A stretch of DNA of 64,000 nucleotides. Origin: Terriglobia bacterium. GTDB lineage: Bacteria; Acidobacteriota; Terriglobia; UBA7540. The notes under the pieces were generated by a model, which did not search any database, had not been told where the DNA came from, and saw nothing but the letters and a program-made list of their open reading frames with translations. The stretch is taken from the NCBI GenBank assembly GCA_035712365.1, contig DASTAW010000048.1, forward strand, positions 310,001-374,000. The letters run 5' to 3'. Below, one piece after another: positions 1-64,000 of the stretch (within the stretch, counting starts at the first letter, position 1; every line of letters starts with the position of its first letter). The position numbers were made by a program, and so were the translations under genes.

Positions 1-170
1 CAATCGTCGAGCCAGGACCAAATCCGGCCGACAGCATCAATTTGAATAAAAACGGTCGCGATACTCCCTGCACCCGTTGGCAGGCGTTTCATTGATGAGG
101 CACCGTTGAAACGCGACTGGCCGCATTTTACCATTCGATCAGGCAGTGACAAGACTTGTCTTTGCCACCT

Positions 171-1604
171 TCACACCTCTTCCGGAACCGTGAATGGCGC
201 GCGATAGCCGCGTCCGCCGTCTCGCACCAGTTCTGCGGCCTCCTCATCGCCAACCACCTCCTGAGTTTCGGGGTTAAAGTTCACCGTGCGCTTGAGGCGA
301 TAGGAGGCGTTCGCCAGGTGTACCAGCGCACAGGACATGTGCCCCTCCTCGATGGGCGCGTTCAGGTCTTCCTTCTTTCGGCTGACGACACAATCGACAA
401 AATTCTGGAAATGGACCACTTCATCGTCGTCGTACCGGCCCTCCGTACCGGGCCGCTGCTCCTTGCCCAGCCAGGTCCTGTAGTTTTCAGGTTCATCGCC
501 ATCCGCAAGCGCGATGTAGCCTTTCGAGCCGTAGAAGAGGTTGCCGATCGCGTTATGGGTTCCGGACAACGGACCCAACTTGGGTTGGTCGCCCGAGGCA
601 GCCGACCGGTTGCCTGCCCCCACCACCGCCTCGCCGTTGGTGATCCAATGCCGGACTTCGAATTCCAGCATGCGGGTCTTGCCGTCGGGCATGTCGTACT
701 CGAAGGCGCAGGTCACCGTATTAGGAGTCTCCTGGTCGTCATCAAACATGAAGTGGCCGCCCAGCGCGGTTGCCCGGTTGGGGAACCCCAGCCCCAGGCC
801 CCAGCGTGCCACGTCCACCTGGTGGATTCCCTGGTTGCCCAGATCGCCGTTGCCGTAATACCAGAACCAGTGCCAGTTATAGTGGAATCGGTTGTGGGTG
901 AAGGCGTGCTCGGGGGCCGGACCGGTCCACAGGTCATAGTGCACCCCGGCGGGCACCGGAGCGACGGGAGCGCGGCCAATCGTGTCCCGCCACTTATAGC
1001 ACAAGCCGCGGCTCAGATAGATTTCTCCGATCTCGCCGTTGTGGACCCGTTCGATCGCTTCCCTGGCCGTCTTGCTTGAGCGCGACTGCGTGCCGTGCTG
1101 GACAATCCGGTTGTACCGGTTGGCAGCCTGCACCAGTTGCCGCCCTTCCCAGAGATTGTGCGAACACGGCTTCTCAACATAAACGTCTTTGCCGGCCTGG
1201 CAGCCCCAGATGGCCATCAGCGTATGCCAGTGGTTCGGGGTGGCAATGGATATGGCATCGATCGATTTGTCCTCAAGCAGTTTCCGCACATCGTAGTAAA
1301 TCTTCGGCCGGGGTATTCCCTTTTTTTCCATCTCCCCCACGCGCTGGCCCGCCACGTTCTCATCGATGTCGCAGATTGCGGCGATCTCCGCGTTGCGGAT
1401 CTTGGCGTAGTTCTCAACGTGGTCGAAGCCCCGGCCATGGACGCCGCAGATAGCTACGCGGACACGGTCATTCGCGCCAAAGATCTTCTCCGGGCGGGTG
1501 AAGAAGCTGACGCTCGAGAGCGCGGCCAATCCTGCCGAGGCACCCGCGCCGGTCTTCAGAAAATCTCGGCGGCTTACTTCTGGCTTGTTGGATTCTTCTG
1601 GCAT
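171..1604 (-). CDS. Tat-exported Gfo/Idh/MocA-family oxidoreductase
   Basis: This 477-residue protein is a predicted NAD(P)-dependent oxidoreductase of the Gfo/Idh/MocA family, probably acting on a sugar or polyol outside the cytoplasm. The N-terminus carries a twin-arginine signal (SRRDFLKTGAGASAGLAAL, about residues 11-29). The Rossmann domain follows, starting near VRVAICGVHGRG. The family EKP motif is present in VYVEKPCSHNLWEGR, and GIHQVDVARWGLG lies in the C-terminal domain. It lies 48 bases downstream of the DUF6807 gene on the same strand, so the two are probably co-transcribed. Tat export suggests the cofactor is bound before translocation. The family call is firm; the substrate cannot be read from sequence. 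Confidence 0.9.
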   Translation of the reverse strand: MPEESNKPEVSRRDFLKTGAGASAGLAALSSVSFFTRPEKIFGANDRVRVAICGVHGRGFDHVENYAKIRNAEIAAICDIDENVAGQRVGEMEKKGIPRPKIYYDVRKLLEDKSIDAISIATPNHWHTLMAIWGCQAGKDVYVEKPCSHNLWEGRQLVQAANRYNRIVQHGTQSRSSKTAREAIERVHNGEIGEIYLSRGLCYKWRDTIGRAPVAPVPAGVHYDLWTGPAPEHAFTHNRFHYNWHWFWYYGNGDLGNQGIHQVDVARWGLGLGFPNRATALGGHFMFDDDQETPNTVTCAFEYDMPDGKTRMLEFEVRHWITNGEAVVGAGNRSAASGDQPKLGPLSGTHNAIGNLFYGSKGYIALADGDEPENYRTWLGKEQRPGTEGRYDDDEVVHFQNFVDCVVSRKKEDLNAPIEEGHMSCALVHLANASYRLKRTVNFNPETQEVVGDEEAAELVRDGGRGYRAPFTVPEEV

Positions 1605-1652
1605 GGCATCCCCTTTCCTGTCATCGTTCCCAGGACCAAACGTGCCCCTGGC

Positions 1653-2660
1653 TCACTTCTCCTGGGCGGCATACTTCTGGTAGGCGCCTGCTACGTCGGC
1701 CTGCTTATAGTCGCCGTGGTGAATAAAGACGCGGTAACGGAAAAGCAAAGACTTACCCTCATGCACGGTCCAACTGCCGTCCTGCTTGGGATCACGGGTG
1801 AAAAAGCTGAGCCCGAACGGGTTGGCCGCGAACAGGCCGTAACCGCGAGCGTGCCAGTAGGTGGGATGGCGGAAGCTTCGCGGGCTGTCGAAGACGGCAA
1901 TTCCCAGGTTTTCACCCTTCACCGTCCCGTCGTAGTTTACCCAGTTGGCGCGAGTCCCCCAGATGCCCTTCTCTCCCTCCGCGCCATTTGAATCGACCAT
2001 GCGCGCCGGGGGCGAATTCAGCTCCGGCGCCAGCCGAATGCCGAACGTGCCCTCTTTGGTGTCTCCAAACACCACGGGGTTGCGGCCGGCATGGACCACA
2101 AACTGGCAGTCAATGGTCCGGGTGTCTCCGTCGCCGTGGAAAGTAAAGGTCTGGGTCTCCGTGGCAATCACGCGATTGTTGGGAGATATCAGGTCAAATT
2201 CAGCCTGAATCGTTCCAGAGTCGGGACCGCCCTGCATTTCGTCAATTTTTGTGAGCACCATCCGTCCATAAGCATGGCCCTCGCCCTCACGTCCGTATAA
2301 TTTGTTAAAGACTTGCTCACTCCAGAAATCCATGCCGTTGACGTCTCCATGATCAAAATAGAGTGGCCGCTGATGAGGTTCGAGGGAGCGGTCGTGGAGG
2401 TTAGCCGCCGGAATCGTGTTTCCGATCGGATAGCTGCGAGTGATGATGTTTCCCTGCGCGCTGCGCAGAGGCTGTAAGTACGGCTTGGCGACATCAGGAT
2501 TAAAGTAATAAGTCGTGAAAGGCTTCCCGCCAATCGTCACATGGATTTCAGAACCCTGCCTTTGAAACTGCACCGCCTCCGCGGCAGCCATCGCCGATGG
2601 GGAAAAACAGCACAATGCGCCCGCGAGCGCGAGTAGAATGACTGCGGTCCTCTGCATCAT
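1653..2660 (-). CDS. Secreted DUF6807 (PmoA-like) family protein
   Basis: A 335-residue exported protein. The first 25 residues form a Sec signal peptide (MMQRTAVILLALAGALCCF, cleavage near AMAAA). The mature part has features I associate with DUF6807, annotated in many genomes as 'PmoA family': GKPFTTYYFNPDVAKPYLQPL near the start, then HQRPLYFDHGDVNGMDFW and YWHARGYGLFAANPFG later. The family occurs beside Gfo/Idh/MocA oxidoreductases in Acidobacteriota and Planctomycetes, as here. Despite its name it shows no sign of being a methane monooxygenase subunit. Its role is unknown, but context suggests carbohydrate catabolism. It is divergent from the LacI-type regulator. Confidence 0.8.
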   Translation of the reverse strand: MMQRTAVILLALAGALCCFSPSAMAAAEAVQFQRQGSEIHVTIGGKPFTTYYFNPDVAKPYLQPLRSAQGNIITRSYPIGNTIPAANLHDRSLEPHQRPLYFDHGDVNGMDFWSEQVFNKLYGREGEGHAYGRMVLTKIDEMQGGPDSGTIQAEFDLISPNNRVIATETQTFTFHGDGDTRTIDCQFVVHAGRNPVVFGDTKEGTFGIRLAPELNSPPARMVDSNGAEGEKGIWGTRANWVNYDGTVKGENLGIAVFDSPRSFRHPTYWHARGYGLFAANPFGLSFFTRDPKQDGSWTVHEGKSLLFRYRVFIHHGDYKQADVAGAYQKYAAQEK

Positions 2661-3199
2661 CGTCGTTTTGCACCTCCGTATGCCAGGATTTCAGATTACC
2701 GGCATGCTGATGTTCTTCAGGCGCATCGCCGGGGGTACTTGCAGGAAACCCGGACTCCTCCGGGCCATCCCGTGCAACCGTTCCCGCCAGAAGCTAGCAT
2801 GCCGCGACGGGATGATAGCACGAGACCCAATCAAGATCACAACATTGAACGCCGAAGGCGATCAGCCTTTCTAAGTGGCAAACCTAAGCCGCTTGTTTAC
2901 CAGCTTTGCCAGTAATGGTCAAGGCAAATTTCCGTAGAATTTCAGAAAAAACCGTATCAAAATTGGACTGGCGGAGTGGCGCGTCGATCAAAAACCCTTG
3001 AGTTTGTGGAGAATATGTCTGGGAAGACATCGCCACGCCAGAGATCGTGTTTCTACAAATACGGACTCGTTTACGAAAAACCATGCAAATTGACAAATTT
3101 TCTGGTACCTTCTTCCAGATAATTCCATAACGATACTCCGGGGCGCGCCGTGCTGGTCGCCCCCGGCGGCGAATGCAGTCGGATGAAAGGACTAATACC
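2661..3199. promoter_or_regulatory. Divergent intergenic region between DUF6807 gene and lacI-type gene
   Basis: This 539-base region separates the divergent DUF6807 and LacI-family genes and holds no convincing gene. A perfect inverted repeat ATGTCT-GGGA-AGACAT lies at 3015-3030 and is a candidate operator. A TTGACA hexamer is at 3090-3095 on the + strand, but no good -10 follows at 16-18 bases. The AAAGGA at 3186-3191 is the likely ribosome binding site of the regulator. The promoters are inference. Confidence 0.4.
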
Positions 3200-4243
3200 A
3201 TGGCAGGAAAATTAAGGGTTCAGGAACTTGCCACCAGAGCGAGCGTAAGTGTCGCTACCGTTTCGCGCATCCTGAACGGCTCGGCGCGCGTCAGCCAGGA
3301 ACTTCAGGACCGGGTGAGGAAAGCGGCGGCTGAAATTGGAATCAATCTCCAGGACACAACGCGCTCGAGGACCGTCGCTTTCGTTCTTGGCAATCGTCAC
3401 ATGCTGCACATGTTCCATTCCAGAGTGCTGGCCGGCGCTCAGGACTACTGCACGGCGCATGGGTGGGACGCCATTTTCCTTTCCTACAATTACCAGCCAA
3501 GCGTTCCCTGGAAAGAACTGCGTTTCCCCCAGGTGTTGCGAAGGCGCGACATCATCCGGGCGGCCATCCTGGGCGGAACGCATTCGGAGAATCTCCTGAT
3601 TGCTCTGGGGCATCGAGGAATTCCCTTCGCGGCGCTGGGCAACAACCTGCTGCTGAACGAAACTGAGCACCTGGATTATGATGTCGTTTACTCGAACGAC
3701 CTGCAGAGCGCCTATGAATTGACCCGCTATCTGCAGAGCCTGAATCATCGGAATATCTGGTTCGTAGGCAACACCAAGCTTCCCTGGTTCGCCCGCTGCT
3801 ACAGTGGGTATAACCGTGCTATGAAAGACGCCGGGCTGCTGCCTCGCTTGAGCGAGTTCTACTCTCAGGATGAAGAGGAGGTGGGCTACCTCGCAGCCAA
3901 GTCGATCCTGGGAGGCGGTCAGGCGGTGACCGCCATCTTTGCCGGCACCGATCCTGCAGCGCGAGGCGTCTATCGGGCCGCCCGGGAAGCCGGGAAAAAC
4001 ATCCCCAATGATTTGAGCGTGGTGGCCTGCAATGATACCTACGGCGCGCTGCTGAGCCCGCCGCTCACAACCATCAGGGAGTTTCCGGAACTGCTGGGCA
4101 GCCAGCTTGTAGAGCTGGTGCTCAGCCGGATTGCCGATCCGGACCTCCCGCCCCGGCAGGTGACGATTCCCACAGAGATTATCAAGCGGGAATCCTGCGC
4201 GTCCCTTTCGACTGTGGCCGTCCACGCGGTCTCAAAGAATTAG
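3200..4243 (+). CDS. LacI/GalR-family transcriptional regulator
   Basis: A 347-residue LacI-type repressor. The N-terminal helix-turn-helix reads RVQELATRASVSVATVSRILNG, about residues 5-25, followed by the hinge helix with SQELQDRVRKAAAEIG. The rest is a periplasmic-binding-protein-like effector domain, with TAIFAGTDPAARGVYRAARE and a C-terminal PPLTTIREFPELLG typical of the family. I chose the ATG at 3200 rather than an upstream in-frame ATG because AAAGGA sits 8 bases before it and the HTH begins directly after. It is divergent from the DUF6807/oxidoreductase pair, which it plausibly controls in response to a sugar. The effector is unknown. Confidence 0.9.
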   Translation: MAGKLRVQELATRASVSVATVSRILNGSARVSQELQDRVRKAAAEIGINLQDTTRSRTVAFVLGNRHMLHMFHSRVLAGAQDYCTAHGWDAIFLSYNYQPSVPWKELRFPQVLRRRDIIRAAILGGTHSENLLIALGHRGIPFAALGNNLLLNETEHLDYDVVYSNDLQSAYELTRYLQSLNHRNIWFVGNTKLPWFARCYSGYNRAMKDAGLLPRLSEFYSQDEEEVGYLAAKSILGGGQAVTAIFAGTDPAARGVYRAAREAGKNIPNDLSVVACNDTYGALLSPPLTTIREFPELLGSQLVELVLSRIADPDLPPRQVTIPTEIIKRESCASLSTVAVHAVSKN

Positions 4244-4422
4244 AGGATTGCTGAAGATCTCATTCGGCAGTCTGGACGCAATAAAATACTTGCTGCACCA
4301 TAACTAAGCGAACTTACCAGATTCCCGTCAGCGGGAGCAGCACGGCGCCGAGGCGTTTCACCTTGCTTCCGCACTCGACGCACCTGAATACTGCTGATCA
4401 CCCGCGACGCGGAGGTTGTGAA

Positions 4423-5298
4423 TTGAGAAGAGCGGCCATTGCGGTTCTGTTGACGATTCTCAGCGCCGGCATTTCCCAGGCTGCAACTCACCAGACCGTA
4501 TTGCTTTGGCCCAACGGCGCGCCCGGCGCTCAGGGCAATCAGCCTGAGGACACGCCGACCCTCACCATTTTCCTGCCTGATCCGGGCAAGGCGACACGGG
4601 CGGGCGTTGTGGTGTGCCCCGGCGGCGGCTATGTCGAGTTAGCCATGCAGAAGGAAGGAACGGATATCGCTGAGTGGCTCAATTCCATCGGTGTTGCCGC
4701 TTTTGTTCTGAAGTACCGGCTGGGGCCGCGCTATCATCATCCGATTGAGATGTGGGACGGCCAGCGCGCCGTGCGGTATGTCCGCTATCACGCCGAAGAA
4801 TACGGCATCGCGCCGGACCGCATCGGCATCTGGGGATTTTCCGCCGGCGGGCATCTGGCTTCCACCGTCGGCACGCACTTTGACAGCGGCAAGGCGCAGG
4901 CGGCTGATCCGATTGACCGCGTAAGCTGCCGGCCCGATTTTATGGTGCTCGCCTATGCCGTGATTTCGTTTGTGACGCCGTACGTCCATCGAGGATCGAT
5001 GCGCGCCTTGCTCGGCGATCACCCCGACCCTAAGCTGCAGCGCCTGCTTTCGAATGAGCTCCAGGTGACTGCCGAAACTCCGCCCACCTTTCTGTTCTCC
5101 ACCAACGATGACACCGGCGTTCCCTGCGAGAACAGCGTCTTGTTTTTTCTGGCGCTCCGCAAGAACCACGTTCCGGCGGAAATGCACATCTTCGAGCCCG
5201 GACCGCACGGAGTGGGTCTCGCGCCGACCCACGCGGCGCTCTCCATCTGGCCAACGCTGCTTGCCAACTGGTTCCGTACGCGCGGTCTGCTGAAGTGA
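4423..5298 (+). CDS. Secreted alpha/beta-hydrolase, acetyl-xylan-esterase-like
   Basis: A 291-residue secreted esterase of the alpha/beta-hydrolase fold. I place the start at a TTG (4423) because GGAGG lies 7 bases upstream and it directly yields a signal peptide (LRRAAIAVLLTILSAGISQA). The oxyanion region VVVCPGGGYVELAM is followed by the nucleophile elbow GFSAGGHLAS. The likely catalytic Asp is in STNDDTGVP and the His in PGPHGVGL. These are features of the BD-FAE/acetyl esterase group that removes acyl groups from plant polysaccharides. It follows the LacI-type gene on the same strand, consistent with the sugar theme. The exact substrate is unknown. Confidence 0.85.
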   Translation: MRRAAIAVLLTILSAGISQAATHQTVLLWPNGAPGAQGNQPEDTPTLTIFLPDPGKATRAGVVVCPGGGYVELAMQKEGTDIAEWLNSIGVAAFVLKYRLGPRYHHPIEMWDGQRAVRYVRYHAEEYGIAPDRIGIWGFSAGGHLASTVGTHFDSGKAQAADPIDRVSCRPDFMVLAYAVISFVTPYVHRGSMRALLGDHPDPKLQRLLSNELQVTAETPPTFLFSTNDDTGVPCENSVLFFLALRKNHVPAEMHIFEPGPHGVGLAPTHAALSIWPTLLANWFRTRGLLK

Positions 5299-5536
5299 TA
5301 CTCGCGGGCTTCCAGCGAGCGGCGGGTTCCGCTACGCGGCGAGTTTCCTCCCCGCTTTTCTGCGCCACCACGACGTTGAGTGCTCGCCCTTTCGGCTGGC
5401 GCGACTGCGGCTTCACGTGCAAAAAGACTTGCCTTTTTCCTGTTGCTTCGGCAAGTTTGTTGGTGCAACGCTTAGCACACTCGTTACTGGAGCTTGTACA
5501 TCGGATAGCGCGCGGCGCGGGCGCCAGGGAGAATTG

Positions 5537-6670
5537 ATGGATAACGGCACGGTCTATTGGGTTGGGCTCTCACAAATTGAAGGTCTGGGGGTCCGCGGTG
5601 TCCACAAGCTGGTTGCCCACTTCGGCTCTCCCAAGGCCGCGTATATGGCCTCTCTGACGGAGCTCGAGGGTTCGGGTCTTCCCGCGACCGTGTGCCATTC
5701 GGTTTTTTCTCAGGCTGGGCTGAAAGAGGCCGAAAACGAGATAGAAGCTGCCTTGAAGTCCGGTTGCCAGTTGATCGATTATGAGAGTCCGGCTTATCCT
5801 TCGTTGCTCAGGCAGATCGCCGATCCGCCGCTGGTACTTTACGTGAAGGGCGATGTCCGCGCGCTTTCCGGGCACTGTGTGGCCATCGTCGGTTCCCGGC
5901 GGCCATCCGCTTACGGATTGCAGGTTGCGCGGCGGTTGGCGCGCGACTTGGCGGAAAGGAACCTGGCAATCGTCAGCGGCCTGGCACGGGGAATTGATTC
6001 TGCTGCTCACCACGGTGCGCTTGAGGCCAAAGGGAAAACCATCGCTGTCCAGGGCAGAGGCATGGACGGGATTTATCCGGCAGAAAACAGGCGATTGGCA
6101 GACAAGATCCTGGAATTCGGGGCCGTGATTTCGGAATTTCCGCTGGGCACGGGGCCGACTCCCGAAAATTTTCCCATTCGTAACCGCGTGATCAGTGGAC
6201 TCTCACTGGGAGTCATGGTGGTCGAAGCCAGTGAATACAGCGGCTCCCTGATTACGGCGCGATTGGCGACCGAGCACAACAGGGAAGTATTCGCTGTGCC
6301 CGGCAACATCACGTCGGCGCAAAGCTTTGGTCCTAATCACCTTATCAAGCAGGGCGCCAAGCTGGTGGGCGAGTGGATGGATATTGTGGAGGAATTCCCG
6401 CCGGAGGTCCGCATGCAACTCCTGCCGTCCGACGAGGCATCGGATGATGGGCGGGACAATGCAGGATCCGGGGCGCTCTTCGAGGAGTCTTTGACGCAGG
6501 AGCAGAAGGAAGTCTTCGAGGCGCTGCGTGTGGATGAGTCGCTCTTCGTCGATTCAATCCTGGACTCGGTCCGGCTGCCTCAGGCGCAGGTCATGCAGGC
6601 CCTTCTGGAGCTGGAAATGAACGGCTTGGTCCGCCAGCTACCGGGCAAAAATTTTATTCGTAAGCTATGA
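5537..6670 (+). CDS. dprA: DNA-processing protein DprA/Smf
   Basis: A 377-residue DprA, which binds single-stranded DNA entering by natural transformation and loads RecA on it. The N-terminal helix-hairpin-helix-like part (about residues 1-90) precedes the Rossmann domain with VAIVGSRRPSAYG, SGLARGIDSAAHHGAL and SEFPLGTGPTPENFPIRNR. A C-terminal winged helix (about 315-377) completes the usual architecture. The family's usual LGCG segment reads QGRG here. The start at 5537 is supported by AGGGAG five bases upstream; a longer frame upstream lacks homology. It precedes topA, a gene pair common in several phyla. Confidence 0.95.
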   Translation: MDNGTVYWVGLSQIEGLGVRGVHKLVAHFGSPKAAYMASLTELEGSGLPATVCHSVFSQAGLKEAENEIEAALKSGCQLIDYESPAYPSLLRQIADPPLVLYVKGDVRALSGHCVAIVGSRRPSAYGLQVARRLARDLAERNLAIVSGLARGIDSAAHHGALEAKGKTIAVQGRGMDGIYPAENRRLADKILEFGAVISEFPLGTGPTPENFPIRNRVISGLSLGVMVVEASEYSGSLITARLATEHNREVFAVPGNITSAQSFGPNHLIKQGAKLVGEWMDIVEEFPPEVRMQLLPSDEASDDGRDNAGSGALFEESLTQEQKEVFEALRVDESLFVDSILDSVRLPQAQVMQALLELEMNGLVRQLPGKNFIRKL

Positions 6671-6713
6671 TGGAATGTAACAAGCTCAACTAAAGGGCAT
6701 CTAAGGAGAAGCG

Positions 6714-6738
6714 GACCGGGACAGGATTGATCCCGGTC
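6714..6738 (+). other. Hairpin between dprA and topA
   Basis: A perfect 8-base inverted repeat, GACCGGGA at 6714-6721 and TCCCGGTC at 6731-6738, with a 9-base loop. No T-tract follows, so it is not an intrinsic terminator. It ends 15 bases before the topA start and might shape topA mRNA folding or processing. Confidence 0.4.
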
Positions 6739-6753
6739 ACGGGTTGCTAAAGT

Positions 6754-9165
6754 ATGGCTAAATCATTAGTTATCGTCGAATCACCGGCTAAGGCCAAGAC
6801 GATTAACCGCTATCTGGGCGCCGGTTATACCGTCAAAGCCTCGATGGGACACGTGATGGACCTTCCCAAGAAGGAACTGGGCGTGGACCTGGAGAACAAT
6901 TTCAAGCCGAATTACGAAGTGATCCCTAGCAAGAAGGAGACCATCAAGTCTCTGAAGTCTGCAGCAAAAGATGCGGATACAATTTACCTTGCTGCCGACC
7001 CTGACCGCGAAGGCGAGGCTATCTGCGCGCATCTGCGCGAGTTGCTGGACTCCAAAAAGAGAAAATTCTATCGGGTACTTTTCAATGAGATCACCCGCGA
7101 AGCCATTCGCAAGGCTTTTGAAAATCCCCAGGAAATCGATACCCGGCTGGTTGACGCCCAGCAGGCGCGGCGCGTTCTGGACCGCCTGGTGGGCTACCAG
7201 GTAAGCCCGCTGCTGTGGGACAAGGTGAGGCGCGGGATTTCCGCCGGGCGCGTGCAGACCGTTGCCCTGCGCCTGATCGTCGAGCGTGAGCGCGAGGTTC
7301 AGGCTTTCAAAAAAGAAGAGTACTGGACGATTGGCGCCAGGCTCGAAGGCAGGAATCCACCGCCGTTTGAAGCGCGCCTGTTGAAGTTCAAGGACAAGGA
7401 ACTGGAAATTCCGGACCAGGCCGCCGCGGACAAACACCGTGCAGCGATTGAGAGCGCGACTTTTCAGGTGAGTTCCGTTGAAACGCGCGAGCGGCGCAAG
7501 TTTCCGGTGCCGCCGTTCATCACCAGCAAACTCCAACAGGAGGCCGTCCGCAAACTTCGCTTTACCGCCAAGAAAACCATGATGCTGGCCCAGAAGCTTT
7601 ATGAGGGCATCGACCTCGGCGAAGGTCCGGTGGGCCTCATCACGTACATGCGTACGGACTCGACCCGGGTTGCAGACAGCGCTCTCGAGTCCGTTCGGGC
7701 CTACGTCAAGAAGACCTATGGCGCGGAATATCTGCCGGAACAGGCCATCAGGTACAAGACCAAGAAGGGCGCCCAGGACGCGCACGAAGCAATCCGCCCC
7801 ACAGCCATGGACCGTCCGCCTGACTCGCTGCACGGGCAGCTTTCCGCCGATGAGTTGAAGCTCTACCGGCTCATCTGGCAGCGCTTTGTGGCTTCGCAGA
7901 TGAACCCCGCCGTCTTTGACCAGACCACCATTGACATTGCCGCGGGCGATTATCTGCTGCGCGCCACGGGATCAGTCGAAAAGTTCAAAGGTTTCCGCGC
8001 CGTTTACGAAGAGGGACAGGACGACAAGGCAGCCGAAGACGGCGATGAGGCGGCTTCGCGGCTTCCCGCGGTGGAGAAGGAAGAATTGTTACGCTTGCTC
8101 GGCCTGATGCCTGAACAGCACTTTACGGAACCGCCGCCGCGATACAACGAGGCGACCTTGGTGAAGGCATTGGAAGAGAAGGGCATTGGGCGCCCTTCAA
8201 CTTACGCCACCATTCTTTCGGTCATCCAGAACCGCGATTATGTCGAGAAACTCCAGGGACGGTTCCTTCCCACCGAACTCGGCATGGTGGTGAACGATTT
8301 GCTCGTCAAAAGCTTCACCGACATCTTCGACGTCGCCTACACGGCGCGCATGGAAGAAGAACTCGATGAGGTTGAGGATGGCAAACTTACCTGGACTGGA
8401 GCGCTGGCCGAGTTCTACGAGAAGTTCCGGAAGGAGCTTAAGGCTGCCGAGCGCGAAATGGTTGACCTCAAAGGCGAAGGCGTCCCCACCGACCTCCAGT
8501 GCGAACAGTGCGGCAAGCCCATGGTGATCCGCATGGGACGCAGCGGCAGATTTCTTGCCTGCACCGGCTATCCCGACTGCAAGAACACCAGCGACCTCCC
8601 GCCGGAACTGGCCGCGAAGTATGGCACGCCTTCTACTGCTCCCGAGGTCCCTGAGCAGGCCTGCGAGAAATGCGGTAAGCCGATGGCCTTGAAGCGGGGA
8701 CGCTTTGGCTACTTTATGGCCTGTACCGGCTATCCCGAATGTCGCAACACGAAGAAGATTGTGATGAAGGAAGGCGAAGCCACCGCCGTGGCCGACGTTC
8801 CGCTGGATGAAAAGTGTCCCGAGTGCGGCAATAATCTGGCAAAAAAGCACGGACGCTATGGCGAATTCATCGCCTGCAGTAACTATCCAACGTGCAAATT
8901 CGTCAAGCGGGAAACCTTGGGAATCGCCTGCCCGGAGGAAGGTTGCACCGGCGAAATCGTGGTCCGCCGCACCAAACGCCGCAAAACGTTTTACGGCTGT
9001 ACGCGCTATCCCGACTGCAAATTTACGGTGTGGGACAAGCCTGTGGCCGAACCCTGCCCCGACTGCGGCTCGCCAATCCTGCTGGAAAAGAACAATAAGA
9101 AAACCGGCGAGGTCACACGGTATTGCCGCAATGAAAACTGCAAATACGAGCGCATCGTAGAATAA
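6754..9165 (+). CDS. topA: DNA topoisomerase I
   Basis: An 803-residue type IA topoisomerase that relaxes negative supercoils. The Toprim domain opens with LVIVESPAKAKTINRYLG and contains ADPDREGEA. The active-site tyrosine lies in ITYMRTDSTR, about residue 298. From about residue 583 to the end are five Cys-based zinc-ribbon modules; the first three follow the pattern CxxCG...G.F.AC..YP.C and the last two are shorter or divergent. E. coli TopA also has C-terminal zinc modules, so five is within the family range. No good Shine-Dalgarno precedes the ATG. It follows dprA by 83 bases on the same strand. Confidence 0.97.
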   Translation: MAKSLVIVESPAKAKTINRYLGAGYTVKASMGHVMDLPKKELGVDLENNFKPNYEVIPSKKETIKSLKSAAKDADTIYLAADPDREGEAICAHLRELLDSKKRKFYRVLFNEITREAIRKAFENPQEIDTRLVDAQQARRVLDRLVGYQVSPLLWDKVRRGISAGRVQTVALRLIVEREREVQAFKKEEYWTIGARLEGRNPPPFEARLLKFKDKELEIPDQAAADKHRAAIESATFQVSSVETRERRKFPVPPFITSKLQQEAVRKLRFTAKKTMMLAQKLYEGIDLGEGPVGLITYMRTDSTRVADSALESVRAYVKKTYGAEYLPEQAIRYKTKKGAQDAHEAIRPTAMDRPPDSLHGQLSADELKLYRLIWQRFVASQMNPAVFDQTTIDIAAGDYLLRATGSVEKFKGFRAVYEEGQDDKAAEDGDEAASRLPAVEKEELLRLLGLMPEQHFTEPPPRYNEATLVKALEEKGIGRPSTYATILSVIQNRDYVEKLQGRFLPTELGMVVNDLLVKSFTDIFDVAYTARMEEELDEVEDGKLTWTGALAEFYEKFRKELKAAEREMVDLKGEGVPTDLQCEQCGKPMVIRMGRSGRFLACTGYPDCKNTSDLPPELAAKYGTPSTAPEVPEQACEKCGKPMALKRGRFGYFMACTGYPECRNTKKIVMKEGEATAVADVPLDEKCPECGNNLAKKHGRYGEFIACSNYPTCKFVKRETLGIACPEEGCTGEIVVRRTKRRKTFYGCTRYPDCKFTVWDKPVAEPCPDCGSPILLEKNNKKTGEVTRYCRNENCKYERIVE

Positions 9166-9326
9166 GACGCCGGCAAGCCCGGTGCCCAACCCCACCTCCG
9201 CTGACGAGTGCTAAGCAATCGTGTCTTTTGATGTCCCTCCATCGGTCATTGCGGTCCCGCGAAGCGGGGAGGAACCTGCTTTTCCGTTTGGGGAGTAAAC
9301 TCCGCGGGTTTCCTGGCGACTTCTGA

Positions 9327-9355
9327 TTGCTTTCGCTCGACCGCGGCGGTAGAAT
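9327..9355 (+). promoter_or_regulatory. Candidate promoter of the SMP-30 lipoprotein gene (leaderless)
   Basis: TTGCTT at 9327-9332 and TAGAAT at 9350-9355 are separated by exactly 17 bases. The ATG at 9363 follows the -10 by 7 bases, so transcription should begin at or next to the start codon. No Shine-Dalgarno is present. The -35 is weak (3 of 6 matches). Confidence 0.5.
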
Positions 9356-9362
9356 CGCCCGC

Positions 9363-10433
9363 ATGAAAATGCGTTGGGTGGTCACATTATGTTTGCTGGG
9401 TCTAATCACCGGCTGTTCTCAGCAGGAAGCGCCGAAGAAGGCGGAGCAGTCGGCCTCATCAACAATCGGCTCGATCGTGCGGCTCGATCCGGCGATTGAT
9501 GCCATCATTCCCCAGGGGGCAACCGTCGAGAAAATTGCCGGCGGTTATGAATGGACCGAGGGGCCCATCTGGACTCACAGCGGCGTCCTTTACTTTGCCT
9601 CGATTCATCACAACAGCATCAACAAATGGGTTCCAGGCCAGGGCGCTTCGGTTTTTCTCCATCCCAGCGGCTATCTGGGGACCAAACCCTATCCGGGGCC
9701 GGAGTCCGGCTCAAACGGCATGACGCTTGACAAGCAAGGCCGCCTCACAGTTGCGGGCCACGCGCAGCGCGATATTTATCGCTTTGAGTCGCTGGAACCC
9801 GGCGCAAAGCTGACCGTGCTCTGCGACAGCTATCAGGGCAAGCGCCTGAGCAGTCCCAATGACCTGGTCTATAAATCCGACGGTTCGCTCTATTTTACTG
9901 ATCCGCCTTACGGCCTGCCCACACAGAGCGACAACGATCCGCTGAAGAAGCTGCCGTTCAATGGCGTTTACCGTCTGCCGGGCGCAGCCGCGCACAAGCC
10001 TGGAGCGCCGCCCGACAATCGCCACCTTCAGCTTCTGATTAAGGACCTCACGCGGCCCAACGGCATCGCTTTTTCGCCCGATGAAAAATATCTCTACGTC
10101 GCCGTTTCCGATCCTGGCAACATGGTTTGGATGCGTTACGATGTCAAGCCCGACGGCGCGGTGGCCAACGGCAAGGTTTTCTGCAAAGCCGATTCCAGCC
10201 AGGGTGCGGGCGGTCCGGACGGCATAAAGGTGGATGAAAAGGGAAATCTTTACGGCGCGGGTCCGGGTGGCATCTGGATCATTTCGTCTGAAGGAAAGCA
10301 TATTGGAACCATCAAGCTTCCGGAACGGGCCGCTAATTGCGCCTGGGGCGATGCGGACGGCAAAACCCTTTACATGACCGCCAGCACCAGCGTGTATCGC
10401 ATCAAACTCAACATTGCGGGCGTTCGACCCTAG
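9363..10433 (+). CDS. SMP-30/gluconolactonase-like lipoprotein
   Basis: A 356-residue predicted lipoprotein of the SMP-30/gluconolactonase/LRE family, a six-bladed beta-propeller that hydrolyses lactones using a divalent metal. The start at 9363 gives a signal peptide ending in the lipobox LITGC. Family features follow: YEWTEGPIW holds the first metal-binding Glu, SPNDLVYKSDGSLYFTDPPYG the central Asn/Asp, and RPNGIAFSPDEKYLYVAVSD and GGPDGIKVDEKGNLYGAG later blades. It probably opens sugar lactones at the cell envelope. An in-frame ATG 36 bases upstream lies inside the predicted promoter, so the shorter start is preferred. Confidence 0.88.
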   Translation: MKMRWVVTLCLLGLITGCSQQEAPKKAEQSASSTIGSIVRLDPAIDAIIPQGATVEKIAGGYEWTEGPIWTHSGVLYFASIHHNSINKWVPGQGASVFLHPSGYLGTKPYPGPESGSNGMTLDKQGRLTVAGHAQRDIYRFESLEPGAKLTVLCDSYQGKRLSSPNDLVYKSDGSLYFTDPPYGLPTQSDNDPLKKLPFNGVYRLPGAAAHKPGAPPDNRHLQLLIKDLTRPNGIAFSPDEKYLYVAVSDPGNMVWMRYDVKPDGAVANGKVFCKADSSQGAGGPDGIKVDEKGNLYGAGPGGIWIISSEGKHIGTIKLPERAANCAWGDADGKTLYMTASTSVYRIKLNIAGVRP

Positions 10434-10460
10434 AGAAGATACCGGAAAGAAAGGCTACTC

Positions 10461-11513
10461 ATGGTGATCAGGATTTCGCGAACGGCCAGAGGTCTGCTCG
10501 TCGCCGCCATTTTGTGTGTCTGGGCCTCGCCGATGTCCGCGCAGCAACTCAAGTACGCTTCGCTTGGCAATTTTCAACTGGAAAACGGGCAGGTGATTCA
10601 GGGCCTGAGGATCGCCTACCGCACCTTCGGAACTCTGAACGCACAGAAGTCCAATGTGGTTGTCTTTCCCACCTGGTTCACGGGCACCACAAAGAACCTG
10701 GTGCAGTATGCAGGTCGCGGCAAAATGGTTGACACTTCCAGGTACTACGTCATTCTGGTGGACGCGCTGGGCGACGGCAATTCGTCCTCGCCGTCGAACA
10801 GCAGGTCGCAGCCGCGCATGAAGTTTCCCGAATTCAACATCAGAGACATGGTGAAATCGGAGCACGAGCTGCTAACGCGCGCCCTCGGAATCTCGCACGT
10901 TCACGCCGTGATCGGAATTTCCATGGGCGGCATGCAGACATTCCAGTGGATGGTCTCTTATCCCGGTTTTATGGATGAAGCCATTCCCATCGTCGGCTCC
11001 CCGCGCCTCACTTCCTATGATCTGCTGCTCTGGACGGCTGAGCTACACGCCATCCAGTCGGCGGCGGATTGGGACCACGGCAACTACTCATCGCCGCCGG
11101 TCGAAGCCATGGACACCGTCGCCGACATCCACACTTTGAACCTCACCACGCCCGCCTACTTTGCAAGCCACACCAGCCGCGCGGAATTTTCAAAATTCAT
11201 CGCCGACAAACAGAAGGCAACCATGGAAGACTTTGACGCAAACAACTGGATCCGGCAGTTGCAGGCCATGATGGCCAACGACGTTTCAAAACCTTTTGGC
11301 GGCTCGATGGAAAAAGCCGCAGCGGCGGTCCGCGCCAAGGTGTTGGTGGTTCCAAGCCTTCAGGACCACATGGTCAATCCGCAGCCTGCGCTCGATTTTG
11401 CCAGGCTGATCCACGCTCGAGTGCTCCGGCTCACATCCGATTGTGGACACATCGCCACCGGCTGCGAGTTGAACAAACTCGAGCAGGCGGTCAGCGGTTT
11501 CCTCGTACAATAA
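10461..11513 (+). CDS. Exported alpha/beta hydrolase, homoserine O-acetyltransferase (MetX)-like
   Basis: A 350-residue protein with a signal peptide ([19 protein letters not shown]) followed by a MetX-type alpha/beta-hydrolase domain. The nucleophile elbow reads [12 protein letters not shown], close to the GxSMGGMQ of homoserine O-acetyltransferases. The probable catalytic Asp is in [11 protein letters not shown] and the His in [10 protein letters not shown]. True MetX is cytosolic and uses acetyl-CoA, so a secreted copy probably acts as a hydrolase or acyltransferase on an unknown compound. AAAGG lies 8 bases before the ATG. It follows the SMP-30 gene by 27 bases and is probably co-transcribed. 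I avoid the symbol metX. Confidence 0.8.
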
Positions 11514-11558
11514 CCACGCAAAATCAATAGCGTTGGTACGATCATATCCTCGCATTGG

Positions 11559-11568
11559 TTGCTATAAT
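11559..11568 (+). promoter_or_regulatory. Extended -10 promoter of trmFO
   Basis: TTGC followed by a perfect TATAAT (11563-11568) gives an extended -10 of the TGnTATAAT type; no good -35 is spaced at 17. The ATG at 11583 is 14 bases downstream, so the predicted 5' UTR is only about 7-8 bases and has no clear Shine-Dalgarno. Confidence 0.6.
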
Positions 11569-11582
11569 CATTCAGGCGACCG

Positions 11583-12977
11583 ATGGTGGAACAGGTTCTC
11601 ATTGCGGGAGGCGGTCTGGCGGGCAGCGAAGCGGCCTGGCAGCTTGCCCGTCGCGGCGTTCGTGTCACCCTCTGCGAAATGCGCCCCCGGTGCTCAACAC
11701 CCGCCCACAAGACGGACCACCTTGCAGAGCTGGTTTGCAGCAATTCGCTCAAGTCCAACGCTCCTGGCGCGGCTTCCTGGCTGCTTAAGGAAGAGATGCG
11801 CCGTGCGAGTTCGCTGCTGCTGCGCCTGGCCGATGAATGCGCAGTGCCCAGCGGCTCGGCCCTGGCCGTCGATCGCGAGCGGTTTGCGGCGTCCGTCACA
11901 CGAGCCATCGATGAGCATCCGCTCATCACCCTCCGTCGCGAAGAATTGACCGAAATCCCCGGCGATCGTTTCGTGCTCATCGCCACCGGCCCGCTCACTT
12001 CCGACGCACTTGCCGAAAGCCTTCAGCGCCTCGCCGGGACCGAAAGCCTGGCTTTTTACGATTCCATCAGCCCGATTGTCGATGCCGAAACCCTCGACAT
12101 GGACCGCATCTTCCGCGCATCGCGTTACGGCAAAGGTGGCGATGATTATCTGAACTGCGCGATGTCGCAGGAAGAATACCGCGCCTTTCATCAGGCGTTG
12201 ATGAGCGCGGAAACCGTCCAGGCACACGAGTTCGAAGACGTTAAATATTTCGAGGCCTGCCTTCCCATTGAAGAGCTGGCGCGCCGCGGCTTTGACACGC
12301 TGCGATTCGGCCCCATGCGCCCCGTGGGCTTTATTGATCCGCGCACCGGCCGACGCCCCTACGCCCTGGTGCAACTCCGCGCGGAAAATCTGCGCAGTTC
12401 GAGCTACAACCTGGTTGGTTTTCAAAACCACCTGAAATTTCCCGAGCAGAAGCGCATCCTGCGCTTGATTCCGGGCCTGGAAAATGCGGAATTTCTCCGC
12501 TACGGGCAGATCCACCGCAACACGTACATCAACTCGCCGGTCCTTCTCAATCCCGATCTGAGTTTTCGCTCGAGCCCGCAGGTTTTCATCGCCGGACAAC
12601 TCTCAGGCGTTGAGGGTTACGTGGAGTGTATCGCAACCGGATTGCTGGCCGGCACGGCGCTGGCCCAGCGGGTGCGGCAGAAACATTTCGCTCCGCCGCC
12701 CCGGGCGACGGCGCTCGGCTCGCTGGTCCACTACGTCACCCACGCCAGCCCGCAGAATTATCAGCCGGCAAACATCGCGTTCGATCTTCTGCCGCCCATC
12801 GAGAGACTGCCAACGCAGGTTGCCCGTGACCGCCGCGCGCGCCGTGAAAAACAGTGCGAGCGGGCGCTCCATGAATTGGAGCCATGGCTTGAATGTGTAG
12901 CGCCGGGCTTCAGCCCGGCACATGCCGCCCTGAAGGGCGGCGCTACAGGTCCCATGACTTCCGCCGCACCACGCTAG
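11583..12977 (+). CDS. trmFO: Methylenetetrahydrofolate-tRNA-(uracil-5-)-methyltransferase TrmFO
   Basis: A 464-residue folate- and FAD-dependent enzyme that makes 5-methyluridine at position 54 of tRNA. The N-terminal FAD motif reads VLIAGGGLAGSEAAWQLARRG. The signature AHKTDHLAELVCSNSLKSN follows, and GRRPYALVQLRAEN and AGQLSGVEGYVE occur later. The last ~27 residues (from CVAPGFSPAHAALKGG) are not part of the family: they are encoded by a palindromic repeat at 12896-12947 that has replaced the original end of the frame. The gene precedes xerC by 22 bases, an arrangement also seen in Firmicutes. Confidence 0.96.
   Translation: MVEQVLIAGGGLAGSEAAWQLARRGVRVTLCEMRPRCSTPAHKTDHLAELVCSNSLKSNAPGAASWLLKEEMRRASSLLLRLADECAVPSGSALAVDRERFAASVTRAIDEHPLITLRREELTEIPGDRFVLIATGPLTSDALAESLQRLAGTESLAFYDSISPIVDAETLDMDRIFRASRYGKGGDDYLNCAMSQEEYRAFHQALMSAETVQAHEFEDVKYFEACLPIEELARRGFDTLRFGPMRPVGFIDPRTGRRPYALVQLRAENLRSSSYNLVGFQNHLKFPEQKRILRLIPGLENAEFLRYGQIHRNTYINSPVLLNPDLSFRSSPQVFIAGQLSGVEGYVECIATGLLAGTALAQRVRQKHFAPPPRATALGSLVHYVTHASPQNYQPANIAFDLLPPIERLPTQVARDRRARREKQCERALHELEPWLECVAPGFSPAHAALKGGATGPMTSAAPR
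12896..12947. repeat. Palindromic dispersed repeat (REP/MITE-like), full copy inside trmFO 3' end
   Basis: A 52-base element with outer inverted repeats TGTAGCGCC (12896-12904) and GGCGCTACA (12939-12947). Inside are two perfect hairpins: GCCGGGCTTCAGCCCGGC (12902-12919) and GCCGCCCTGAAGGGCGGC (12924-12941). The first 25 bases recur identically at 51756-51780. It is read through in frame by trmFO. The architecture resembles paired REP sequences; elements of this core are, from memory, abundant in Acidobacteriota. Confidence 0.9.
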
Positions 12978-12999
12978 AGGTGAATCTGGCGCAGACCTT

Positions 13000-13944
13000 A
13001 TGGACGACCTGATCGAGCGTTACATCGAGTATTTGAAATTTGAGCGGAACGCTTCGCCGCACACCGTGCGCAACTACCAGAGCGACCTCGTCCAGTTTCG
13101 CGATTTCCTGGCCGGGAAGGACGAAGCCGCTGCCACGCCACACCATACCGGGCAGGGCAAGGTTGACGTTGACGCAGTGAACGCGATCAGGATCCGCGCC
13201 TACCTTTCACACCTGTTTAAGATGCAGGAGCAGAAATCGTCCGTCGCGCGCAAGCTGGCGGCGATTCGCGCCTTCTTCAAATTCCTGGCCAGAGAAAGAT
13301 TGATTGCTGAAAACCCCGCGTTAGCCGTCTCAACGCCGAAACTCGAAAAGAAGCTTCCGCGCATCATGACCGAAGAAGAGATGAACAATTTCCTCGACCG
13401 TGTGGCCCAGGCGGCCCAGGGCGGCGAGCCGGCGATCCTGCGCGATCGCGCCATTCTGGAATTGCTTTACGCCTCGGGACTCCGGGTCAGCGAGCTTGCG
13501 GGGCTGGATCTGCGCAACGTCAACTTTGGCGACGCTTTTGTGCTGGTGCGCGGCAAAGGTGACAAGGAAAGGATTGTTCCCTTCGGCTCAAAGGCCAAGG
13601 GAGCGCTCGATGCCTACCTGCCCGCCCGCGAACGCCTGCTGCGCGAAGCCCGCACCGGCTGTGCCGCGCTCTTCCTCAACGTTTACGGCCAGCGGCTCAC
13701 CACGCGTTCCGTCGATCGCATTCTCAAACGTTACGTACGGACCTTCGGCCCCGACATGAATGTCAAAGTCAGCCCGCACTCGCTGCGCCACGCCTTCGCC
13801 TCGCACCTGCTGGCCGAAGGTGCCGACTTGCGCGCCATCCAGGAAATGCTCGGCCACAAAAGCCTCGCCACCACGCAGCGTTACACCCAGGTCTCCATCA
13901 AGCAGTTGATCGACGTCTACGACCGTACCCACCCGAAAGCGTGA
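13000..13944 (+). CDS. xerC: Tyrosine recombinase XerC
   Basis: A 314-residue tyrosine recombinase for chromosome dimer resolution. The N-terminal SAM-like DNA-binding domain (about residues 1-95) includes ERNASPHTVRNYQSDLVQF. Catalytic residues are visible: Arg in SGLRVSELAGLD, Lys in VRGKGDKERIVP, His-x-x-Arg in SPHSLRHAFASHLL, His in LGHKSLATTQRYTQ and the nucleophile Tyr295 in the same segment. The length suits XerC/XerD. Position directly after trmFO favours XerC. A stretch with extra residues (about 38-55) in the N-domain is a minor insertion. Confidence 0.93.
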   Translation: MDDLIERYIEYLKFERNASPHTVRNYQSDLVQFRDFLAGKDEAAATPHHTGQGKVDVDAVNAIRIRAYLSHLFKMQEQKSSVARKLAAIRAFFKFLARERLIAENPALAVSTPKLEKKLPRIMTEEEMNNFLDRVAQAAQGGEPAILRDRAILELLYASGLRVSELAGLDLRNVNFGDAFVLVRGKGDKERIVPFGSKAKGALDAYLPARERLLREARTGCAALFLNVYGQRLTTRSVDRILKRYVRTFGPDMNVKVSPHSLRHAFASHLLAEGADLRAIQEMLGHKSLATTQRYTQVSIKQLIDVYDRTHPKA

Positions 13945-14114
13945 CGCGTTGTGGCACAGCGGCCCGCCCCCTCAGGTGGGATTTTGAATCCGATAAGACA
14001 AAAGGAAAGTTGTGGATCGTTCAGAAGGGCCGCGTCCGTGAGTACCAGGAAGAAGAGGCGAAGGATGAACGTCGCTACAACTCCCGAAAATTCCATTACG
14101 CGTATCCCCTTTCC

Positions 14115-14143
14115 TTGACTTCATTCCATGGCGGCGACATAAT
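14115..14143 (+). promoter_or_regulatory. Promoter of the thiolase gene (near-leaderless)
   Basis: TTGACT (14115-14120) and CATAAT (14138-14143) are spaced by 17 bases, each matching consensus at five of six positions. The thiolase ATG at 14156 is 12 bases beyond the -10, predicting a 5' UTR of about 5 bases. There is no Shine-Dalgarno in the intervening CTCAATTCAGTT. Confidence 0.7.
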
Positions 14144-14155
14144 CTCAATTCAGTT

Positions 14156-15349
14156 ATGCAAGAAGCGGTGATTATAGCCGCCGTCCGCACTCCGATTGGC
14201 AAGTTTCAAGGTTCTCTTTCCGCCCTTTCCGCGGTGGAGCTTGGGGCCTGTGTGGTGCGGGAAGCTGTGCGGCGGGCGCAGATTGAGCCGGCCCTGGTGG
14301 ACGAAGTGATCATGGGCAACGTGGTCTCGGCGGGCCTGGGACAGAATCCTGCCCGCCAGGCGGCGCTGAAGGGCGGACTTGACCCGCGCGTGGCGGCGAT
14401 GACCATCAACAAGGTGTGCGGGTCGGGCCTGAAAGCGGTGGCGCTGGCCGCGCAGGGCATCGCGACGGGCAACAGTGACGTCGTGGTGGCAGGCGGTATG
14501 GAATCGATGAGCAACTGCCCGTATCTGGTGCCCGGCGCCCGCCAGGGGCTGCGCCTGGGCGACAAGACGCTGGTGGATTCCATGGTGCATGATGGCCTTT
14601 GGGACGTCTATGAAGACTTCCACATGGGCATGACCGCCGAGCTGGTGGCGGAAAAATACCAGATCTCGCGCGAGCGCCAGGATCGGTTTGCACTCGAAAG
14701 CCACCGGCGCGCCGTTGCGGCCATCAAAAGCGGAAAGCTGAAAGACCAGATTGTGCCTGTTTGCGTGCCCGGCAAAAAGGGCGAGATGCGGGAGTTTTCC
14801 GTTGACGAATCGCCCCGCGAAGATACTTCGCTTGAGAGGCTGGCCCGCCTGAAGCCGGCTTTCAAACAGGGCGGAACGGTGACTGCGGGCAACGCTCCGG
14901 GAACCAACGACGGCGCCGCCGCCACGCTGGTGACCTCGGCTGAAACCGCGCATAAGCTGGGGAAAGAGCCCCTGGCGCGGATTGTGGCGCAGGCGGTGAG
15001 CGGAGTGGAGCCGCGCTGGGTGATGATGGCGCCAGTGGACGCCGTCGAATCGCTGCTCAAGAAGACCGGCTGGAAAGTGGAAGATGTTGACCTGGTGGAG
15101 CTGAACGAGGCCTTTGCAGTGCAGGCTGTGGCCGTGATCGAGCAACTGGGACTCGATCCGCAGAAGACCAACGTGAACGGCGGCGCAGTGGCGCTGGGAC
15201 ATCCGATCGGCGCCTCGGGAGCGCGCATCCTGGTGGACCTGCTCTACGAGATGGAACGCCGCGCCGCGCGCCGCGGAATTGCCGCTCTGTGCCTCGGCGG
15301 CGGCAACGCCATCGCGCTGGCGGTGGAAAGAACAACTTCGGGTGGTTAG
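14156..15349 (+). CDS. Acetyl-CoA C-acyltransferase (thiolase)
   Basis: A 397-residue thiolase that condenses two acetyl-CoA or cleaves 3-ketoacyl-CoA. The acylated Cys is in [17 protein letters not shown] (about residue 88), the His in [17 protein letters not shown], and the C-terminal Cys in [15 protein letters not shown]. Length and motifs fit a biosynthetic or degradative acetyl-CoA acetyltransferase (AtoB/PhaA type). A 3-hydroxyacyl-CoA dehydrogenase lies 1 kb downstream, so the pair probably supplies or consumes 3-hydroxybutyryl-CoA. Signal peptidase I is interposed. Whether it is anabolic or catabolic cannot be read from the sequence. Confidence 0.95.
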
Positions 15350-15362
15350 GCGATTGGGGGAA

Positions 15363-16331
15363 ATGGGAACTGGGGAAGAGAATGCGGCCCAGGGAGGCCC
15401 AACGCATCCAGTTTCGCGCCGTGTTCCATGGCGGGCCGCGCTACTCAGTGTGGCAGTCGCAGGACTCGGTGAGTTGTACAGCGGACGGCCGCTCCGGGCG
15501 CTCGCAGTCAATGTAGCCGCGCTCGTTGCCGGACTGGTCTACTTCAAATCGCTGTTCATTCCGCTCCAGCCTTGGAATATCCTCGCACCGTCACTAATAA
15601 TCCTATCGGCTGGAGCCTACGTTCTAGGGGACTCCGTCTACTGCGCTCGTAAAGCTCCCCGTGACTACCGGCTGAGAGCCTACAACCGGTGGTACGTTTA
15701 CGTTCTTTTAATAGTCCTATTTGGGGCAGGGCAAGATTCACTGAAGTCTATTATCCATTCTGAATTTATGGAAGGTCGCAAAGTTACGTCAGAATCCATG
15801 TTTCCTACAATGTTGAAAGGAGATTATTTCCTGGTTGATAAGAGAGCCTATACAGGGCGTACGCCGCAGGTTGGCGACATAATCGCCTTTCGCCTCCCCA
15901 CCAATCCCTCGGTTGTGTACGCCAAAAGGATTGTCGCAACGGGTGGAGAAATACTGAAGGTCAAAGATGAAAAGGCCTTTACCGACGGGAAGCCTCTGGA
16001 CGAGCCATTCGTGCAACCGCCAACTCAGCCGATGCCTTTGCGCGACGACTTTCCGCCTTACCCAGACTTCCCGGCGGCCAGACTTGTTTCTGCGGCATTC
16101 GACCCTAAATGGGTACAGCAGATGCCTCAGTTCATCCGCAGCGACGGCATCCACGTCCCACCTGGCGACTTTTTTGTCATGGGTGATAACCGTCTACATT
16201 CGTATGACAGCCGTCACTGGGGCTTTGTCCCGCAGGCTGATATCCTGGGGAAGGTTAGTTCAATCTATTTTTCGTGGGACGCTGTAAATCGCCACGTTCG
16301 ATGGTCTCGCATCGGTGAAGTTCTCAGATAG
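15363..16331 (+). CDS. lepB: Signal peptidase I
   Basis: A 322-residue membrane serine protease that removes Sec signal peptides. About three hydrophobic segments fill the first 110 residues. The catalytic Ser lies in SESMFPTMLKGDYFLVDKRAY and the Lys in VVYAKRIVATGGE. Box E reads MGDNRLHSYDSRHWGFVP. The segment between boxes D and E is longer than in E. coli-like minimal forms and rich in Pro and Phe. I start at the ATG 15363, after the thiolase stop; an earlier in-frame start would overlap the thiolase by 70 bases. Its coding sequence looks more AT-rich at third positions than its neighbours. Confidence 0.93.
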   Translation: MGTGEENAAQGGPTHPVSRRVPWRAALLSVAVAGLGELYSGRPLRALAVNVAALVAGLVYFKSLFIPLQPWNILAPSLIILSAGAYVLGDSVYCARKAPRDYRLRAYNRWYVYVLLIVLFGAGQDSLKSIIHSEFMEGRKVTSESMFPTMLKGDYFLVDKRAYTGRTPQVGDIIAFRLPTNPSVVYAKRIVATGGEILKVKDEKAFTDGKPLDEPFVQPPTQPMPLRDDFPPYPDFPAARLVSAAFDPKWVQQMPQFIRSDGIHVPPGDFFVMGDNRLHSYDSRHWGFVPQADILGKVSSIYFSWDAVNRHVRWSRIGEVLR

Positions 16332-16357
16332 AATGGGGGACTGCCCGGTCTTGTTAT

Positions 16358-17254
16358 ATGCTTATGGCGGAAGCAGAAAATCGGTCGTCACAAAAAGGCG
16401 TAACTCGGATCGTTGGCGTTGTAGGCGCGGGGACGATGGGCAGCGGAATCGCGCAGGTGCTGCTCCGCAGCGGGTATTCCGTAGTTCTGCACGACACCAC
16501 ACAGGAACTGGTGGGGCGCGGGGCGGAAAAGATATCGTTGGGTCTGGCGCGCGAGGTTGAGAAAGGCCGGCTGACGGCAGAGGAAAAGCAGCAGGCTGAA
16601 AACCGGCTGAAGACCACCACTGAGCTGGTTGCTCTTGCTTCCGCCGACATGGTGATCGAGGCGGTCACGGAAAAATTTGAAATTAAGGCGGAAGTCTTCC
16701 GTTCGCTTGACGTCCTCTGCCGCCCGGAAGCGCTTTTTGCCAGCAACACCTCGTCGATTTCGATCACGCGCCTTGCGAGCGTGACACGGCGCCCGACGCG
16801 GTTTGTTGGGCTGCACTTTTTCAATCCCGTGCCGGTGATGAAACTTGTGGAAATTGTTCCCGGGCTTGATACTGCGGAAGAGACCGTGGCAGCAGCCGAG
16901 CAGATTGCTACCTCGGTGGGCAAGACGCCCATCCGCGCCAGGGACTTGCCGGGATTCGTCTCAAACCGATTGCTGATGCCGATGATCAACGAAGCCGTTT
17001 ATGCCGTGATGGAGGGTGTGGCCGCTCCGGAAGGTGTGGACGGAGTGATGAAGCTGGGCATGAACCATCCCATGGGACCGCTGGAGCTTGCCGACCTGAT
17101 CGGCCTGGATGTATGTCTGGACATCATGAACGTGCTCCACGAAGGGTTTCACGATTCAAAATACAGGCCATGCCCGCTGCTGGAAAGAATGGTGGAGGCG
17201 GGCCGGCTGGGGCGCAAATCGGGGAGAGGGTTCTACAGTTACGCAAAGGCGTAG
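16358..17254 (+). CDS. 3-hydroxyacyl-CoA (3-hydroxybutyryl-CoA) dehydrogenase
   Basis: A 298-residue NAD-dependent dehydrogenase interconverting 3-hydroxyacyl-CoA and 3-ketoacyl-CoA. The dinucleotide-binding motif is VGVVGAGTMGSGIAQVLLRSGY. Catalytic signatures include ASNTSSISITRLA and GLHFFNPVPVMKLVEIV (His-Glu pair). The C-terminal helical domain contains DLPGFVSNRLLMPMINEAV and NHPMGPLELADLIGLD. With the upstream thiolase it could run the first two steps of butyryl-CoA/PHB metabolism. ATG codons at 16358 and 16364 are both possible; neither has a Shine-Dalgarno. Confidence 0.95.
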   Translation: MLMAEAENRSSQKGVTRIVGVVGAGTMGSGIAQVLLRSGYSVVLHDTTQELVGRGAEKISLGLAREVEKGRLTAEEKQQAENRLKTTTELVALASADMVIEAVTEKFEIKAEVFRSLDVLCRPEALFASNTSSISITRLASVTRRPTRFVGLHFFNPVPVMKLVEIVPGLDTAEETVAAAEQIATSVGKTPIRARDLPGFVSNRLLMPMINEAVYAVMEGVAAPEGVDGVMKLGMNHPMGPLELADLIGLDVCLDIMNVLHEGFHDSKYRPCPLLERMVEAGRLGRKSGRGFYSYAKA

Positions 17255-17360
17255 CCCAATCGAGAGTCGGCGCGGCTTCCACGAAGAGAAAAGTCAGGGA
17301 AAACCAGCCGTCGCATAAGACCTGTCAAGCACGCCTGAGGGACAAAGGGAGGGTTCGAGA

Positions 17361-18413
17361 ATGCCAGAAGAACGAACTGAACGTATGAGGGCCATCGAGG
17401 TGGCCCTGACTCAAATCGAAAAGCAGTTCGGCAAGGGCTCCATCATGCGCCTGGGATCGAAAGGGGCGCTGGTACCGGTAGAGGTGATTCCTACGGGGGC
17501 GCTTTCCCTGGACGCAGCGCTGGGCGTGGGAGGCGTTCCGCGCGGCCGCGTGATAGAGGTTTACGGCCCGGAAGCCAGCGGCAAAACCACCTTAACACTG
17601 CACCTTGTAGCCGAGGCCCAGAAACGCGGCGGGATGGCGGCCTTTGTGGATGCCGAGCACGCCCTGGATGCGAAATATGCTGCGAGGCTGGGCGTGGACG
17701 TTGACAACTTGCTGGTTTCGCAGCCCGATTTCGGTGAGCAGGCGCTGGAAATTGCGGAGGCCCTGGTACGCTCAAACGCCATTGATATCATTGTGATAGA
17801 TTCGGTAGCAGCCTTGGTTCCACGGGCCGAACTGGAGGGCGACATGGGCGACTCCATGCCCGGCCTGCAAGCCCGGTTGATGTCACAGGCGCTGCGCAAG
17901 TTGACCGCATTGGTTTCAAAATCAAAGACTTGCCTCGTTTTCATCAATCAGATTCGAGAAAAGATCGGGGTGATGTTCGGCAATCCTGAAACTACCACAG
18001 GCGGGCGCGCGCTGAAGTTCTACTCATCCGTGCGCCTGGATGTCCGCCGGATTGCCTCAATTAAGGATGGCGACAAGGTGGTGGGCAACCGGACCCGCGT
18101 TAAGGTGGTGAAAAATAAGATGGCGCCTCCGTTCCGCGACGCCGAATTCGACATCCTGTACGGCGAAGGCATTTCGAAGGAAGGCGACCTGCTCGACCTC
18201 TCCGCAGGAATGAACTTGATTGAAAAGAGCGGTTCGTGGTATTCCTTTGCTGGAGAACGGATTGGGCAGGGGCGGGAAAACACCCGCCAATTCCTGCAAC
18301 AGAATCCGGATGTTTACGAAAAGATTGAACGAGAATTGCGCAAAGCACTGAATCTGCCGTCGTCGAAGGAGGCTGAGCCAGCCGATGCTGGCGCGGCAAA
18401 AGGCAAGAAGTAG
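17361..18413 (+). CDS. recA: Recombinase RecA
   Basis: A 350-residue RecA, the strand-exchange ATPase and SOS coprotease activator. Walker A reads [10 protein letters not shown] near residue 70 and Walker [17 protein letters not shown]. The L1/L2 region contains [38 protein letters not shown], typical of the family, followed by a short Lys-rich C-terminal tail. GGGAGGG lies a few bases before the ATG. I looked for a LexA-type box upstream and saw none that is convincing. Confidence 0.98.
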
Positions 18414-18502
18414 TCCTGCCTGCAAAACGGCTTGAGATCCAGAAGCCATATGCGTTGTTGATAAAGCTTTTAGACGGTGCGCCAGCCCGCGAGAGGATGT
18501 TT

Positions 18503-19630
18503 GTGCACGCTGGGAGACAATTGAAGAGACGTATTCCTCTGCTGGTTGTGCTCTCAGCGCTCATGGGATTCATCCTTCCCGGCGGAATTCTTCCGCAGGT
18601 GCTGGCAGCCGCCCGGACGCCGGTTGTGCATCGACTCATCCGCCATTCGAGGCGACGACGGGTCCGCAGGCGCTGGAGTCCGTGGCTTGTCAGTTCCTAC
18701 GACCAAAATCCCGGCGCGGGCGACATCACGGAAGGCGACGACCCCGGCGTGCGCCAGGCCGCGCTCCAGGCATTAGGCAAACTGAATGGAAGCATCGTGG
18801 TGGTGGATCCGAGCGACGGCCGGATCCTCACGGTCGTCAACCAGAAACTGGCTTTCAGCGGAGCTTTCCGGCCCTGCTCAACTTTCAAGCCTATCGTGGC
18901 CCTGGCGGCGCTGAATGAAGGCATCATTACGCCGCAAACAAAACTCTATGTTGGCCGCCGCTCGAGGATGGATCTGACGGATGCGTTGGCGCATTCAAAC
19001 AATCGGTTCTTCTACAAGCTAGGCCAGATGGTTGGTTTTACGGTCCTGTCCCGTTACGCGCTTGAGTTCGGGTTGGGAGCGAAGGCGGGCCTGGACATTA
19101 AGGGAGATTTGCCCGGCGAATTTCCGGCCGAAGCTCCCACCGACGGGGAGGTGGGTTATCTGGCCTATCTCGGCAAAGGGATCGAGGTGACGCCCCTGCA
19201 ATGGGCGGCCGTGGCTTCAGCCTTCGCCAACGGCGGAACGCTCTACTACCTGCAGTATCCACGGACACAGGCACAACTGGTAAATTTCCAGCCCCAGGTG
19301 CGACGCCAACTGAGCAACCTGCAAGCACAATTCCCTGAGGTGAGGGAAGGCATGGCGGCAGCGGTATCGTATGGCACAGCCCGCCTGGCCAACGACGGAG
19401 TTGTGCAAATACTGGGGAAGACAGGGACGTGCAGTGAAGACGGCGCGAGGCTGGGATGGTTCCTTTCTTACTCCGACGCGCCACCGCGATACGTGGTTGT
19501 AGTCCTGTTGCGAGGAGGCTGGCCAATGGACGGCCCGCACGCTGCTGAAATTGCAGGCCGCCTCTATGAAGGCTTGCAGCAAGTTGTCCCCAACGAGCTA
19601 CGGGAAACCAAGACCCTTCTCGGCCAGTAG
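18503..19630 (+). CDS. Penicillin-binding transpeptidase-domain protein
   Basis: A membrane-anchored D,D-transpeptidase-like protein of about 375 residues. A hydrophobic N-terminal anchor (RRIPLLVVLSALMGFILPGG) is followed by a short basic stretch and a transpeptidase domain. The active-site triad motifs are all present: SxxK as CSTFK, SxN as HSNNRF and KTG as LGKTGTCSED. There is no glycosyltransferase domain and no long dimerisation domain, so it is smaller than PBP2/PBP3. The start is uncertain: GTG 18503 has GAGAGG 6 bases upstream, whereas ATG 18497 abuts that site and a TTG at 18455 has none. It lies downstream of recA. Confidence 0.82.
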   Translation: MHAGRQLKRRIPLLVVLSALMGFILPGGILPQVLAAARTPVVHRLIRHSRRRRVRRRWSPWLVSSYDQNPGAGDITEGDDPGVRQAALQALGKLNGSIVVVDPSDGRILTVVNQKLAFSGAFRPCSTFKPIVALAALNEGIITPQTKLYVGRRSRMDLTDALAHSNNRFFYKLGQMVGFTVLSRYALEFGLGAKAGLDIKGDLPGEFPAEAPTDGEVGYLAYLGKGIEVTPLQWAAVASAFANGGTLYYLQYPRTQAQLVNFQPQVRRQLSNLQAQFPEVREGMAAAVSYGTARLANDGVVQILGKTGTCSEDGARLGWFLSYSDAPPRYVVVVLLRGGWPMDGPHAAEIAGRLYEGLQQVVPNELRETKTLLGQ

Positions 19631-19697
19631 CTAAGCCTGACGGCACCCCGGAGGGCGCGGATTATCCCAGCCCTTCCACTCCGCTCAGGACCGATTC

Positions 19698-20441
19698 TTA
19701 TGCCTTTGCTTGCGCTTCAACGTTGCCGGCGTGCAACCCGCATTCCTTCTTCGTCTGATCTTCCCACCACCAGCGCCCTTCGCGTTCGTGTTGCCCCGGC
19801 AGCACCGCACGCGTGCAGGGCTCGCATCCAATGGAAACGAAGCCGCGTTCGTGCAGAGGGTTGAAAGGAACGTTGTTTTCGCGGATGTAATTCCAGACCT
19901 GCCTGGAACTCCAGTTGGCCAGAGGATTGAATTTGATCAGGTCGCTTTCGGGCGTGGAAAAGACGGGATCAACTTCAACCACAGCCACCTGCGCGCGCGT
20001 GGAAGGACTTTGATCGCGTCGCTGGCCGGTGACCCAGGCGTCGAGAGTTCCAAGCGCCCTCTTAAGCGGCTCAACCTTGCGGACCCCGCAGCACTCTTTG
20101 TGGCCGTCCTGGTAGAAAGAAAACAGCCCCTTCTCCTTCACCAGCTTCTCCACTGCAGCCACTTGCGGGAAGAAGATCTCGATCGGAAGGCCGTAGTGCT
20201 GGCGGACTTTGTCAATGAACTGGTAGGTCTCGGAATGAAGCCTTCCCGTATCGAGCGAAAAAACCCTGAACTTGCCGCCCACTTTTGCCGCCAGATCGAT
20301 CAGGACAACGTCTTCCGCCCCGCTGAAGCTGATCCCGATGCCGTCCGAGTAGTTTTCGAGCGCGAACTGCACGATCTCAATTGGATGCCGCTCGGCAAGT
20401 AACTTAGCAATCTCAGGAATATCTACTGTTCCAAGTTCCAT
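19698..20441 (-). CDS. cysH: Assimilatory adenylyl-sulfate (APS) reductase
   Basis: A 247-residue CysH-family reductase that reduces activated sulfate to sulfite. The PP-loop-like site reads [16 protein letters not shown]. Cys pairs [14 protein letters not shown] and [16 protein letters not shown] bind a [4Fe-4S] cluster, marking the APS-using rather than PAPS-using type. This agrees with the absence of an APS kinase gene nearby. The C-terminal catalytic Cys is in KKECGLH. It is the last gene of sat-tauE-cysH, with AAAGGAAG before the ATG, and should be controlled by the attenuator upstream of sat. Confidence 0.95.
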
Positions 20442-20499
20442 ATCTTCCTTTCGTCCATTTCAGAGTTAGATGGCCGGCAGGCCATGCCCCGTACCTCAT

Positions 20500-21270
20500 C
20501 TAGCCGATGAGCAAGCGCGCCCCCAGCGAAAAGTAGAGGATGCTGAACAGCCAGGTTATGTAACGTTCGGGAATGCGGCGGGTCAGCCGGCTGCCGATAA
20601 TCACCCCGGGCACTTCGCCCGCCACCAGCAGCAGGAACAGGTTGGCGTTGAAATTCCCCATCTCCCAGTGCAGCGACCCGGCCAGCGCCGTCGTGACCAG
20701 CCCGAAGAGGATGTCAGTCCCCACGAGGCTCCCAAGCGGCAACGGTACCAGCACCAGCAAGGCGATCATCAGCAAGCTTCCGCTGCCCACCGAGGTCATG
20801 GAGACCAGGAACCCGACGATCGCGCCCACCCAAGCCAGTTTGAGGCCGCCCTCTCGCCAAGTGAGGTCTGCAAGACCGGAGGAAACCACCCGCTGCTTGC
20901 CCCGCAGGAAAGGCAGGAAAAATGAGACGCCGAAAAGAGTGAGGCCCAGTAGAACCTTTAAGGCATGGTCGAGCTGGCCTTCAGACATCATGCTTTTCAG
21001 GAAGTGGATAAACAGGATGCCCCCAAGCGAAGCGGGGATGCTTCCCGCCAGCAGGTATCCTGCCATGTTCCACCGTACCTGCCCCAGCTTGCGGTGCTCG
21101 ACCACGCCCACCAGCTTGGTGAGTGCCCCGCTCATCAGGTCAGTGCCGATCACCGTCAGCGCGCTGAACGGGGTCAGGATCAATAGGAGTGGCGTCAGGA
21201 TGACGCCCGCGCCCGTGCCCGTCAGGCCGACCAGGATGCCGGTGATGAAGGCAAGAAAACTTATCAGCAC
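20500..21270 (-). CDS. TauE/SafE-family sulfite/sulfate permease-like membrane protein
   Basis: A 256-residue membrane protein of the TauE/SafE (DUF81) family with about seven or eight hydrophobic segments. The duplicated family signature shows as GILVGLTGTGAGVILTPLL near the N-terminus and GAIVGFLVSMTSVGSGSLLM in the second half. The GTG start overlaps the sat stop by 7 bases (GTGCTGA) with GGAGG upstream, so translation is coupled to sat. Placement between sat and cysH suggests transport of sulfate into the cell or export of excess sulfite. No sulfate ABC transporter is seen in the window, which favours uptake, but this is inference. Confidence 0.9.
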   Translation of the reverse strand: MLISFLAFITGILVGLTGTGAGVILTPLLLILTPFSALTVIGTDLMSGALTKLVGVVEHRKLGQVRWNMAGYLLAGSIPASLGGILFIHFLKSMMSEGQLDHALKVLLGLTLFGVSFFLPFLRGKQRVVSSGLADLTWREGGLKLAWVGAIVGFLVSMTSVGSGSLLMIALLVLVPLPLGSLVGTDILFGLVTTALAGSLHWEMGNFNANLFLLLVAGEVPGVIIGSRLTRRIPERYITWLFSILYFSLGARLLIG

Positions 21271-22433
21271 GCTGCCTCCTGCTGGAGTTGCTGGCTGAAC
21301 GCCTGGTGAAGGACCGCCGCCACTTCGGGCCGGGTAAATTCGGGCGGCAACTGTCCGCCATCCCGCAGCACAGTGCGCACCTGGGTGCCACTCAGCATCA
21401 CGCGGGACTGCTTATCGTGCCCGCAGGTCTTTTGCGAGGCCATGCCGGAGCACTCGCGGCAGTAAAAGGTGTGTTCAAAAAACAGCGGTATGATTCCCAG
21501 TTCATCCTTGCCGAACTCGCTGAAGATCTTCTGGGAGTCGTATGGGCCATAATAATTCCCGACCCCGGCGTGGTCGCGCCCCACGATGAAATGCGTGCAG
21601 CCAAAGTTCTTGCGGATGAGCGCATGGAAAATGGCTTCCCGCGGGCCGGCATAACGCATGGAAGCAGGATTCAAGGCCAGCAGCGCGCGGTCGCGCGGGT
21701 AGTAGTTCTCAAGCAGCACTTCGTAGCAGCGCAGCCGGACCTCCAGGTTGATGTCATCGGACTTGGTCTCGCCTCCAATGGGGTGCAGCAGCAACCCGTC
21801 AACAATTTCGAGAGCGGCCTTCTGGATGTACTCGTGAGCGCGGTGCACGGGATTGCGGGTCTGGAAGCCGACCACTGTGTTCCATCCGCGCTCCGAAAAA
21901 ATTCTGCGGGTATCAGCAGGACCCAACTTGTATTCTGAAAATTCTCCGTTTGGACGCCGGAAAACTTCCACTGGACCGCTGATGACCCAGTCACCCCGCG
22001 AAGCCACGTAGCGGGCGCCCGGATGGTCGCTATTGGCCGTGCGGAAGACCGCCACGGATTCCGCCTCACGGTCGTAATGAAAAATGTCCTGAATTTCAAG
22101 AATTGCGAGGAGCGTGCCGGTGTCGTCCGCCAAGGCTAGGCGCGAAGCATTCTTCAGGCTATCAGCCTTTTCCTTGTTGACGGCCAGCGTAACCGGCAGC
22201 GTCCAGGGAAGGCCGTTGGCCAGGCGCTTATCATTGATGACCCGGGTGTAATCCGCCCTTCCCATAAATCCCTCGAGCGGACTGAAGGCGCCGATGGCCA
22301 ACATCTCCAGGTCAGAAACTTCAAAGGGATTCAGTTGGATCACGGGAAGCGCCAGAGCGGCAGCCTCCAGTTCCGCTGCCTTTTCTCCGCTCATCAAACG
22401 ATTTACGAGCCGTCCTCCGTGGGGTTCGATCAT
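21264..22433 (-). CDS. sat: Sulfate adenylyltransferase (ATP sulfurylase)
   Basis: A 389-residue homomeric ATP sulfurylase that makes APS from ATP and sulfate. The nucleotide-binding motif reads GFQTRNPVHRAHEYIQ (QxRNPxHxxH), followed by GRDHAGVGNYYGPYD and the C-terminal LSGTQVRTVLRDGGQLPPEFTRPEV. A four-cysteine segment (FYCRECSGMASQKTCGHD) may bind zinc, as in prokaryotic Sat. I start at 22433 where the family sequence begins and AAGGAA precedes the ATG; the upstream 25 codons contain the terminator region. It is the first structural gene behind the cysteine leader. Confidence 0.96.
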   Translation of the reverse strand: MIEPHGGRLVNRLMSGEKAAELEAAALALPVIQLNPFEVSDLEMLAIGAFSPLEGFMGRADYTRVINDKRLANGLPWTLPVTLAVNKEKADSLKNASRLALADDTGTLLAILEIQDIFHYDREAESVAVFRTANSDHPGARYVASRGDWVISGPVEVFRRPNGEFSEYKLGPADTRRIFSERGWNTVVGFQTRNPVHRAHEYIQKAALEIVDGLLLHPIGGETKSDDINLEVRLRCYEVLLENYYPRDRALLALNPASMRYAGPREAIFHALIRKNFGCTHFIVGRDHAGVGNYYGPYDSQKIFSEFGKDELGIIPLFFEHTFYCRECSGMASQKTCGHDKQSRVMLSGTQVRTVLRDGGQLPPEFTRPEVAAVLHQAFSQQLQQEAAC

Positions 22434-22447
22434 TTCCTTTTTTTCTC

Positions 22448-22471
22448 CTCCAGCTTCCTGCTCCAGCTTCC
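22448..22471 (-). repeat. Short tandem direct repeat in sat 5' UTR
   Basis: On the minus strand the 11-mer GGAAGCTGGAG occurs twice (22471-22461 and 22458-22448) with a 13-base period. It is purine-rich and sits between the attenuator and the sat ribosome binding site. It may be an upstream standby ribosome site; function is unknown. Confidence 0.55.
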
Positions 22472-22487
22472 ATTTCGTAGAGCGTCC

Positions 22488-22527
22488 AAAAACAAAAACG
22501 CCCGCCAACGTTTTCGTCAGCGGGCGT
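22488..22527 (-). terminator. Intrinsic terminator (attenuator) upstream of sat
   Basis: On the minus strand, 22527-22515 pairs with 22510-22498 to give a 13-bp stem (two G-U wobbles) closed by an AAAA loop. The run TTTTTGTTTTT (22498-22488) follows immediately. This is a canonical rho-independent terminator placed between the leader ORF and sat, so it must be bypassed for the operon to be read. Its 5' arm can alternatively pair with 22594-22583 in the leader ORF. Confidence 0.9.
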
Positions 22528-22640
22528 CCGTTTAAGAACTACTGGAAGTTCGAATTACAAGTCGTTAATTCCAGCCACACGGCGCCCACCAACGGAAGAC
22601 GTACAACAACACATACACATCCGCTGTGCGCCTGCGCCAT
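22498..22640 (-). promoter_or_regulatory. Four-segment cysteine transcription attenuator
   Basis: Four complementary segments can be read on the minus strand. Segment 1 AUGGCGC (22640-22634) pairs over 7 bp with GCGCCGU (22585-22579), overlapping segment 2. Segment 2 CGUUGGUGGGCG (22594-22583) pairs over 12 bp (three G-U) with segment 3 CGCCCGCUGACG (22526-22515). Segment 3 with the preceding A pairs with segment 4 (22510-22498) to form the terminator. A ribosome stalled at the Cys codons (22617-22603) would cover segment 1 and free segment 2 to sequester segment 3, preventing termination. This is the classic logic of amino-acid attenuation. Confidence 0.8.
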
Positions 22641-22668
22641 TAACCGGCTTGTTCATCGAGACTGCCAT
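22555..22668 (-). CDS. Cysteine-rich leader peptide of the sat operon
   Basis: A 37-codon ORF between the promoter and the sat attenuator. Residues 17-22 read MCMCCC, four Cys codons (all TGT) within five codons at 22617-22603. Cysteine is the end product of the downstream pathway, so a regulatory leader peptide is strongly suggested. The predicted 5' UTR is about 8 bases to the ATG at 22668, with no Shine-Dalgarno; an alternative ATG lies at 22656. The last Cys codon is 8 bases upstream of the antiterminator arm at 22594. Poly-Cys leader peptides before sulfur genes are known in actinobacteria; this one does not share the sequence I remember for those. Confidence 0.8.
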   Translation of the reverse strand: MAVSMNKPVNGAGAQRMCMCCCTSSVGGRRVAGINDL

Positions 22669-22683
22669 AGATGAATAAACAAG

Positions 22684-22712
22684 ATTGTAACAACCCTGCC
22701 CAGCCCTGTCAA
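22684..22712 (-). promoter_or_regulatory. Promoter of the leader-sat-tauE-cysH operon
   Basis: On the minus strand, TTGACA (22712-22707, perfect) and TACAAT (22689-22684, five of six) are spaced by 17 bases. The predicted start of transcription is near 22676, about 8 bases before the leader ATG. This is the best sigma70-type promoter seen in the window. Confidence 0.85.
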
Positions 22713-22774
22713 CAGATTTTAAGCGTCGGCCCATCCGATTGGAATTATTCAAGATAACCCGACGGCACTGCCTT

Positions 22775-23491
22775 TCAACGGTCGACCAGATCCGAAAGGT
22801 CGATCAGTTGGGAGATTGAGGTGATGCGGGGGCATTCCGCGTCCGGATAAGCGCCCACGCGGTCGATCAGAATGCCGTGAAGGCCGGCGAGTTCGGCGCC
22901 GCCCATGTCGATGGGATACGTGTCGCCCACATAAAGCGCCTCGTGAGGCTTAAAGCCGGCCCGGTCCAGGGCCAGCTTGAAAATCTCGGGATGCGGCTTT
23001 TCAACGCCTACAACTGAAGAGTCGATCACAAACTCCAGGTATTCGTGAAGACCGGCGCTCTGGAGCTCGCCTTCGACCGTGCCGTCGGAATTCGAGATCA
23101 CGGCGAGGTAGTACCCCGCCGACTTCAGTTTCTGGAGAGTTGGGAGCGTGTCCGGAAGGACCTTGGACCAGGTGCGGGTATCCCGAAATCCCGCAATTAC
23201 TCGATCGCTGAGATCCTTGCGAGCCTCTGCCGGGGGCCCGAGTTGGTCCATCAGGGCCGTGAGATAATGCTCCCAGAAAACATGGTTAGTGGTTCGAGGA
23301 ATGCGCCCGTTCCGAATCTGCGGCCAGAGCACTTCATCCAGTTTTTTCTTCCCCGCACGCTCCGCCTGGTGGAATTGCTCGACGCGGGCCGGAAAGCCGG
23401 CAGCCTCGAGGTCTTGAGCAAGCCTTTCAAGCTGTGGAAAAAGCAGGGTGTACCCTGCATCCAGGAAAATAGCGCGTATGGGTGCCTTCAT
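22775..23491 (-). CDS. HAD-superfamily hydrolase (phosphatase)
   Basis: A 238-residue haloacid dehalogenase-like phosphatase. Motif I is AIFLDAGYTLL (nucleophile Asp; the second Asp of DxD is replaced by Gly, as in some subfamily I members). Motif II is LAVISNSDGTVEGEL, motif III GVEKPHPEIFKLALDRAG and motif IV YVGDTYPIDMGGAELAG. The cap is helical, placing it in subfamily IA. AAAGGAA precedes the ATG. It is probably co-transcribed with adenosine deaminase 45 bases upstream and may dephosphorylate a nucleotide or sugar phosphate, but the substrate is not readable. Confidence 0.88.
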   Translation of the reverse strand: MKAPIRAIFLDAGYTLLFPQLERLAQDLEAAGFPARVEQFHQAERAGKKKLDEVLWPQIRNGRIPRTTNHVFWEHYLTALMDQLGPPAEARKDLSDRVIAGFRDTRTWSKVLPDTLPTLQKLKSAGYYLAVISNSDGTVEGELQSAGLHEYLEFVIDSSVVGVEKPHPEIFKLALDRAGFKPHEALYVGDTYPIDMGGAELAGLHGILIDRVGAYPDAECPRITSISQLIDLSDLVDR

Positions 23492-23536
23492 TCAGTCGAT
23501 TTCCTTTCGCCAATCGGCCGCGGCCAGCGTTCCTGG

Positions 23537-24559
23537 TTACGTAACAGCTATCTGCTCGATCTGCTTGATCAGTGCTTGCTTTTCGTGTTCCGGCAGAAAG
23601 GCAGCGCGTACCGCGTTTTCGCAAAGCTCCACCGTCTGAACCGGAGAAAGCGCAAATTCAGCGGCAGCCTTCGTGAATTCCTGTTCGATAGAAGTTCCGA
23701 ACAGGGCCGGGTCGTCCGAATTCAGAGTTATCGTAACTCCGGCGTTCAATAATGTCGGCAGCGGATAGTCACGAAACTCCGGCAACAACCCTATCGATAC
23801 ATTGCTGCCGGGACAGCCCTCGAGTGGAATTCCGCGATCGCGCAGGAGCGCCATCACTTCGGGATCGCGGGCGGCCGCAAGGCCGTGGCCAATCCGCTCC
23901 ACGTTGAGCAGCTCAACCGCGTCGCGGACGCTGTCCGGCCCGGTGGTTTCTCCCGCATGGGCCAGGGTGTGCAGGCCGCAGTCGCGCGCCTGGCGATAAA
24001 CGTCTGCAAACAGGCGTGCCGGGCCGCGCTCCTCATCGCCGCCCAGTCCGAACGCCACAACTCCGTCGGACCGGTACCGGCCTGCCCACTTCACCACTTC
24101 GCGCGCGTGATCGGGCCCAAACTGACGGACGGCATCAAGAATCCAGCTGACCTTCATGCCGAGACGCGCTCCAGCCTCGATCGACGCGGCGTGGACGGCC
24201 TCATACACCTGATCGAGCCGCTGCTGCTTCCAGAGGATCACGCCCGCGGCCAGCGTGATCTCCGCATACTTCACGTTTTGCTCTGCCAGCCACTCCATGA
24301 GCCGGACGGTTGCCAGCGCATAGTCTTGCGGAGTATCGAGCAGCAGGACGACAAACTTGAACGCCTCGATGAAATTCGCGAACGTCGAATAGCGATAACC
24401 CTGCAGCTCCCGCTCCAGAATCCATTGCGCGACTTTACTCTCCATGCTGCCCTTGCCCCGCGATAGCTCGCGCAGCGTGTCCGGCCGCAGGCTTCCCTCC
24501 AGGTGCAGATGGAGTTCCGCTTTGGGCAGCTTTGTGATGAAGCCGTTGGGAAGGGGCAT
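23537..24559 (-). CDS. add: Adenosine deaminase
   Basis: A 340-residue zinc hydrolase that converts adenosine to inosine. Metal and catalytic motifs are present: KAELHLHLEGSLRPDTL near the N-terminus, LHTLAHAGETTGPDSV with the catalytic Glu, VERIGHGLAAARD and LNSDDPALFGTS for the C-terminal Asp pair. I start at 24559, where AAGGA lies 8 bases upstream and homology begins, rather than at an in-frame ATG 48 bases earlier. Together with the nucleoside hydrolase at 59 kb it indicates purine salvage. Confidence 0.94.
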   Translation of the reverse strand: MPLPNGFITKLPKAELHLHLEGSLRPDTLRELSRGKGSMESKVAQWILERELQGYRYSTFANFIEAFKFVVLLLDTPQDYALATVRLMEWLAEQNVKYAEITLAAGVILWKQQRLDQVYEAVHAASIEAGARLGMKVSWILDAVRQFGPDHAREVVKWAGRYRSDGVVAFGLGGDEERGPARLFADVYRQARDCGLHTLAHAGETTGPDSVRDAVELLNVERIGHGLAAARDPEVMALLRDRGIPLEGCPGSNVSIGLLPEFRDYPLPTLLNAGVTITLNSDDPALFGTSIEQEFTKAAAEFALSPVQTVELCENAVRAAFLPEHEKQALIKQIEQIAVT

Positions 24560-24627
24560 GTGAATATCCTTCAAGGCGCGCCAGGTGTATCCGCGAGGCA
24601 CCCGCAAGGGAAGGTTCTCGGGAGCAA

Positions 24628-25536
24628 CTAATGGCCGGGCAAGTCAGGGCGACCGGCGTTGAGCCACGCGCTGTACCAGTAAGAACCAATATCGTGCGCA
24701 GCTTCGCTGATCTCCTTCATCGCTGTCGATCCTACTCGAGAATAGAAAGCGTCAAAATAGGCATCGGTGTAGCCCGTCCGGCCCTGCTGGGCCACAAGAT
24801 CGGCCAGGACTATCTGATTAACCCAGGTGTTGGCTTCCAGGATCATCTGGAAGGCCTGCTCAGTGGGATCACTTACCTTTGCCGCGTTGTCAGGCCTGAA
24901 CATGAAAAAGTGGGAAAAGCGTTCGACCAGCTCGTCGCCAAAGCGCATTTCGAGCCCGGTCTGCCCGGTCATCTGGCCGTTGTAATTTTGCGTTGTGTGT
25001 AATGGGTCGTGAGCATCCGCCACATAGAAGGCGAGCGCCGCGCTGTTCAGCTTCACCTGCTCCCAATCGTGGGCGCGGAAGGCGTTGGTCAGTTTAAGAC
25101 TGTATTCTCCGATTTGCCAGGGCAGCACGCCGTTGCGCGTGATGTGCTTCGCCCCGTACTTTGCGACGGCGGCCTTGTAGGAGTGCGGAAGCTCGAGGTG
25201 AGGGAACATCCCATACTTGTTGAGAAAAATGTAGTGGCGCATCTCCTCATATCGGTCCTTTTTTATCCACTCTGCAGGATCGTTCGCATGGCCGAGAATC
25301 AAGTTGCGGTTTGAGAGATAGTAGCTGTGCAAATTCGGAGGGAGAGTGCCGATGGCCCAGTCATCCGCCAGCCGGTGGGCCTGCCGTCCCCAGCCATACG
25401 CGGGTGGGGCCGCGAGGAGTGCGACGCCAGCCAGCACAAAAAATACGCCCAGGATGTGGATACATTTCTGCTGAGGGCAGGGGGCGGATTCAGAAGATGT
25501 AGGTTTGAGCTTCATCCTGTCCGGTTGTGATGCCAT
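24628..25536 (-). CDS. Exported zinc-dependent phospholipase C / S1-P1 nuclease-like protein
   Basis: A 302-residue exported protein with a late hydrophobic signal (HILGVFFVLAGVALLAAP, about residues 28-45). The mature N-terminus begins YGWGRQAHRLADDWA, where Trp1 and early His residues of this fold usually bind zinc. Further potential ligands are HANDPAEW, ADAHDPLHTTQNYNG (HxxDxxH-like) and the C-terminal EAAHDIG. These match the all-helical trinuclear-zinc fold shared by bacterial phospholipase C and S1/P1 nucleases. The activity, lipid or nucleic acid, cannot be decided. It lies upstream of adenosine deaminase on the same strand, which slightly favours nucleic-acid salvage. Confidence 0.75.
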   Translation of the reverse strand: MASQPDRMKLKPTSSESAPCPQQKCIHILGVFFVLAGVALLAAPPAYGWGRQAHRLADDWAIGTLPPNLHSYYLSNRNLILGHANDPAEWIKKDRYEEMRHYIFLNKYGMFPHLELPHSYKAAVAKYGAKHITRNGVLPWQIGEYSLKLTNAFRAHDWEQVKLNSAALAFYVADAHDPLHTTQNYNGQMTGQTGLEMRFGDELVERFSHFFMFRPDNAAKVSDPTEQAFQMILEANTWVNQIVLADLVAQQGRTGYTDAYFDAFYSRVGSTAMKEISEAAHDIGSYWYSAWLNAGRPDLPGH

Positions 25537-25587
25537 CGGGATGCACGAGTATCCTTCTTATTCTACAACATGGCGCGTCGCCCTTTT

Positions 25588-27150
25588 TTACGTTTGGCCG
25601 TAGTGGGGGAGACCAGCGCCACGATCGGCGGTCATTTCCGGCCCCGTGGAACCCTCACGGGCAAACTCGCTGTGACGGCGGCTGTAAGTAAAGTAGATGA
25701 CAAGACCGATGACGAGCCACACCAGAAACCGCAGCCAGGTTTCCACTGGCAGGCTGGCCATCAGGACCAGACAACAGGCCATGGACGCGATGGGAATCAG
25801 GGGCACCCAGGGAACGCGAAAGGAACGGCGGCGGTCCGGCTGGGCTCGGCGCAGCACAAGAACCCCCAGCGACACCAGCAGGAAAGCAAACAGAGTTCCA
25901 ATGTTGGAAAGATCAGCGAGTGTCCCGATGTTGAAAATACCCGCCGGGATAGCGACAAACAGACCCGCTGTCCAGGTGCTGACGTGCGGTGTGCGAAATT
26001 TCCTGTGAACTTTTGAGAAAATCCTCGGCAGCAACCCGTCGCGCGACATGGCAAACCACACGCGGGCCTGTCCGAGCTGAAACACCAGCAGCGAACTGAG
26101 CATGCCCGTGAGCGCGCCGATGGTCACCCAGCGTTCCACGCCAGGAAGCCCGATGGCGGCCAGGGCATTGGCCACCGGGGCCGCGTTTCGCAAGGTCTGC
26201 CAGTTCTGAATTCCGGTAAGCACAATCGCCACCGTGCAATAAAGAACCGTACAGACAACCAGAGAGGCGATGATGCCGAAAGGAACATCCTTCTGCGGAT
26301 TGCGGCACTCTTCAGCGGCGGTGGAGACCGAATCGAAGCCGATATAGGTGAAGAAGACGATGGCCCCGCCCGTCAGCACTCCCTGGAAACCATTGGGCAT
26401 AAAGGGCGCCCAGTTGGAAGGATGTACATGTCCGGAAGCCCAGATGACGAAGATCCCAATGGCGGCGATCTTGACCGCTACCATGAAGTTGTTGGCGCCG
26501 GCGCTTTCCCGGATGCCGATCACCAGAACCACGGTGAGAACCATCACCACCAGGAAGCCCGGCAGGTTGAAATACGACCCACTGAAGTGGAGGGATGAAT
26601 CGAGCATGGGCTCGGAAAGCTGTGCGGGCAGAGAGAGACCCAGGTTATGAAGCAGGCTATCAAAGTAAGCGGAGTAGCCCACCGCCACGGCCATGTTGCT
26701 GACCGCGTATTCCAGGATCAGGTCCCACCCGATGATCCAGGCCACCAGTTCGCCGAGCGTCGCATAGGTGTACGTGTATGCGCTGCCCGCAATCGGAATC
26801 ATGGAAGCCAGTTCCGCGTAGCAGAGTCCTGCCAACCCGCAGGCCACCGCCACCAGGAAGAAAGAAAGGGCGATGGCCGGACCCGCGCCGGGCCGGCCTG
26901 ACATCCCAATTGCGTGCTCCCCGTGAAGAAGGACGCTGAGCAGAGGGGCCTTGAGCAGAGAGTGGGTCTCAAGGCTCTCGCCCGCCGCTGCAGTGCCCGT
27001 CAGCACAAAAATGCCCGCGCCGATAATCGCCCCTACGCCCAGGGCCGTCAGCGACCACGGACCGAGCGTCTTGCGAAGCCGATGCTCAGGCGCATCGGCA
27101 TCCGCAAGCAGTTTTTCAATGCTCTTCGTGCGACGGAATTGTGAGACCAA
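25588..27150 (-). CDS. APC-family amino-acid permease
   Basis: A 520-residue amino-acid/polyamine/organocation transporter with about 12-14 membrane segments. The first helix contains GVGAIIGAGIFVLTGTAAAG, the unwound substrate-binding motif. ATLGELVAWIIGWDLILEYAVSNMAVAVGYSAYF and FFTYIGFDSVSTAAEECRNPQKDVP are typical of the cationic amino acid transporter (CAT/YfnA) group. The start is TTG with AAAGGAG 5 bases upstream. A direct substrate assignment is not possible. Confidence 0.93.
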   Translation of the reverse strand: MVSQFRRTKSIEKLLADADAPEHRLRKTLGPWSLTALGVGAIIGAGIFVLTGTAAAGESLETHSLLKAPLLSVLLHGEHAIGMSGRPGAGPAIALSFFLVAVACGLAGLCYAELASMIPIAGSAYTYTYATLGELVAWIIGWDLILEYAVSNMAVAVGYSAYFDSLLHNLGLSLPAQLSEPMLDSSLHFSGSYFNLPGFLVVMVLTVVLVIGIRESAGANNFMVAVKIAAIGIFVIWASGHVHPSNWAPFMPNGFQGVLTGGAIVFFTYIGFDSVSTAAEECRNPQKDVPFGIIASLVVCTVLYCTVAIVLTGIQNWQTLRNAAPVANALAAIGLPGVERWVTIGALTGMLSSLLVFQLGQARVWFAMSRDGLLPRIFSKVHRKFRTPHVSTWTAGLFVAIPAGIFNIGTLADLSNIGTLFAFLLVSLGVLVLRRAQPDRRRSFRVPWVPLIPIASMACCLVLMASLPVETWLRFLVWLVIGLVIYFTYSRRHSEFAREGSTGPEMTADRGAGLPHYGQT

Positions 27151-27304
27151 AACACTCCTTTAGAAGAAGCATCGGGAAGTGCCGGAGCGGCGGACCATAA
27201 ATCGGATGTTCAGAGCGGCCGGCGTATCCTAAATACAAGCTGCCGCCGGACACCGATGCGGAGGCAGAGATGGCGCGGCACGCCCGCCGCAAGCGACCTT
27301 CTAC

Positions 27305-27460
27305 TTACTTGCGTGTGGCCTGGCCTGGGCCTCTCTTCTTGACCTTGGGTCTGTGCGAGCCGCGCGGCTCAGTCTGCTTGGGTTTGGGAGGCTGTTTCTT
27401 GCGCGCCTCCCGCTTCTTTTTCTTTCGCTCTGCCTTGTCTTTGACTGATTTCGTATTCAC
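27305..27460 (-). CDS. Small Lys/Arg-rich basic protein (51 aa), previously easy to miss
   Basis: A GTG-initiated 51-codon ORF with GGAG 7 bases upstream of the start. It begins 15 bases after the stop of the LolA-like/thioredoxin gene, so it is probably the next gene of that operon. The product is very basic: residues 11-22 read ERKKKKREARKK, followed by PPKPKQTEPRG and VKKRGPGQATRK at the C-terminus. It has no membrane segment or signal. The composition suggests nucleic-acid or ribosome binding or a disordered tail, but I do not recognise a family. Confidence 0.6.
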   Translation of the reverse strand: MNTKSVKDKAERKKKKREARKKQPPKPKQTEPRGSHRPKVKKRGPGQATRK

Positions 27461-27475
27461 CTGTCGTCTCCTGGT

Positions 27476-28774
27476 TCATCTGTGCAGTAGGTTTGCTCCG
27501 CTTATTCCTGAACCTCTTGGCCCCGCCTCCTTGGATCGTGCGGCGTCGACCGCCGCCAGCAGTTTCTGCGGGCCTTCCCATCCCACGATTTCATGAACGA
27601 TGACGCCTTCCTGATCGATTACGAGCACCGTGGGAATAAAGTGTACAGCAAACTTCTTGAAAAGCGTTCGATCCGGGTCAATGAGCGCCGGAAAGCCATA
27701 ATGGTTTTCATGTAGAAAACTTCTGATGGTCGCCGGGTCCTCATCATCGACGGTGAGGACCTCCACGTCCTTGCGCCCCACGAAGATTTCCTGAAGGATC
27801 GGCAACTCGCGCTTACAGGGAGCGCACCACGTCGCCCAAAAGCTCAGGAGCACGACCTTGCCCCGAAAGTCGCTCAGGCTGACGCTGTTCCCTTCGATGT
27901 CATTCAGCGTAAAATTTCCCGCTGAAATTCCCTCAACACCTTGGCCCTCGCCGGGGAGTTCCAGCGCCACAACGCGCCAGGCATTGGCGGGCGGCGCGAA
28001 GGTGAATAAATCCGGAGGGCGCGCGGCATGGGTAGCGATTTCACGGACGCGGATTTCATCATTCACCAGCGTGCGGCTGCCTGAGCTTGCGGGGGCCTGG
28101 GTCCTCTTCTCCCGCAGTACGAGAAAACTCGACCTGCTGATCCACAGTTCGTCCGTCACGCCTTCCAAGCGGATCGCAATCCGGTAGCAGAGGGTCTGCC
28201 TGCCCTTGAACTCAATCTTTTCCTTGTCCTCGAGGGTTGCATTCTTTTCCAGTTGGGCCAGCTCCGCAAAGTGGCCCACCAGAAGCTCGTATGCTTGCTG
28301 AAACACGTCTTCATGGCCGCCAGCGGGCCCCTGCGCGCCGGACCCATCCCTCAGCGCGGGTCCCGCGCGTTGGGTATATTGGTTCTTAACGGGCGCGTAC
28401 TGCCAGGTTGTCTTCCCGTCACTGACGATCAGAACGTCGGGTTCATCGCCGGTCAGCGTCATTCGCGCGCGGCCCTGCCAGTCGCCATCCAGCGAAATTT
28501 CCGAGTGGCGGGAGAAGCCAGAGTGAGCTTGCAGGAAAAAGCTCTCCCGCGTAGCGGCGATGTGGTAATTGTTCAGGTGGCCGTAAACGTAGCCAACCCT
28601 CCGCAGGATTGTGGAGGCGCTGGGCGGCGCGGCCCGCACTGTCGCGGCCGCCACCAGGAAGGCAATCACACAAGCTGAAGCCCCACAAAAGATGCGCACT
28701 CCGATACGGCATTTCCACACGGAAGGTGCGCCGTGCCCGCTTCTCTGTTCATCGGAGGCTGCTTGGTACGCCAT
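27476..28774 (-). CDS. Exported LolA-like domain fused to TlpA/ResA-type thioredoxin
   Basis: A 432-residue exported fusion. After a signal-anchor (VRIFCGASACVIAFLVAAATVRAA region) come about 220 residues resembling LolA/DUF2092 outer-membrane lipoprotein carriers, including FVYGHL-like helix, DGKTTWQYAPVKNQYTQ and VTDELWISRSSFLVLREK. The C-terminal 150 residues are a TlpA/ResA redoxin: NFTLNDIEGNSVSLSDFRGK, the active site FWATWCAPCKRELPIL and FIPTVLVIDQEG with the cis-Pro. It likely reduces disulfides in the envelope while binding a lipid or lipoprotein. GGAAGG precedes ATG 28774. It follows pcrA on the same strand. Confidence 0.82.
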   Translation of the reverse strand: MAYQAASDEQRSGHGAPSVWKCRIGVRIFCGASACVIAFLVAAATVRAAPPSASTILRRVGYVYGHLNNYHIAATRESFFLQAHSGFSRHSEISLDGDWQGRARMTLTGDEPDVLIVSDGKTTWQYAPVKNQYTQRAGPALRDGSGAQGPAGGHEDVFQQAYELLVGHFAELAQLEKNATLEDKEKIEFKGRQTLCYRIAIRLEGVTDELWISRSSFLVLREKRTQAPASSGSRTLVNDEIRVREIATHAARPPDLFTFAPPANAWRVVALELPGEGQGVEGISAGNFTLNDIEGNSVSLSDFRGKVVLLSFWATWCAPCKRELPILQEIFVGRKDVEVLTVDDEDPATIRSFLHENHYGFPALIDPDRTLFKKFAVHFIPTVLVIDQEGVIVHEIVGWEGPQKLLAAVDAARSKEAGPRGSGISGANLLHR

Positions 28775-28806
28775 CGCTTGCCTTCCGCTGCCAATACGCC
28801 ACCGCA

Positions 28807-31044
<2,238 letters not shown>

Positions 31045-31539
31045 TCCGGATTCATCAGGCAGGAAGTTCTCGCGGCGGTCCCCATCGGCGCGGTCCCTGC
31101 GTTTCCCGTTGCTGCCGGGCGCATCGCCATACGGAAGGCCCAGCCAGCAGGGTGCGAAGACTCGATTGTACACGATGACCGCGAAGCAACCAAACTGCGC
31201 AACTTTGAGGGCGCGCAAGACTCACGCTGAAAGCTTGATTCATGCGATCTCCGGAGCCTTGAGACGGTTCGGGAGCCGTGCCGTTTTCAGAGGATGGACC
31301 TGCCTTTTTCCAGTTGCTCGAACTTTGTGAAGCGCCGAAGCGTCTAACAAATAGAAGGGGTTGTCGGATGCCCCTCACGCCACAACTCCGGTGGGGCTGA
31401 CGCCCGAAGATTTGGCGCGCCGCGCTGGGCCGTGCCGGAGGCGCCTACCGGCCCGGCACTGACTTCGACCAGTGTCCCAGCAAGAGGTCTGAAGCGACGG
31501 AACGCTGACACTCAGGGGCCGGCCGTCAACATAATCAGC
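31045..31539. other. Intergenic region between divergent pcrA and SMR-like genes
   Basis: About 495 bases with no convincing gene. It contains an open extension of the pcrA frame to 31218 and should carry promoters for both directions. CTGACA (31505-31510) and CATAAT (31530-31535) precede the small transporter, but the spacing is 19 and the ATG follows 4 bases after the -10, so it is not a good match. No RNA gene was recognised. Confidence 0.3.
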
Positions 31540-31989
31540 ATGGAAAACTCACGCAACGAGCGCCAATCCCAAACTACCGAAAGTCAAAGGCTGGTCTGGA
31601 AGACGGCGATCGTGTGTGCGATTGTAGTCGGCACGAATGTCGCCGGTAATTATGCTCTGGCGCGTGGGCTGCGCCACATCGGGGGCATTGAATCCTGGTC
31701 GCCTCTGCCTTACATCAGGGCCTTCGTTCACTTCTGGATTGCAGCAGGGGTGATCTTGATGGTGATCTGGCTGATCGCGCGCCTCGCATTGCTGAGCTGG
31801 GCTGACCTGAGTTACGTCCTGGTGGTGACTTCGTTTTCGTATGTTCTCTCGGCTGTAGCTGGTGCGGTGGGGCTGAATGAGAACGTGACGTGGATTCACT
31901 GGTTGGGGATTTGCCTCATCACCCTGGGCGTGGCCCTTGTCGCGCGCACGGCGCCCCACACCACCGGCCGTCTGGAGTCTGAGGAATGA
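31540..31989 (+). CDS. Small EamA/SMR-type transporter, subunit 1
   Basis: A 149-residue protein with four hydrophobic segments, the size of half an EamA permease or one SMR subunit. Segments include WKTAIVCAIVVGTNVAGNYALARG, AFVHFWIAAGVILMVIWLIARL, YVLVVTSFSYVLSAVAGAVGL and WLGICLITLGVALVART. The next gene overlaps its stop (ATGA), so the two products probably pair, as in ArnE/ArnF flippase pairs or heterodimeric SMR exporters. Substrate unknown. I start at 31540, as the longer frame upstream is unlikely coding. Confidence 0.75.
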   Translation: MENSRNERQSQTTESQRLVWKTAIVCAIVVGTNVAGNYALARGLRHIGGIESWSPLPYIRAFVHFWIAAGVILMVIWLIARLALLSWADLSYVLVVTSFSYVLSAVAGAVGLNENVTWIHWLGICLITLGVALVARTAPHTTGRLESEE

Positions 31990-32348
31990 CTTTTCTTATG
32001 ATTGCGATTGTGGTGATCGGCGGCACCGCCGGTGACGTACTCTGCAGCGCGGGGATGAAGCGGCAGGGCGAACTCGAAGGTTACGGCCCGGGCAGCATCA
32101 TGCGGATGTGCTGGAGCGCGGCCCGGGACCCGTTTATTCTGGCCGGAATTCCGGCCATGGCCGTCTCATTCTTCGCGCTGATCGCGCTGCTTTCTACTTC
32201 GGCCCTCAGTTTTGCCGTGCCGGTCTCAGCCAGCAGCTATGTGCTCGAGGTCGCCCTGGCCAAGTACTTTCTGAAGGAAGAAGTCCACTGGAAGCGCTGG
32301 GCCGGCGCGGCGCTGGTAACTATCGGCATCGGCCTGCTTTTCATTTGA
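31986..32348 (+). CDS. Small EamA/SMR-type transporter, subunit 2
   Basis: A 120-residue four-helix membrane protein. Segments are FLMIAIVVIGGTAGDVLCSAG, ILAGIPAMAVSFFALIALLST, ALSFAVPVSASSYVLEVALAK and RWAGAALVTIGIGLLFI. The AxPxSASSYVLEVALAKYFLKEE stretch resembles the conserved core of EamA/SMR proteins. It overlaps subunit 1 by four bases, so translation is coupled. The pair might flip an isoprenoid-linked sugar or export a small cation; the sequence does not decide this. Confidence 0.75.
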   Translation: MTFLMIAIVVIGGTAGDVLCSAGMKRQGELEGYGPGSIMRMCWSAARDPFILAGIPAMAVSFFALIALLSTSALSFAVPVSASSYVLEVALAKYFLKEEVHWKRWAGAALVTIGIGLLFI

Positions 32349-32356
32349 GAAGCCGC

Positions 32357-33538
32357 TCAGTAAACGATTGTGAAATTGCCGTCGGGGCGGGTGTAAACAC
32401 TCGGCAGGCCCCAGACGGGTACACCGGCCGCATGGCCTTCGGCGCCGACGGGCTGGCCTAACTTATCGAAGGCTTGCCAGGCGAGTGAACCACCCTTCTT
32501 CCATCCGGTCCCTTCCGTCCACGCCAGCAGCACCTGGCCTCGAGAATTGGCGGCTACGGCGGGATGTTTACGGTCATTGCTTTGGCCGGGAGCGGCGAAT
32601 GAAGAAGAGGATTGGAAGGTCTCTGGATTGATTGTGTCGAAGTACACCTCTCCGGCCTTTTCCCACGCGGCCAGCACCCGCTGTCCCCCGGCACTCAGGT
32701 AGGCCGTACTCATTGGGCAGGCGTTCAGTTGCCAGGACGAAACTTCACTCGTGCGGAACGTGCGCCCGCTGTTCGTAGAGAACAGCAGCGTCATGTTGCG
32801 ATGGATGTCTTCGGCAGCGGCGCGATACAGGACGAACAATGCGCCGCTGCGATCGGCAAAGGCGCGCATTCCACAGCAGCCGCAGGCGCCCAGTGAAGCA
32901 GGCGAAACCGGCCGTTCGCGCGCGAAGGTCTTGCCGTAATCGATCGAACGCGCCAGATAAACGCGCCGGTGAGCTTCACCGGGAGTCGTTCCCGTGGCGT
33001 GCCACACCACGTAGACCTCGCCCTTCGGGCCCGCGGCAACGGAAAGCCCTCCATCGAGACCCTTGGCGTATTGCACCAGATTGCGCTGCGGCGTGAAGCC
33101 TGTACCGGACGGATTGAGGCGCGAGAACAGGAGCGGAGTTGAACCATCCGGTCCTTTGGGGGTTGCCTTCGACGAGCCAAACCAGACGACATCAACTTGC
33201 CCTTTTGGACTAACCGCCATTTGCGGGCCGCGCACCGTGCCCACCGCGAGGGCGCTGGCCGGCTGGCTATTCACCCGAATGGGTTTTGAAAACGCATTCG
33301 CGCCCGGCGCTCGCCGGACGTATTCGATGTTGCCCGCCGATGCGTCGCCCGTGAAGTAAATCATGTGGAGCACGCCGCGCGAATCGATTGCGGTCTGAGG
33401 TTGTATCCCGCCGCCCGGAGTGCGCAGGAGTTCCACCTGGGGCGCTTGCGGCGTCTCCGCGGCTTCCGAGTAAACGAACGCCGCGGCGGCGATCACGGCG
33501 CCAATCGTCAGCAGGATTTTCAGCCGGTGAAGTTTCAT
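32357..33538 (-). CDS. Exported BNR/sialidase-fold beta-propeller protein
   Basis: A 393-residue exported protein predicted to fold as a sialidase-like beta-propeller. The signal is LKILLTIGAVIAAAAFVYSEAA. Repeated blade motifs include YLARSIDYGKTFARERPV and LFSTNSGRTFRTSEVSSW, which are Asp-box-like (SxDxGxTF). I do not see the arginine triad needed for sialidase activity with confidence, so a glycan-binding or structural role is equally likely. An unusual GACGCCGM Cys cluster sits mid-protein. GGAGG is 7 bases before ATG 33538. It is convergent with the SMR pair. Confidence 0.7.
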   Translation of the reverse strand: MKLHRLKILLTIGAVIAAAAFVYSEAAETPQAPQVELLRTPGGGIQPQTAIDSRGVLHMIYFTGDASAGNIEYVRRAPGANAFSKPIRVNSQPASALAVGTVRGPQMAVSPKGQVDVVWFGSSKATPKGPDGSTPLLFSRLNPSGTGFTPQRNLVQYAKGLDGGLSVAAGPKGEVYVVWHATGTTPGEAHRRVYLARSIDYGKTFARERPVSPASLGACGCCGMRAFADRSGALFVLYRAAAEDIHRNMTLLFSTNSGRTFRTSEVSSWQLNACPMSTAYLSAGGQRVLAAWEKAGEVYFDTINPETFQSSSSFAAPGQSNDRKHPAVAANSRGQVLLAWTEGTGWKKGGSLAWQAFDKLGQPVGAEGHAAGVPVWGLPSVYTRPDGNFTIVY

Positions 33539-33555
33539 CAGAGAGCCTCCAGGCG

Positions 33556-34287
33556 CTACTTCTTTTTCGGCGGCTGCGACGGTCGCATTTCGATGCGGCT
33601 GGCGAGCGCCGTCTTCGGGAAGTTGTACAGGTCCACCACGGCCTTGGCGATGTCCTCTCCTGTCAGTTTCCATGAGGTGCTGGACTTGCTTCCCGGAGCG
33701 GCTCCAAAGTCGGTGTCCACACTGCCCGGCATGATGTAGCTGACGCGGATGCCCTCATGCCGAACGTCTTGCATCATGGCTTCGCTGAATCCGTTCAACC
33801 CGAACTTGGAAGCATTGTACGCGCTGCCGCCCGCAAACGGATTCACGCCTGCCAGGCTGGAGACGTTGAAAATGTAACCACCGCCGCGCTTCCGCAACAG
33901 CGGAATGGCTTCCCGGCAACAGTAGAAAACTCCCGAGAGGTTCGTCTGGATGGTTTCGTCCCACTCTTCGGGCGTCAACTGGTCCACGGGTTTGAAATGG
34001 CCCAACCCCGCATTATTGATTAGAATGTCGATCCCGCCGAACTTTTCCGCCGCGCCCTGCACCACTTTGCGGCAGTCCTCGTAGCGGCGCATGTCCGCCG
34101 CGATACCGCCCACCTTGCCCTCAGACTGCTTTCCCAGCGACTCGAGGGCCTTTTTCAGGCGTCCGGCGTTGCGCCCGCAGATGAAAACCTTGGCGCCCTC
34201 GTCCAGCAGCCGCTGCGCGATGCTGTAGCCGATGCCCCGCGTTCCACCCGTTACGATTGCAACTTTGCCTTGAAGATGCTCTCCCAT
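33556..34287 (-). CDS. Short-chain dehydrogenase/reductase
   Basis: A 243-residue classical SDR. The cofactor motif TGGTRGIGYS is at about residue 14, NNAGLGHF at about 90, and the catalytic Ser-Tyr-Lys set at FNVSSLAG and SAYNASKFGL. The Arg in the first basic position after the Gly motif (CGRNAGR) suggests NADP. The C-terminal MRPSQPPKKK is short and basic. AGGAGG lies 5 bases before the ATG. It is upstream of the BNR-type gene with a 17-base gap, so they may be co-transcribed. Substrate unknown. Confidence 0.9.
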   Translation of the reverse strand: MGEHLQGKVAIVTGGTRGIGYSIAQRLLDEGAKVFICGRNAGRLKKALESLGKQSEGKVGGIAADMRRYEDCRKVVQGAAEKFGGIDILINNAGLGHFKPVDQLTPEEWDETIQTNLSGVFYCCREAIPLLRKRGGGYIFNVSSLAGVNPFAGGSAYNASKFGLNGFSEAMMQDVRHEGIRVSYIMPGSVDTDFGAAPGSKSSTSWKLTGEDIAKAVVDLYNFPKTALASRIEMRPSQPPKKK

Positions 34288-34342
34288 TCACGCCTCCTGA
34301 TCCTTCGTTTCATGATAGCACCGTCGCATGCGATACCGCGCC

Positions 34343-34367
34343 GCACACCGGCTTGGGCTTCAACCCA
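34343..34367. repeat. Possible degenerate copy of the palindromic repeat
   Basis: The segment GGCTTGGGCTTCAACCCACGG resembles the GGGCTTCAGCCC core of the repeat at 12896-12947, with changes in both arms. It lies between the SDR and lptE genes. It could be a decayed copy or chance similarity. Confidence 0.3.
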
Positions 34368-34432
34368 CGGATTTTGCGAACCGAGAAAGCGGAAAGCTTC
34401 AGCGGCGGCAGGAAGGGCGCAGCCGCTGACGG

Positions 34433-34966
34433 CTAAAAATTCTCAATGATGTCGGTGACCAGCGTCCGGGCAAAATCCTGCGAGAGGCGTTCGAGGGCTG
34501 GCTGGTCTTCCTCGAACAGCGCCGTGGTGGACTGGCTGACCTGGTACTCCCCGCGAAAGACGTAATTGGGATTGGAGAACAGCACCTTCCTGGTATGGAA
34601 GTCGATCAGTTCGACATCGGCGGTCACCTGGATCTGGAACGTGGTGGCTCGGCCGGTGTTGGGGTCAAAGGTGAGGACACCGGAGTGGACGGCGTTGATG
34701 GTCCCCTTTAGTTCGGCATCGGCGCCCGCCAGATCGGGCGTGATGCGAAAGCTGGTGCGCTGGATGAACTCACGCGTAACGGCGGCGGCGACCTGTTGCT
34801 CGATGCGGAATCGGGTGCTCTTGTTGGCGAACACAGGAACGGCGATGGTCTTGATGTCGGGCGGCAGGCGCGTCGAGGCGCCGGCCACCCGGTAGCCGCA
34901 GGCAACCGTCAGCAGGATGGAGCAGACGGCAAGCGCGGCGGCGATGGCGCGGGAGAGAGGTTTCAT
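34433..34966 (-). CDS. lptE: LPS-assembly lipoprotein LptE
   Basis: A 177-residue outer-membrane lipoprotein. The signal ends with the lipobox LTVACG, and the mature start GYRVAGASTRLPPDIKTIAVPVFANKSTRFRIEQQ is typical of LptE, which plugs the LptD translocon. The remainder is the small alpha/beta fold, ending ALERLSQDFARTLVTDIIENF. Its start overlaps the stop of the Asd-like gene (ATGA). Presence of LptE indicates an LPS-type outer membrane. Confidence 0.9.
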   Translation of the reverse strand: MKPLSRAIAAALAVCSILLTVACGYRVAGASTRLPPDIKTIAVPVFANKSTRFRIEQQVAAAVTREFIQRTSFRITPDLAGADAELKGTINAVHSGVLTFDPNTGRATTFQIQVTADVELIDFHTRKVLFSNPNYVFRGEYQVSQSTTALFEEDQPALERLSQDFARTLVTDIIENF

Positions 34967-36027
34967 TTCAGCAGGTGCAGCGGCTGGCGCTGCCGGTGCA
35001 GCCCCTCCGCAATCAGGACGGCGTTGACGGCCGCAATTCGCATGTTGTCCGCGACGGCCCAGAGCCAGAGCCCCGCGGGATGCGCGGCATCGGGTTGAAT
35101 GGCGTCAACCAGGATATCATTGGAGCCCGCCGCATCGGCCTGCGAGGGGGCCTTCTCGGATGCCCGCCGGATCACCACTGGCGCGCCATCAATCGCCGCA
35201 ACCAGGTCCGAGGGCGGCACGCGTTCCTGGGTCTCAGCATAGAGCGAAACGGCGGTGGAGTAAAACACAGGTGCCTGAATCAGCCGGATTGCGGGCGCCG
35301 GGGCACGGCCGCCGAGGCAGGAATTCAATTCGTTTCGCACGCGCGACTCCAGCCCATCGGCCTTTTCGAACCCGGCTCCCAGGCGCGGCAGCAAATTGAA
35401 GGCAATCTGGGCTCCGAAGGCTTCGCGCGGCATTTTCTGAAAGCTGAGCAGGTTGACCGTCTGCTTCTGGAGTTCGTCAATGGCGCGCGGCCCTATTTCC
35501 GAAGCCGGACTGAAAATTTGCGCCACTGCGCTGCGCAGGCGCAGTCGTGCCGCCAGCCGCAACAGCAGAACGCCCGTGGCCAGCGTCGCCGCGTGCGGAG
35601 CATTAATCACATGGAGGCCCTTGCCGGCGGCAGAGTCGTGAGCGGGGGCGGAAGGTCCCTCGATGAAAGGCGCCCGCAAATCGGCGGTCGCGCCCTGCGA
35701 AACGCTTGAACAAAGATCGATGACGACGCGCGCGCCCTGGGGACCGTTCCGTTCACGGCTGGCTCGCTCCATCCAGGAAGCCAGCCCCGGGTGTTCCGCG
35801 GCGATAAATGCGAAATCAAAACGGGCGGGAACCTCTTCCTGGTGATCCGCTGCGGCACGGCGCCGCCGGCTGAGGTCCACGATGGGCAAACTGGGCTCGC
35901 CGGCTTCTCCGGAAACGGTCACCAGTTTGGCGACGGGGAACTTGCGCTCCTCAATAACTTCCAGGAGCTCTTTACCGAGCAGTGTGGCTGCACCGATAAC
36001 AGCCACATCGTAGCCGGCGGTCTTCAT
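34963..36027 (-). CDS. Aspartate-semialdehyde dehydrogenase-like protein lacking catalytic Cys
   Basis: A 354-residue protein with the ASADH architecture. The N-terminal Rossmann part starts YDVAVIGAATLLGKELLEVIEERKFP, and the dimerisation domain shows SPASEIGPRAIDELQKQT and AFNLLPRLG, matching family positions. However, the catalytic segment usually NPNC(S/T)T reads NAPHAAT, so the thioester Cys is Ala146, and the usual PVxxGHSE reads PVFYSTAV, losing the His. It should therefore be catalytically dead as ASADH, comparable to the E. coli Usg paralogue. It overlaps pssA upstream and lptE downstream by 4 bases, so a role in envelope assembly or a scaffold function is possible. Confidence 0.82.
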   Translation of the reverse strand: MKTAGYDVAVIGAATLLGKELLEVIEERKFPVAKLVTVSGEAGEPSLPIVDLSRRRRAAADHQEEVPARFDFAFIAAEHPGLASWMERASRERNGPQGARVVIDLCSSVSQGATADLRAPFIEGPSAPAHDSAAGKGLHVINAPHAATLATGVLLLRLAARLRLRSAVAQIFSPASEIGPRAIDELQKQTVNLLSFQKMPREAFGAQIAFNLLPRLGAGFEKADGLESRVRNELNSCLGGRAPAPAIRLIQAPVFYSTAVSLYAETQERVPPSDLVAAIDGAPVVIRRASEKAPSQADAAGSNDILVDAIQPDAAHPAGLWLWAVADNMRIAAVNAVLIAEGLHRQRQPLHLLK

Positions 36028-36890
36028 CGGGCCTTCACCTCTTCGCGAACGGAAGGTCCGGGGCGATGCCGGCCCGGAATCTCGTGGAGAAGCCCCGACA
36101 TCGCGTAACTGAGCGCCAGCACCAGCAGGACAGGTTCCGAATAAAACAGGATGGCCAGAATGACCAGCCCGATAAAAATAGTCGTTACGTAAGTACGCCG
36201 GCGGCGCAGGTCAAGCGACTTGAAGCTGTAGTAGCGGACCCGGCTGACCATCAGGAAGGCCAGGCCAAGCGCCACCAGCAGCCAGACCACAGCGAATGGC
36301 CAGTAAGTGACAGGATCTTTCTGCCAATGCACTACGGCGGCGACTACGCCGGCAGCCGCCGGAATGGGAAGGCCGACAAAGTAGCGGCGGTCAACGCCGG
36401 GCTTACCGGACTCGATGTTAAACCTCGCCAGGCGGGCCGCACCGCAAATGAGGAAAGCGAACCCAATAATCCATCCCACAGCGCGCAGGTGGTGCGTCAA
36501 TGGAAGCTGCGAAGCATCGATGGCCGGGCGCACTCCCCAGGAGTAAGCAAGCACGCCGGGAGCCAGGCCAAAGGCGATCACGTCAGCCAGCGAATCGAAT
36601 TCACGCCCGAAGTTTGAGGTTGAGTTGGTGAGGCGCGCGATACGGCCGTCCAGCCCGTCGAACACAATCGCCCATCCGATCGCCTTGGCAGCATTGTCAA
36701 AAGCGGCGCTGGCCATCGCGCCGGCTGCGCCGGCTACTATCAATTGCGAGCCCTGCAGAGTGCTCAGAATAGCGTAATAACCACAGATCAGGGTTCCGAC
36801 AGTAAACAGGCTCGGCAGAACGTACATGCCCCGCCGCACCCGGTGGTTGTTCGCCGCCGCTTCCATTGCTTCGTTTGCTCCGGGGTCCAT
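36024..36890 (-). CDS. pssA: CDP-diacylglycerol-serine O-phosphatidyltransferase
   Basis: A 288-residue membrane enzyme that makes phosphatidylserine from CDP-diacylglycerol and serine. The CDP-alcohol phosphatidyltransferase motif DGx2ARx8Gx3Dx3D is visible in FDGLDGRIARLTNSTSNFGREFDSLADV. About eight hydrophobic segments flank it. The product feeds Psd, encoded immediately upstream. I start at 36890, with AGGTG upstream; a start at 36908 would overlap psd by 17 bases. Its stop overlaps the Asd-like gene start (ATGA). Confidence 0.93.
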   Translation of the reverse strand: MDPGANEAMEAAANNHRVRRGMYVLPSLFTVGTLICGYYAILSTLQGSQLIVAGAAGAMASAAFDNAAKAIGWAIVFDGLDGRIARLTNSTSNFGREFDSLADVIAFGLAPGVLAYSWGVRPAIDASQLPLTHHLRAVGWIIGFAFLICGAARLARFNIESGKPGVDRRYFVGLPIPAAAGVVAAVVHWQKDPVTYWPFAVVWLLVALGLAFLMVSRVRYYSFKSLDLRRRRTYVTTIFIGLVILAILFYSEPVLLVLALSYAMSGLLHEIPGRHRPGPSVREEVKAR

Positions 36891-36891
36891 T

Positions 36892-37524
36892 TCACCTGCT
36901 GGCGCCAATGATCGTGCTCCCAGCTTTCACATGATCGCCGATTTTCACGGATAAGGCCACCTCGGGAGAAAGCAGCACATCCACCCGCGATCCAAACTTG
37001 ATCATACCGATGCGGTCTCCGCGCTTCACGCAGTCGCCAATTTTTTTCCAGAAGACAATCCGCCGCGCCAGCACGCCCGCAATCTGGCGGACAACGATTT
37101 CGCCGTTTTCGCCGGCCACCGTGAACGTGTTGCATTCATTATCAACCGATGCGCGAGGCCCGGAGGCCATTCGGAAGGACCCTTTCCGATAAACCACGCT
37201 CTCGATGTTCCCCGCAGCGGGTGAGCGGTTTACGTGAACGTTGAGTGGCGACATGAAAATGCTGATTCGCTGGCGGGAACGGCCGGCGTAGTCTTCTGGG
37301 CGAATCTCCACCACGCGTCCGTCTGCAGGGGAAACAATCACCCCGGGCCCCGATGGAACCAGCCGTTCGGGGTCGCGAAAGAAATTCAGTACGAATAGCG
37401 CGAGGATAAAAAAGAATGCGGCGGCAATAAAGAAAAACCTGCCCGGCCAGTAAAACCCAAAGCCTAACAGCCCGCCCGCAATTAACACCAGCGGCAGGCC
37501 GTACCAATACCCCTCTTTCACCAT
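36892..37524 (-). CDS. psd: Phosphatidylserine decarboxylase proenzyme (short form)
   Basis: A 210-residue pyruvoyl-dependent decarboxylase that makes phosphatidylethanolamine. Two N-terminal hydrophobic segments (YGLPLVLIAGGLLGFGFYW and FFFIAAAFFFILALFVLNFF) anchor it. The catalytic part includes VSPADGRVVEI and FMSPLNVHVNRSP. The self-cleavage site that creates the pyruvoyl group is in VKAGSTIIGAS near the C-terminus (Gly-Ser). The short length matches the archaeal-type Psd common in many non-proteobacteria. It heads the operon psd-pssA-asd-like-lptE. Confidence 0.93.
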   Translation of the reverse strand: MVKEGYWYGLPLVLIAGGLLGFGFYWPGRFFFIAAAFFFILALFVLNFFRDPERLVPSGPGVIVSPADGRVVEIRPEDYAGRSRQRISIFMSPLNVHVNRSPAAGNIESVVYRKGSFRMASGPRASVDNECNTFTVAGENGEIVVRQIAGVLARRIVFWKKIGDCVKRGDRIGMIKFGSRVDVLLSPEVALSVKIGDHVKAGSTIIGASR

Positions 37525-37671
37525 ATCTGCTGGGTGCGCAGGCCCCCCCGGTTCAGGAAGCAAAGCCCGACATGGCCCAGCCACCCGCCACGATTGAGTA
37601 CAGATATCCGCACCCTCACTCAGCCCTTCACTGGCGAGGGAAGGAATCGGTCGCTCTGCCGGCTCTCCCCG

Positions 37672-37899
37672 CTACGCAGCCGATTTCCCGGTTTTTAGCA
37701 ACACGGTCATCTGGTCCTTGAGGCGCAGTTTCAGCTTTTTCAGCCTGACTTCCTCAAGTTTTTCATCTTCCGTCAGGAAGGATTTAGCCTCCAGCCGATC
37801 CAGTTCGGCTGCGTACCTGCCGTGCTCCTCGCAAAGGCGCTGATACTCGTTGCTGTTGGCCATCGATTTATCCCGGACGGCCTCGGTAGGGGTGCTCAC
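37672..37899 (-). CDS. YdcH/DUF465-like small coiled-coil protein
   Basis: A 75-residue protein resembling DUF465 (YdcH). The conserved parts are EYQRLCEEHGRYAAELDRLEAKSFLTEDEKLEEVRLKKLKLRLKDQM across residues 18-64, a continuous charged helix that probably forms a coiled-coil pair. The start is GTG with GGGAGGT about 10 bases upstream; an ATG 12 codons in is an alternative. The function of this family is unknown. Confidence 0.8.
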   Translation of the reverse strand: MSTPTEAVRDKSMANSNEYQRLCEEHGRYAAELDRLEAKSFLTEDEKLEEVRLKKLKLRLKDQMTVLLKTGKSAA

Positions 37900-38061
37900 G
37901 GGTGTGCCACCTCCCTCTGGAATTATTTTACTCCGTCAGGCTAGCACACACGCACAGCGGGTTCAAGCCGGAAAGATGAACTTGTCTGGGTGGATAGGTA
38001 TGCAGGGAGCCAGCACTTCAGACGGTAGGCCCTGGGCGGCTTCAGGGCCCACCGGAAAAGG

Positions 38062-38087
38062 AAAACCCGGCCAGACGGCCGGGTTTT
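38062..38087. terminator. Bidirectional intrinsic terminator
   Basis: A perfect 11-base inverted repeat, AAAACCCGGCC (38062-38072) and GGCCGGGTTTT (38077-38087), with a 4-base AGAC loop. A runs and T runs on the two sides allow termination in either direction. It lies 80 bases downstream of the 58-aa exported peptide gene and upstream of the YdcH-like gene on the minus strand, so it probably ends the peptide transcript. Confidence 0.85.
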
Positions 38088-38166
38088 CGATCAAGAACGA
38101 TATGATCAGGAATACAGCTTTTAATGAAGAAAGCGGCTGAAAAGCAGCTGCCGCTGGAGTAGCGCC

Positions 38167-38343
38167 TTACTGCCCCGTTTTCTGACCTTCTTTCGCACCC
38201 TTCTTCTTGGCATGCTTCACGTGCTTCTTGCCTTGAGTCTGGGTCGTGGCAGCGGTCTTCTTGTGCTTCTTCGCAGCGAAAGCTGGCATCGACAAGGTGG
38301 TGGTCATAGCGATCGCGGCGATGAGTGTAAAGAACTTCTTCAT
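38167..38343 (-). CDS. Small exported Lys/His-rich protein (58 aa)
   Basis: A 58-codon ORF with strong translation and export signals. The signal peptide is MKKFFTLIAAIAMTTTLSM with cleavage near PAFA-A. The mature ~35 residues are AKKHKKTAATTQTQ then GKKHVKHAKKKGAKEGQKTG, rich in Lys and His. AGGAGG lies 11 bases before the ATG; the intervening bases form a palindrome with it. The ORF ends 80 bases before an intrinsic terminator, so it looks monocistronic. Small exported basic peptides of this composition occur in Acidobacteriota genomes; no function is known to me. Metal or polyanion binding is possible. Confidence 0.72.
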   Translation of the reverse strand: MKKFFTLIAAIAMTTTLSMPAFAAKKHKKTAATTQTQGKKHVKHAKKKGAKEGQKTGQ

Positions 38344-38360
38344 AGGTTGTACAACCTCCT
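38344..38360 (-). promoter_or_regulatory. Shine-Dalgarno within a perfect palindrome
   Basis: Upstream of the 58-aa gene the minus strand reads AGGAGGTTGTACAACCTATG. AGGTTGTACAACCT is a perfect 14-base palindrome sharing three bases with the AGGAGG site. It could fold to hide part of the ribosome site or be an operator for a dimeric repressor. Confidence 0.6.
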
Positions 38361-38655
38361 AATTAGGGATTACTTCGTGAGCAAATCGAGCACGAGACGT
38401 TCCAAAGCCTGGGTACAACGCGGGCCGTACCGGACAACTGCAGCTGCTCCAATTCATTAGATTCTCGGGCCGGGCGTCGGCAGTCCGCGTTCCACCGGCA
38501 GGCTTCCAGCTCTTTACACCATATGGTGCGTCGCTTACACGATATCGGTTGACGCCTCTCGACTGGGGCGGTTGAATTGCGAGGTGAGACTCTGCGTCCG
38601 GGCCCGGCGTCTTCGCAACGACCAACGACCGCGAATTTCGGCGTCAAGCCTAAGA
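38361..38655. other. Intergenic region upstream of the 58-aa gene
   Basis: About 295 bases between rimI and the small exported gene. No convincing gene or consensus promoter was found. A perfect 12-base palindrome CACCATATGGTG lies at 38517-38528 and could bind a regulator. Confidence 0.35.
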
Positions 38656-39186
38656 TCACGGCTGAACGAGCTTATAAACAAGAACCAGAGCATCCTCTTT
38701 CGGATTCAGGTAATACTCCTTCCGGCGGCCCAGCAACTCAAAGCCCAGGGAATAATAGAGTTCCACCGCTGGCAAGTTCGATTCCCTCACCTCTAGCAAG
38801 ACCCTGTGCGCGCCCGATTCGGCCAATCTCCTGCACCCTTCTCTCAGGAGCGCGCGGGCAATACCCTGGCGCCGATGAGACGGGCGGACGGCGACATTCC
38901 AGAGTTCTGATTCTCTCTCGATTCGATAGAAGGCCGAAAATCCCACGATTTCGGGCAACGTCCGGGCCTCCGACTCAGCCACCAGGATCATTCCTTGGGG
39001 ATCAGCGGCCAGCCGCTCATAATCACGCCCTCGCCAGCCTGCAGTTGTTCTGATTGTATTCTGAATCTCAAGGACAGCCTCCAGATCATCCCGCCGGAAC
39101 AGCCTCACTTGCATTTTGCCCGCGGCATCAAATACGGAGCTTTTCCGGAGCTTCTCAGGGGAGGAGACAGCGTTCGATTTGCTCAA
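38656..39186 (-). CDS. rimI: Ribosomal-protein-alanine-like N-acetyltransferase RimI
   Basis: A 176-residue GNAT acetyltransferase. The acetyl-CoA site reads VRPSHRRQGIARALLREGCRRL (motif A, Q/RxxGxG/A), and LLEVRESNLPAVELYYSLGFELLGRRKEYY is typical of RimI. The predicted start is TTG (39186), directly after the tsaB stop with AGGAAG upstream; MQVRLFRRDDLEAV at 39114 is an alternative giving a family-length protein. Adjacency to tsaB is the usual arrangement. Confidence 0.88.
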   Translation of the reverse strand: MSKSNAVSSPEKLRKSSVFDAAGKMQVRLFRRDDLEAVLEIQNTIRTTAGWRGRDYERLAADPQGMILVAESEARTLPEIVGFSAFYRIERESELWNVAVRPSHRRQGIARALLREGCRRLAESGAHRVLLEVRESNLPAVELYYSLGFELLGRRKEYYLNPKEDALVLVYKLVQP

Positions 39187-39945
39187 TCAGCTTCCTGCCT
39201 TGGCCACAGAGGGCCGCCAGTTCATTTCCGCGTCAGAACGGCGGATGTAGCAGGCGTCCAGCTCATCTGGCGTGGATTTTTCGCTCCGCTCGAAGGCGCC
39301 AAGCGCTATCCTCGCAATGGCATCAAGCAACGTTCCCGGCAGTTCAACCCTGGAGACATCCTGCCCCAGGCTTTCGCCGAGAGACCGCGCTTTCAGGTCA
39401 TGGGAGCGCGTCAGAAATGCAATCGTACCGCCCCAGAAGGTGCTGCACTGGCCGCCTTGGTTGAGAGCTTCCAGCATGGCGTCAAGGCGTTTGGGATGCA
39501 CAAGCTCACCCTGCGCAAGCGCTTTAAAGCCGCGGTGATCACCGGCAGCATCGGCAACTCTTCGGTAAATGCAGGCAAAGAACTCGCCGCGGCGCGCGTC
39601 AAGAATCGGAACGGCCCAGTCCGTTTCTGGATGCGCCTGCTCAACCATGGCTTCCAGCAGGTTTACTCCCTTGATGGGCCGCCCGAAGGCCTTTGCCCAG
39701 CCCTGTGCCGCCGCAAGCCCTACGCGGATTCCGGTGAATGATCCCGGCCCGTTTGACACCGCGTAAAGCTCGATATCGGGGTATCCCAAGCCGGACTGCG
39801 TCAGCGCCCGATGCACGAGGTCAAACAACGTGACCGCATAGCGCGAAGCAGGTCCCTCGTTTTGAACAAGAGCCAGGCATGTGCCCCGGTCGTAAACCGC
39901 GGCCCCTCCATGCTCACTGGTGGTGTCGATTGCCAACACTCTCAT
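39187..39945 (-). CDS. tsaB: tRNA threonylcarbamoyladenosine biosynthesis protein TsaB
   Basis: A 252-residue TsaB, partner of TsaD in making t6A37 on ANN-decoding tRNAs. The N-terminus MRVLAIDTTSEHGGAAVYD and the signature GPGSFTGIRVGLAAAQGWAKAF are diagnostic. I place the start at 39945: a perfect TATAAT sits at 39958-39953 on the minus strand, only 7 bases before this ATG, so the message would be leaderless. An ATG at 39954 overlaps the -10 itself. rimI follows directly. Confidence 0.93.
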   Translation of the reverse strand: MRVLAIDTTSEHGGAAVYDRGTCLALVQNEGPASRYAVTLFDLVHRALTQSGLGYPDIELYAVSNGPGSFTGIRVGLAAAQGWAKAFGRPIKGVNLLEAMVEQAHPETDWAVPILDARRGEFFACIYRRVADAAGDHRGFKALAQGELVHPKRLDAMLEALNQGGQCSTFWGGTIAFLTRSHDLKARSLGESLGQDVSRVELPGTLLDAIARIALGAFERSEKSTPDELDACYIRRSDAEMNWRPSVAKAGS

Positions 39946-39952
39946 TTGAAAC

Positions 39953-39958
39953 ATTATA
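39953..39958 (-). promoter_or_regulatory. -10 box of tsaB, leaderless arrangement
   Basis: A perfect TATAAT on the minus strand, 7 bases from the tsaB ATG. No good -35 is spaced at 17; a TTGCAA lies 21 bases away. Transcription should begin at the start codon. Confidence 0.55.
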
Positions 39959-40026
39959 ACTGCCTCAACCGCTCCACATTTGCAATTCCTTTGCGGGGTG
40001 GTGAATTTGGCAATCAGGAAGCTTGT

Positions 40027-40380
40027 TCAAACGTCGCGGAGTTCTTCTTCATTGAGTCCAAAATAGTGTCCGATTTCGTGTAGAAGGGTGTCACGAATCT
40101 GCCGCCGGACTTGTGCTTCGGTCGAGCAGACGGCCTCAATGTTCTTCTGGTAGAGAAAAATATGATTGGGGGGATCAGCGGAAAAGACGCTTTTCAGCGT
40201 CCTCGGGACCCCGGAGAAAAGTCCCAGCAGCAGACCACCACGATAGGGCTCCAGCGGCGGAGAATCTTCAACAATGATCGCGAGATTGGAAAGCCTGCTG
40301 CGAAAGGGATCGGGGAGGCTTTCCAGGACCTCATTGGCAAGTTGCTCGAAACGCTCGCGCTCCACAGAACCATTGTACAT
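40027..40380 (-). CDS. Short zincin-type metallopeptidase-family protein
   Basis: A 117-residue protein of the minimal zincin group (DUF1025-type metallopeptidase). The zinc motif HExxH is in LLHEIGHYFGLNEEELRDV at the C-terminus, with a following Glu as third ligand. Before it are LANEVLESLPDPF, PPLEPYRGGLLLGLFSGVPR and PNHIFLYQKNIEAV, all recognisable in the family. I start at 40380; the frame remains open another 158 codons upstream but that part is antisense to the deoC remnant and lacks homology. Substrate unknown. Confidence 0.85.
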   Translation of the reverse strand: MYNGSVERERFEQLANEVLESLPDPFRSRLSNLAIIVEDSPPLEPYRGGLLLGLFSGVPRTLKSVFSADPPNHIFLYQKNIEAVCSTEAQVRRQIRDTLLHEIGHYFGLNEEELRDV

Positions 40381-40537
40381 CCCTCTGGTTTTCAATTGGT
40401 CCTGGCTGAAATGCCACGGCTTCCGGCCGAAGTCGCGGGCCGGGGTAATCCGGCCGATTATGTTAGAATGGCGGATAATGCTGGCGGCCTCATTTCTCAA
40501 TCCTATTCCATTCCGCTGCGCCACGCTGGGGGCGGGA

Positions 40538-40705
40538 CATGTTCGGCTGATGCGCGGGACTGTTTGGAGATCGATGGGCGTGGAAACAGCCGGCGGTACC
40601 CGGTCGCTCGCCGATGACCTGAAGATGCTGGAGGCCGGCGCGGACCGGCTAGGAAGCACTACCTCGGCTCGAATTCTGGCGGCAGCCGCCTGTCTTACAG
40701 GATGA
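40538..40705 (+). pseudogene. deoC: Remnant of deoxyribose-phosphate aldolase (deoC), C-terminal part
   Basis: About 55 codons resemble only the C-terminal end of DeoC. The segment HVRLMRGTVWRSMGVETAGG then TRSLADDLKMLEAGADRLGS matches the family pattern VxLMRxxVGxxMGVKAxGGIRTLxDALxMxxAGAxRxG. The position of the family's catalytic-region Lys (GVKAxGG) is Glu here. Upstream there is no start or remaining aldolase sequence, so the gene is truncated at its 5' side. It ends 3 bases before the GAF-SpoIIE phosphatase gene. Confidence 0.75.
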
Positions 40706-40708
40706 CTG

Positions 40709-42463
40709 ATGTCGCAAATCGTCAAATCACAAGTGCGACCCCTTGGAGCAACCGAACTGCTGGCGCTGCTGATGGAAGTTGGCGAGCAGATCACCTCCAC
40801 GCTCGACCTGGAAGTGTTGATGGTGCGCATTGCGGAGCTTGTCAAGCGCGTCATCGACTACAATGTGTTCGCCATCCTTCTCCTGGATGAAAAGAGCCAG
40901 GAATTAAGAATCCGTTCGAACGTCGGCCATCCCGAAGAGCGGATCAGAAGCCTTCGGATCAAAGTAGGGGAAGGAATCGTGGGGCGGGCCGCCCTCGAAC
41001 GCAAGTCAATCCTTGTGAACGATGTCCAGGCCGAGCCGTCTTACATTCAGTCCATGCCCGGCATCAGGTCCGAACTCGCTGTTCCGCTAACCCTGAAGAA
41101 CCGCGTGATTGGCGTCATCGACCTGGAAGCGGATACTCCCGATTTCTTTACCGATCAGCACGTCAATCTGCTGGAACTCCTGGCTGGCCGCATGGCCATG
41201 GCCATCGAGAACGCCCGGCTCTACCGCCGCAGCGTCCGCCAGGCCCGAACACTGCAATTGCTGAATGAAATCAGCCGCGAACTGAGTTCGGTACTCGTCC
41301 TCAACGAGTTGCTTCGCAAAATCGGGACGCTGACCAAGCGCCTGGTGAACTATCACCGATTCAGCATCATGCTGGCCGACGAGCAGGCGAAGACCTTCAA
41401 CGCCGTGCTGACGCTGCGCCACGACGAAAGCCTCCCGGACAAGACCACGGTCCGTTTTGGCCAGGGCATCGTGGGCGTTGCCGCCAGCTCGCTCGAGCCC
41501 GTCGTGGCCAACAACGTGAGCAAGGACCCGCGCTACATTTGCATCTATCCCGACACCCGGGCTGAAATGGCGGTCCCGCTGATCTACCGTGGCCAAGTTA
41601 TCGGGGTTGTGGACCTCGAAAGCCGTACAGTGAATTCTTTTACCGATGAGCATGTCCGGATTTTTTCCACCCTCGCTCCGCAGATCGCCATTGCGATTGA
41701 AAACGCCCGGCTCTATGAGCGCGTGCTGCGAAGCGAGTCGCGGCTCGAGCGCGACCTGAAGCGCGCCCAGGAAATCCAGATGCTCTTGATGCCCGGGACT
41801 TCGCCAAACATTGCCGGGCTGGAAATCGATCTGCGGTTCCAGCCGGCGCGGCAACTGGGCGGCGACCTATATGATTTTCTGAATTACGGCAAAGACCGCC
41901 ACCTGTTGGCTGTGGGCGACGTCAGCGGCAAAGGGGCCCCCGCCGCCCTGTACGGCGCGCTCGCAGGAGGAATTTTGCGAAGCCTGGCGCCGCTGCGGCT
42001 TCCCATTCCGGAACTGCTTCGCAAGCTGAATGCCACGCTGCTGGAACGCAGAGTGGAAGGCCACTTCATCACACTCGTCTGCTCGATCTGGGAACCGAAG
42101 ACAATGACTTTGCGCCTTGCCAACGCCGGCATGCCCCTGCCGCTTTTGATACGCGACGGGCGCTCGCGCCCCATCCATGCCGAAGGAGTTCCGCTGGGTT
42201 TGCTGGAGCACACGGAGTATCAGGAAACTTCGCTCCAACTGAAAAAAGATGACCTGCTGGCGTTCTTCTCCGACGGCCTGGTTGAAGCCATGGATCCTGA
42301 ACTCCAGGAGTTCGGCGGGCGAAGTGTGGCGCGCCTGTTGCGCGAAAACGCCAGGCGGCCGCTGCGGGAAAACATCGAGCTGCTGTTCAACGAGATTGCG
42401 CGCTTCGAAGAGGGGCGGCCTCCGCGCGATGACCAGACGCTGGTGGTGGCGCGCGTCCGGTGA
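40709..42463 (+). CDS. GAF-GAF-SpoIIE (PP2C-type) serine phosphatase
   Basis: A 584-residue cytosolic signalling phosphatase. Two GAF domains (about residues 25-175 and 195-345) both contain the pattern AVPL...GVxDLES/A, namely SELAVPLTLKNRVIGVIDLEADT and MAVPLIYRGQVIGVVDLESRT. A linker helix leads to the SpoIIE/RsbU domain with GGDLYDFLNYGKDRHLLAVGDVSGKG and LLAFFSDGLVEAMDPE, whose Asp residues bind metal. Such proteins usually activate a partner-switching cascade by dephosphorylating an anti-anti-sigma factor; none is encoded in the window. AGGA sits before the ATG. Confidence 0.92.
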   Translation: MSQIVKSQVRPLGATELLALLMEVGEQITSTLDLEVLMVRIAELVKRVIDYNVFAILLLDEKSQELRIRSNVGHPEERIRSLRIKVGEGIVGRAALERKSILVNDVQAEPSYIQSMPGIRSELAVPLTLKNRVIGVIDLEADTPDFFTDQHVNLLELLAGRMAMAIENARLYRRSVRQARTLQLLNEISRELSSVLVLNELLRKIGTLTKRLVNYHRFSIMLADEQAKTFNAVLTLRHDESLPDKTTVRFGQGIVGVAASSLEPVVANNVSKDPRYICIYPDTRAEMAVPLIYRGQVIGVVDLESRTVNSFTDEHVRIFSTLAPQIAIAIENARLYERVLRSESRLERDLKRAQEIQMLLMPGTSPNIAGLEIDLRFQPARQLGGDLYDFLNYGKDRHLLAVGDVSGKGAPAALYGALAGGILRSLAPLRLPIPELLRKLNATLLERRVEGHFITLVCSIWEPKTMTLRLANAGMPLPLLIRDGRSRPIHAEGVPLGLLEHTEYQETSLQLKKDDLLAFFSDGLVEAMDPELQEFGGRSVARLLRENARRPLRENIELLFNEIARFEEGRPPRDDQTLVVARVR

Positions 42464-42539
42464 CGTGACGCGGCGCTTCAATCTTCCCTGCTGGAAATGC
42501 AATCTCCGCCGGGGCGTGAATGAAATCCGATAAACCACG

Positions 42540-43781
42540 ATGGAAAACTTCCACTACTTCCAGAACCAATTGCAGTGCGAGGGCGCATCGCTGGCCGAAG
42601 TTGCCGAGCGGTTCGGCACGCCCGCTTACGTCTACAGCCGCTCGACCATCGAAGAGAACTTCCGCCAGATCGAGGGCCGGCTGGCCGGAATTCCGAACCT
42701 GGTCTGCTACTCGGTGAAGGCCAATTCCAGTCTCAAAATTCTTAACCTGCTTCGGCAGGCCGGCGCGGGTTTTGACATCGTTTCCCGGGGCGAGCTGGCC
42801 CGCGTGCTCAAAGTAGAAGCCAACCCGGACACGATTGTGTTCTCCGGAGTGGGTAAAGACGAAACGGAAATTGACGAGGCGCTTGCAGCCGGCATCCTGA
42901 TGTTCAATGTAGAATCGCCGGGAGAGCTGGAGGCCATAGGGCGTCGCGCACGCCACCTGAAGAAGCAGGCCAACGTTTCGATTCGCGTCAATCCCGATGT
43001 CGAGGCGGACACGCATCCTTACATTTCCACCGGACAGTTCATCCACAAGTTCGGCGTACCCAAGGACCAGGCTGTAGACCTCTTCCGGCGCGCCGCCGCC
43101 ATGCCTGAGCTGCGGCTGCGGGGCATCGCTTGCCACATCGGGTCCCAGATCCTGGATGTCGATCCTTTCGTCAAGGCGCTGGATGAAATCCTGGAGCTTG
43201 CGCAGGCGCTCGAACGCGACGGTATCCGGCTGGAGTATCTTGACCTCGGCGGCGGATACGGGATTCGTTACGTGGATGAAAATCCGCTGGAAATCGATCT
43301 CCTGACCGCGGAACTCAAGAAAAGAATAAGCGCCACGCCCTATCGGCTCATCCTTGAGCCGGGGCGCGCGCTGGTAGGCAATGCAGGGGCGCTCTTAACG
43401 CGCGTTCTTTACATCAAGAACACAGGGAAAAAACATTTTGTGGTGGTTGACGCCGGCATGAATGATCTGATGCGGCCGACGCTCTATGGTTCATTACACC
43501 AAATTCTTCCCGTCGAGCGCCGCACGGACAGAACCTTCACGGCGGACGTGGTGGGACCGCTCTGCGAGACGGGAGACTTTCTGGCGCGCGACCGCGAAAT
43601 ACCCTGCCTCGAACCCGGTGATCTGGTCGCTGTGATGACCGCCGGCGCCTACGGTTATGTCCTCTCTTCAAATTACAATTCGCGGCCCCGCCCGCCTGAG
43701 GTCATGGTCTCCGGCAGCGAAGTCGAATTGATTCGTCCCCGTGAAAAGCTGGAAGACTTGATGGCCGGAGAAGTTCTCTGA
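42540..43781 (+). CDS. lysA: Diaminopimelate decarboxylase
   Basis: A 413-residue PLP enzyme catalysing the last step of lysine synthesis. The PLP Lys is in VCYSVKANSSLKIL, the phosphate-binding Gly run in YLDLGGGYGI, and EPGRALVGNAGALLTRV and CETGDFLARDREIP are typical of LysA. The start at 42540 gives a complete family N-terminus (LQCEGASLAEVAERFGTPAYVYS). No clear Shine-Dalgarno precedes it. It lies 76 bases downstream of the phosphatase gene. Confidence 0.96.
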   Translation: MENFHYFQNQLQCEGASLAEVAERFGTPAYVYSRSTIEENFRQIEGRLAGIPNLVCYSVKANSSLKILNLLRQAGAGFDIVSRGELARVLKVEANPDTIVFSGVGKDETEIDEALAAGILMFNVESPGELEAIGRRARHLKKQANVSIRVNPDVEADTHPYISTGQFIHKFGVPKDQAVDLFRRAAAMPELRLRGIACHIGSQILDVDPFVKALDEILELAQALERDGIRLEYLDLGGGYGIRYVDENPLEIDLLTAELKKRISATPYRLILEPGRALVGNAGALLTRVLYIKNTGKKHFVVVDAGMNDLMRPTLYGSLHQILPVERRTDRTFTADVVGPLCETGDFLARDREIPCLEPGDLVAVMTAGAYGYVLSSNYNSRPRPPEVMVSGSEVELIRPREKLEDLMAGEVL

Positions 43782-43912
43782 TAATGATATTGGAGAATCC
43801 AACCACCCTTGAGAATTCATTCCGACTGAGACAGTCTAGTCCGTGGGTCTATCGGTCGGGGCAGACGCGGCGCAATGGTCGGAAAGGGAATGGAAGCGAG
43901 GAGAATTAGTCG

Positions 43913-44485
43913 ATGTCTACCGATGCATACGACGGTCTGAAGGCCGTGCAGGTCCAGCTTTCCAGGCTTTTCGGATCGGTATCAAAGGAGGCAAGCATTC
44001 GAAAGCGAACGACCGCTCAATGGCGGAGGAGCTTCAAGGCTGTATTGCGCGAGATCGATCGCTATGTCGCTGCAAATGTCGATACTGACGAAATCCACCG
44101 ACTCATGCTCTCGTCGGGGCTTGCTGCGGCCGCCGAGTCTCTGAAGCAGGAAGATTTTTGGCCCGGCTACGTCGAGGGCATCACACGTCTTGCGTTGACA
44201 TTATTAGGAGACTACCCAGACCACAGGAGACGGAAGCCAGGCCGCAAACCTGAAGGCTACTACAGGCTCAACCTCGCCCGCTCAGTACTGTGGGTCCAGA
44301 CGCCAGAGCAGCGATTTCGCACCCTTATTGATGCAGGAAGTTTCGGATATCCGGAGTTGTCGGCCCGCCCGCTCGATCTTCTGCGCGAGTTTAGAAGGCG
44401 GTTTGGCGCGAAGCCGGATCACAAGGACTTTCTTGAGTGGTACCGGGCGAACTTTCCGCAGGATTATGTTGCCATTTTTCGCTAG
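43913..44485 (+). CDS. Unrecognised 190-residue basic protein
   Basis: I do not recognise this protein. It is 190 residues, rich in Arg and helical in appearance, with no signal or membrane segment. Features include KEASIRKRTTAQWRRSFKAV, DHRRRKPGRKPEGYYRLNLAR with a possible AT-hook-like RKPGRKPEG, and PLDLLREFRRRFG at the end. GGAGAA lies upstream of ATG 43913. It stands alone between lysA and nadK, convergent with the latter, where recN is often found in other bacteria. It may be a recently acquired gene. Confidence 0.6.
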   Translation: MSTDAYDGLKAVQVQLSRLFGSVSKEASIRKRTTAQWRRSFKAVLREIDRYVAANVDTDEIHRLMLSSGLAAAAESLKQEDFWPGYVEGITRLALTLLGDYPDHRRRKPGRKPEGYYRLNLARSVLWVQTPEQRFRTLIDAGSFGYPELSARPLDLLREFRRRFGAKPDHKDFLEWYRANFPQDYVAIFR

Positions 44486-44538
44486 CTCGTAAACTCGTGA
44501 ACTTCCGCTCGAAATATTAATTTTTATAGGTACCCGTC

Positions 44539-45402
44539 TCACCGCTCTCCCCACTTGAGCTTCTGGCGAAGGACATCATAGTAGTTTCGATGGGGCGGCT
44601 GGATCAGCTCGACGAAGGAATCGGACTTTCGGACCCGGATGATGTCCTCGCTGTGCGTGGCGATGCCCACCTGGCCGTCCACCGTGAGATAAGCTGCTTC
44701 GCGCTCGCTCTTCACCACGATCTCGATGGTGGCGGAATCGCGGAGCACAAGCGGGCGATTGGTAAGGGTATGCGCGCAGATGGGAGTGATCATAAAGGCT
44801 TCCACGAAAGGTGATACAACAGGCCCGCCGGCCGCCAGCGAGTAGGCCGTCGAGCCCGTCGGCGTGGCAACGATCAGTCCATCGGATTTATAGTTCGAAA
44901 TGAACTCGCCGTCGGCATAAACCTCAAAGTCCTGAATGCGCGCAATGGCTCCTTTGTTGAGGACCACGTCGTTCAGCGCCCGGAAACTGGAGAGGACTTC
45001 ATCGGCGCGGACCAACTCACCCTCAATCTGAACGCGCCGCTCAGATCGATAATTCCCGGACAGCACACCCTCCAGCGCCGGGTAAAGCTCATCGCGCGTG
45101 ATCACAGTCAGAAAACCCAGGTCGCCCAGGTTGACGGCAAAAATGGGAACTTCGCGCCGGTAGAGAGCGCGGGCCGCTGCCAGCAGCGTTCCGTCGCCTC
45201 CCAGCACAACCAGCAGATCAACCTTCCCTGGAAGCTCATTCCGCGTGAGGCACTTTTCCGAACTCTCCAGGATAGCGCCTGTCTCCTTATCGATGGAAAC
45301 TTCAATATCGCGCTCGCGAAGCCACTCCACCAGTTGAGGAACGATCTCACGTATCTCCGCCTTCCTGGGTTTTGAAACAATTCCGATCTTCTTGATCGTC
45401 AT
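44539..45402 (-). CDS. nadK: NAD kinase
   Basis: A 287-residue NAD kinase producing NADP. The diagnostic GGDGT motif is in LLVVLGGDGTLLAAARAL; NLGDLGFLT and ATPTGSTAYSLAAGGPVV (TPTGSTAY) follow at the expected spacing. I start at 45402 (MTIKKIGIVSKPRK). It lies 66 bases downstream of tlyA on the same strand, a common pairing in many phyla. Confidence 0.96.
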   Translation of the reverse strand: MTIKKIGIVSKPRKAEIREIVPQLVEWLRERDIEVSIDKETGAILESSEKCLTRNELPGKVDLLVVLGGDGTLLAAARALYRREVPIFAVNLGDLGFLTVITRDELYPALEGVLSGNYRSERRVQIEGELVRADEVLSSFRALNDVVLNKGAIARIQDFEVYADGEFISNYKSDGLIVATPTGSTAYSLAAGGPVVSPFVEAFMITPICAHTLTNRPLVLRDSATIEIVVKSEREAAYLTVDGQVGIATHSEDIIRVRKSDSFVELIQPPHRNYYDVLRQKLKWGER

Positions 45403-45468
45403 AAGAGCACTGGATTCATTGCGGATTGATCGACGGCCGCTGCCGCGGGCCATCGTTGATAAACTATT

Positions 45469-46227
45469 CTAGACATTTTTCGGCCAAATAGCATGCAGGA
45501 AAAATTCCCGGTTTCCGGCAGCGCCCGGCAAGACGCTTTCAACGCGGCCCATTTCCTTGAATCCCAAATCAGCGGTTTTCTGCGCGACCTTTAGAACGGC
45601 TTCCTCGTGCAGCTCGGGATCGCGCACCACGCCGCCCTTGCCCACCTGGTCCGGGCCCACTTCAAATTGCGGTTTGACCAACACCAGCAGCTCGGCACCC
45701 TGCTCAAGCAGGGGAGCAAGGACAGGAAGAATCAGCGTAGAGGAAATGAATGAAACATCCATGGTAACCAGCGCCACGAGCGCGCCGATCTGGTCGAAGT
45801 CCAGATAACGGGCGTTGGTTTTCTCCATCACCGTTACACGCAGATCGTGCCGCAATTTCCAGTCTAGCTGATGGGTCCCTGCGTCCACAGCGAAGACCCT
45901 GGCAGCCCCACGCTGAAGCAGGCAGTCAGTAAAGCCGCCGGTGGACGCGCCAATGTCCAGACAGGTCTTGCCCGTAGGATTGATGCCGAAGTGGTCGAGA
46001 GCAGCTTCAAGCTTCACTCCCGCCCGGCTGACGTAACGGAGCGTTTCACCCAGCAGGCGCAGCCCGGCTTCCAGGCTGACCATTGTTCCGCATTTCTCAA
46101 TCTTCTGTTCATCCACCATCACCTGGCCGGCAAGGACCATCGCCTGGGCCTTCTGGCGGGACTCGGCAAGCCCACGCTCCACCAGAAGCCGGTCAAGCCG
46201 GATTTTTCGTGGCGAATGATGATTCAT
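45469..46227 (-). CDS. tlyA: TlyA-family rRNA 2'-O-methyltransferase (hemolysin-like)
   Basis: A 252-residue protein with an N-terminal S4 RNA-binding domain (RLDRLLVERGLAESRQKAQAMVLAGQ, about residues 9-35) and an FtsJ-type methyltransferase domain. The SAM motif is CLDIGASTGGFTDCLLQRGA. Conserved DVSFIS and LVKPQFEVGPDQVGKGGVVRD follow. TlyA methylates 16S and 23S rRNA ribose and affects capreomycin sensitivity. The upstream gene is divergent, so it probably has its own promoter. Confidence 0.93.
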   Translation of the reverse strand: MNHHSPRKIRLDRLLVERGLAESRQKAQAMVLAGQVMVDEQKIEKCGTMVSLEAGLRLLGETLRYVSRAGVKLEAALDHFGINPTGKTCLDIGASTGGFTDCLLQRGAARVFAVDAGTHQLDWKLRHDLRVTVMEKTNARYLDFDQIGALVALVTMDVSFISSTLILPVLAPLLEQGAELLVLVKPQFEVGPDQVGKGGVVRDPELHEEAVLKVAQKTADLGFKEMGRVESVLPGAAGNREFFLHAIWPKNV

Positions 46228-46468
46228 TGTTCAAAAGCTTAACGTCTGTTGCCTCGGAATGAAAGGCCGAGGGCGATTCCGGTAAATTGGGGAAGTAAAA
46301 ACTCTCGCGAGATGATCCTATGCACTTTCCGGGTACCTTGCAGGAAAGTTTTGCGGTAAGATCGCTAGCGCAAAATATCGATCAGGACTTTTGGGCTTTT
46401 CGTCCCCGACGGGGACGTAACGGGCACGTCAATTTATCAACCGGCGGGGAAAGAGAGGGAGGAAGTCT
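46228..46468. promoter_or_regulatory. Divergent region between tlyA and fucosidase genes
   Basis: A 241-base region with two inverted repeats: ACTTTCC (46324-46330) with GGAAAGT (46343-46349), and CGTCCCC-GAC-GGGGACG (46401-46417). Either might regulate the fucosidase gene. GGGAGGAAG precedes the fucosidase ATG. No gene is evident. Confidence 0.4.
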
Positions 46469-47887
46469 ATGCGTGAAGCTTGGATGACGAGACGCGATTA
46501 TCTGAAGCTCATGGGAGCCGGAAGTGCAGCGGTGGCCGCGGGGGCAGCGGCTGCGTGTAATTCAGGAGTGAGGCCTGCGTCCGAAAACGGACAGGCCGAA
46601 GGCGCAGGCGAGCCTGCCTCGGTAGTCGCAGATCGAGAGCGCCGCATGAAGTGGTGGCACGAGGCCAGGTTCGGCATGTTTATTCACTGGGGTCTTTACA
46701 GCGTGATCGGCCAGCACGAATGGGCCATGGAAAAGGAAGGCATTCCGATCCCTCAGTATCAGTTGCTGGCACAACACTTCACCCCCAGGCCCAACGCCGC
46801 TCGCGACTGGGCGAAGCTGGCCCGCCGGGCCGGGCAGAAATACATGGTGATGACCACCAAGCATCACGAAGGGTTCTGTCTGTTCGATACCAAGCTTACT
46901 GACTACTGTGCTCCCAAACAGGCATGCGGGCGTGACCTGGTGAAGGAATACGTCGAGGCCGCCCGCGCCGAGGGATTGCGCGTGGGCTTCTATTATTCGC
47001 TGATGGACTGGCACCATCCAGACGGCGCTCGCTGCGCAAACAATGAGGCCGCGCGCCAGCGCTTTGTGACTTACACTCACGGCCTCATTCGCGAACTGAT
47101 GACGAACTACGGCAAGATTGACATTCTCTGGTACGACGTTGACTGGCCGCTGACGCCTGCTCAATGGGAATCCAAAAAGATGAATGACATGGTGTTCAAG
47201 CTGCAACCGGACATCATCGTAAACAATCGCAATGGACTCCACGGAGATTTTTCCACCCCCGAGCAGCACATCCAGGCGTCAGAAAAAGGCCGGGCCTGGG
47301 AAACCTGCATGACCATGAACGACAGTTGGGGCTACCAGAAGGCTGACGATGATTTCAAATCCGCCAGGACCATCGTGCGCAACCTCGTCACCTGCGCCAA
47401 TGGCGGAGGGAATTACCTGCTGAACATCGGCCCCAAGCCGGACGGCTCAGTGCCAGAGGAAGAAATCTCCACGCTCGAGGCAGTGGGCAAATGGATGGAT
47501 AAGAACGGCCCCACCATCTATCAAGCTGAGCGCTGCGAAGCGCGCGCGACAACCAACGCGAATTTTACGCGAAAGGGAAACACACTGTACATCCACGTCC
47601 ATTTCTGGCCGGGTGATACGCCGGCGGGGAACTGGCTCTCGTTCTTTCAGCCGCAGTCGGCGGTGGCCGTTGGAGGATTGCGGGCCAAGGTAAAATCGGC
47701 CCGGCTGTTCGCCTCAGGCAAAAAGGTAAACTTCCGGCAGGATGATATTTCGGTCCAGTTCACGGGGCTGCCGGTTAAAGCTCCTGACGACCCCGTAACC
47801 GTGATTGAGGCGGAGTGCGAGTCGGAACCGACAGTGGATGGCCTCTACGTACGTGAAAATCGAAAGCGCTACAACGTCGGAGTCTGA
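46469..47887 (+). CDS. Tat-exported GH29 alpha-L-fucosidase
   Basis: A 472-residue glycoside hydrolase family 29 enzyme that removes terminal L-fucose. The N-terminus has a twin-arginine motif (TRRDYLKLMGAGSAAVAAGA) followed by AAAC, which might be a lipobox. Family features are WWHEARFGMFIHWGLYSV, MVMTTKHHEGFCLFDTK, the nucleophile Asp in KIDILWYDVDWP and WETCMTMNDSWGY. LLNIGPKPDGSVPEEE ends the catalytic domain. The C-terminal ~110 residues form a beta-rich domain. With the Tat-exported oxidoreductase and esterase it shows use of plant or animal glycans. Confidence 0.93.
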   Translation: MREAWMTRRDYLKLMGAGSAAVAAGAAAACNSGVRPASENGQAEGAGEPASVVADRERRMKWWHEARFGMFIHWGLYSVIGQHEWAMEKEGIPIPQYQLLAQHFTPRPNAARDWAKLARRAGQKYMVMTTKHHEGFCLFDTKLTDYCAPKQACGRDLVKEYVEAARAEGLRVGFYYSLMDWHHPDGARCANNEAARQRFVTYTHGLIRELMTNYGKIDILWYDVDWPLTPAQWESKKMNDMVFKLQPDIIVNNRNGLHGDFSTPEQHIQASEKGRAWETCMTMNDSWGYQKADDDFKSARTIVRNLVTCANGGGNYLLNIGPKPDGSVPEEEISTLEAVGKWMDKNGPTIYQAERCEARATTNANFTRKGNTLYIHVHFWPGDTPAGNWLSFFQPQSAVAVGGLRAKVKSARLFASGKKVNFRQDDISVQFTGLPVKAPDDPVTVIEAECESEPTVDGLYVRENRKRYNVGV

Positions 47888-47989
47888 CCCGTTGTAACTT
47901 CACCGTTAGGCCAGGATTCGATGAAGCGAGCTTGGCCGCCAGGAGCGCAGTTCCTGGACCAGGCTCTTCCGGACAGGTCTGAACGTCGA

Positions 47990-49006
47990 TCACAGGTTGA
48001 ACAGAATTTTGAGGCTGCTGTCGGGGTCGTGCATCTTGCGGAGGCCTTCTTCAATCTCTCTGAGAGGCAGGCGGTCCGTAACCACGCTCTTGACGTCGAT
48101 GGCGCAGCGTTCGAGCAGCGAGATGGCCACCAGAAAATCCTTCGGGGTGTAAACACGCGCGCCGGAGGTGCGAATCTCCTTGAAAACCAGGCTGAGCACA
48201 TCCAATTCCGGCGGCAGCTTGGGAAGTCCGACGAAGGTGATGTGGCCGCGCACCTTGCAGGACTGAATGGCGTCGTGGTAAGCAGCTTTTGCGCCCGTCG
48301 CTTCGAACACATGGTCGGCAAAGCTTTCGCCGGTCAGCCGCCGAACCGCCTCAAGGGGCTTTGTCTCTAGCGGATTGACGACGGCAAATCCCATTCGTTC
48401 CGCCAGGTTCCGCCGGAACGGTTTCGCCTCTGACACCAGCACCCTCCGCGCGCCGACAGCCCTTAGCACCTGGGCAATCAGGTTTCCAATGGGGCCTGCG
48501 CCTGTAACGAGTGCGGTGTCACCCGCGGTGAACCCGGAGGTCCGCACCACGTGGACCGCCACGGAAAGCGGCTCGACCAACGCTGCCTGTTCATCGTCAA
48601 CGCCAGGTGGCACAGGGATCAACTGCTCTGGGGCCGCTTTCACGTATTCCGCAAATCCGCCGTCGGTGTCGATCCCGATCAGGCCAAGCTTCTCGCAGAC
48701 GTGGGCATTGCCTTCGCGGCAGGGAGCGCAGCGGCCGCAGGAAATCAGGGGAAACACTGCCACACGGTCCCCTTCTTTGACTTTGGAATCGTCAGCGGCG
48801 CGTGTCTCGGCTACCGTGCCAAAAATTTCGTGGCCCAGCACCCGCGGAGGCGCCACCCTCGGGTGCTTACCGGCGTGGATCATCATGTCCGTACCGCAAA
48901 TGCCTGCATAGCGCACCTTTACGAGCACTTCACCAGCGCCCGGTTCAGGTTTTGGCCATTCCTGCAACTTCAGTTTTTCGACTCCGCTGTAAACACCTGC
49001 TTGCAT
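47990..49006 (-). CDS. Zinc-dependent medium-chain alcohol dehydrogenase
   Basis: A 338-residue MDR enzyme resembling threonine, sorbitol or 2,3-butanediol dehydrogenases. The catalytic zinc Cys is in YAGICGTDMMIHAGKHP and the His/Glu in RVLGHEIFGTV. The four structural-zinc Cys are in SCGRCAPCREGNAHVC. The NAD motif is LVTGAGPIGNLIAQVLRAVG. The ATG at 49006 is consistent with homology. The intergenic region to xfp (271 bases) is divergent. The exact alcohol is unknown. Confidence 0.9.
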   Translation of the reverse strand: MQAGVYSGVEKLKLQEWPKPEPGAGEVLVKVRYAGICGTDMMIHAGKHPRVAPPRVLGHEIFGTVAETRAADDSKVKEGDRVAVFPLISCGRCAPCREGNAHVCEKLGLIGIDTDGGFAEYVKAAPEQLIPVPPGVDDEQAALVEPLSVAVHVVRTSGFTAGDTALVTGAGPIGNLIAQVLRAVGARRVLVSEAKPFRRNLAERMGFAVVNPLETKPLEAVRRLTGESFADHVFEATGAKAAYHDAIQSCKVRGHITFVGLPKLPPELDVLSLVFKEIRTSGARVYTPKDFLVAISLLERCAIDVKSVVTDRLPLREIEEGLRKMHDPDSSLKILFNL

Positions 49007-49277
49007 CAGAACTGTCCTTCCATCAAGAACCCGCCGTCGGACTCAATACCTCGGAGCGGCCGGAGCCCGCCTCTCGTCTATCCGCAACAAAACGGTCATG
49101 AAATATGTTATTTCCAGTCGCGCGCAAACACAACTCGATTAAGGCGCGCACTGCGGCCCGGGTGACTGACGAAAAAGGTGTGCCCCGCTAAAAATTCAGC
49201 CGGACGCTCCAGTGTAATAGAATCTTTTATAGAGCGTTTTCCTGGCGGGGCGCTTCAAATGCTATGAGGAGGAAATT

Positions 49278-51683
49278 ATGGCCACACAGACAAAGCATGA
49301 AAGCAGCTCGCCGCGGACGGTTTCAACCGAGCCACTCTCCTCCGAAGAGCTCCGCAAGATGAACGCCTATTGGCGTGCTGCCAATTACCTTTCGGTCGGG
49401 CAAATCTATCTTTACGATAATCCCTTGCTGCGCGAGCCGCTCAAGCCGGAACACGTGAAGCCGCGCCTGCTGGGGCACTGGGGCACCACGCCCGGATTGA
49501 ATTTTATTTACGTCCACTTCAATCGAATCATCAAGAAGTTCGGCCTGAACGTCATCTACATCACCGGGCCCGGGCATGGCGGACCGGGGCTGGTGGCAAA
49601 CACCTATCTGGAAGGGACCTACAGCGAAATCTATACCAACATCCCGCAGAACGCCCAGGGTATGAAGCGGCTTTTTAAGCAGTTTTCGTTTCCAGGAGGC
49701 ATTCCCAGCCACGTGGCTCCTGAAACGCCGGGTTCGATCCACGAAGGCGGTGAACTCGGCTATTCAATAGCCCATGCCTATGGCGCCGCATTCGACAACC
49801 CGGATTTACTGGTTTGCTGCGTGGTCGGCGACGGCGAGGCGGAGACAGGGCCGCTGGCCGCAAGCTGGCATTCCAACAAGTTTCTGAACCCGGCGCGGGA
49901 CGGCGCCGTCCTCCCCATACTTCATTTGAACGGCTACAAGATCAACAATCCTACCGTCCTTGGCCGCATGAGCGATGAGGAATTGGTGGCCCTGTTCAGG
50001 GGGTACGGTCACAAGCCCTACTTTGTTGAGGGTGACCAGCCTGAAGCCATGCACCAGCAAATGGCCGGAACCTTGGACGCAATCGTGAACGAGATCCAGC
50101 AAATCCAGCAAACCGCGCGAGGCGAGGCAGGAAAGCTCCTGCCATTCTGGCCGATGATCATCCTGCGATCGCCCAAAGGCTGGACGGGTCCCAAGGTTGT
50201 GGATGGGCAACAGGTGGAGGGCACTTGGCGGGCGCACCAGGTCCCACTGGCCGAGATAGCCACTAATCCCGAGCACCTGGCAATGCTCGAACAATGGATG
50301 AAAAACTACAAGCCTGACGAACTTTTCGACGAGGATGGACGGTTCATCCCCGAGCTGGCAGAGCTGGCGCCAAAGGGCGACCGGCGAATGGGCGCCAACC
50401 CACACGCCAATGGCGGTTTGCTGCTCAAGGACCTTGCGATACCGGATTTCCGCGACTACGCAATTCCCGTACCCTCGCCTGGAAAGTCGGTGGCGGAAGC
50501 CACCCGGGAGATGGGCAAGTTCCTTCGCGACGTAATGAGGCTCAACGAGGAATCAAGGAATTTCCGCGTGATGGGCCCCGACGAAACAAATTCCAATCGA
50601 CTGACCGCGCTGTTCGAGGCGACGGGCAAGACCTTCATGCAGGAGATATTGCCCACCGACGATCATCTCTCACCGAGGGGGCGCGTGATGGAAGTCCTGA
50701 GCGAACACATGTGCCAGGGGTGGCTGGAGGGCTATTTGCTCACCGGCCGTCACGGGTTCTTCTCCTGCTACGAAGCCTTTATCCACATTGTGGATTCCAT
50801 GTTCAACCAGCACGCAAAGTGGCTGAAGGTGACGCGGATACTCCCCTGGCGGCGGCGCATCGCCTCGCTCAACTATCTGCTGACCTCGCACGTGTGGCGG
50901 CAGGACCACAACGGTTTCTCTCACCAGGACCCGGGTTTCATCGACCATGTGGTCAACAAGAAAGCGGACATCGTCCGGGTCTACCTGCCGCCCGATGCCA
51001 ACTCCCTGCTTTCCGTAACCGACCACTGCCTGCGCAGCCGCCATTACGTGAATGTAATTGTGGTCGGCAAGCAGCCCGCATTGCAGTGGCTCGACATGGA
51101 TGCAGCCGTGAAGCACTGCACGGCGGGCATCGGCATCTGGAGCTGGGCCAGCAATGACCAGGGCGATGAGCCCGATGTCGTGATGGCGTGCTGCGGCGAC
51201 GTGCCGACCCTGGAGACGCTCGCGGCAGTGGACATTCTGCGGCACGCCTTTGAAGACATCAAGATTCGGCTGATCAACGTCGTGGATCTGATGACGCTTC
51301 AGCCCTCGAGCGAGCATCCCCACGGCCTGAGCGATCGCGACTTCGACATTCTCTTCACCACCGACAAGCCCATCATCTTTAATTTCCACGGCTACCCCTC
51401 GCTGATTCACCGCCTGACCTACCGCCGTACCAATCACAGCAACCTTCATGTGCGCGGCTACAAGGAGGAAGGCACCACAACCACGCACTTTGACATGGCG
51501 GTGCTGAATGACATCGATCGCTTCCACCTGGCGGGCGATGTAGTGGACCGCGTGCCCCGCCTGGCCCGAATCGGGGCCCATTTCAAGCAGGCGTTGCGGG
51601 ATAAGCTGATCGAACACAAGAACTACATCGGGATTTACGGCCAGGATATGCCTGAGATCAGAAACTGGAAGTGGCCTTATTGA
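49278..51683 (+). CDS. xfp: D-xylulose-5-phosphate/D-fructose-6-phosphate phosphoketolase
   Basis: An 801-residue thiamine-diphosphate enzyme splitting xylulose-5-P or fructose-6-P into acetyl-P and a shorter sugar phosphate. Signatures are [21 protein letters not shown], the ThDP motif [32 protein letters not shown] and [18 protein letters not shown] in the second domain. The full length (about 800) and the His-rich ends match Xfp. GGAGGAA lies before the ATG. TAGAAT near 49213 may be its -10. It provides acetyl-CoA via acetyl-P without decarboxylation; no ackA/pta lies adjacent. Confidence 0.97.
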
Positions 51684-51723
51684 GCTTCCGCTGCCCTCGA
51701 TCGAGATCATGGAGGAACCGCTC

Positions 51724-51750
51724 CCTTGGGGAGCAGCTCTCCTCCCAAGG
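51724..51750 (+). other. Hairpin downstream of xfp
   Basis: CCTTGGG (51724-51730) pairs with CCCAAGG (51744-51750), and the loop contains GAGCAGCTC, itself able to fold. There is no T run, so it is not a standard intrinsic terminator; it may stabilise the 3' end of xfp mRNA. Confidence 0.4.
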
Positions 51751-51755
51751 CTTGT

Positions 51756-51780
51756 TGTAGCGCCGGGCTTCAGCCCGGCA
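51756..51780. repeat. Half copy of the palindromic dispersed repeat
   Basis: Identical over 25 bases to 12896-12920, containing TGTAGC then the hairpin GCCGGGCTTCAGCCCGGC. The second hairpin of the full element is missing. It lies in the xfp-MFS intergenic region. Confidence 0.9.
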
Positions 51781-51944
51781 TTTCGGGAGCCGCAAAGGTT
51801 CGCAAAAAAATCGATAAGTTCCGCCCCTGTTGCTTTGCGCCTGGCGGCTTTACGGGAGGCCGCCGTTCTTGAGGCGCCGATAGCTCTCGCTTCTGCATCC
51901 ATATTAGACTGGTGAATTACCCATGTCCGGGTATTCAAACTCAT

Positions 51945-53117
51945 ATGAGCGACCACCGCGGGCAACTGATCCTCTTCATCCTCTTTCGCATGTCGCGCAG
52001 CGTCGCGGCCGGAATGATTACGATTGCCTTTCCCTACCTGGTGCTGACCAACCGGCATTACAGTCCCCTGCAACTCGGGCTTCTTTATACTTCGGCCGCA
52101 CTTGCGACAGCGGCGCTGGGCCTGCTCTTCGGATTTCTGACGGACATCTGGGGGAGAGTGAAAACACTTTTTCTGGTGGGCTTGCTGCTTCCGGTTAGCT
52201 CTACCATCGTGTTCCTTTCACACGGCCTGCTCCCTCTATTCGTCGCCACCACTCTGGGAGGCTATTCGGCTACGGGATCGCTGATGGAGGGCGGCGTTGG
52301 GGGGGCCGCCCAGCCCATCCAGACCGCCGTCATCACCGGCCTGACGACTTCCGATAACCGGACCCTCTGGTTTTCGATTCTGACTTTTCTGAGCGGCATG
52401 TTCGGGTCGCTCGGAGCCCTGCTGGCCAGGCATGGCCATGTCCGAAATGTGTTTCTCTACGCCACGCTGATCTCTGGCTCGGGGCTGGTGTTCATTGCCT
52501 TCATTAAGCCCGTCGAAGTGCGGGGCAACCTGAGGCGGCTTCACAGCAAGGTCGTGATTGGCAAGTTCACCATCACTGGTATTCTGAATGGATTCACACA
52601 GGGTCTGGTGGTCCCGTTCCTCATCCCTTTCTTCGTGATTGTTTATCGCGTTCCGAAATCGGAGATGGCAGTTTACGCGTTTGCCAGTGGGACGCTGGCG
52701 TCGTTCGCGCTCCTGGCAGCGCCGCGCCTCGAGCGGACGCTGGGCTTCGTCAAGAGTATTGCCGTCACGCGCGGCATGGGATCGGCATTGCTGCTGTTCC
52801 TGCCCTTCTGGCACGTTTATGTTTTCGCGATGGCCGTTTATCTGGTGACTCCTGCGCTGCGCGTGATGGCCCTGCCGGTGCAGCGCACCGCTTTCACCGA
52901 GATGGTCAAGTACGACGAACTGGGCCGCGCCCTGGGGATCAACCAGGTAGCGCGGCTGGGGGCTTCTTCGGGAGGAATCTCGCTCACTGGTTATCTTTTC
53001 AACGTTTCTGAGATTGCGGCCCCTTTTTGCCTCTACGCTGTGATCATGGCTGCGAACATCTATCTCTATTTCCGGTTCTTCCATAACGGCCAGCCAGCAG
53101 CTCCTGAAAGCCCGTGA
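51945..53117 (+). CDS. Major facilitator superfamily transporter
   Basis: A 390-residue membrane protein with about 12 hydrophobic segments. The family loop 2-3 motif appears as LLFGFLTDIWGRVKTLFLVG (GxLxDRxGRK-like). A second-half counterpart and IAAPFCLYAVIMAANIYLYFRFF at the end complete the topology. The start at 51945 (SDHRGQLILFILF) is preferred over 51912. Its substrate cannot be inferred. It is 260 bases downstream of xfp and probably separately transcribed. Confidence 0.85.
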   Translation: MSDHRGQLILFILFRMSRSVAAGMITIAFPYLVLTNRHYSPLQLGLLYTSAALATAALGLLFGFLTDIWGRVKTLFLVGLLLPVSSTIVFLSHGLLPLFVATTLGGYSATGSLMEGGVGGAAQPIQTAVITGLTTSDNRTLWFSILTFLSGMFGSLGALLARHGHVRNVFLYATLISGSGLVFIAFIKPVEVRGNLRRLHSKVVIGKFTITGILNGFTQGLVVPFLIPFFVIVYRVPKSEMAVYAFASGTLASFALLAAPRLERTLGFVKSIAVTRGMGSALLLFLPFWHVYVFAMAVYLVTPALRVMALPVQRTAFTEMVKYDELGRALGINQVARLGASSGGISLTGYLFNVSEIAAPFCLYAVIMAANIYLYFRFFHNGQPAAPESP

Positions 53118-53243
53118 GTAGAAGCTGACGCCGCTTATTCGGAATCACCCGAATGGCGCCATCTGTCGCGCTCCCAACCTCCCAGGCGCCGCGTTACTCA
53201 CGCTCCACAATCCAGCGCCGTGGGTCTCGCTCAATGTTAAGCT

Positions 53244-55811
53244 ATGCATAACATGCGAAAAGGCCCGAGTCAGCACGAGGTGTTGGAAATTTTCCGCAAG
53301 CAGCCGGCGAGAACTTTCCGCATTCGCGAGCTGGTGCGCGAACTCGGCCTGCGCTCGAGCCAGGCCCATGAACTGAGGCAAGTGCTGAACGATCTTTCCA
53401 AGCGCCAGAAAATCCGTGAATCAAAGAAAAGCCATTTCATGCTGTCGCCAAACCCTCACCCCGGCAAGGCATCTGATCGGCGCGCGTGGCGCAAAGGCGA
53501 GGAATTGAATTCACCTATGGCCGCCAGGCACAAAGGCCCCCGCGAGCAACCGGCGGCTCCGCCAGCCGCGAAACCGGCCGCCAGCAATATTGTTTCGGGG
53601 CGCCTGGTGGGGCACCGCGACGGCTACGGATTCGTAGTGCCGGACAAGCCGCTTGAAGGCACCGATCAGGACATCTTCATTCCGCCGGGCGCCATGGGAA
53701 CGGCGCTGCACGGCGACCGGGTAGAAGTCCAGGTGGTGCGGTCGAGGCCGGATGGACGCACTCTTTTTTCACGCGGCGCGCCGTCCAGCAATCGGGTTGA
53801 AGGGCGCATCCTGCGGGTGGCCGAGCGTGCCCAGAGGACTGTGGTGGGCGAATTCCGCATCAGAGAACGGTCCAACTTTGTGGTTCCGTTCGAGCGCCGC
53901 ATCCCCCATGAAATCCTTATTCCGCCGGGCTACCAGTGGCCGCCGGACGGACCGGCCCGCCATCGGCAATTCGGCGGCGAATCCGAAGGCAAGCGAGGGC
54001 GGGGAGCGAAACAAAAATCCTCCAGCCGCGAGTTGGACGGCCTGATTGTGGATGTGGAACTCACTGAGTTTCCCCGGCCCGGCGTCCAGCCGCAGGGCCG
54101 CGTCATCGAAATCCTCGGCAGGCGGGACGAGTTCGGAGTGGACGTGGAAGTCATGGTCCGCAAGCACCACCTCCCGCATCGGTTTCCGGAGGAAGTGCTG
54201 GCGGAAGCGGAAAATGCGCCTCAATTCATTTCGGAGAGCGAACATATCGACCGGCGCGATTTCCGCTCGCTGCCCATCGTGACCATTGACGGCGAAACCG
54301 CGAAAGATTTCGACGACGCCGTTTACGTCGAGCGGCTCAGGAACGGGCATTATCTGCTTCAGGTTCACATTGCTGACGTCGCGCATTATGTCCAGCCGGC
54401 GACGGCCCTCGACCGCGAGGCGCGCCTGCGGGGCAACTCAGTCTATTTCCCGGATCGCGCCGTGCCCATGCTGCCACTCGAGCTTTCAAATGGCATCTGC
54501 AGTCTGAACCCTTACGTTGACCGGCTTGTGATGTCCGCGCTGATGGAAATCGACCATCGGGGCAATACGGTTCGATACGAAATCACGCCGGGAACCGTCC
54601 ACAGCGCGGAGCGCATGACCTACACTGCGGTGCGAGACATCCTGGCCGGCGAGCCGGGCGCCTGCCAAAAGTATCAGGCGCTGGTCCCCAATTTCAAGCT
54701 GATGGAGGAGCTTGCCCAAGTCCTCATCCAGCACCGCCACGAGCGCGGCTCCATCGATTTTGATCTCCCGGAACCGGAAATTATGTTTGACGAGGCAGGG
54801 CACATGGTGGGCGTCACGCGCTCGGAGCGCAACATCGCGCACCGCCTAATCGAAGAATTCATGCTGGCGGCCAACGAAACCGTAGCGGGCTATCTGGAGC
54901 GCAAAGGCGCGCCTTCGCTCTATCGCGTGCACGAAAAGCCCGACCCGAAAAAGGTCCTGGAATTCGAGGAAATTGCCTCGACTTTCGGATATTCGCTCGG
55001 CATCAAATTGCCGGCGCGGCAAAGCCTGCGCATCCACGGCAGAGTTGAGCGCGACCAGGACCGGAGGCTGCATGAACAACTTGAAAAAATTGACCTCGAA
55101 ATCTCTCCGCGGCATTACCAGCGATTAACCGGGCGCATCGAAGGCAAGCCCGAGGAGCGCATTCTTTCCTACCTCATGCTGCGCTCGCTCAAACAGGCCC
55201 GCTATTCGGAGGAAAATCTCGGCCACTTCGCCCTGGCGGCGGCAACTTATACTCACTTCACCTCACCCATCCGGCGTTATCCGGACCTGATGGTACACCG
55301 TGTCCTGAAACAGGTCCTTCACCAGGAGAAGCAGGGTTACGCCCGGGGAAAACTTGCTCCTGGCGGACCGGATCCCAACGACGCCGTGGGTAATCAGCCG
55401 GCCTCGAAGTCGAGCACGGCGGGACATCCGGCGCCCGTCAGCCCCGGTGAACTGCGGGCTGCGGCCATTGAAAGCTCCGAGGCTGAGCGCCGCGCGCAGG
55501 ATGCTGAACGCGAACTAATTAACCTGAAGAAGGTCGCATTCATGGCCCAGCATGTTGGCGACGAATTCGACGCTCTGCTCATCTCGCTTACCAAGCACGG
55601 GTTCTTCGTGGAACTCGTTGACCTGTTCGTGGAAGGCTTCGTTTCGCTCGAAAGCCTGGAGGATGATCGTTACGTTTATCGCGAGAGCTTGCGCGCCGCT
55701 GTGGGACGCCACAGCAACAAGACCTACCGGCTGGGTGACAGAATTCGCGTACGCCTGGACCGTGTGGACGCCATCGAGAACCGAATGGATTTTTCGGTGG
55801 TGGCTGAGTAG
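53244..55811 (+). CDS. rnr: Ribonuclease R
   Basis: An 855-residue 3'-5' exoribonuclease. An N-terminal winged helix (KGPSQHEVLEIFRKQPARTF, about residues 6-70) is followed by a basic linker, cold-shock domains, and the RNB domain with VTIDGETAKDFDDAVYVERL (the four catalytic Asp cluster). YTHFTSPIRRYPDLMVHRVLKQ follows. Between this and the C-terminal S1 domain is a ~65-residue insertion rich in Pro, Ala and Ser (GKLAPGGPDPNDAVGNQPAS), which is not usual. The S1 domain begins near VGDEFDALLISLTKHGFFVEL. Confidence 0.95.
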   Translation: MHNMRKGPSQHEVLEIFRKQPARTFRIRELVRELGLRSSQAHELRQVLNDLSKRQKIRESKKSHFMLSPNPHPGKASDRRAWRKGEELNSPMAARHKGPREQPAAPPAAKPAASNIVSGRLVGHRDGYGFVVPDKPLEGTDQDIFIPPGAMGTALHGDRVEVQVVRSRPDGRTLFSRGAPSSNRVEGRILRVAERAQRTVVGEFRIRERSNFVVPFERRIPHEILIPPGYQWPPDGPARHRQFGGESEGKRGRGAKQKSSSRELDGLIVDVELTEFPRPGVQPQGRVIEILGRRDEFGVDVEVMVRKHHLPHRFPEEVLAEAENAPQFISESEHIDRRDFRSLPIVTIDGETAKDFDDAVYVERLRNGHYLLQVHIADVAHYVQPATALDREARLRGNSVYFPDRAVPMLPLELSNGICSLNPYVDRLVMSALMEIDHRGNTVRYEITPGTVHSAERMTYTAVRDILAGEPGACQKYQALVPNFKLMEELAQVLIQHRHERGSIDFDLPEPEIMFDEAGHMVGVTRSERNIAHRLIEEFMLAANETVAGYLERKGAPSLYRVHEKPDPKKVLEFEEIASTFGYSLGIKLPARQSLRIHGRVERDQDRRLHEQLEKIDLEISPRHYQRLTGRIEGKPEERILSYLMLRSLKQARYSEENLGHFALAAATYTHFTSPIRRYPDLMVHRVLKQVLHQEKQGYARGKLAPGGPDPNDAVGNQPASKSSTAGHPAPVSPGELRAAAIESSEAERRAQDAERELINLKKVAFMAQHVGDEFDALLISLTKHGFFVELVDLFVEGFVSLESLEDDRYVYRESLRAAVGRHSNKTYRLGDRIRVRLDRVDAIENRMDFSVVAE

Positions 55812-56363
55812 CGGGAGTCGTTTGGCTCTCAGCGCGGCCTGGCGGATGCGCCGCTTGTGCCGAACGTAAATCACTGACTTCTGACTTCTGGCTCCTGCCT
55901 TCCAGCCTCTGCCGCCCGAATATGCTTGACAAACACTGGCCTAGTATGATAGCCTTCCTTCTTTGAGTGTTTGCAAGCCACGAGTTTTCCGCGACTAAAA
56001 GAGGCAAAATGGGACAAAAAACACGTTTTTTGAAAAACAAACCGGAGAAGTCACTGAAAACAAACAGGAATTTCCAAAAAACAAACCGGAACAAAGCTAA
56101 AAACAAAGCGGAGAAGTTGTTGAAGACACGTGCCTGTGGGAAAAACGAACCGGAACAAACCGGAAAACGAAGCTACCGATCTTGTTGAAAATAAAGAAGA
56201 GCTAAAAAACGGTTCGAAAACGAACCGAAGCAAACCTTGATAGTCCGTGTAGCCAGGTCTAACCTTCCCATGCGACCGTTGGATGCGCCCGCAGGCCCCC
56301 TTCTGCAACTGGTGGCGCGCCCCGTGGTTTGACTTCAGACGCGGCACGGCATAGCATTCTTCC
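55812..56363. other. Long intergenic stretch containing an A-rich repeat tract
   Basis: About 550 bases between rnr and the zinc-ribbon gene without a supported gene. A TTGACA is at 55927-55932 but lacks a good -10. The part from about 55990 to 56235 is strikingly A-rich (purines on the + strand) against the GC-rich background and holds degenerate repeats, listed separately. Confidence 0.6.
55990..56235. repeat. A-rich degenerate repeat tract with ACAAACCGGA motif
   Basis: The motif ACAAACCGGA or a one-base variant recurs at least five times. A 29-base unit at 56033-56061 recurs at 56099-56127 with five mismatches (65-base offset). Within the tract an inverted repeat CAAAAAA-CACG-TTTTTTG lies at 56014-56031. 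The + strand can be read as a Lys/Asn-rich frame from 55967 to 56188, but its repetitive composition and missing Shine-Dalgarno make coding unlikely. Confidence 0.75.
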
Positions 56364-56678
56364 ATGGCTTCCAACCGGAGTGAACATGACGAGATGGAGC
56401 TGGAATGTCCGTGCTGTGGAGCGCGTCTGAAGATTGATGTTTCGCTCGGCAAAGTGATCTGGCACGGGCAGCCGCCCAGGAAGTCCGAGGCCCCCGACAT
56501 CGACCACTCCGCGCAGTTGCTTGAAAAGGAACGGGAACGGCGCGAAGCCCTGTTCAGGAAGGGTACTGAAGACGAGAAGTCCAAGGCGCAGTTGCTGGAG
56601 AAGAAATTTGATGAAGCACTCAAACGGTCCAAGGATGAGCCGATCGTCCGGCCTGTCCGCGATTTTGACCTTGATTAG
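56364..56678 (+). CDS. Small zinc-ribbon plus coiled-coil protein
   Basis: A 104-residue protein. Residues 14-25 contain ELECPCCGARLKI, a CxxC knuckle; no second CxxC follows, so zinc binding would need a partner or dimer. The rest (about 45-90) is a charged helix, AQLLEKERERREALFRKGTEDE..., probably coiled coil. Its start is at 56364; no recognised family. It lies between rnr and the EF-G-like gene on the same strand. It resembles small regulatory zinc-ribbon proteins only in composition. Confidence 0.6.
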   Translation: MASNRSEHDEMELECPCCGARLKIDVSLGKVIWHGQPPRKSEAPDIDHSAQLLEKERERREALFRKGTEDEKSKAQLLEKKFDEALKRSKDEPIVRPVRDFDLD

Positions 56679-56764
56679 ATATTAGATAGAGGAGACAACC
56701 AAGTGAATTTGTTTTGCGCCAGCCAGGCCGTGCGTCGCGCGGACCCGGGCCCTCTCCATGCGCG

Positions 56765-56794
56765 TTGAACCCTGCCGAAAAGCTGTGTTAGGAT
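56765..56794 (+). promoter_or_regulatory. Candidate promoter of the EF-G2-like gene
   Basis: TTGAAC (56765-56770) and TAGGAT (56789-56794) are spaced by 18 bases, each with four of six consensus matches. The predicted 5' UTR is about 57 bases and includes GAGGAG before the GTG start. Confidence 0.45.
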
Positions 56795-56857
56795 GCGACG
56801 TTGCTCTGAAAACCGAATAGACCAAGACGTAACGCCTTACACCTTGAGGAGTCTCGC

Positions 56858-58957
56858 GTGAAAATCTACGACGGTGAGAACATCCGCAACGTTGCGCTGC
56901 TGGGCCATGCCGACACAGGGAAAACGCAGCTTGCTTCCGCGATGCTTTATACCTCGGGAGTCACCACGCGGCTGGGCAAAGTGGACGACGGAACTTCAGT
57001 GACGGATTTCGACGAAGAGGAAATTGAACGCGGCTTCTCAATCAGCGCGGCCGTGGCCAACGCCGAATGGAATGGCGCCAAAGTCAATCTGATTGACACT
57101 CCCGGCTTCAACATTTTCCTTTACGAAGCTGAGGCCGCCCTGAAAGCTGCTGACGCGGCATTGATTGTTGTCCACGCGGTGAGCGGCGTGGAGGTGCAGA
57201 CAGAGAAAACGTGGGGTTTCTGCCAGAAATACGATCTGCCCCGCGCCCTGGTGATGAACCAGATGGACCGCGAGCGCGCAAGCTTCAGGCGCACCCTGGA
57301 CGCCCTCACCAACGCCTTTGGGCGGACGGTCGTTCCCGTGCAGCTCCCCATCGGCGAGGAAAAGGATTTTCGCGGAGTCGTCGATCTCGTCCGAATGCGC
57401 GCCGCCCTCTATGAGAGCAACGGCTCGGGCAAGGCCAAAGACAGCGAAGTTCCGGCGGAGATGCAGGAGGAAGCCACCGCGGCCCACGAAGCTCTGGTGG
57501 AGATGGTCGCGGAAGGAAACGATCAGCTTCTGGAAGAATTCTTTGAAAAGGGAACCATCCCGATTGAAGACCTGGTGCCGGGGCTTCGCCAGGCAGTGGC
57601 AGAAAAGCGGTTGACCCCCGTCGTGGTCACTTCGGCCCTTCACAATGTGGGGACCCAGAGCCTGCTGGAGTTTGTGGCTGATTATCTGCCGGCGCCTGTG
57701 GCCAGCGGGACGGCTGAGGGCATCGACCGTGAAGGCGGAGAGAAAGTCGCCCGAAAAATCTCCAACGATGGACCCGCATCGGCCTACGTTTTCAAGACCG
57801 TGGCCGATCCCTTTGCCGGGCGGCTCAGCCTGTTCAAAGTGATGTCGGGAGTCATCAAGAGCGAGGCGACATTGCAGAATTTCAACCGTGGCACGGCGGA
57901 GCGACTGGCCCACATCGCCGTGCCCCAGGGCAAGTCCCAAACTCCCGTCGCGGAACTTCGCGCCGGCGACATCGGGGTGGTGGCCAAACTCAAGGAAACT
58001 TTGACGGGCGATACGCTGGGTGACAAAAACGCGCCGATTATCTATCCGCAGGTGAAACTTGCGGAGCCCGCCATCTCATTCGCCATCGAGCCAAAATCCC
58101 GCGGCGATGAAGATAAGCTTTCCACGGCAATCCATCGCATGCTGGAAGAAGACCTGCTTCTCCGGTTTTCGCGCGATGGCCAAACCAAGGAATTTCTGCT
58201 TTCCGGCTCTGGACAGCAGCACGTGGAAGTCGCCGTCGCAAAGTTGAAGCGCCGCTACAACGTCGAGGTGACGCTGAAAGCGCCGAAAATCCCTTACCGC
58301 GAAACGGTCCGCGGCAAGGCTGATGCACAGGGGAAGTACAAGAAACAGACGGGCGGCCATGGCCAGTACGGCGACTGCAAGATCAAAATGGAACCGCTGG
58401 GGCGCGGCGACGGTTTCGATTTCGTCAACGACATTTTTGGCGGCGCAATCCCCAGAAATTACATCCCCGCCGTCGAAAAAGGGATCATCGAATCGGCCGG
58501 GCGCGGTTTTCTGGCTGGCTATCCGGTGGTGGATTTCCGGGTGATTCTTTATGACGGTTCCTACCACGATGTGGATTCTTCCGAACTGGCCTTCAAAATC
58601 GCCGGATCGATGGCCTTCAAGAAATGCATGGAGCAGGCCAAGCCCTGCCTGTTGGAGCCCATCATGGACGTTGAGGTCACCGTCCCTGAAAACTTTTCGG
58701 GAGACATCATGGGCAACATGACTAGCCGCCGCGGAAGGATCCAGGGGATGGAACCCAGGGGCCAGTCCACCATCATCAAGGCCCAGGTCCCGCTGGCAGA
58801 AATGCTGACATACGCGTCAGACCTGACGTCGATGACCCAGGGGCGCGGAACCTATTCCATGGATTTCTCCCGCTATGACGTCGTGCCACAACAGATTTCT
58901 GACAAGATTGTCGCCGAGGCCAGGGCCGCCGGCCACGGCAAGGAAGAAGAAGAATAA
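56858..58957 (+). CDS. EF-G-like GTPase (EF-G2 type)
   Basis: A 699-residue translational GTPase with full EF-G length. G1 reads ALLGHADTGKTQLASAML, G3 DTPGFN and G4 MNQMD, whereas canonical EF-G has AHIDAGKTT and NKMD. The domain II-V sequence includes GQQHVEVAVAKLKRRY, ETVRGKADAQGKYKKQTGGHGQYGD and the C-terminal EVTVPENFSGDIMGNMTSRRG. The pattern fits the EF-G2 paralogue rather than FusA. Start is GTG with GAGGAG upstream. A true EF-G gene is not in the window. The role of EF-G2 is not well defined. Confidence 0.88.
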   Translation: MKIYDGENIRNVALLGHADTGKTQLASAMLYTSGVTTRLGKVDDGTSVTDFDEEEIERGFSISAAVANAEWNGAKVNLIDTPGFNIFLYEAEAALKAADAALIVVHAVSGVEVQTEKTWGFCQKYDLPRALVMNQMDRERASFRRTLDALTNAFGRTVVPVQLPIGEEKDFRGVVDLVRMRAALYESNGSGKAKDSEVPAEMQEEATAAHEALVEMVAEGNDQLLEEFFEKGTIPIEDLVPGLRQAVAEKRLTPVVVTSALHNVGTQSLLEFVADYLPAPVASGTAEGIDREGGEKVARKISNDGPASAYVFKTVADPFAGRLSLFKVMSGVIKSEATLQNFNRGTAERLAHIAVPQGKSQTPVAELRAGDIGVVAKLKETLTGDTLGDKNAPIIYPQVKLAEPAISFAIEPKSRGDEDKLSTAIHRMLEEDLLLRFSRDGQTKEFLLSGSGQQHVEVAVAKLKRRYNVEVTLKAPKIPYRETVRGKADAQGKYKKQTGGHGQYGDCKIKMEPLGRGDGFDFVNDIFGGAIPRNYIPAVEKGIIESAGRGFLAGYPVVDFRVILYDGSYHDVDSSELAFKIAGSMAFKKCMEQAKPCLLEPIMDVEVTVPENFSGDIMGNMTSRRGRIQGMEPRGQSTIIKAQVPLAEMLTYASDLTSMTQGRGTYSMDFSRYDVVPQQISDKIVAEARAAGHGKEEEE

Positions 58958-59009
58958 GCGGGATTTCGGGCACGGTCCATCGGCCGCCGGCCAGCACGGC
59001 ACAGAGCTT

Positions 59010-60002
59010 ATGAGGAAAGCGATCTGGTTGCTGTTCTGCTTCATGCTGCCAGTCGTTTTGCGCGCGGCCGCCATGAGCAAAACTCCCATTCTGCTGGACA
59101 CGGATATTGGCACTGACATCGACGATGCGTTTGCCCTGGCCCTGATTGTACGCAGTCCTGAACTGGAATTGCTGGGCGTGACAACGGTCAGTGGAGATAC
59201 CGAGGCGCGGGCGCGGTTGGCTGCAAAGTTCCTCTGGGAGTCAGGATTTCGCCGCGTGCCGGTTGTGGCGGGCGAACCGGGTAAGCCGCTCCCGATAGAC
59301 CAGGCGCGCTGGGCCAAAGGCTTCAGAAGTCCGCAACTGCAGCCCGGGAGCGCCGTCGATTTTCTGGATGCAACTCTTCGGCGACAGGCCGGAAAAATCA
59401 CGATCGTAGCCATCGGGCCGCTCAGCAACATTGCTGTCCTGCTGCAAAAAGATCCCGCGATTTCAAAAAAGATTAACCAGATCGTCCTGATGGGCGGCTC
59501 GATCCATCACGGCTACGGCGAAAGCACAACTCCTGTTGCGGAATACAATATCGCCTCTGATCCTGTAGCCGCACAGGCGGTTTTCCGCTCCGGCGTTCAT
59601 ATCGTGATGGCTCCGCTCGACGTGACCGCGATGCTGCAACTCCATGCGGCGGCACGCCACCGCGTTTTCACTAATGCCACGCCGATAGCGGATGCCCTGG
59701 CAATCCTCTACAAACTGTGGAATCACCGAACACCAATTCTATTTGATCCCATGGCCGTGGCAATGCTCATCGATCCCGCCCTTTGCCAGACCAAACCTTT
59801 AAATGTTGGAGTCGATTCGAACGGTTTCACCCGCGTTGTGGACAGCCAGCCGCCCAACGCAACTGTCGCGCTCGAAACCGATCCGGCAAAATTCTTCGAG
59901 TTTTACCTCGGCCGCATCGCGCCCGAGGCTGAAACATCGGTCAATCGAGAATTGAGGTTAGATGTGGCGCTCCAGGGTGCAGGTATCGCCGGCTATCGGT
60001 AA
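59010..60002 (+). CDS. Exported inosine-uridine-type nucleoside hydrolase
   Basis: A 330-residue nucleoside hydrolase that cleaves ribonucleosides to base and ribose. The calcium-binding motif DTDIGTDIDDAFAL is near the N-terminus of the mature part, and VAEYNIASDPVAAQAVF carries the family's Asn-x-x-x-Asp segment. A signal peptide (RKAIWLLFCFMLPVVLRAAA) precedes it, so hydrolysis would be outside the cytoplasm. I start at 59010, after the EF-G2 stop. It overlaps the convergent M23 gene by 10 bases at the 3' end. With add it suggests nucleoside scavenging. Confidence 0.92.
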   Translation: MRKAIWLLFCFMLPVVLRAAAMSKTPILLDTDIGTDIDDAFALALIVRSPELELLGVTTVSGDTEARARLAAKFLWESGFRRVPVVAGEPGKPLPIDQARWAKGFRSPQLQPGSAVDFLDATLRRQAGKITIVAIGPLSNIAVLLQKDPAISKKINQIVLMGGSIHHGYGESTTPVAEYNIASDPVAAQAVFRSGVHIVMAPLDVTAMLQLHAAARHRVFTNATPIADALAILYKLWNHRTPILFDPMAVAMLIDPALCQTKPLNVGVDSNGFTRVVDSQPPNATVALETDPAKFFEFYLGRIAPEAETSVNRELRLDVALQGAGIAGYR

Positions 60003-61411
60003 GGCCCAAGCTTTGCAGTTATCCGATCGTGGATCCAATGCGGGTCCCACCACTCAAGAGGATCTACAAAGGCTCCGTCCAGCAGAACGGAAAAGTGGAG
60101 ATGGTCGCCTCCGGCAAGCCCCGTCTCTCCGCTGTGGCCGATGATCTGCCCGCGAGTTACGTGGTCGCCCGGCTTGACGGCGAACGAACTCAGATGCCCA
60201 TAGAGGCTTTGCAGCCCGCACCCATGGTCGATGAGGATCGCGTTGCCGTAAATGCCGAAATAATGGGCGAAGACCACCACGCCATCATTGGCAGCGGGAA
60301 CTGGCGAATGCGCGGTCGCGGCAAGATCGTATCCAAGGTGGGTCTCCTGATCCACCTCCTGGCCATCATAGTGATAGGTCCGGAAGTCGGCAAAGTGGGC
60401 CTCCACCTTCGAGTGTGGAAAGCGCAAAAAGGCCTGCGTCCACAGAAATTGGGGAGCCGTATTCTGTGAGTATGCCACCAGCAACTGTGAGTCAATCACG
60501 CGAAGGCGGCGGTTGAGCATCACGTAGTTTTTCAGCAGGCTTCCTTCGTCCTGAAGTTCGGGGGTATGGCTGAGAATCGCGGGAACAACGCGATTCATGA
60601 AGTCGTCCGACAACTTGATGGTGCCTTTGTGGAATTTTTGCGGAGTGACCTGGCAGGAGAATCCAGAGGTTGTCTCGTTTCCGACAATGTCGCGGGCGAC
60701 AACCCGGGTGGGGGTTTTTGGATCAACGTCATAAGGGATGGCAAACAGACACATCCGGGTGTCAGGGAGGGACTTTTTCACCGGCCAGCTCCGGAAGAAA
60801 TACTGCCCCACCTGGACGCCTGATTTCGTCGTGCCCTGAGAAACCTTAAATAGCAGCAGGTCGCAGCCTCCCTGGTTCACGTAGACCTGCCGGGTGAGAA
60901 TTTCGATCGTGGGTGGATGGAAGCGGACCGGCAAGTCAAGACTCATCTGGTTCCTGCCGCCACGAAAAAACCTTCCCCAGGAATCGTTGGTGGCCACGAT
61001 TTCCAGCGTCGCGCGGCCCTCCTTCAGGTCAGGAATGTGCTGGTGGCCGACCTGCGCCTTGAAAACGCCGCTGCTGGCAGGCTGCCTGGCCCAGAATTTC
61101 CACCACGGCGTGGAGGGAGCATTGTGAATTTCACTCGACAGAGGAACTGAGAAGCTGCGGTTCTCCTGGTGGAGGTCCGCAACCACGGTTCTCAGCGCGT
61201 GCTCGCTGTCGCGCACGGTGAACTCAATGGTGGTTTGATTTCCGATTCCATTAACAGGTTCGCTGACTTTGATCACCGGAGCCTCGCGGCTGAAAGCTTT
61301 CCATCCGAGAATAACCAGCCCGGCTATGAGGACGAGAAGTAATAGGACCCAGCCCTTGCCTGAGCTTGCTCGCGGTCTGTGATAAGGCGTCTTCAATATG
61401 TTTCCTCCCAA
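59993..61411 (-). CDS. Membrane-anchored M23-family (LytM) metallopeptidase
   Basis: A 472-residue protein with a single N-terminal membrane anchor (GWVLLLLVLIAGLVILGWKAF). A long beta-rich periplasmic region precedes the C-terminal LytM domain. Zinc ligands appear as THLGYDLAATAHSPVPAANDG (HxxxD) and GDHLHFSVLLDG (HxH), with GHLSSFAVKPGDHVTRGQIIGHSG between. It likely cleaves peptidoglycan peptide crosslinks. The N-terminal ~300 residues have no match I recognise; they include FTVRDSEHALRTVVAD-type Ig-like segments. Confidence 0.9.
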   Translation of the reverse strand: MGGNILKTPYHRPRASSGKGWVLLLLVLIAGLVILGWKAFSREAPVIKVSEPVNGIGNQTTIEFTVRDSEHALRTVVADLHQENRSFSVPLSSEIHNAPSTPWWKFWARQPASSGVFKAQVGHQHIPDLKEGRATLEIVATNDSWGRFFRGGRNQMSLDLPVRFHPPTIEILTRQVYVNQGGCDLLLFKVSQGTTKSGVQVGQYFFRSWPVKKSLPDTRMCLFAIPYDVDPKTPTRVVARDIVGNETTSGFSCQVTPQKFHKGTIKLSDDFMNRVVPAILSHTPELQDEGSLLKNYVMLNRRLRVIDSQLLVAYSQNTAPQFLWTQAFLRFPHSKVEAHFADFRTYHYDGQEVDQETHLGYDLAATAHSPVPAANDGVVVFAHYFGIYGNAILIDHGCGLQSLYGHLSSFAVKPGDHVTRGQIIGHSGETGLAGGDHLHFSVLLDGAFVDPLEWWDPHWIHDRITAKLGPYR

Positions 61412-61519
61412 TGCGTGTTCATCATTGCAACTTAAGAACTATATCATCCTCGCAAAAGATGACGTCGTACCGGAAGGGCGGAAGACGTGTCTCTGAACCT
61501 CACGAAGTAAGAGAGCTTA

Positions 61520-63484
61520 TCAATCCTGCGGTTTCATTCCTTGAGATGCATGCAGGACAAAGGTGTCAAGTTCGTCGGGGAACCCCAATACTCGCAGTTT
61601 GTCGCCTTGATTCAGAATCGTATCCGGATCGGGATTCAGCAGCGTCTCTCCCGTTGGCCGCGTTACGGAAACTACAGCCACGTGAAAGCCTTCCCAGATT
61701 TCGGAATTACGAATCGAACGGCCTGCCAGGTCGGAGTTTGTCAGGCTGGCCTCTCGCACCTCGGCGAAGCTCCGAGATGGTCCAGCATTCTTCTCTTGCA
61801 ACGAATCCATCGCCTTGCGGAATCCCCTGAGATAAGCCCTGATCTGCTTGTCAGGCACTTTGAGGTAGCTGAAGGCGTGCCGAATCAGAGTCGATGACGC
61901 TTCGAGTTCGGGTTGAATAATCTCCGTGGCCCCGGCCCTGGCCAGCACTTCGTGGTAGGCGGTTCGGTGTGCCCTGGCCAGGATAGGCGCGTCGGGGTTG
62001 AGGCGGCGGGCATTCATTACGGCCAGCCGGGCACGGTCCGGGTCGGGAATGGTCACGATGACGATGGAAGCCTTGTCCGCGCCAGCGCGCTGGAGAATGT
62101 CTCGATGGCCGGCATCTCCGAAATGCGCAGGAATTCCGCGCGTGCGAAGCGTTGCGGCCAAATCCGGATCGACCTCGACCACGAGATACGGAACTCCGAA
62201 AGTCGAAAGCGCCGTGCCGATCGCGCTGCCGATGCGGCCAAATCCGCAGAGCACGGTGTGGTTTTGCAGCCCTTCGCCGGCCGGGCTTGCCTGTGAATCT
62301 GTCACGGCATAACGTTTTCGGCGCATGCGCGCCAATACGCCTGGGGCCTGCCGGACCAGCACAGCGTTCAAAAGGATCGTCACGAGCGAGGCAGCCAGGG
62401 TGGCGTTATAAATGTCATCGCCGACGATTCCCGAACTGCGCGCCACCTGCACAAGCACATAGGAGATTTCTCCAATCTGAGTCAGCCCAATTGAGACTGT
62501 GAGGGCGGTCCAGATGGGATAACCGAAAAGGCGGACGATGCCCGTCCACACTACGAATTTGCCGAAGATGATCAGGGCGACCATGATCAGAACAACGGGC
62601 AGGTTTGAAAAAAGCATACGAGGATCAATGAGGAGCCCGATGCTTACGAAGAACAGGGCCACAAAGGCGTCCCGGAACGCGGATAACTGCGCCAGGGCCT
62701 CATGAGCATACTCCGATCCGCTGATGATCAGGCCGGCTACGAACGCGCCCAGCGCCAGCGATAACCCGACAGCGTGTGTGAGGGCCGCAGTTCCCAGGCA
62801 GATGGCTAAGACAACAATGAAAAAGATCTCGCGGTTCTGGGTCCGCGCCACGCGTTTGAGCGCCGGAGGCACCACCTTCCACGCCACCACGAAAGCGGGT
62901 GCGAGAATTGCAACCGCGCGACCGACTCCTCCAATCACCGGCCAGATTCGGCCCGGCCCAAAGCTGGCAAAGCTGGGGATCAGGATTATCAGGACGATGC
63001 CGGCCAGGTCTTCCACCAGCGTAATCGCCACCGCGATCCGGCCGGCAGTTGTGTGCATCTGGCCCCGGTCTGCCAGCAGACGCGTAAGGACCATCGTGCT
63101 GGACACGCATATAATCGCGCCGATCACGAGTCCCTGCCTGGTGGTCCAGCCAACCAGGCGCCCCGCGCCAATTCCCATGCCGATCAGAAGCAGAATTCCG
63201 ATGAACCCGCCAGCAAGAGTGACCCATTTTGCCCGAAGGAGATCTTTTAATGAGTATTCCAGCCCGACGGAAAACATCAGCAGAATCACGCCGATCTCAG
63301 CCAACGACTCCAATGAGTGGACATCGCTCACGGACGGCCCGGGGGTGAGGGGGCTGATGAGAACGCCGGCAAAGACGTAGCCGAGGATCAGAGGTTGACG
63401 CAACCGCCAGGCCACGAGGCCCCCCGCGACCGCCGCCAGAAAAACGAGGGCCAGATCTCGAAGGATGCCGGGATCAGGTGTCAT
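61520..63484 (-). CDS. CPA2-family cation:proton antiporter with TrkA-N and TrkA-C domains
   Basis: A 654-residue KefB/YbaL-like transporter. About 12 membrane segments (residues 1-390) include VALFFVSIGLLIDPRMLFSN and SLALGAFVAGLIISGSEYAHEAL, typical of monovalent cation:proton antiporters. A TrkA-N NAD-binding domain follows (VLCGFGRIGSAIGTALSTFG), and TrkA-C (ASLTNSDLAGRSIRNSEIWEGF to GDKLRVLGFPDEL) ends the protein. It is likely a K+ or Na+ efflux system regulated by nucleotide binding. The ATG at 63484 is consistent with the family. Confidence 0.92.
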   Translation of the reverse strand: MTPDPGILRDLALVFLAAVAGGLVAWRLRQPLILGYVFAGVLISPLTPGPSVSDVHSLESLAEIGVILLMFSVGLEYSLKDLLRAKWVTLAGGFIGILLLIGMGIGAGRLVGWTTRQGLVIGAIICVSSTMVLTRLLADRGQMHTTAGRIAVAITLVEDLAGIVLIILIPSFASFGPGRIWPVIGGVGRAVAILAPAFVVAWKVVPPALKRVARTQNREIFFIVVLAICLGTAALTHAVGLSLALGAFVAGLIISGSEYAHEALAQLSAFRDAFVALFFVSIGLLIDPRMLFSNLPVVLIMVALIIFGKFVVWTGIVRLFGYPIWTALTVSIGLTQIGEISYVLVQVARSSGIVGDDIYNATLAASLVTILLNAVLVRQAPGVLARMRRKRYAVTDSQASPAGEGLQNHTVLCGFGRIGSAIGTALSTFGVPYLVVEVDPDLAATLRTRGIPAHFGDAGHRDILQRAGADKASIVIVTIPDPDRARLAVMNARRLNPDAPILARAHRTAYHEVLARAGATEIIQPELEASSTLIRHAFSYLKVPDKQIRAYLRGFRKAMDSLQEKNAGPSRSFAEVREASLTNSDLAGRSIRNSEIWEGFHVAVVSVTRPTGETLLNPDPDTILNQGDKLRVLGFPDELDTFVLHASQGMKPQD

Positions 63485-63715
63485 AGGCGCTCTACGAACT
63501 TGCCCTTCTGCCAGAGGAACGGCGAGTCTGCGGGTTTCGCCTCCGCTTCAGGTGATCCGCAAATGATTGCTGCCGAACTGATGCGCAGCGACGGAAGAGA
63601 AAAACAGATGAGATGACCCAAAGGTCGAGAGAGGGCGGAACAATCGGCCCATGAGCCTCGATCTCCAGGCAATAAGGTCTCGACATGTTTCCGCCACTTT
63701 CGTCGTCGACCGCTG

Positions 63716-64000
63716 CTAAGCCTCAAGGTATTTCCGGTGTAGTTCCGCGAGATAGTTGTCCGTCATCCCTGCAATGTAATCGCAAACCACGCGGTGAACC
63801 GGTCCTTCCTTCGTCTTGCCAAAATAAAAGGGAGGCAGGCTTCGAGGATGTTCCATATAGAACTTGAACATCTGCGCCACGCACCGCACGATTTTCCTGC
63901 GCTCGTCGTGGATTTCCCGGTGGGTATAAAGATTGTCGCGGAGGAACACTTTCAGCGCCTGGGCCTCACGAGACCTTCGCGGGCTGAATCCAACCACGCG
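63716..64000 (-). CDS. dGTPase-like HD-domain protein, C-terminal part (cut by window end)
   Basis: The last ~95 codons of a gene whose 5' part lies beyond the window. The segment RSREAQALKVFLRDNLYTHREI and KTKEGPVHRVVCDYIAGMTDNYLAELHRKYL matches the C-terminal end of dGTP triphosphohydrolase-like proteins (the RVICDYIAGMTDxYA motif). The catalytic HD residues are not in the window. The family hydrolyses dNTPs to deoxynucleosides and triphosphate. Confidence 0.8.
   Translation of the reverse strand, partial: RVVGFSPRRSREAQALKVFLRDNLYTHREIHDERRKIVRCVAQMFKFYMEHPRSLPPFYFGKTKEGPVHRVVCDYIAGMTDNYLAELHRKYLEA

Follow-up and report, generated by a model that had tools for sequence, protein, structure and literature searches.

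Candidate trp-type cysteine attenuators upstream of sulfate-assimilation genes in Acidobacteriota

The closest described counterpart of the element reported here is the uORFC-8-2 motif of Rhodobacterales, in which an upstream open reading frame (uORF) with Cys codons and an intrinsic terminator were predicted ahead of cysS (PMC8632094). Tandem Cys codons occupy positions 14-15 of its short ORF and lie within an RNA stem; the motif also includes the terminator, and stalling for lack of Cys-tRNA was proposed as its trigger. It belongs to Alphaproteobacteria, has cysS as its single target and uses mostly UGC codons. In Mycobacterium, P. acnes and B. longum, Cys leader peptides precede cys operons, and no conserved hairpin capable of termination was found with them (PMC1262725). 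The poly-Cys leaderless ORFs of M. smegmatis (Canestrari et al. 2020) are described in PMC13236596 as acting by translation attenuation. The classical attenuators, such as E. coli trp and the ilvB uORFs of Corynebacterium and M. tuberculosis (PMC10272879, PMC13236596), combine a leader peptide bearing regulatory codons with alternative hairpins and an intrinsic terminator. For Acidobacteria, a 2010 survey found almost no predicted attenuator with an associated function (PMC2965389), and our searches of the largely open-access literature gave no closer precedent for cysteine attenuation in this phylum.

The leader described here lies just upstream of a sulfate-assimilation operon of a soil acidobacterium, within a stretch of 64,000 nucleotides that was analysed as a whole and is called the window below. 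Judging from its anatomy, conservation, covariation, gene context and recurrence, we consider it very probably a trp-type, ribosome-mediated transcription attenuator with charged tRNA-Cys as its signal and with sulfate reduction and cysteine supply under its control; from these features we infer that the ribosome stalls, that the RNA switches, that the start is near-leaderless and that the system responds to cysteine. The promoter, the leader ORF, its Cys codons and the terminator all lie where the first-pass annotation had placed them, and the features of the locus are as follows.

22684..22712, minus strand: sigma-70-type promoter, TTGACA at 22712-22707, 17-nt spacer, TACAAT at 22689-22684 (11 of 12 matches)
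22555..22668, minus strand: 37-codon leader ORF, MAVSMNKPVNGAGAQRMCMCCCTSSVGGRRVAGINDL and a stop, with the Cys codons inside 22617-22603
22620..22652, minus strand: segment 1 (protector), pairing with segment 2, from the fold and from the comparison of cognate with permuted 1:2 energies
22603..22617, minus strand: regulatory codons Cys-Met-Cys-Cys-Cys (TGT ATG TGT TGT TGT)
22571..22596, minus strand: segment 2, containing the antiterminator 5' strand (22594-22579)
22515..22531, minus strand: segment 3, the terminator 5' arm plus the flank ACGG, pairing with 22594-22579
22488..22529, minus strand: intrinsic terminator (3:4), stem GACGCCCGCTGACG-AAAA-CGTTGGCGGGCG within 22529-22496, then a T-rich tract
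21264..22433, minus strand: sat, sulfate adenylyltransferase, the first controlled gene (NF003166 and TIGR00339 above cut-off; PF01747, PF14306)
20500..21270, minus strand: tauE/TSUP-family membrane transporter gene (PF01925), sharing 7 nt with the end of sat
19698..20441, minus strand: cysH, APS/PAPS reductase (TIGR02055 and NF002537 above cut-off; PF01507)

Given the overlap of sat and tauE and the gap of 58 nt that separates them from cysH, the three genes most likely form one operon. The gene upstream of the leader, on the same strand, encodes a HAD hydrolase, and the leader's own promoter lies between the two. The clustered codons of the leader, which precedes sulfate-assimilation genes, specify cysteine, the product with which the controlled pathway ends.

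The predicted fold of the 247-nt leader has an energy of -94.3 kcal/mol, much better than that of 200 dinucleotide shuffles (z -4.54), and modelling recovered the competing helices that had been proposed. The 12-bp antiterminator of the first-pass annotation, CGTTGGTGGGCG (22594-22583) with CGCCCGCTGACG (22526-22515), three of its pairs being G-U, was confirmed, but its predicted extent is larger: the helix comprises 16 bp (22594-22579 with 22531-22515, A22527 bulged), with a duplex energy of -29.1 kcal/mol (shuffle p 0.003). Likewise, the 7-bp protector pairing was correct as far as it went, but it is the middle of a longer 1:2 hairpin (22652-22620 with 22596-22571) that has the Cys codons inside it. 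The antiterminator (2:3) and the terminator are mutually exclusive. The terminator has 15 pairs by the count of the prediction tool and is the strongest among the eight listed in a 5-kb scan; it lies between the end of the leader ORF, at 22555, and the start of sat, at 22433, its arm beginning at 22526-22529.

In the proposed mechanism, transcription would begin about 9 nt ahead of the leader start codon, leaving a near-leaderless 5' end for a ribosome to load on. If Cys-tRNA is plentiful, this ribosome would clear the Cys codons, segments 1 and 2 would pair behind it, and the terminator would form and stop transcription before sat. If Cys-tRNA is scarce, the ribosome would stall on the Cys codons and cover segment 1. 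Segment 2, which lies a few nucleotides further on, would then pair with segment 3 (16 bp in the window); the terminator would fail to form, and sat-tauE-cysH would be transcribed. By its estimated footprint, a ribosome held at the first Cys codon would not reach 22652-22636, a part of segment 1 on its 5' side, and this counts against the scheme.

The predicted transcription start is at about 22677. The start codon of the leader ORF is 15 nt past the -10 element, which gives a 5' UTR of about 9 nt without room for a Shine-Dalgarno sequence. A promoter of the same kind (TTGAC-type -35 and TAnnnT-type -10 elements, spaced 17-18 nt apart) is present in most related leaders, and in all 25 family leaders an ATG or GTG stands 11-21 nt past the -10 element. 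Their 5' UTRs would therefore measure about 5-14 nt, into which a Shine-Dalgarno sequence does not fit in most cases, and translation is probably near-leaderless. Five leaders (L114, L120, L122, L126 and L127) have an additional, earlier in-frame TTG. In all 25, the first in-frame start precedes the Cys run by 48-63 nt, and the ORF is present and open in frame, with insertions and deletions 5' of the run occurring in multiples of three.

The Cys cluster is retained in every relative that possesses the leader. Cys-rich leader peptides with a metal or redox role occur at proteobacterial copper genes, and a Cys-motif peptide of this kind, on which a metal or an oxidant instead of Cys-tRNA stalls the ribosome, could be envisaged here. 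Yet the acidobacterial peptides present a bare Cys run with variable spacing and flanks, and the genes that they precede serve sulfate assimilation. Moreover, TGT is strongly over-used, making up 212 of the 267 Cys-cluster codons, against 9 TGT to 27 TGC in 11 window genes, as is expected of a codon-level sensor. We therefore regard a metal or redox sensor as highly improbable and retain charged tRNA-Cys as the putative signal.

The closest orthologues of sat in public genomes come from acidobacterial metagenome-assembled genomes (MAGs). Nine distinct leaders, that of the window and eight others, stand before orthologous sat genes (66-100% identity) with Cys run, arms and terminator; the eight thus carry both the Cys codons and the competing arms, on whose conservation in relatives the first-pass annotation had staked its reading, and the reading survived this check. 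Two sat orthologues of the same family (L087 and L090, 70-72% identity) have no leader. In the genomes of these two, a Cys leader is found before tauE-type genes instead (L120 and L119). A pattern search of 39 family genomes gave matches in 21, compared with 4 for the reversed control, and beyond the sat loci the matches lie before tauE-cysH, cysH and sir.

Across the class, Cys-cluster short ORFs occur in 31 of 38 regions upstream of sir genes of the 494-aa type, 19 of them with a recognised terminator, and one unit precedes cysG (L144). In total, we collected 67 distinct units of Cys-cluster leader and terminator, mostly before sat, tauE, cysH, sir (sulfite reductase) and cysG, and most of them fall in one class of Acidobacteriota. 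The genome of the window itself has a second unit, before sir (L278:359-517, equivalent to G000:C20:62858-63016; leader MGKRLHSGDCMCCCTSAPACGG and a stop), whose start codon lies a few bases past a TAGAAT -10 element and which is present in both congeners (L281 and L282). No Cys leader was found in the stretches scanned around the cysS and cysK-like genes of this genome. Two further observations concern sir loci. A Cys leader with a terminator precedes a gene for a large, probably exported protein (>790 aa) at L279:2026-2220, divergent from the sir unit of that contig. Cys leaders with terminators are also found near sir in acidobacteria outside the class of the window (L245, L248, L257, L258, L262 and L267), and the leader peptide is similar in L257, L258 and L267.

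This distribution also bears on whether the leader could be a small-molecule riboswitch with its expression platform, responding for example to SAM, cysteine or a sulfur intermediate, in which the Cys codons would be incidental. A long structured leader with a terminator and an antiterminator before sulfur genes is what such an element would look like. However, the window and 20 related loci gave no Rfam match at the gathering score. The leaders have no conserved aptamer core, the conserved elements being the in-frame Cys codons and the competing arms, and there is little sequence similarity between sir and sat leaders. A riboswitch is thus extremely unlikely, and the attenuator remains the preferred reading.

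The combination of features is rare. A strict scan, defined as a Cys-cluster ORF of at most 70 aa with a terminator at 50-115 nt, matched one of 282 window pieces, namely the site itself. When run on the antisense strands of 40 regions upstream of sir, it matched nothing. Among 1426 pieces of non-acidobacterial sat loci, two matched, both beside sulfur genes in Gemmatimonadota. Outside the family, the class-wide pattern TGYTGYTGY...GGGCNTTTTT mostly matched at the rate of the reversed control, and the spread was therefore judged from the upstream regions of sir and cysH; the pattern search in 20 genomes of other phyla (6 matches, 2 in the control) was uninformative, and the strict scan of loci served better.

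The competing helices were compared with shuffled and with permuted partners. In 34 of the 67 units, the 2:3 duplex is stronger than expected from dinucleotide shuffles of segment 2 at p<0.05, and in 16 at p<0.01, where chance would give about 3 and 0.7, respectively; in many sir leaders of other families, the antiterminator stays below significance in this shuffle test. For 18 family representatives, the cognate 2:3 energy is -26.2 kcal/mol versus -21.8 kcal/mol for permuted partners (p 5e-5, not tree-corrected), and in the same number of leaders the cognate 1:2 hairpin beats permuted partners (p 5e-5, not tree-corrected). Segment 2 can also pair, through its 3' half, with the bases immediately outside the terminator stem, and this helix too favours its cognate partner (p 0.001, not tree-corrected); since the flank lies outside the stem, the antiterminator is the natural explanation. 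Within the 10-bp core, 193 cells are Watson-Crick pairs where 180 are expected (p 2e-5 by permutation, with relatedness uncorrected), with exchanges such as CCATCAGCGG/CCGCTGATGG, CCGTTAGCGG/CCGCTAACGG and CCGCTAGCGG/CCGCTAGCGG, and the terminator 3:4 keeps its pairing in 93.5% of the cells of nine leaders. The RNAalifold consensus of these nine recovered the terminator but not the complete 1:2 hairpin, probably owing to a gap in segment 2 that is misplaced in the alignment; codon-anchored and permutation tests were used in its place. The covariation check proposed by the first-pass annotation thus came out in its favour for all three pairings, and together with the conserved leaders and the sulfur-gene context, these cognate pairings support its reading of the leader as a cysteine attenuator.

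The same results can be set against translational attenuation of the mycobacterial kind, in which stalling on a poly-Cys uORF frees a downstream ribosome-binding site and the hairpin is merely structure. The leaderless poly-Cys ORFs of M. smegmatis are described in this way in PMC13236596, and the leader of the window would likewise be near-leaderless. Every sat-type leader, however, keeps a strong terminator with a U-tract, which in the window is located about 55 nt ahead of the sat start. Covariation links the competing arms to the terminator arm, and the folds reveal no pairing with the ribosome-binding site of sat. We thus find translational attenuation very unlikely and favour control at the level of transcription.

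The geometry of the leaders fits ribosome-mediated control. Among the 34 leaders whose antiterminator is significant, a median of 7 nt separates the end of the last Cys codon from the antiterminator, and 24-50 nt separate the stop codon from the terminator arm further downstream. We modelled the switch by folding at equilibrium, with the ribosome footprint masked and the terminator 3' arm not yet made. With the footprint at the first Cys codon, the antiterminator occupancy of the terminator 5' arm rises from 0.16 to 0.70 (mean of 24 sat/tauE/cysH leaders) and from 0.37 to 0.68 (15 sir/cysG leaders). With the ribosome at the stop codon, it is 0.08 in the sir/cysG set and 0.40 in the sat/tauE/cysH set; the latter value still represents much antiterminator and counts against the switch. 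The leader of the window does not switch in this model: it has 93% antiterminator even without a ribosome, and the antiterminator prevails in all states. A switch at this leader must therefore rest on the order of co-transcriptional folding, with 1:2 forming first, and here lies the weakest point of the computational argument. This equilibrium behaviour is what one would also expect of a plain promoter-proximal terminator preceded by a chance Cys-rich ORF, with no cysteine regulation. Such an arrangement would hardly recur before so many sulfur genes against a very low background rate, or have competing helices that are cognate-specific, and we give it next to no credence compared with attenuation.

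Gemmatimonadota have comparable arrangements. At their cysH loci, leaders with terminators occur in 6 of 19 cases, for example MSHRCARPFRLHTSAPQMRAAACCCMTGNHPDGTT and a stop, and units lie near cysteine or sulfate-assimilation genes at L040:2351-2700 and in L298, L302, L303, L304 and L305. In L040, a 9-bp antiterminator, GCGGCCGGT/ACCGGCCGC, precedes cysC-cysH-sat-sir. These loci suggest that Gemmatimonadota are a second phylum with such control. A possible Cys leader before a TauE/SafE-like gene of a Gemmatimonadetes MAG (L047, reverse strand, 6581-6771) is a weak case.

How do these leaders compare with the known systems? With uORFC-8-2 they share the short ORF, the tandem Cys codons within an RNA stem, the intrinsic terminator and the proposed trigger, and both systems are predictions. 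The acidobacterial leaders differ in phylum, in their longer, mostly UGU runs and in their targets: they sit before sat, tauE, cysH, sir or cysG, not cysS, and several operons per lineage have one. Like the actinobacterial Cys leaders, they have a short ORF with a Cys run before cysteine genes and a predicted leaderless or near-leaderless start, whereas their terminator and covarying antiterminator set them apart from terminator-free translation attenuation. The classical attenuators have the same general construction, but serve other amino acids, phyla and targets, and lack the very short 5' UTR without a Shine-Dalgarno sequence that the promoter match implies here. The novelty remark of the first-pass annotation has to be toned down, since a Cys uORF with an intrinsic terminator had already been predicted at Rhodobacterales cysS (PMC8632094). 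Cysteine attenuation itself is already known; the novelty is in the phylum, the targets and the scale of the regulon.

The present leaders give a set of Acidobacteria attenuators a clear putative function, with gene context, specificity and testable base pairs. With them, the predicted range of terminator-type cysteine attenuation grows from one tRNA-synthetase gene of Alphaproteobacteria to operons of sulfate assimilation. A broader proposal, which we hold tentatively and consider slightly more apt to be wrong than right, is that near-leaderless Cys attenuators are a main control of cysteine supply in Acidobacteriota, with a related or convergent form in Gemmatimonadota, and constitute a multi-operon RNA regulon (sat, tauE, cysH, sir, cysG, cysC-cysH-sat-sir) that replaces the protein cysteine regulators of model bacteria. 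The near-leaderless start, if real, would be an unusual way of coupling the first ribosome to RNA polymerase. If the attenuator reading is true, an entire pathway, the one leading from sulfate to cysteine, would be run by classical amino-acid attenuation in a phylum distant from the model organisms.
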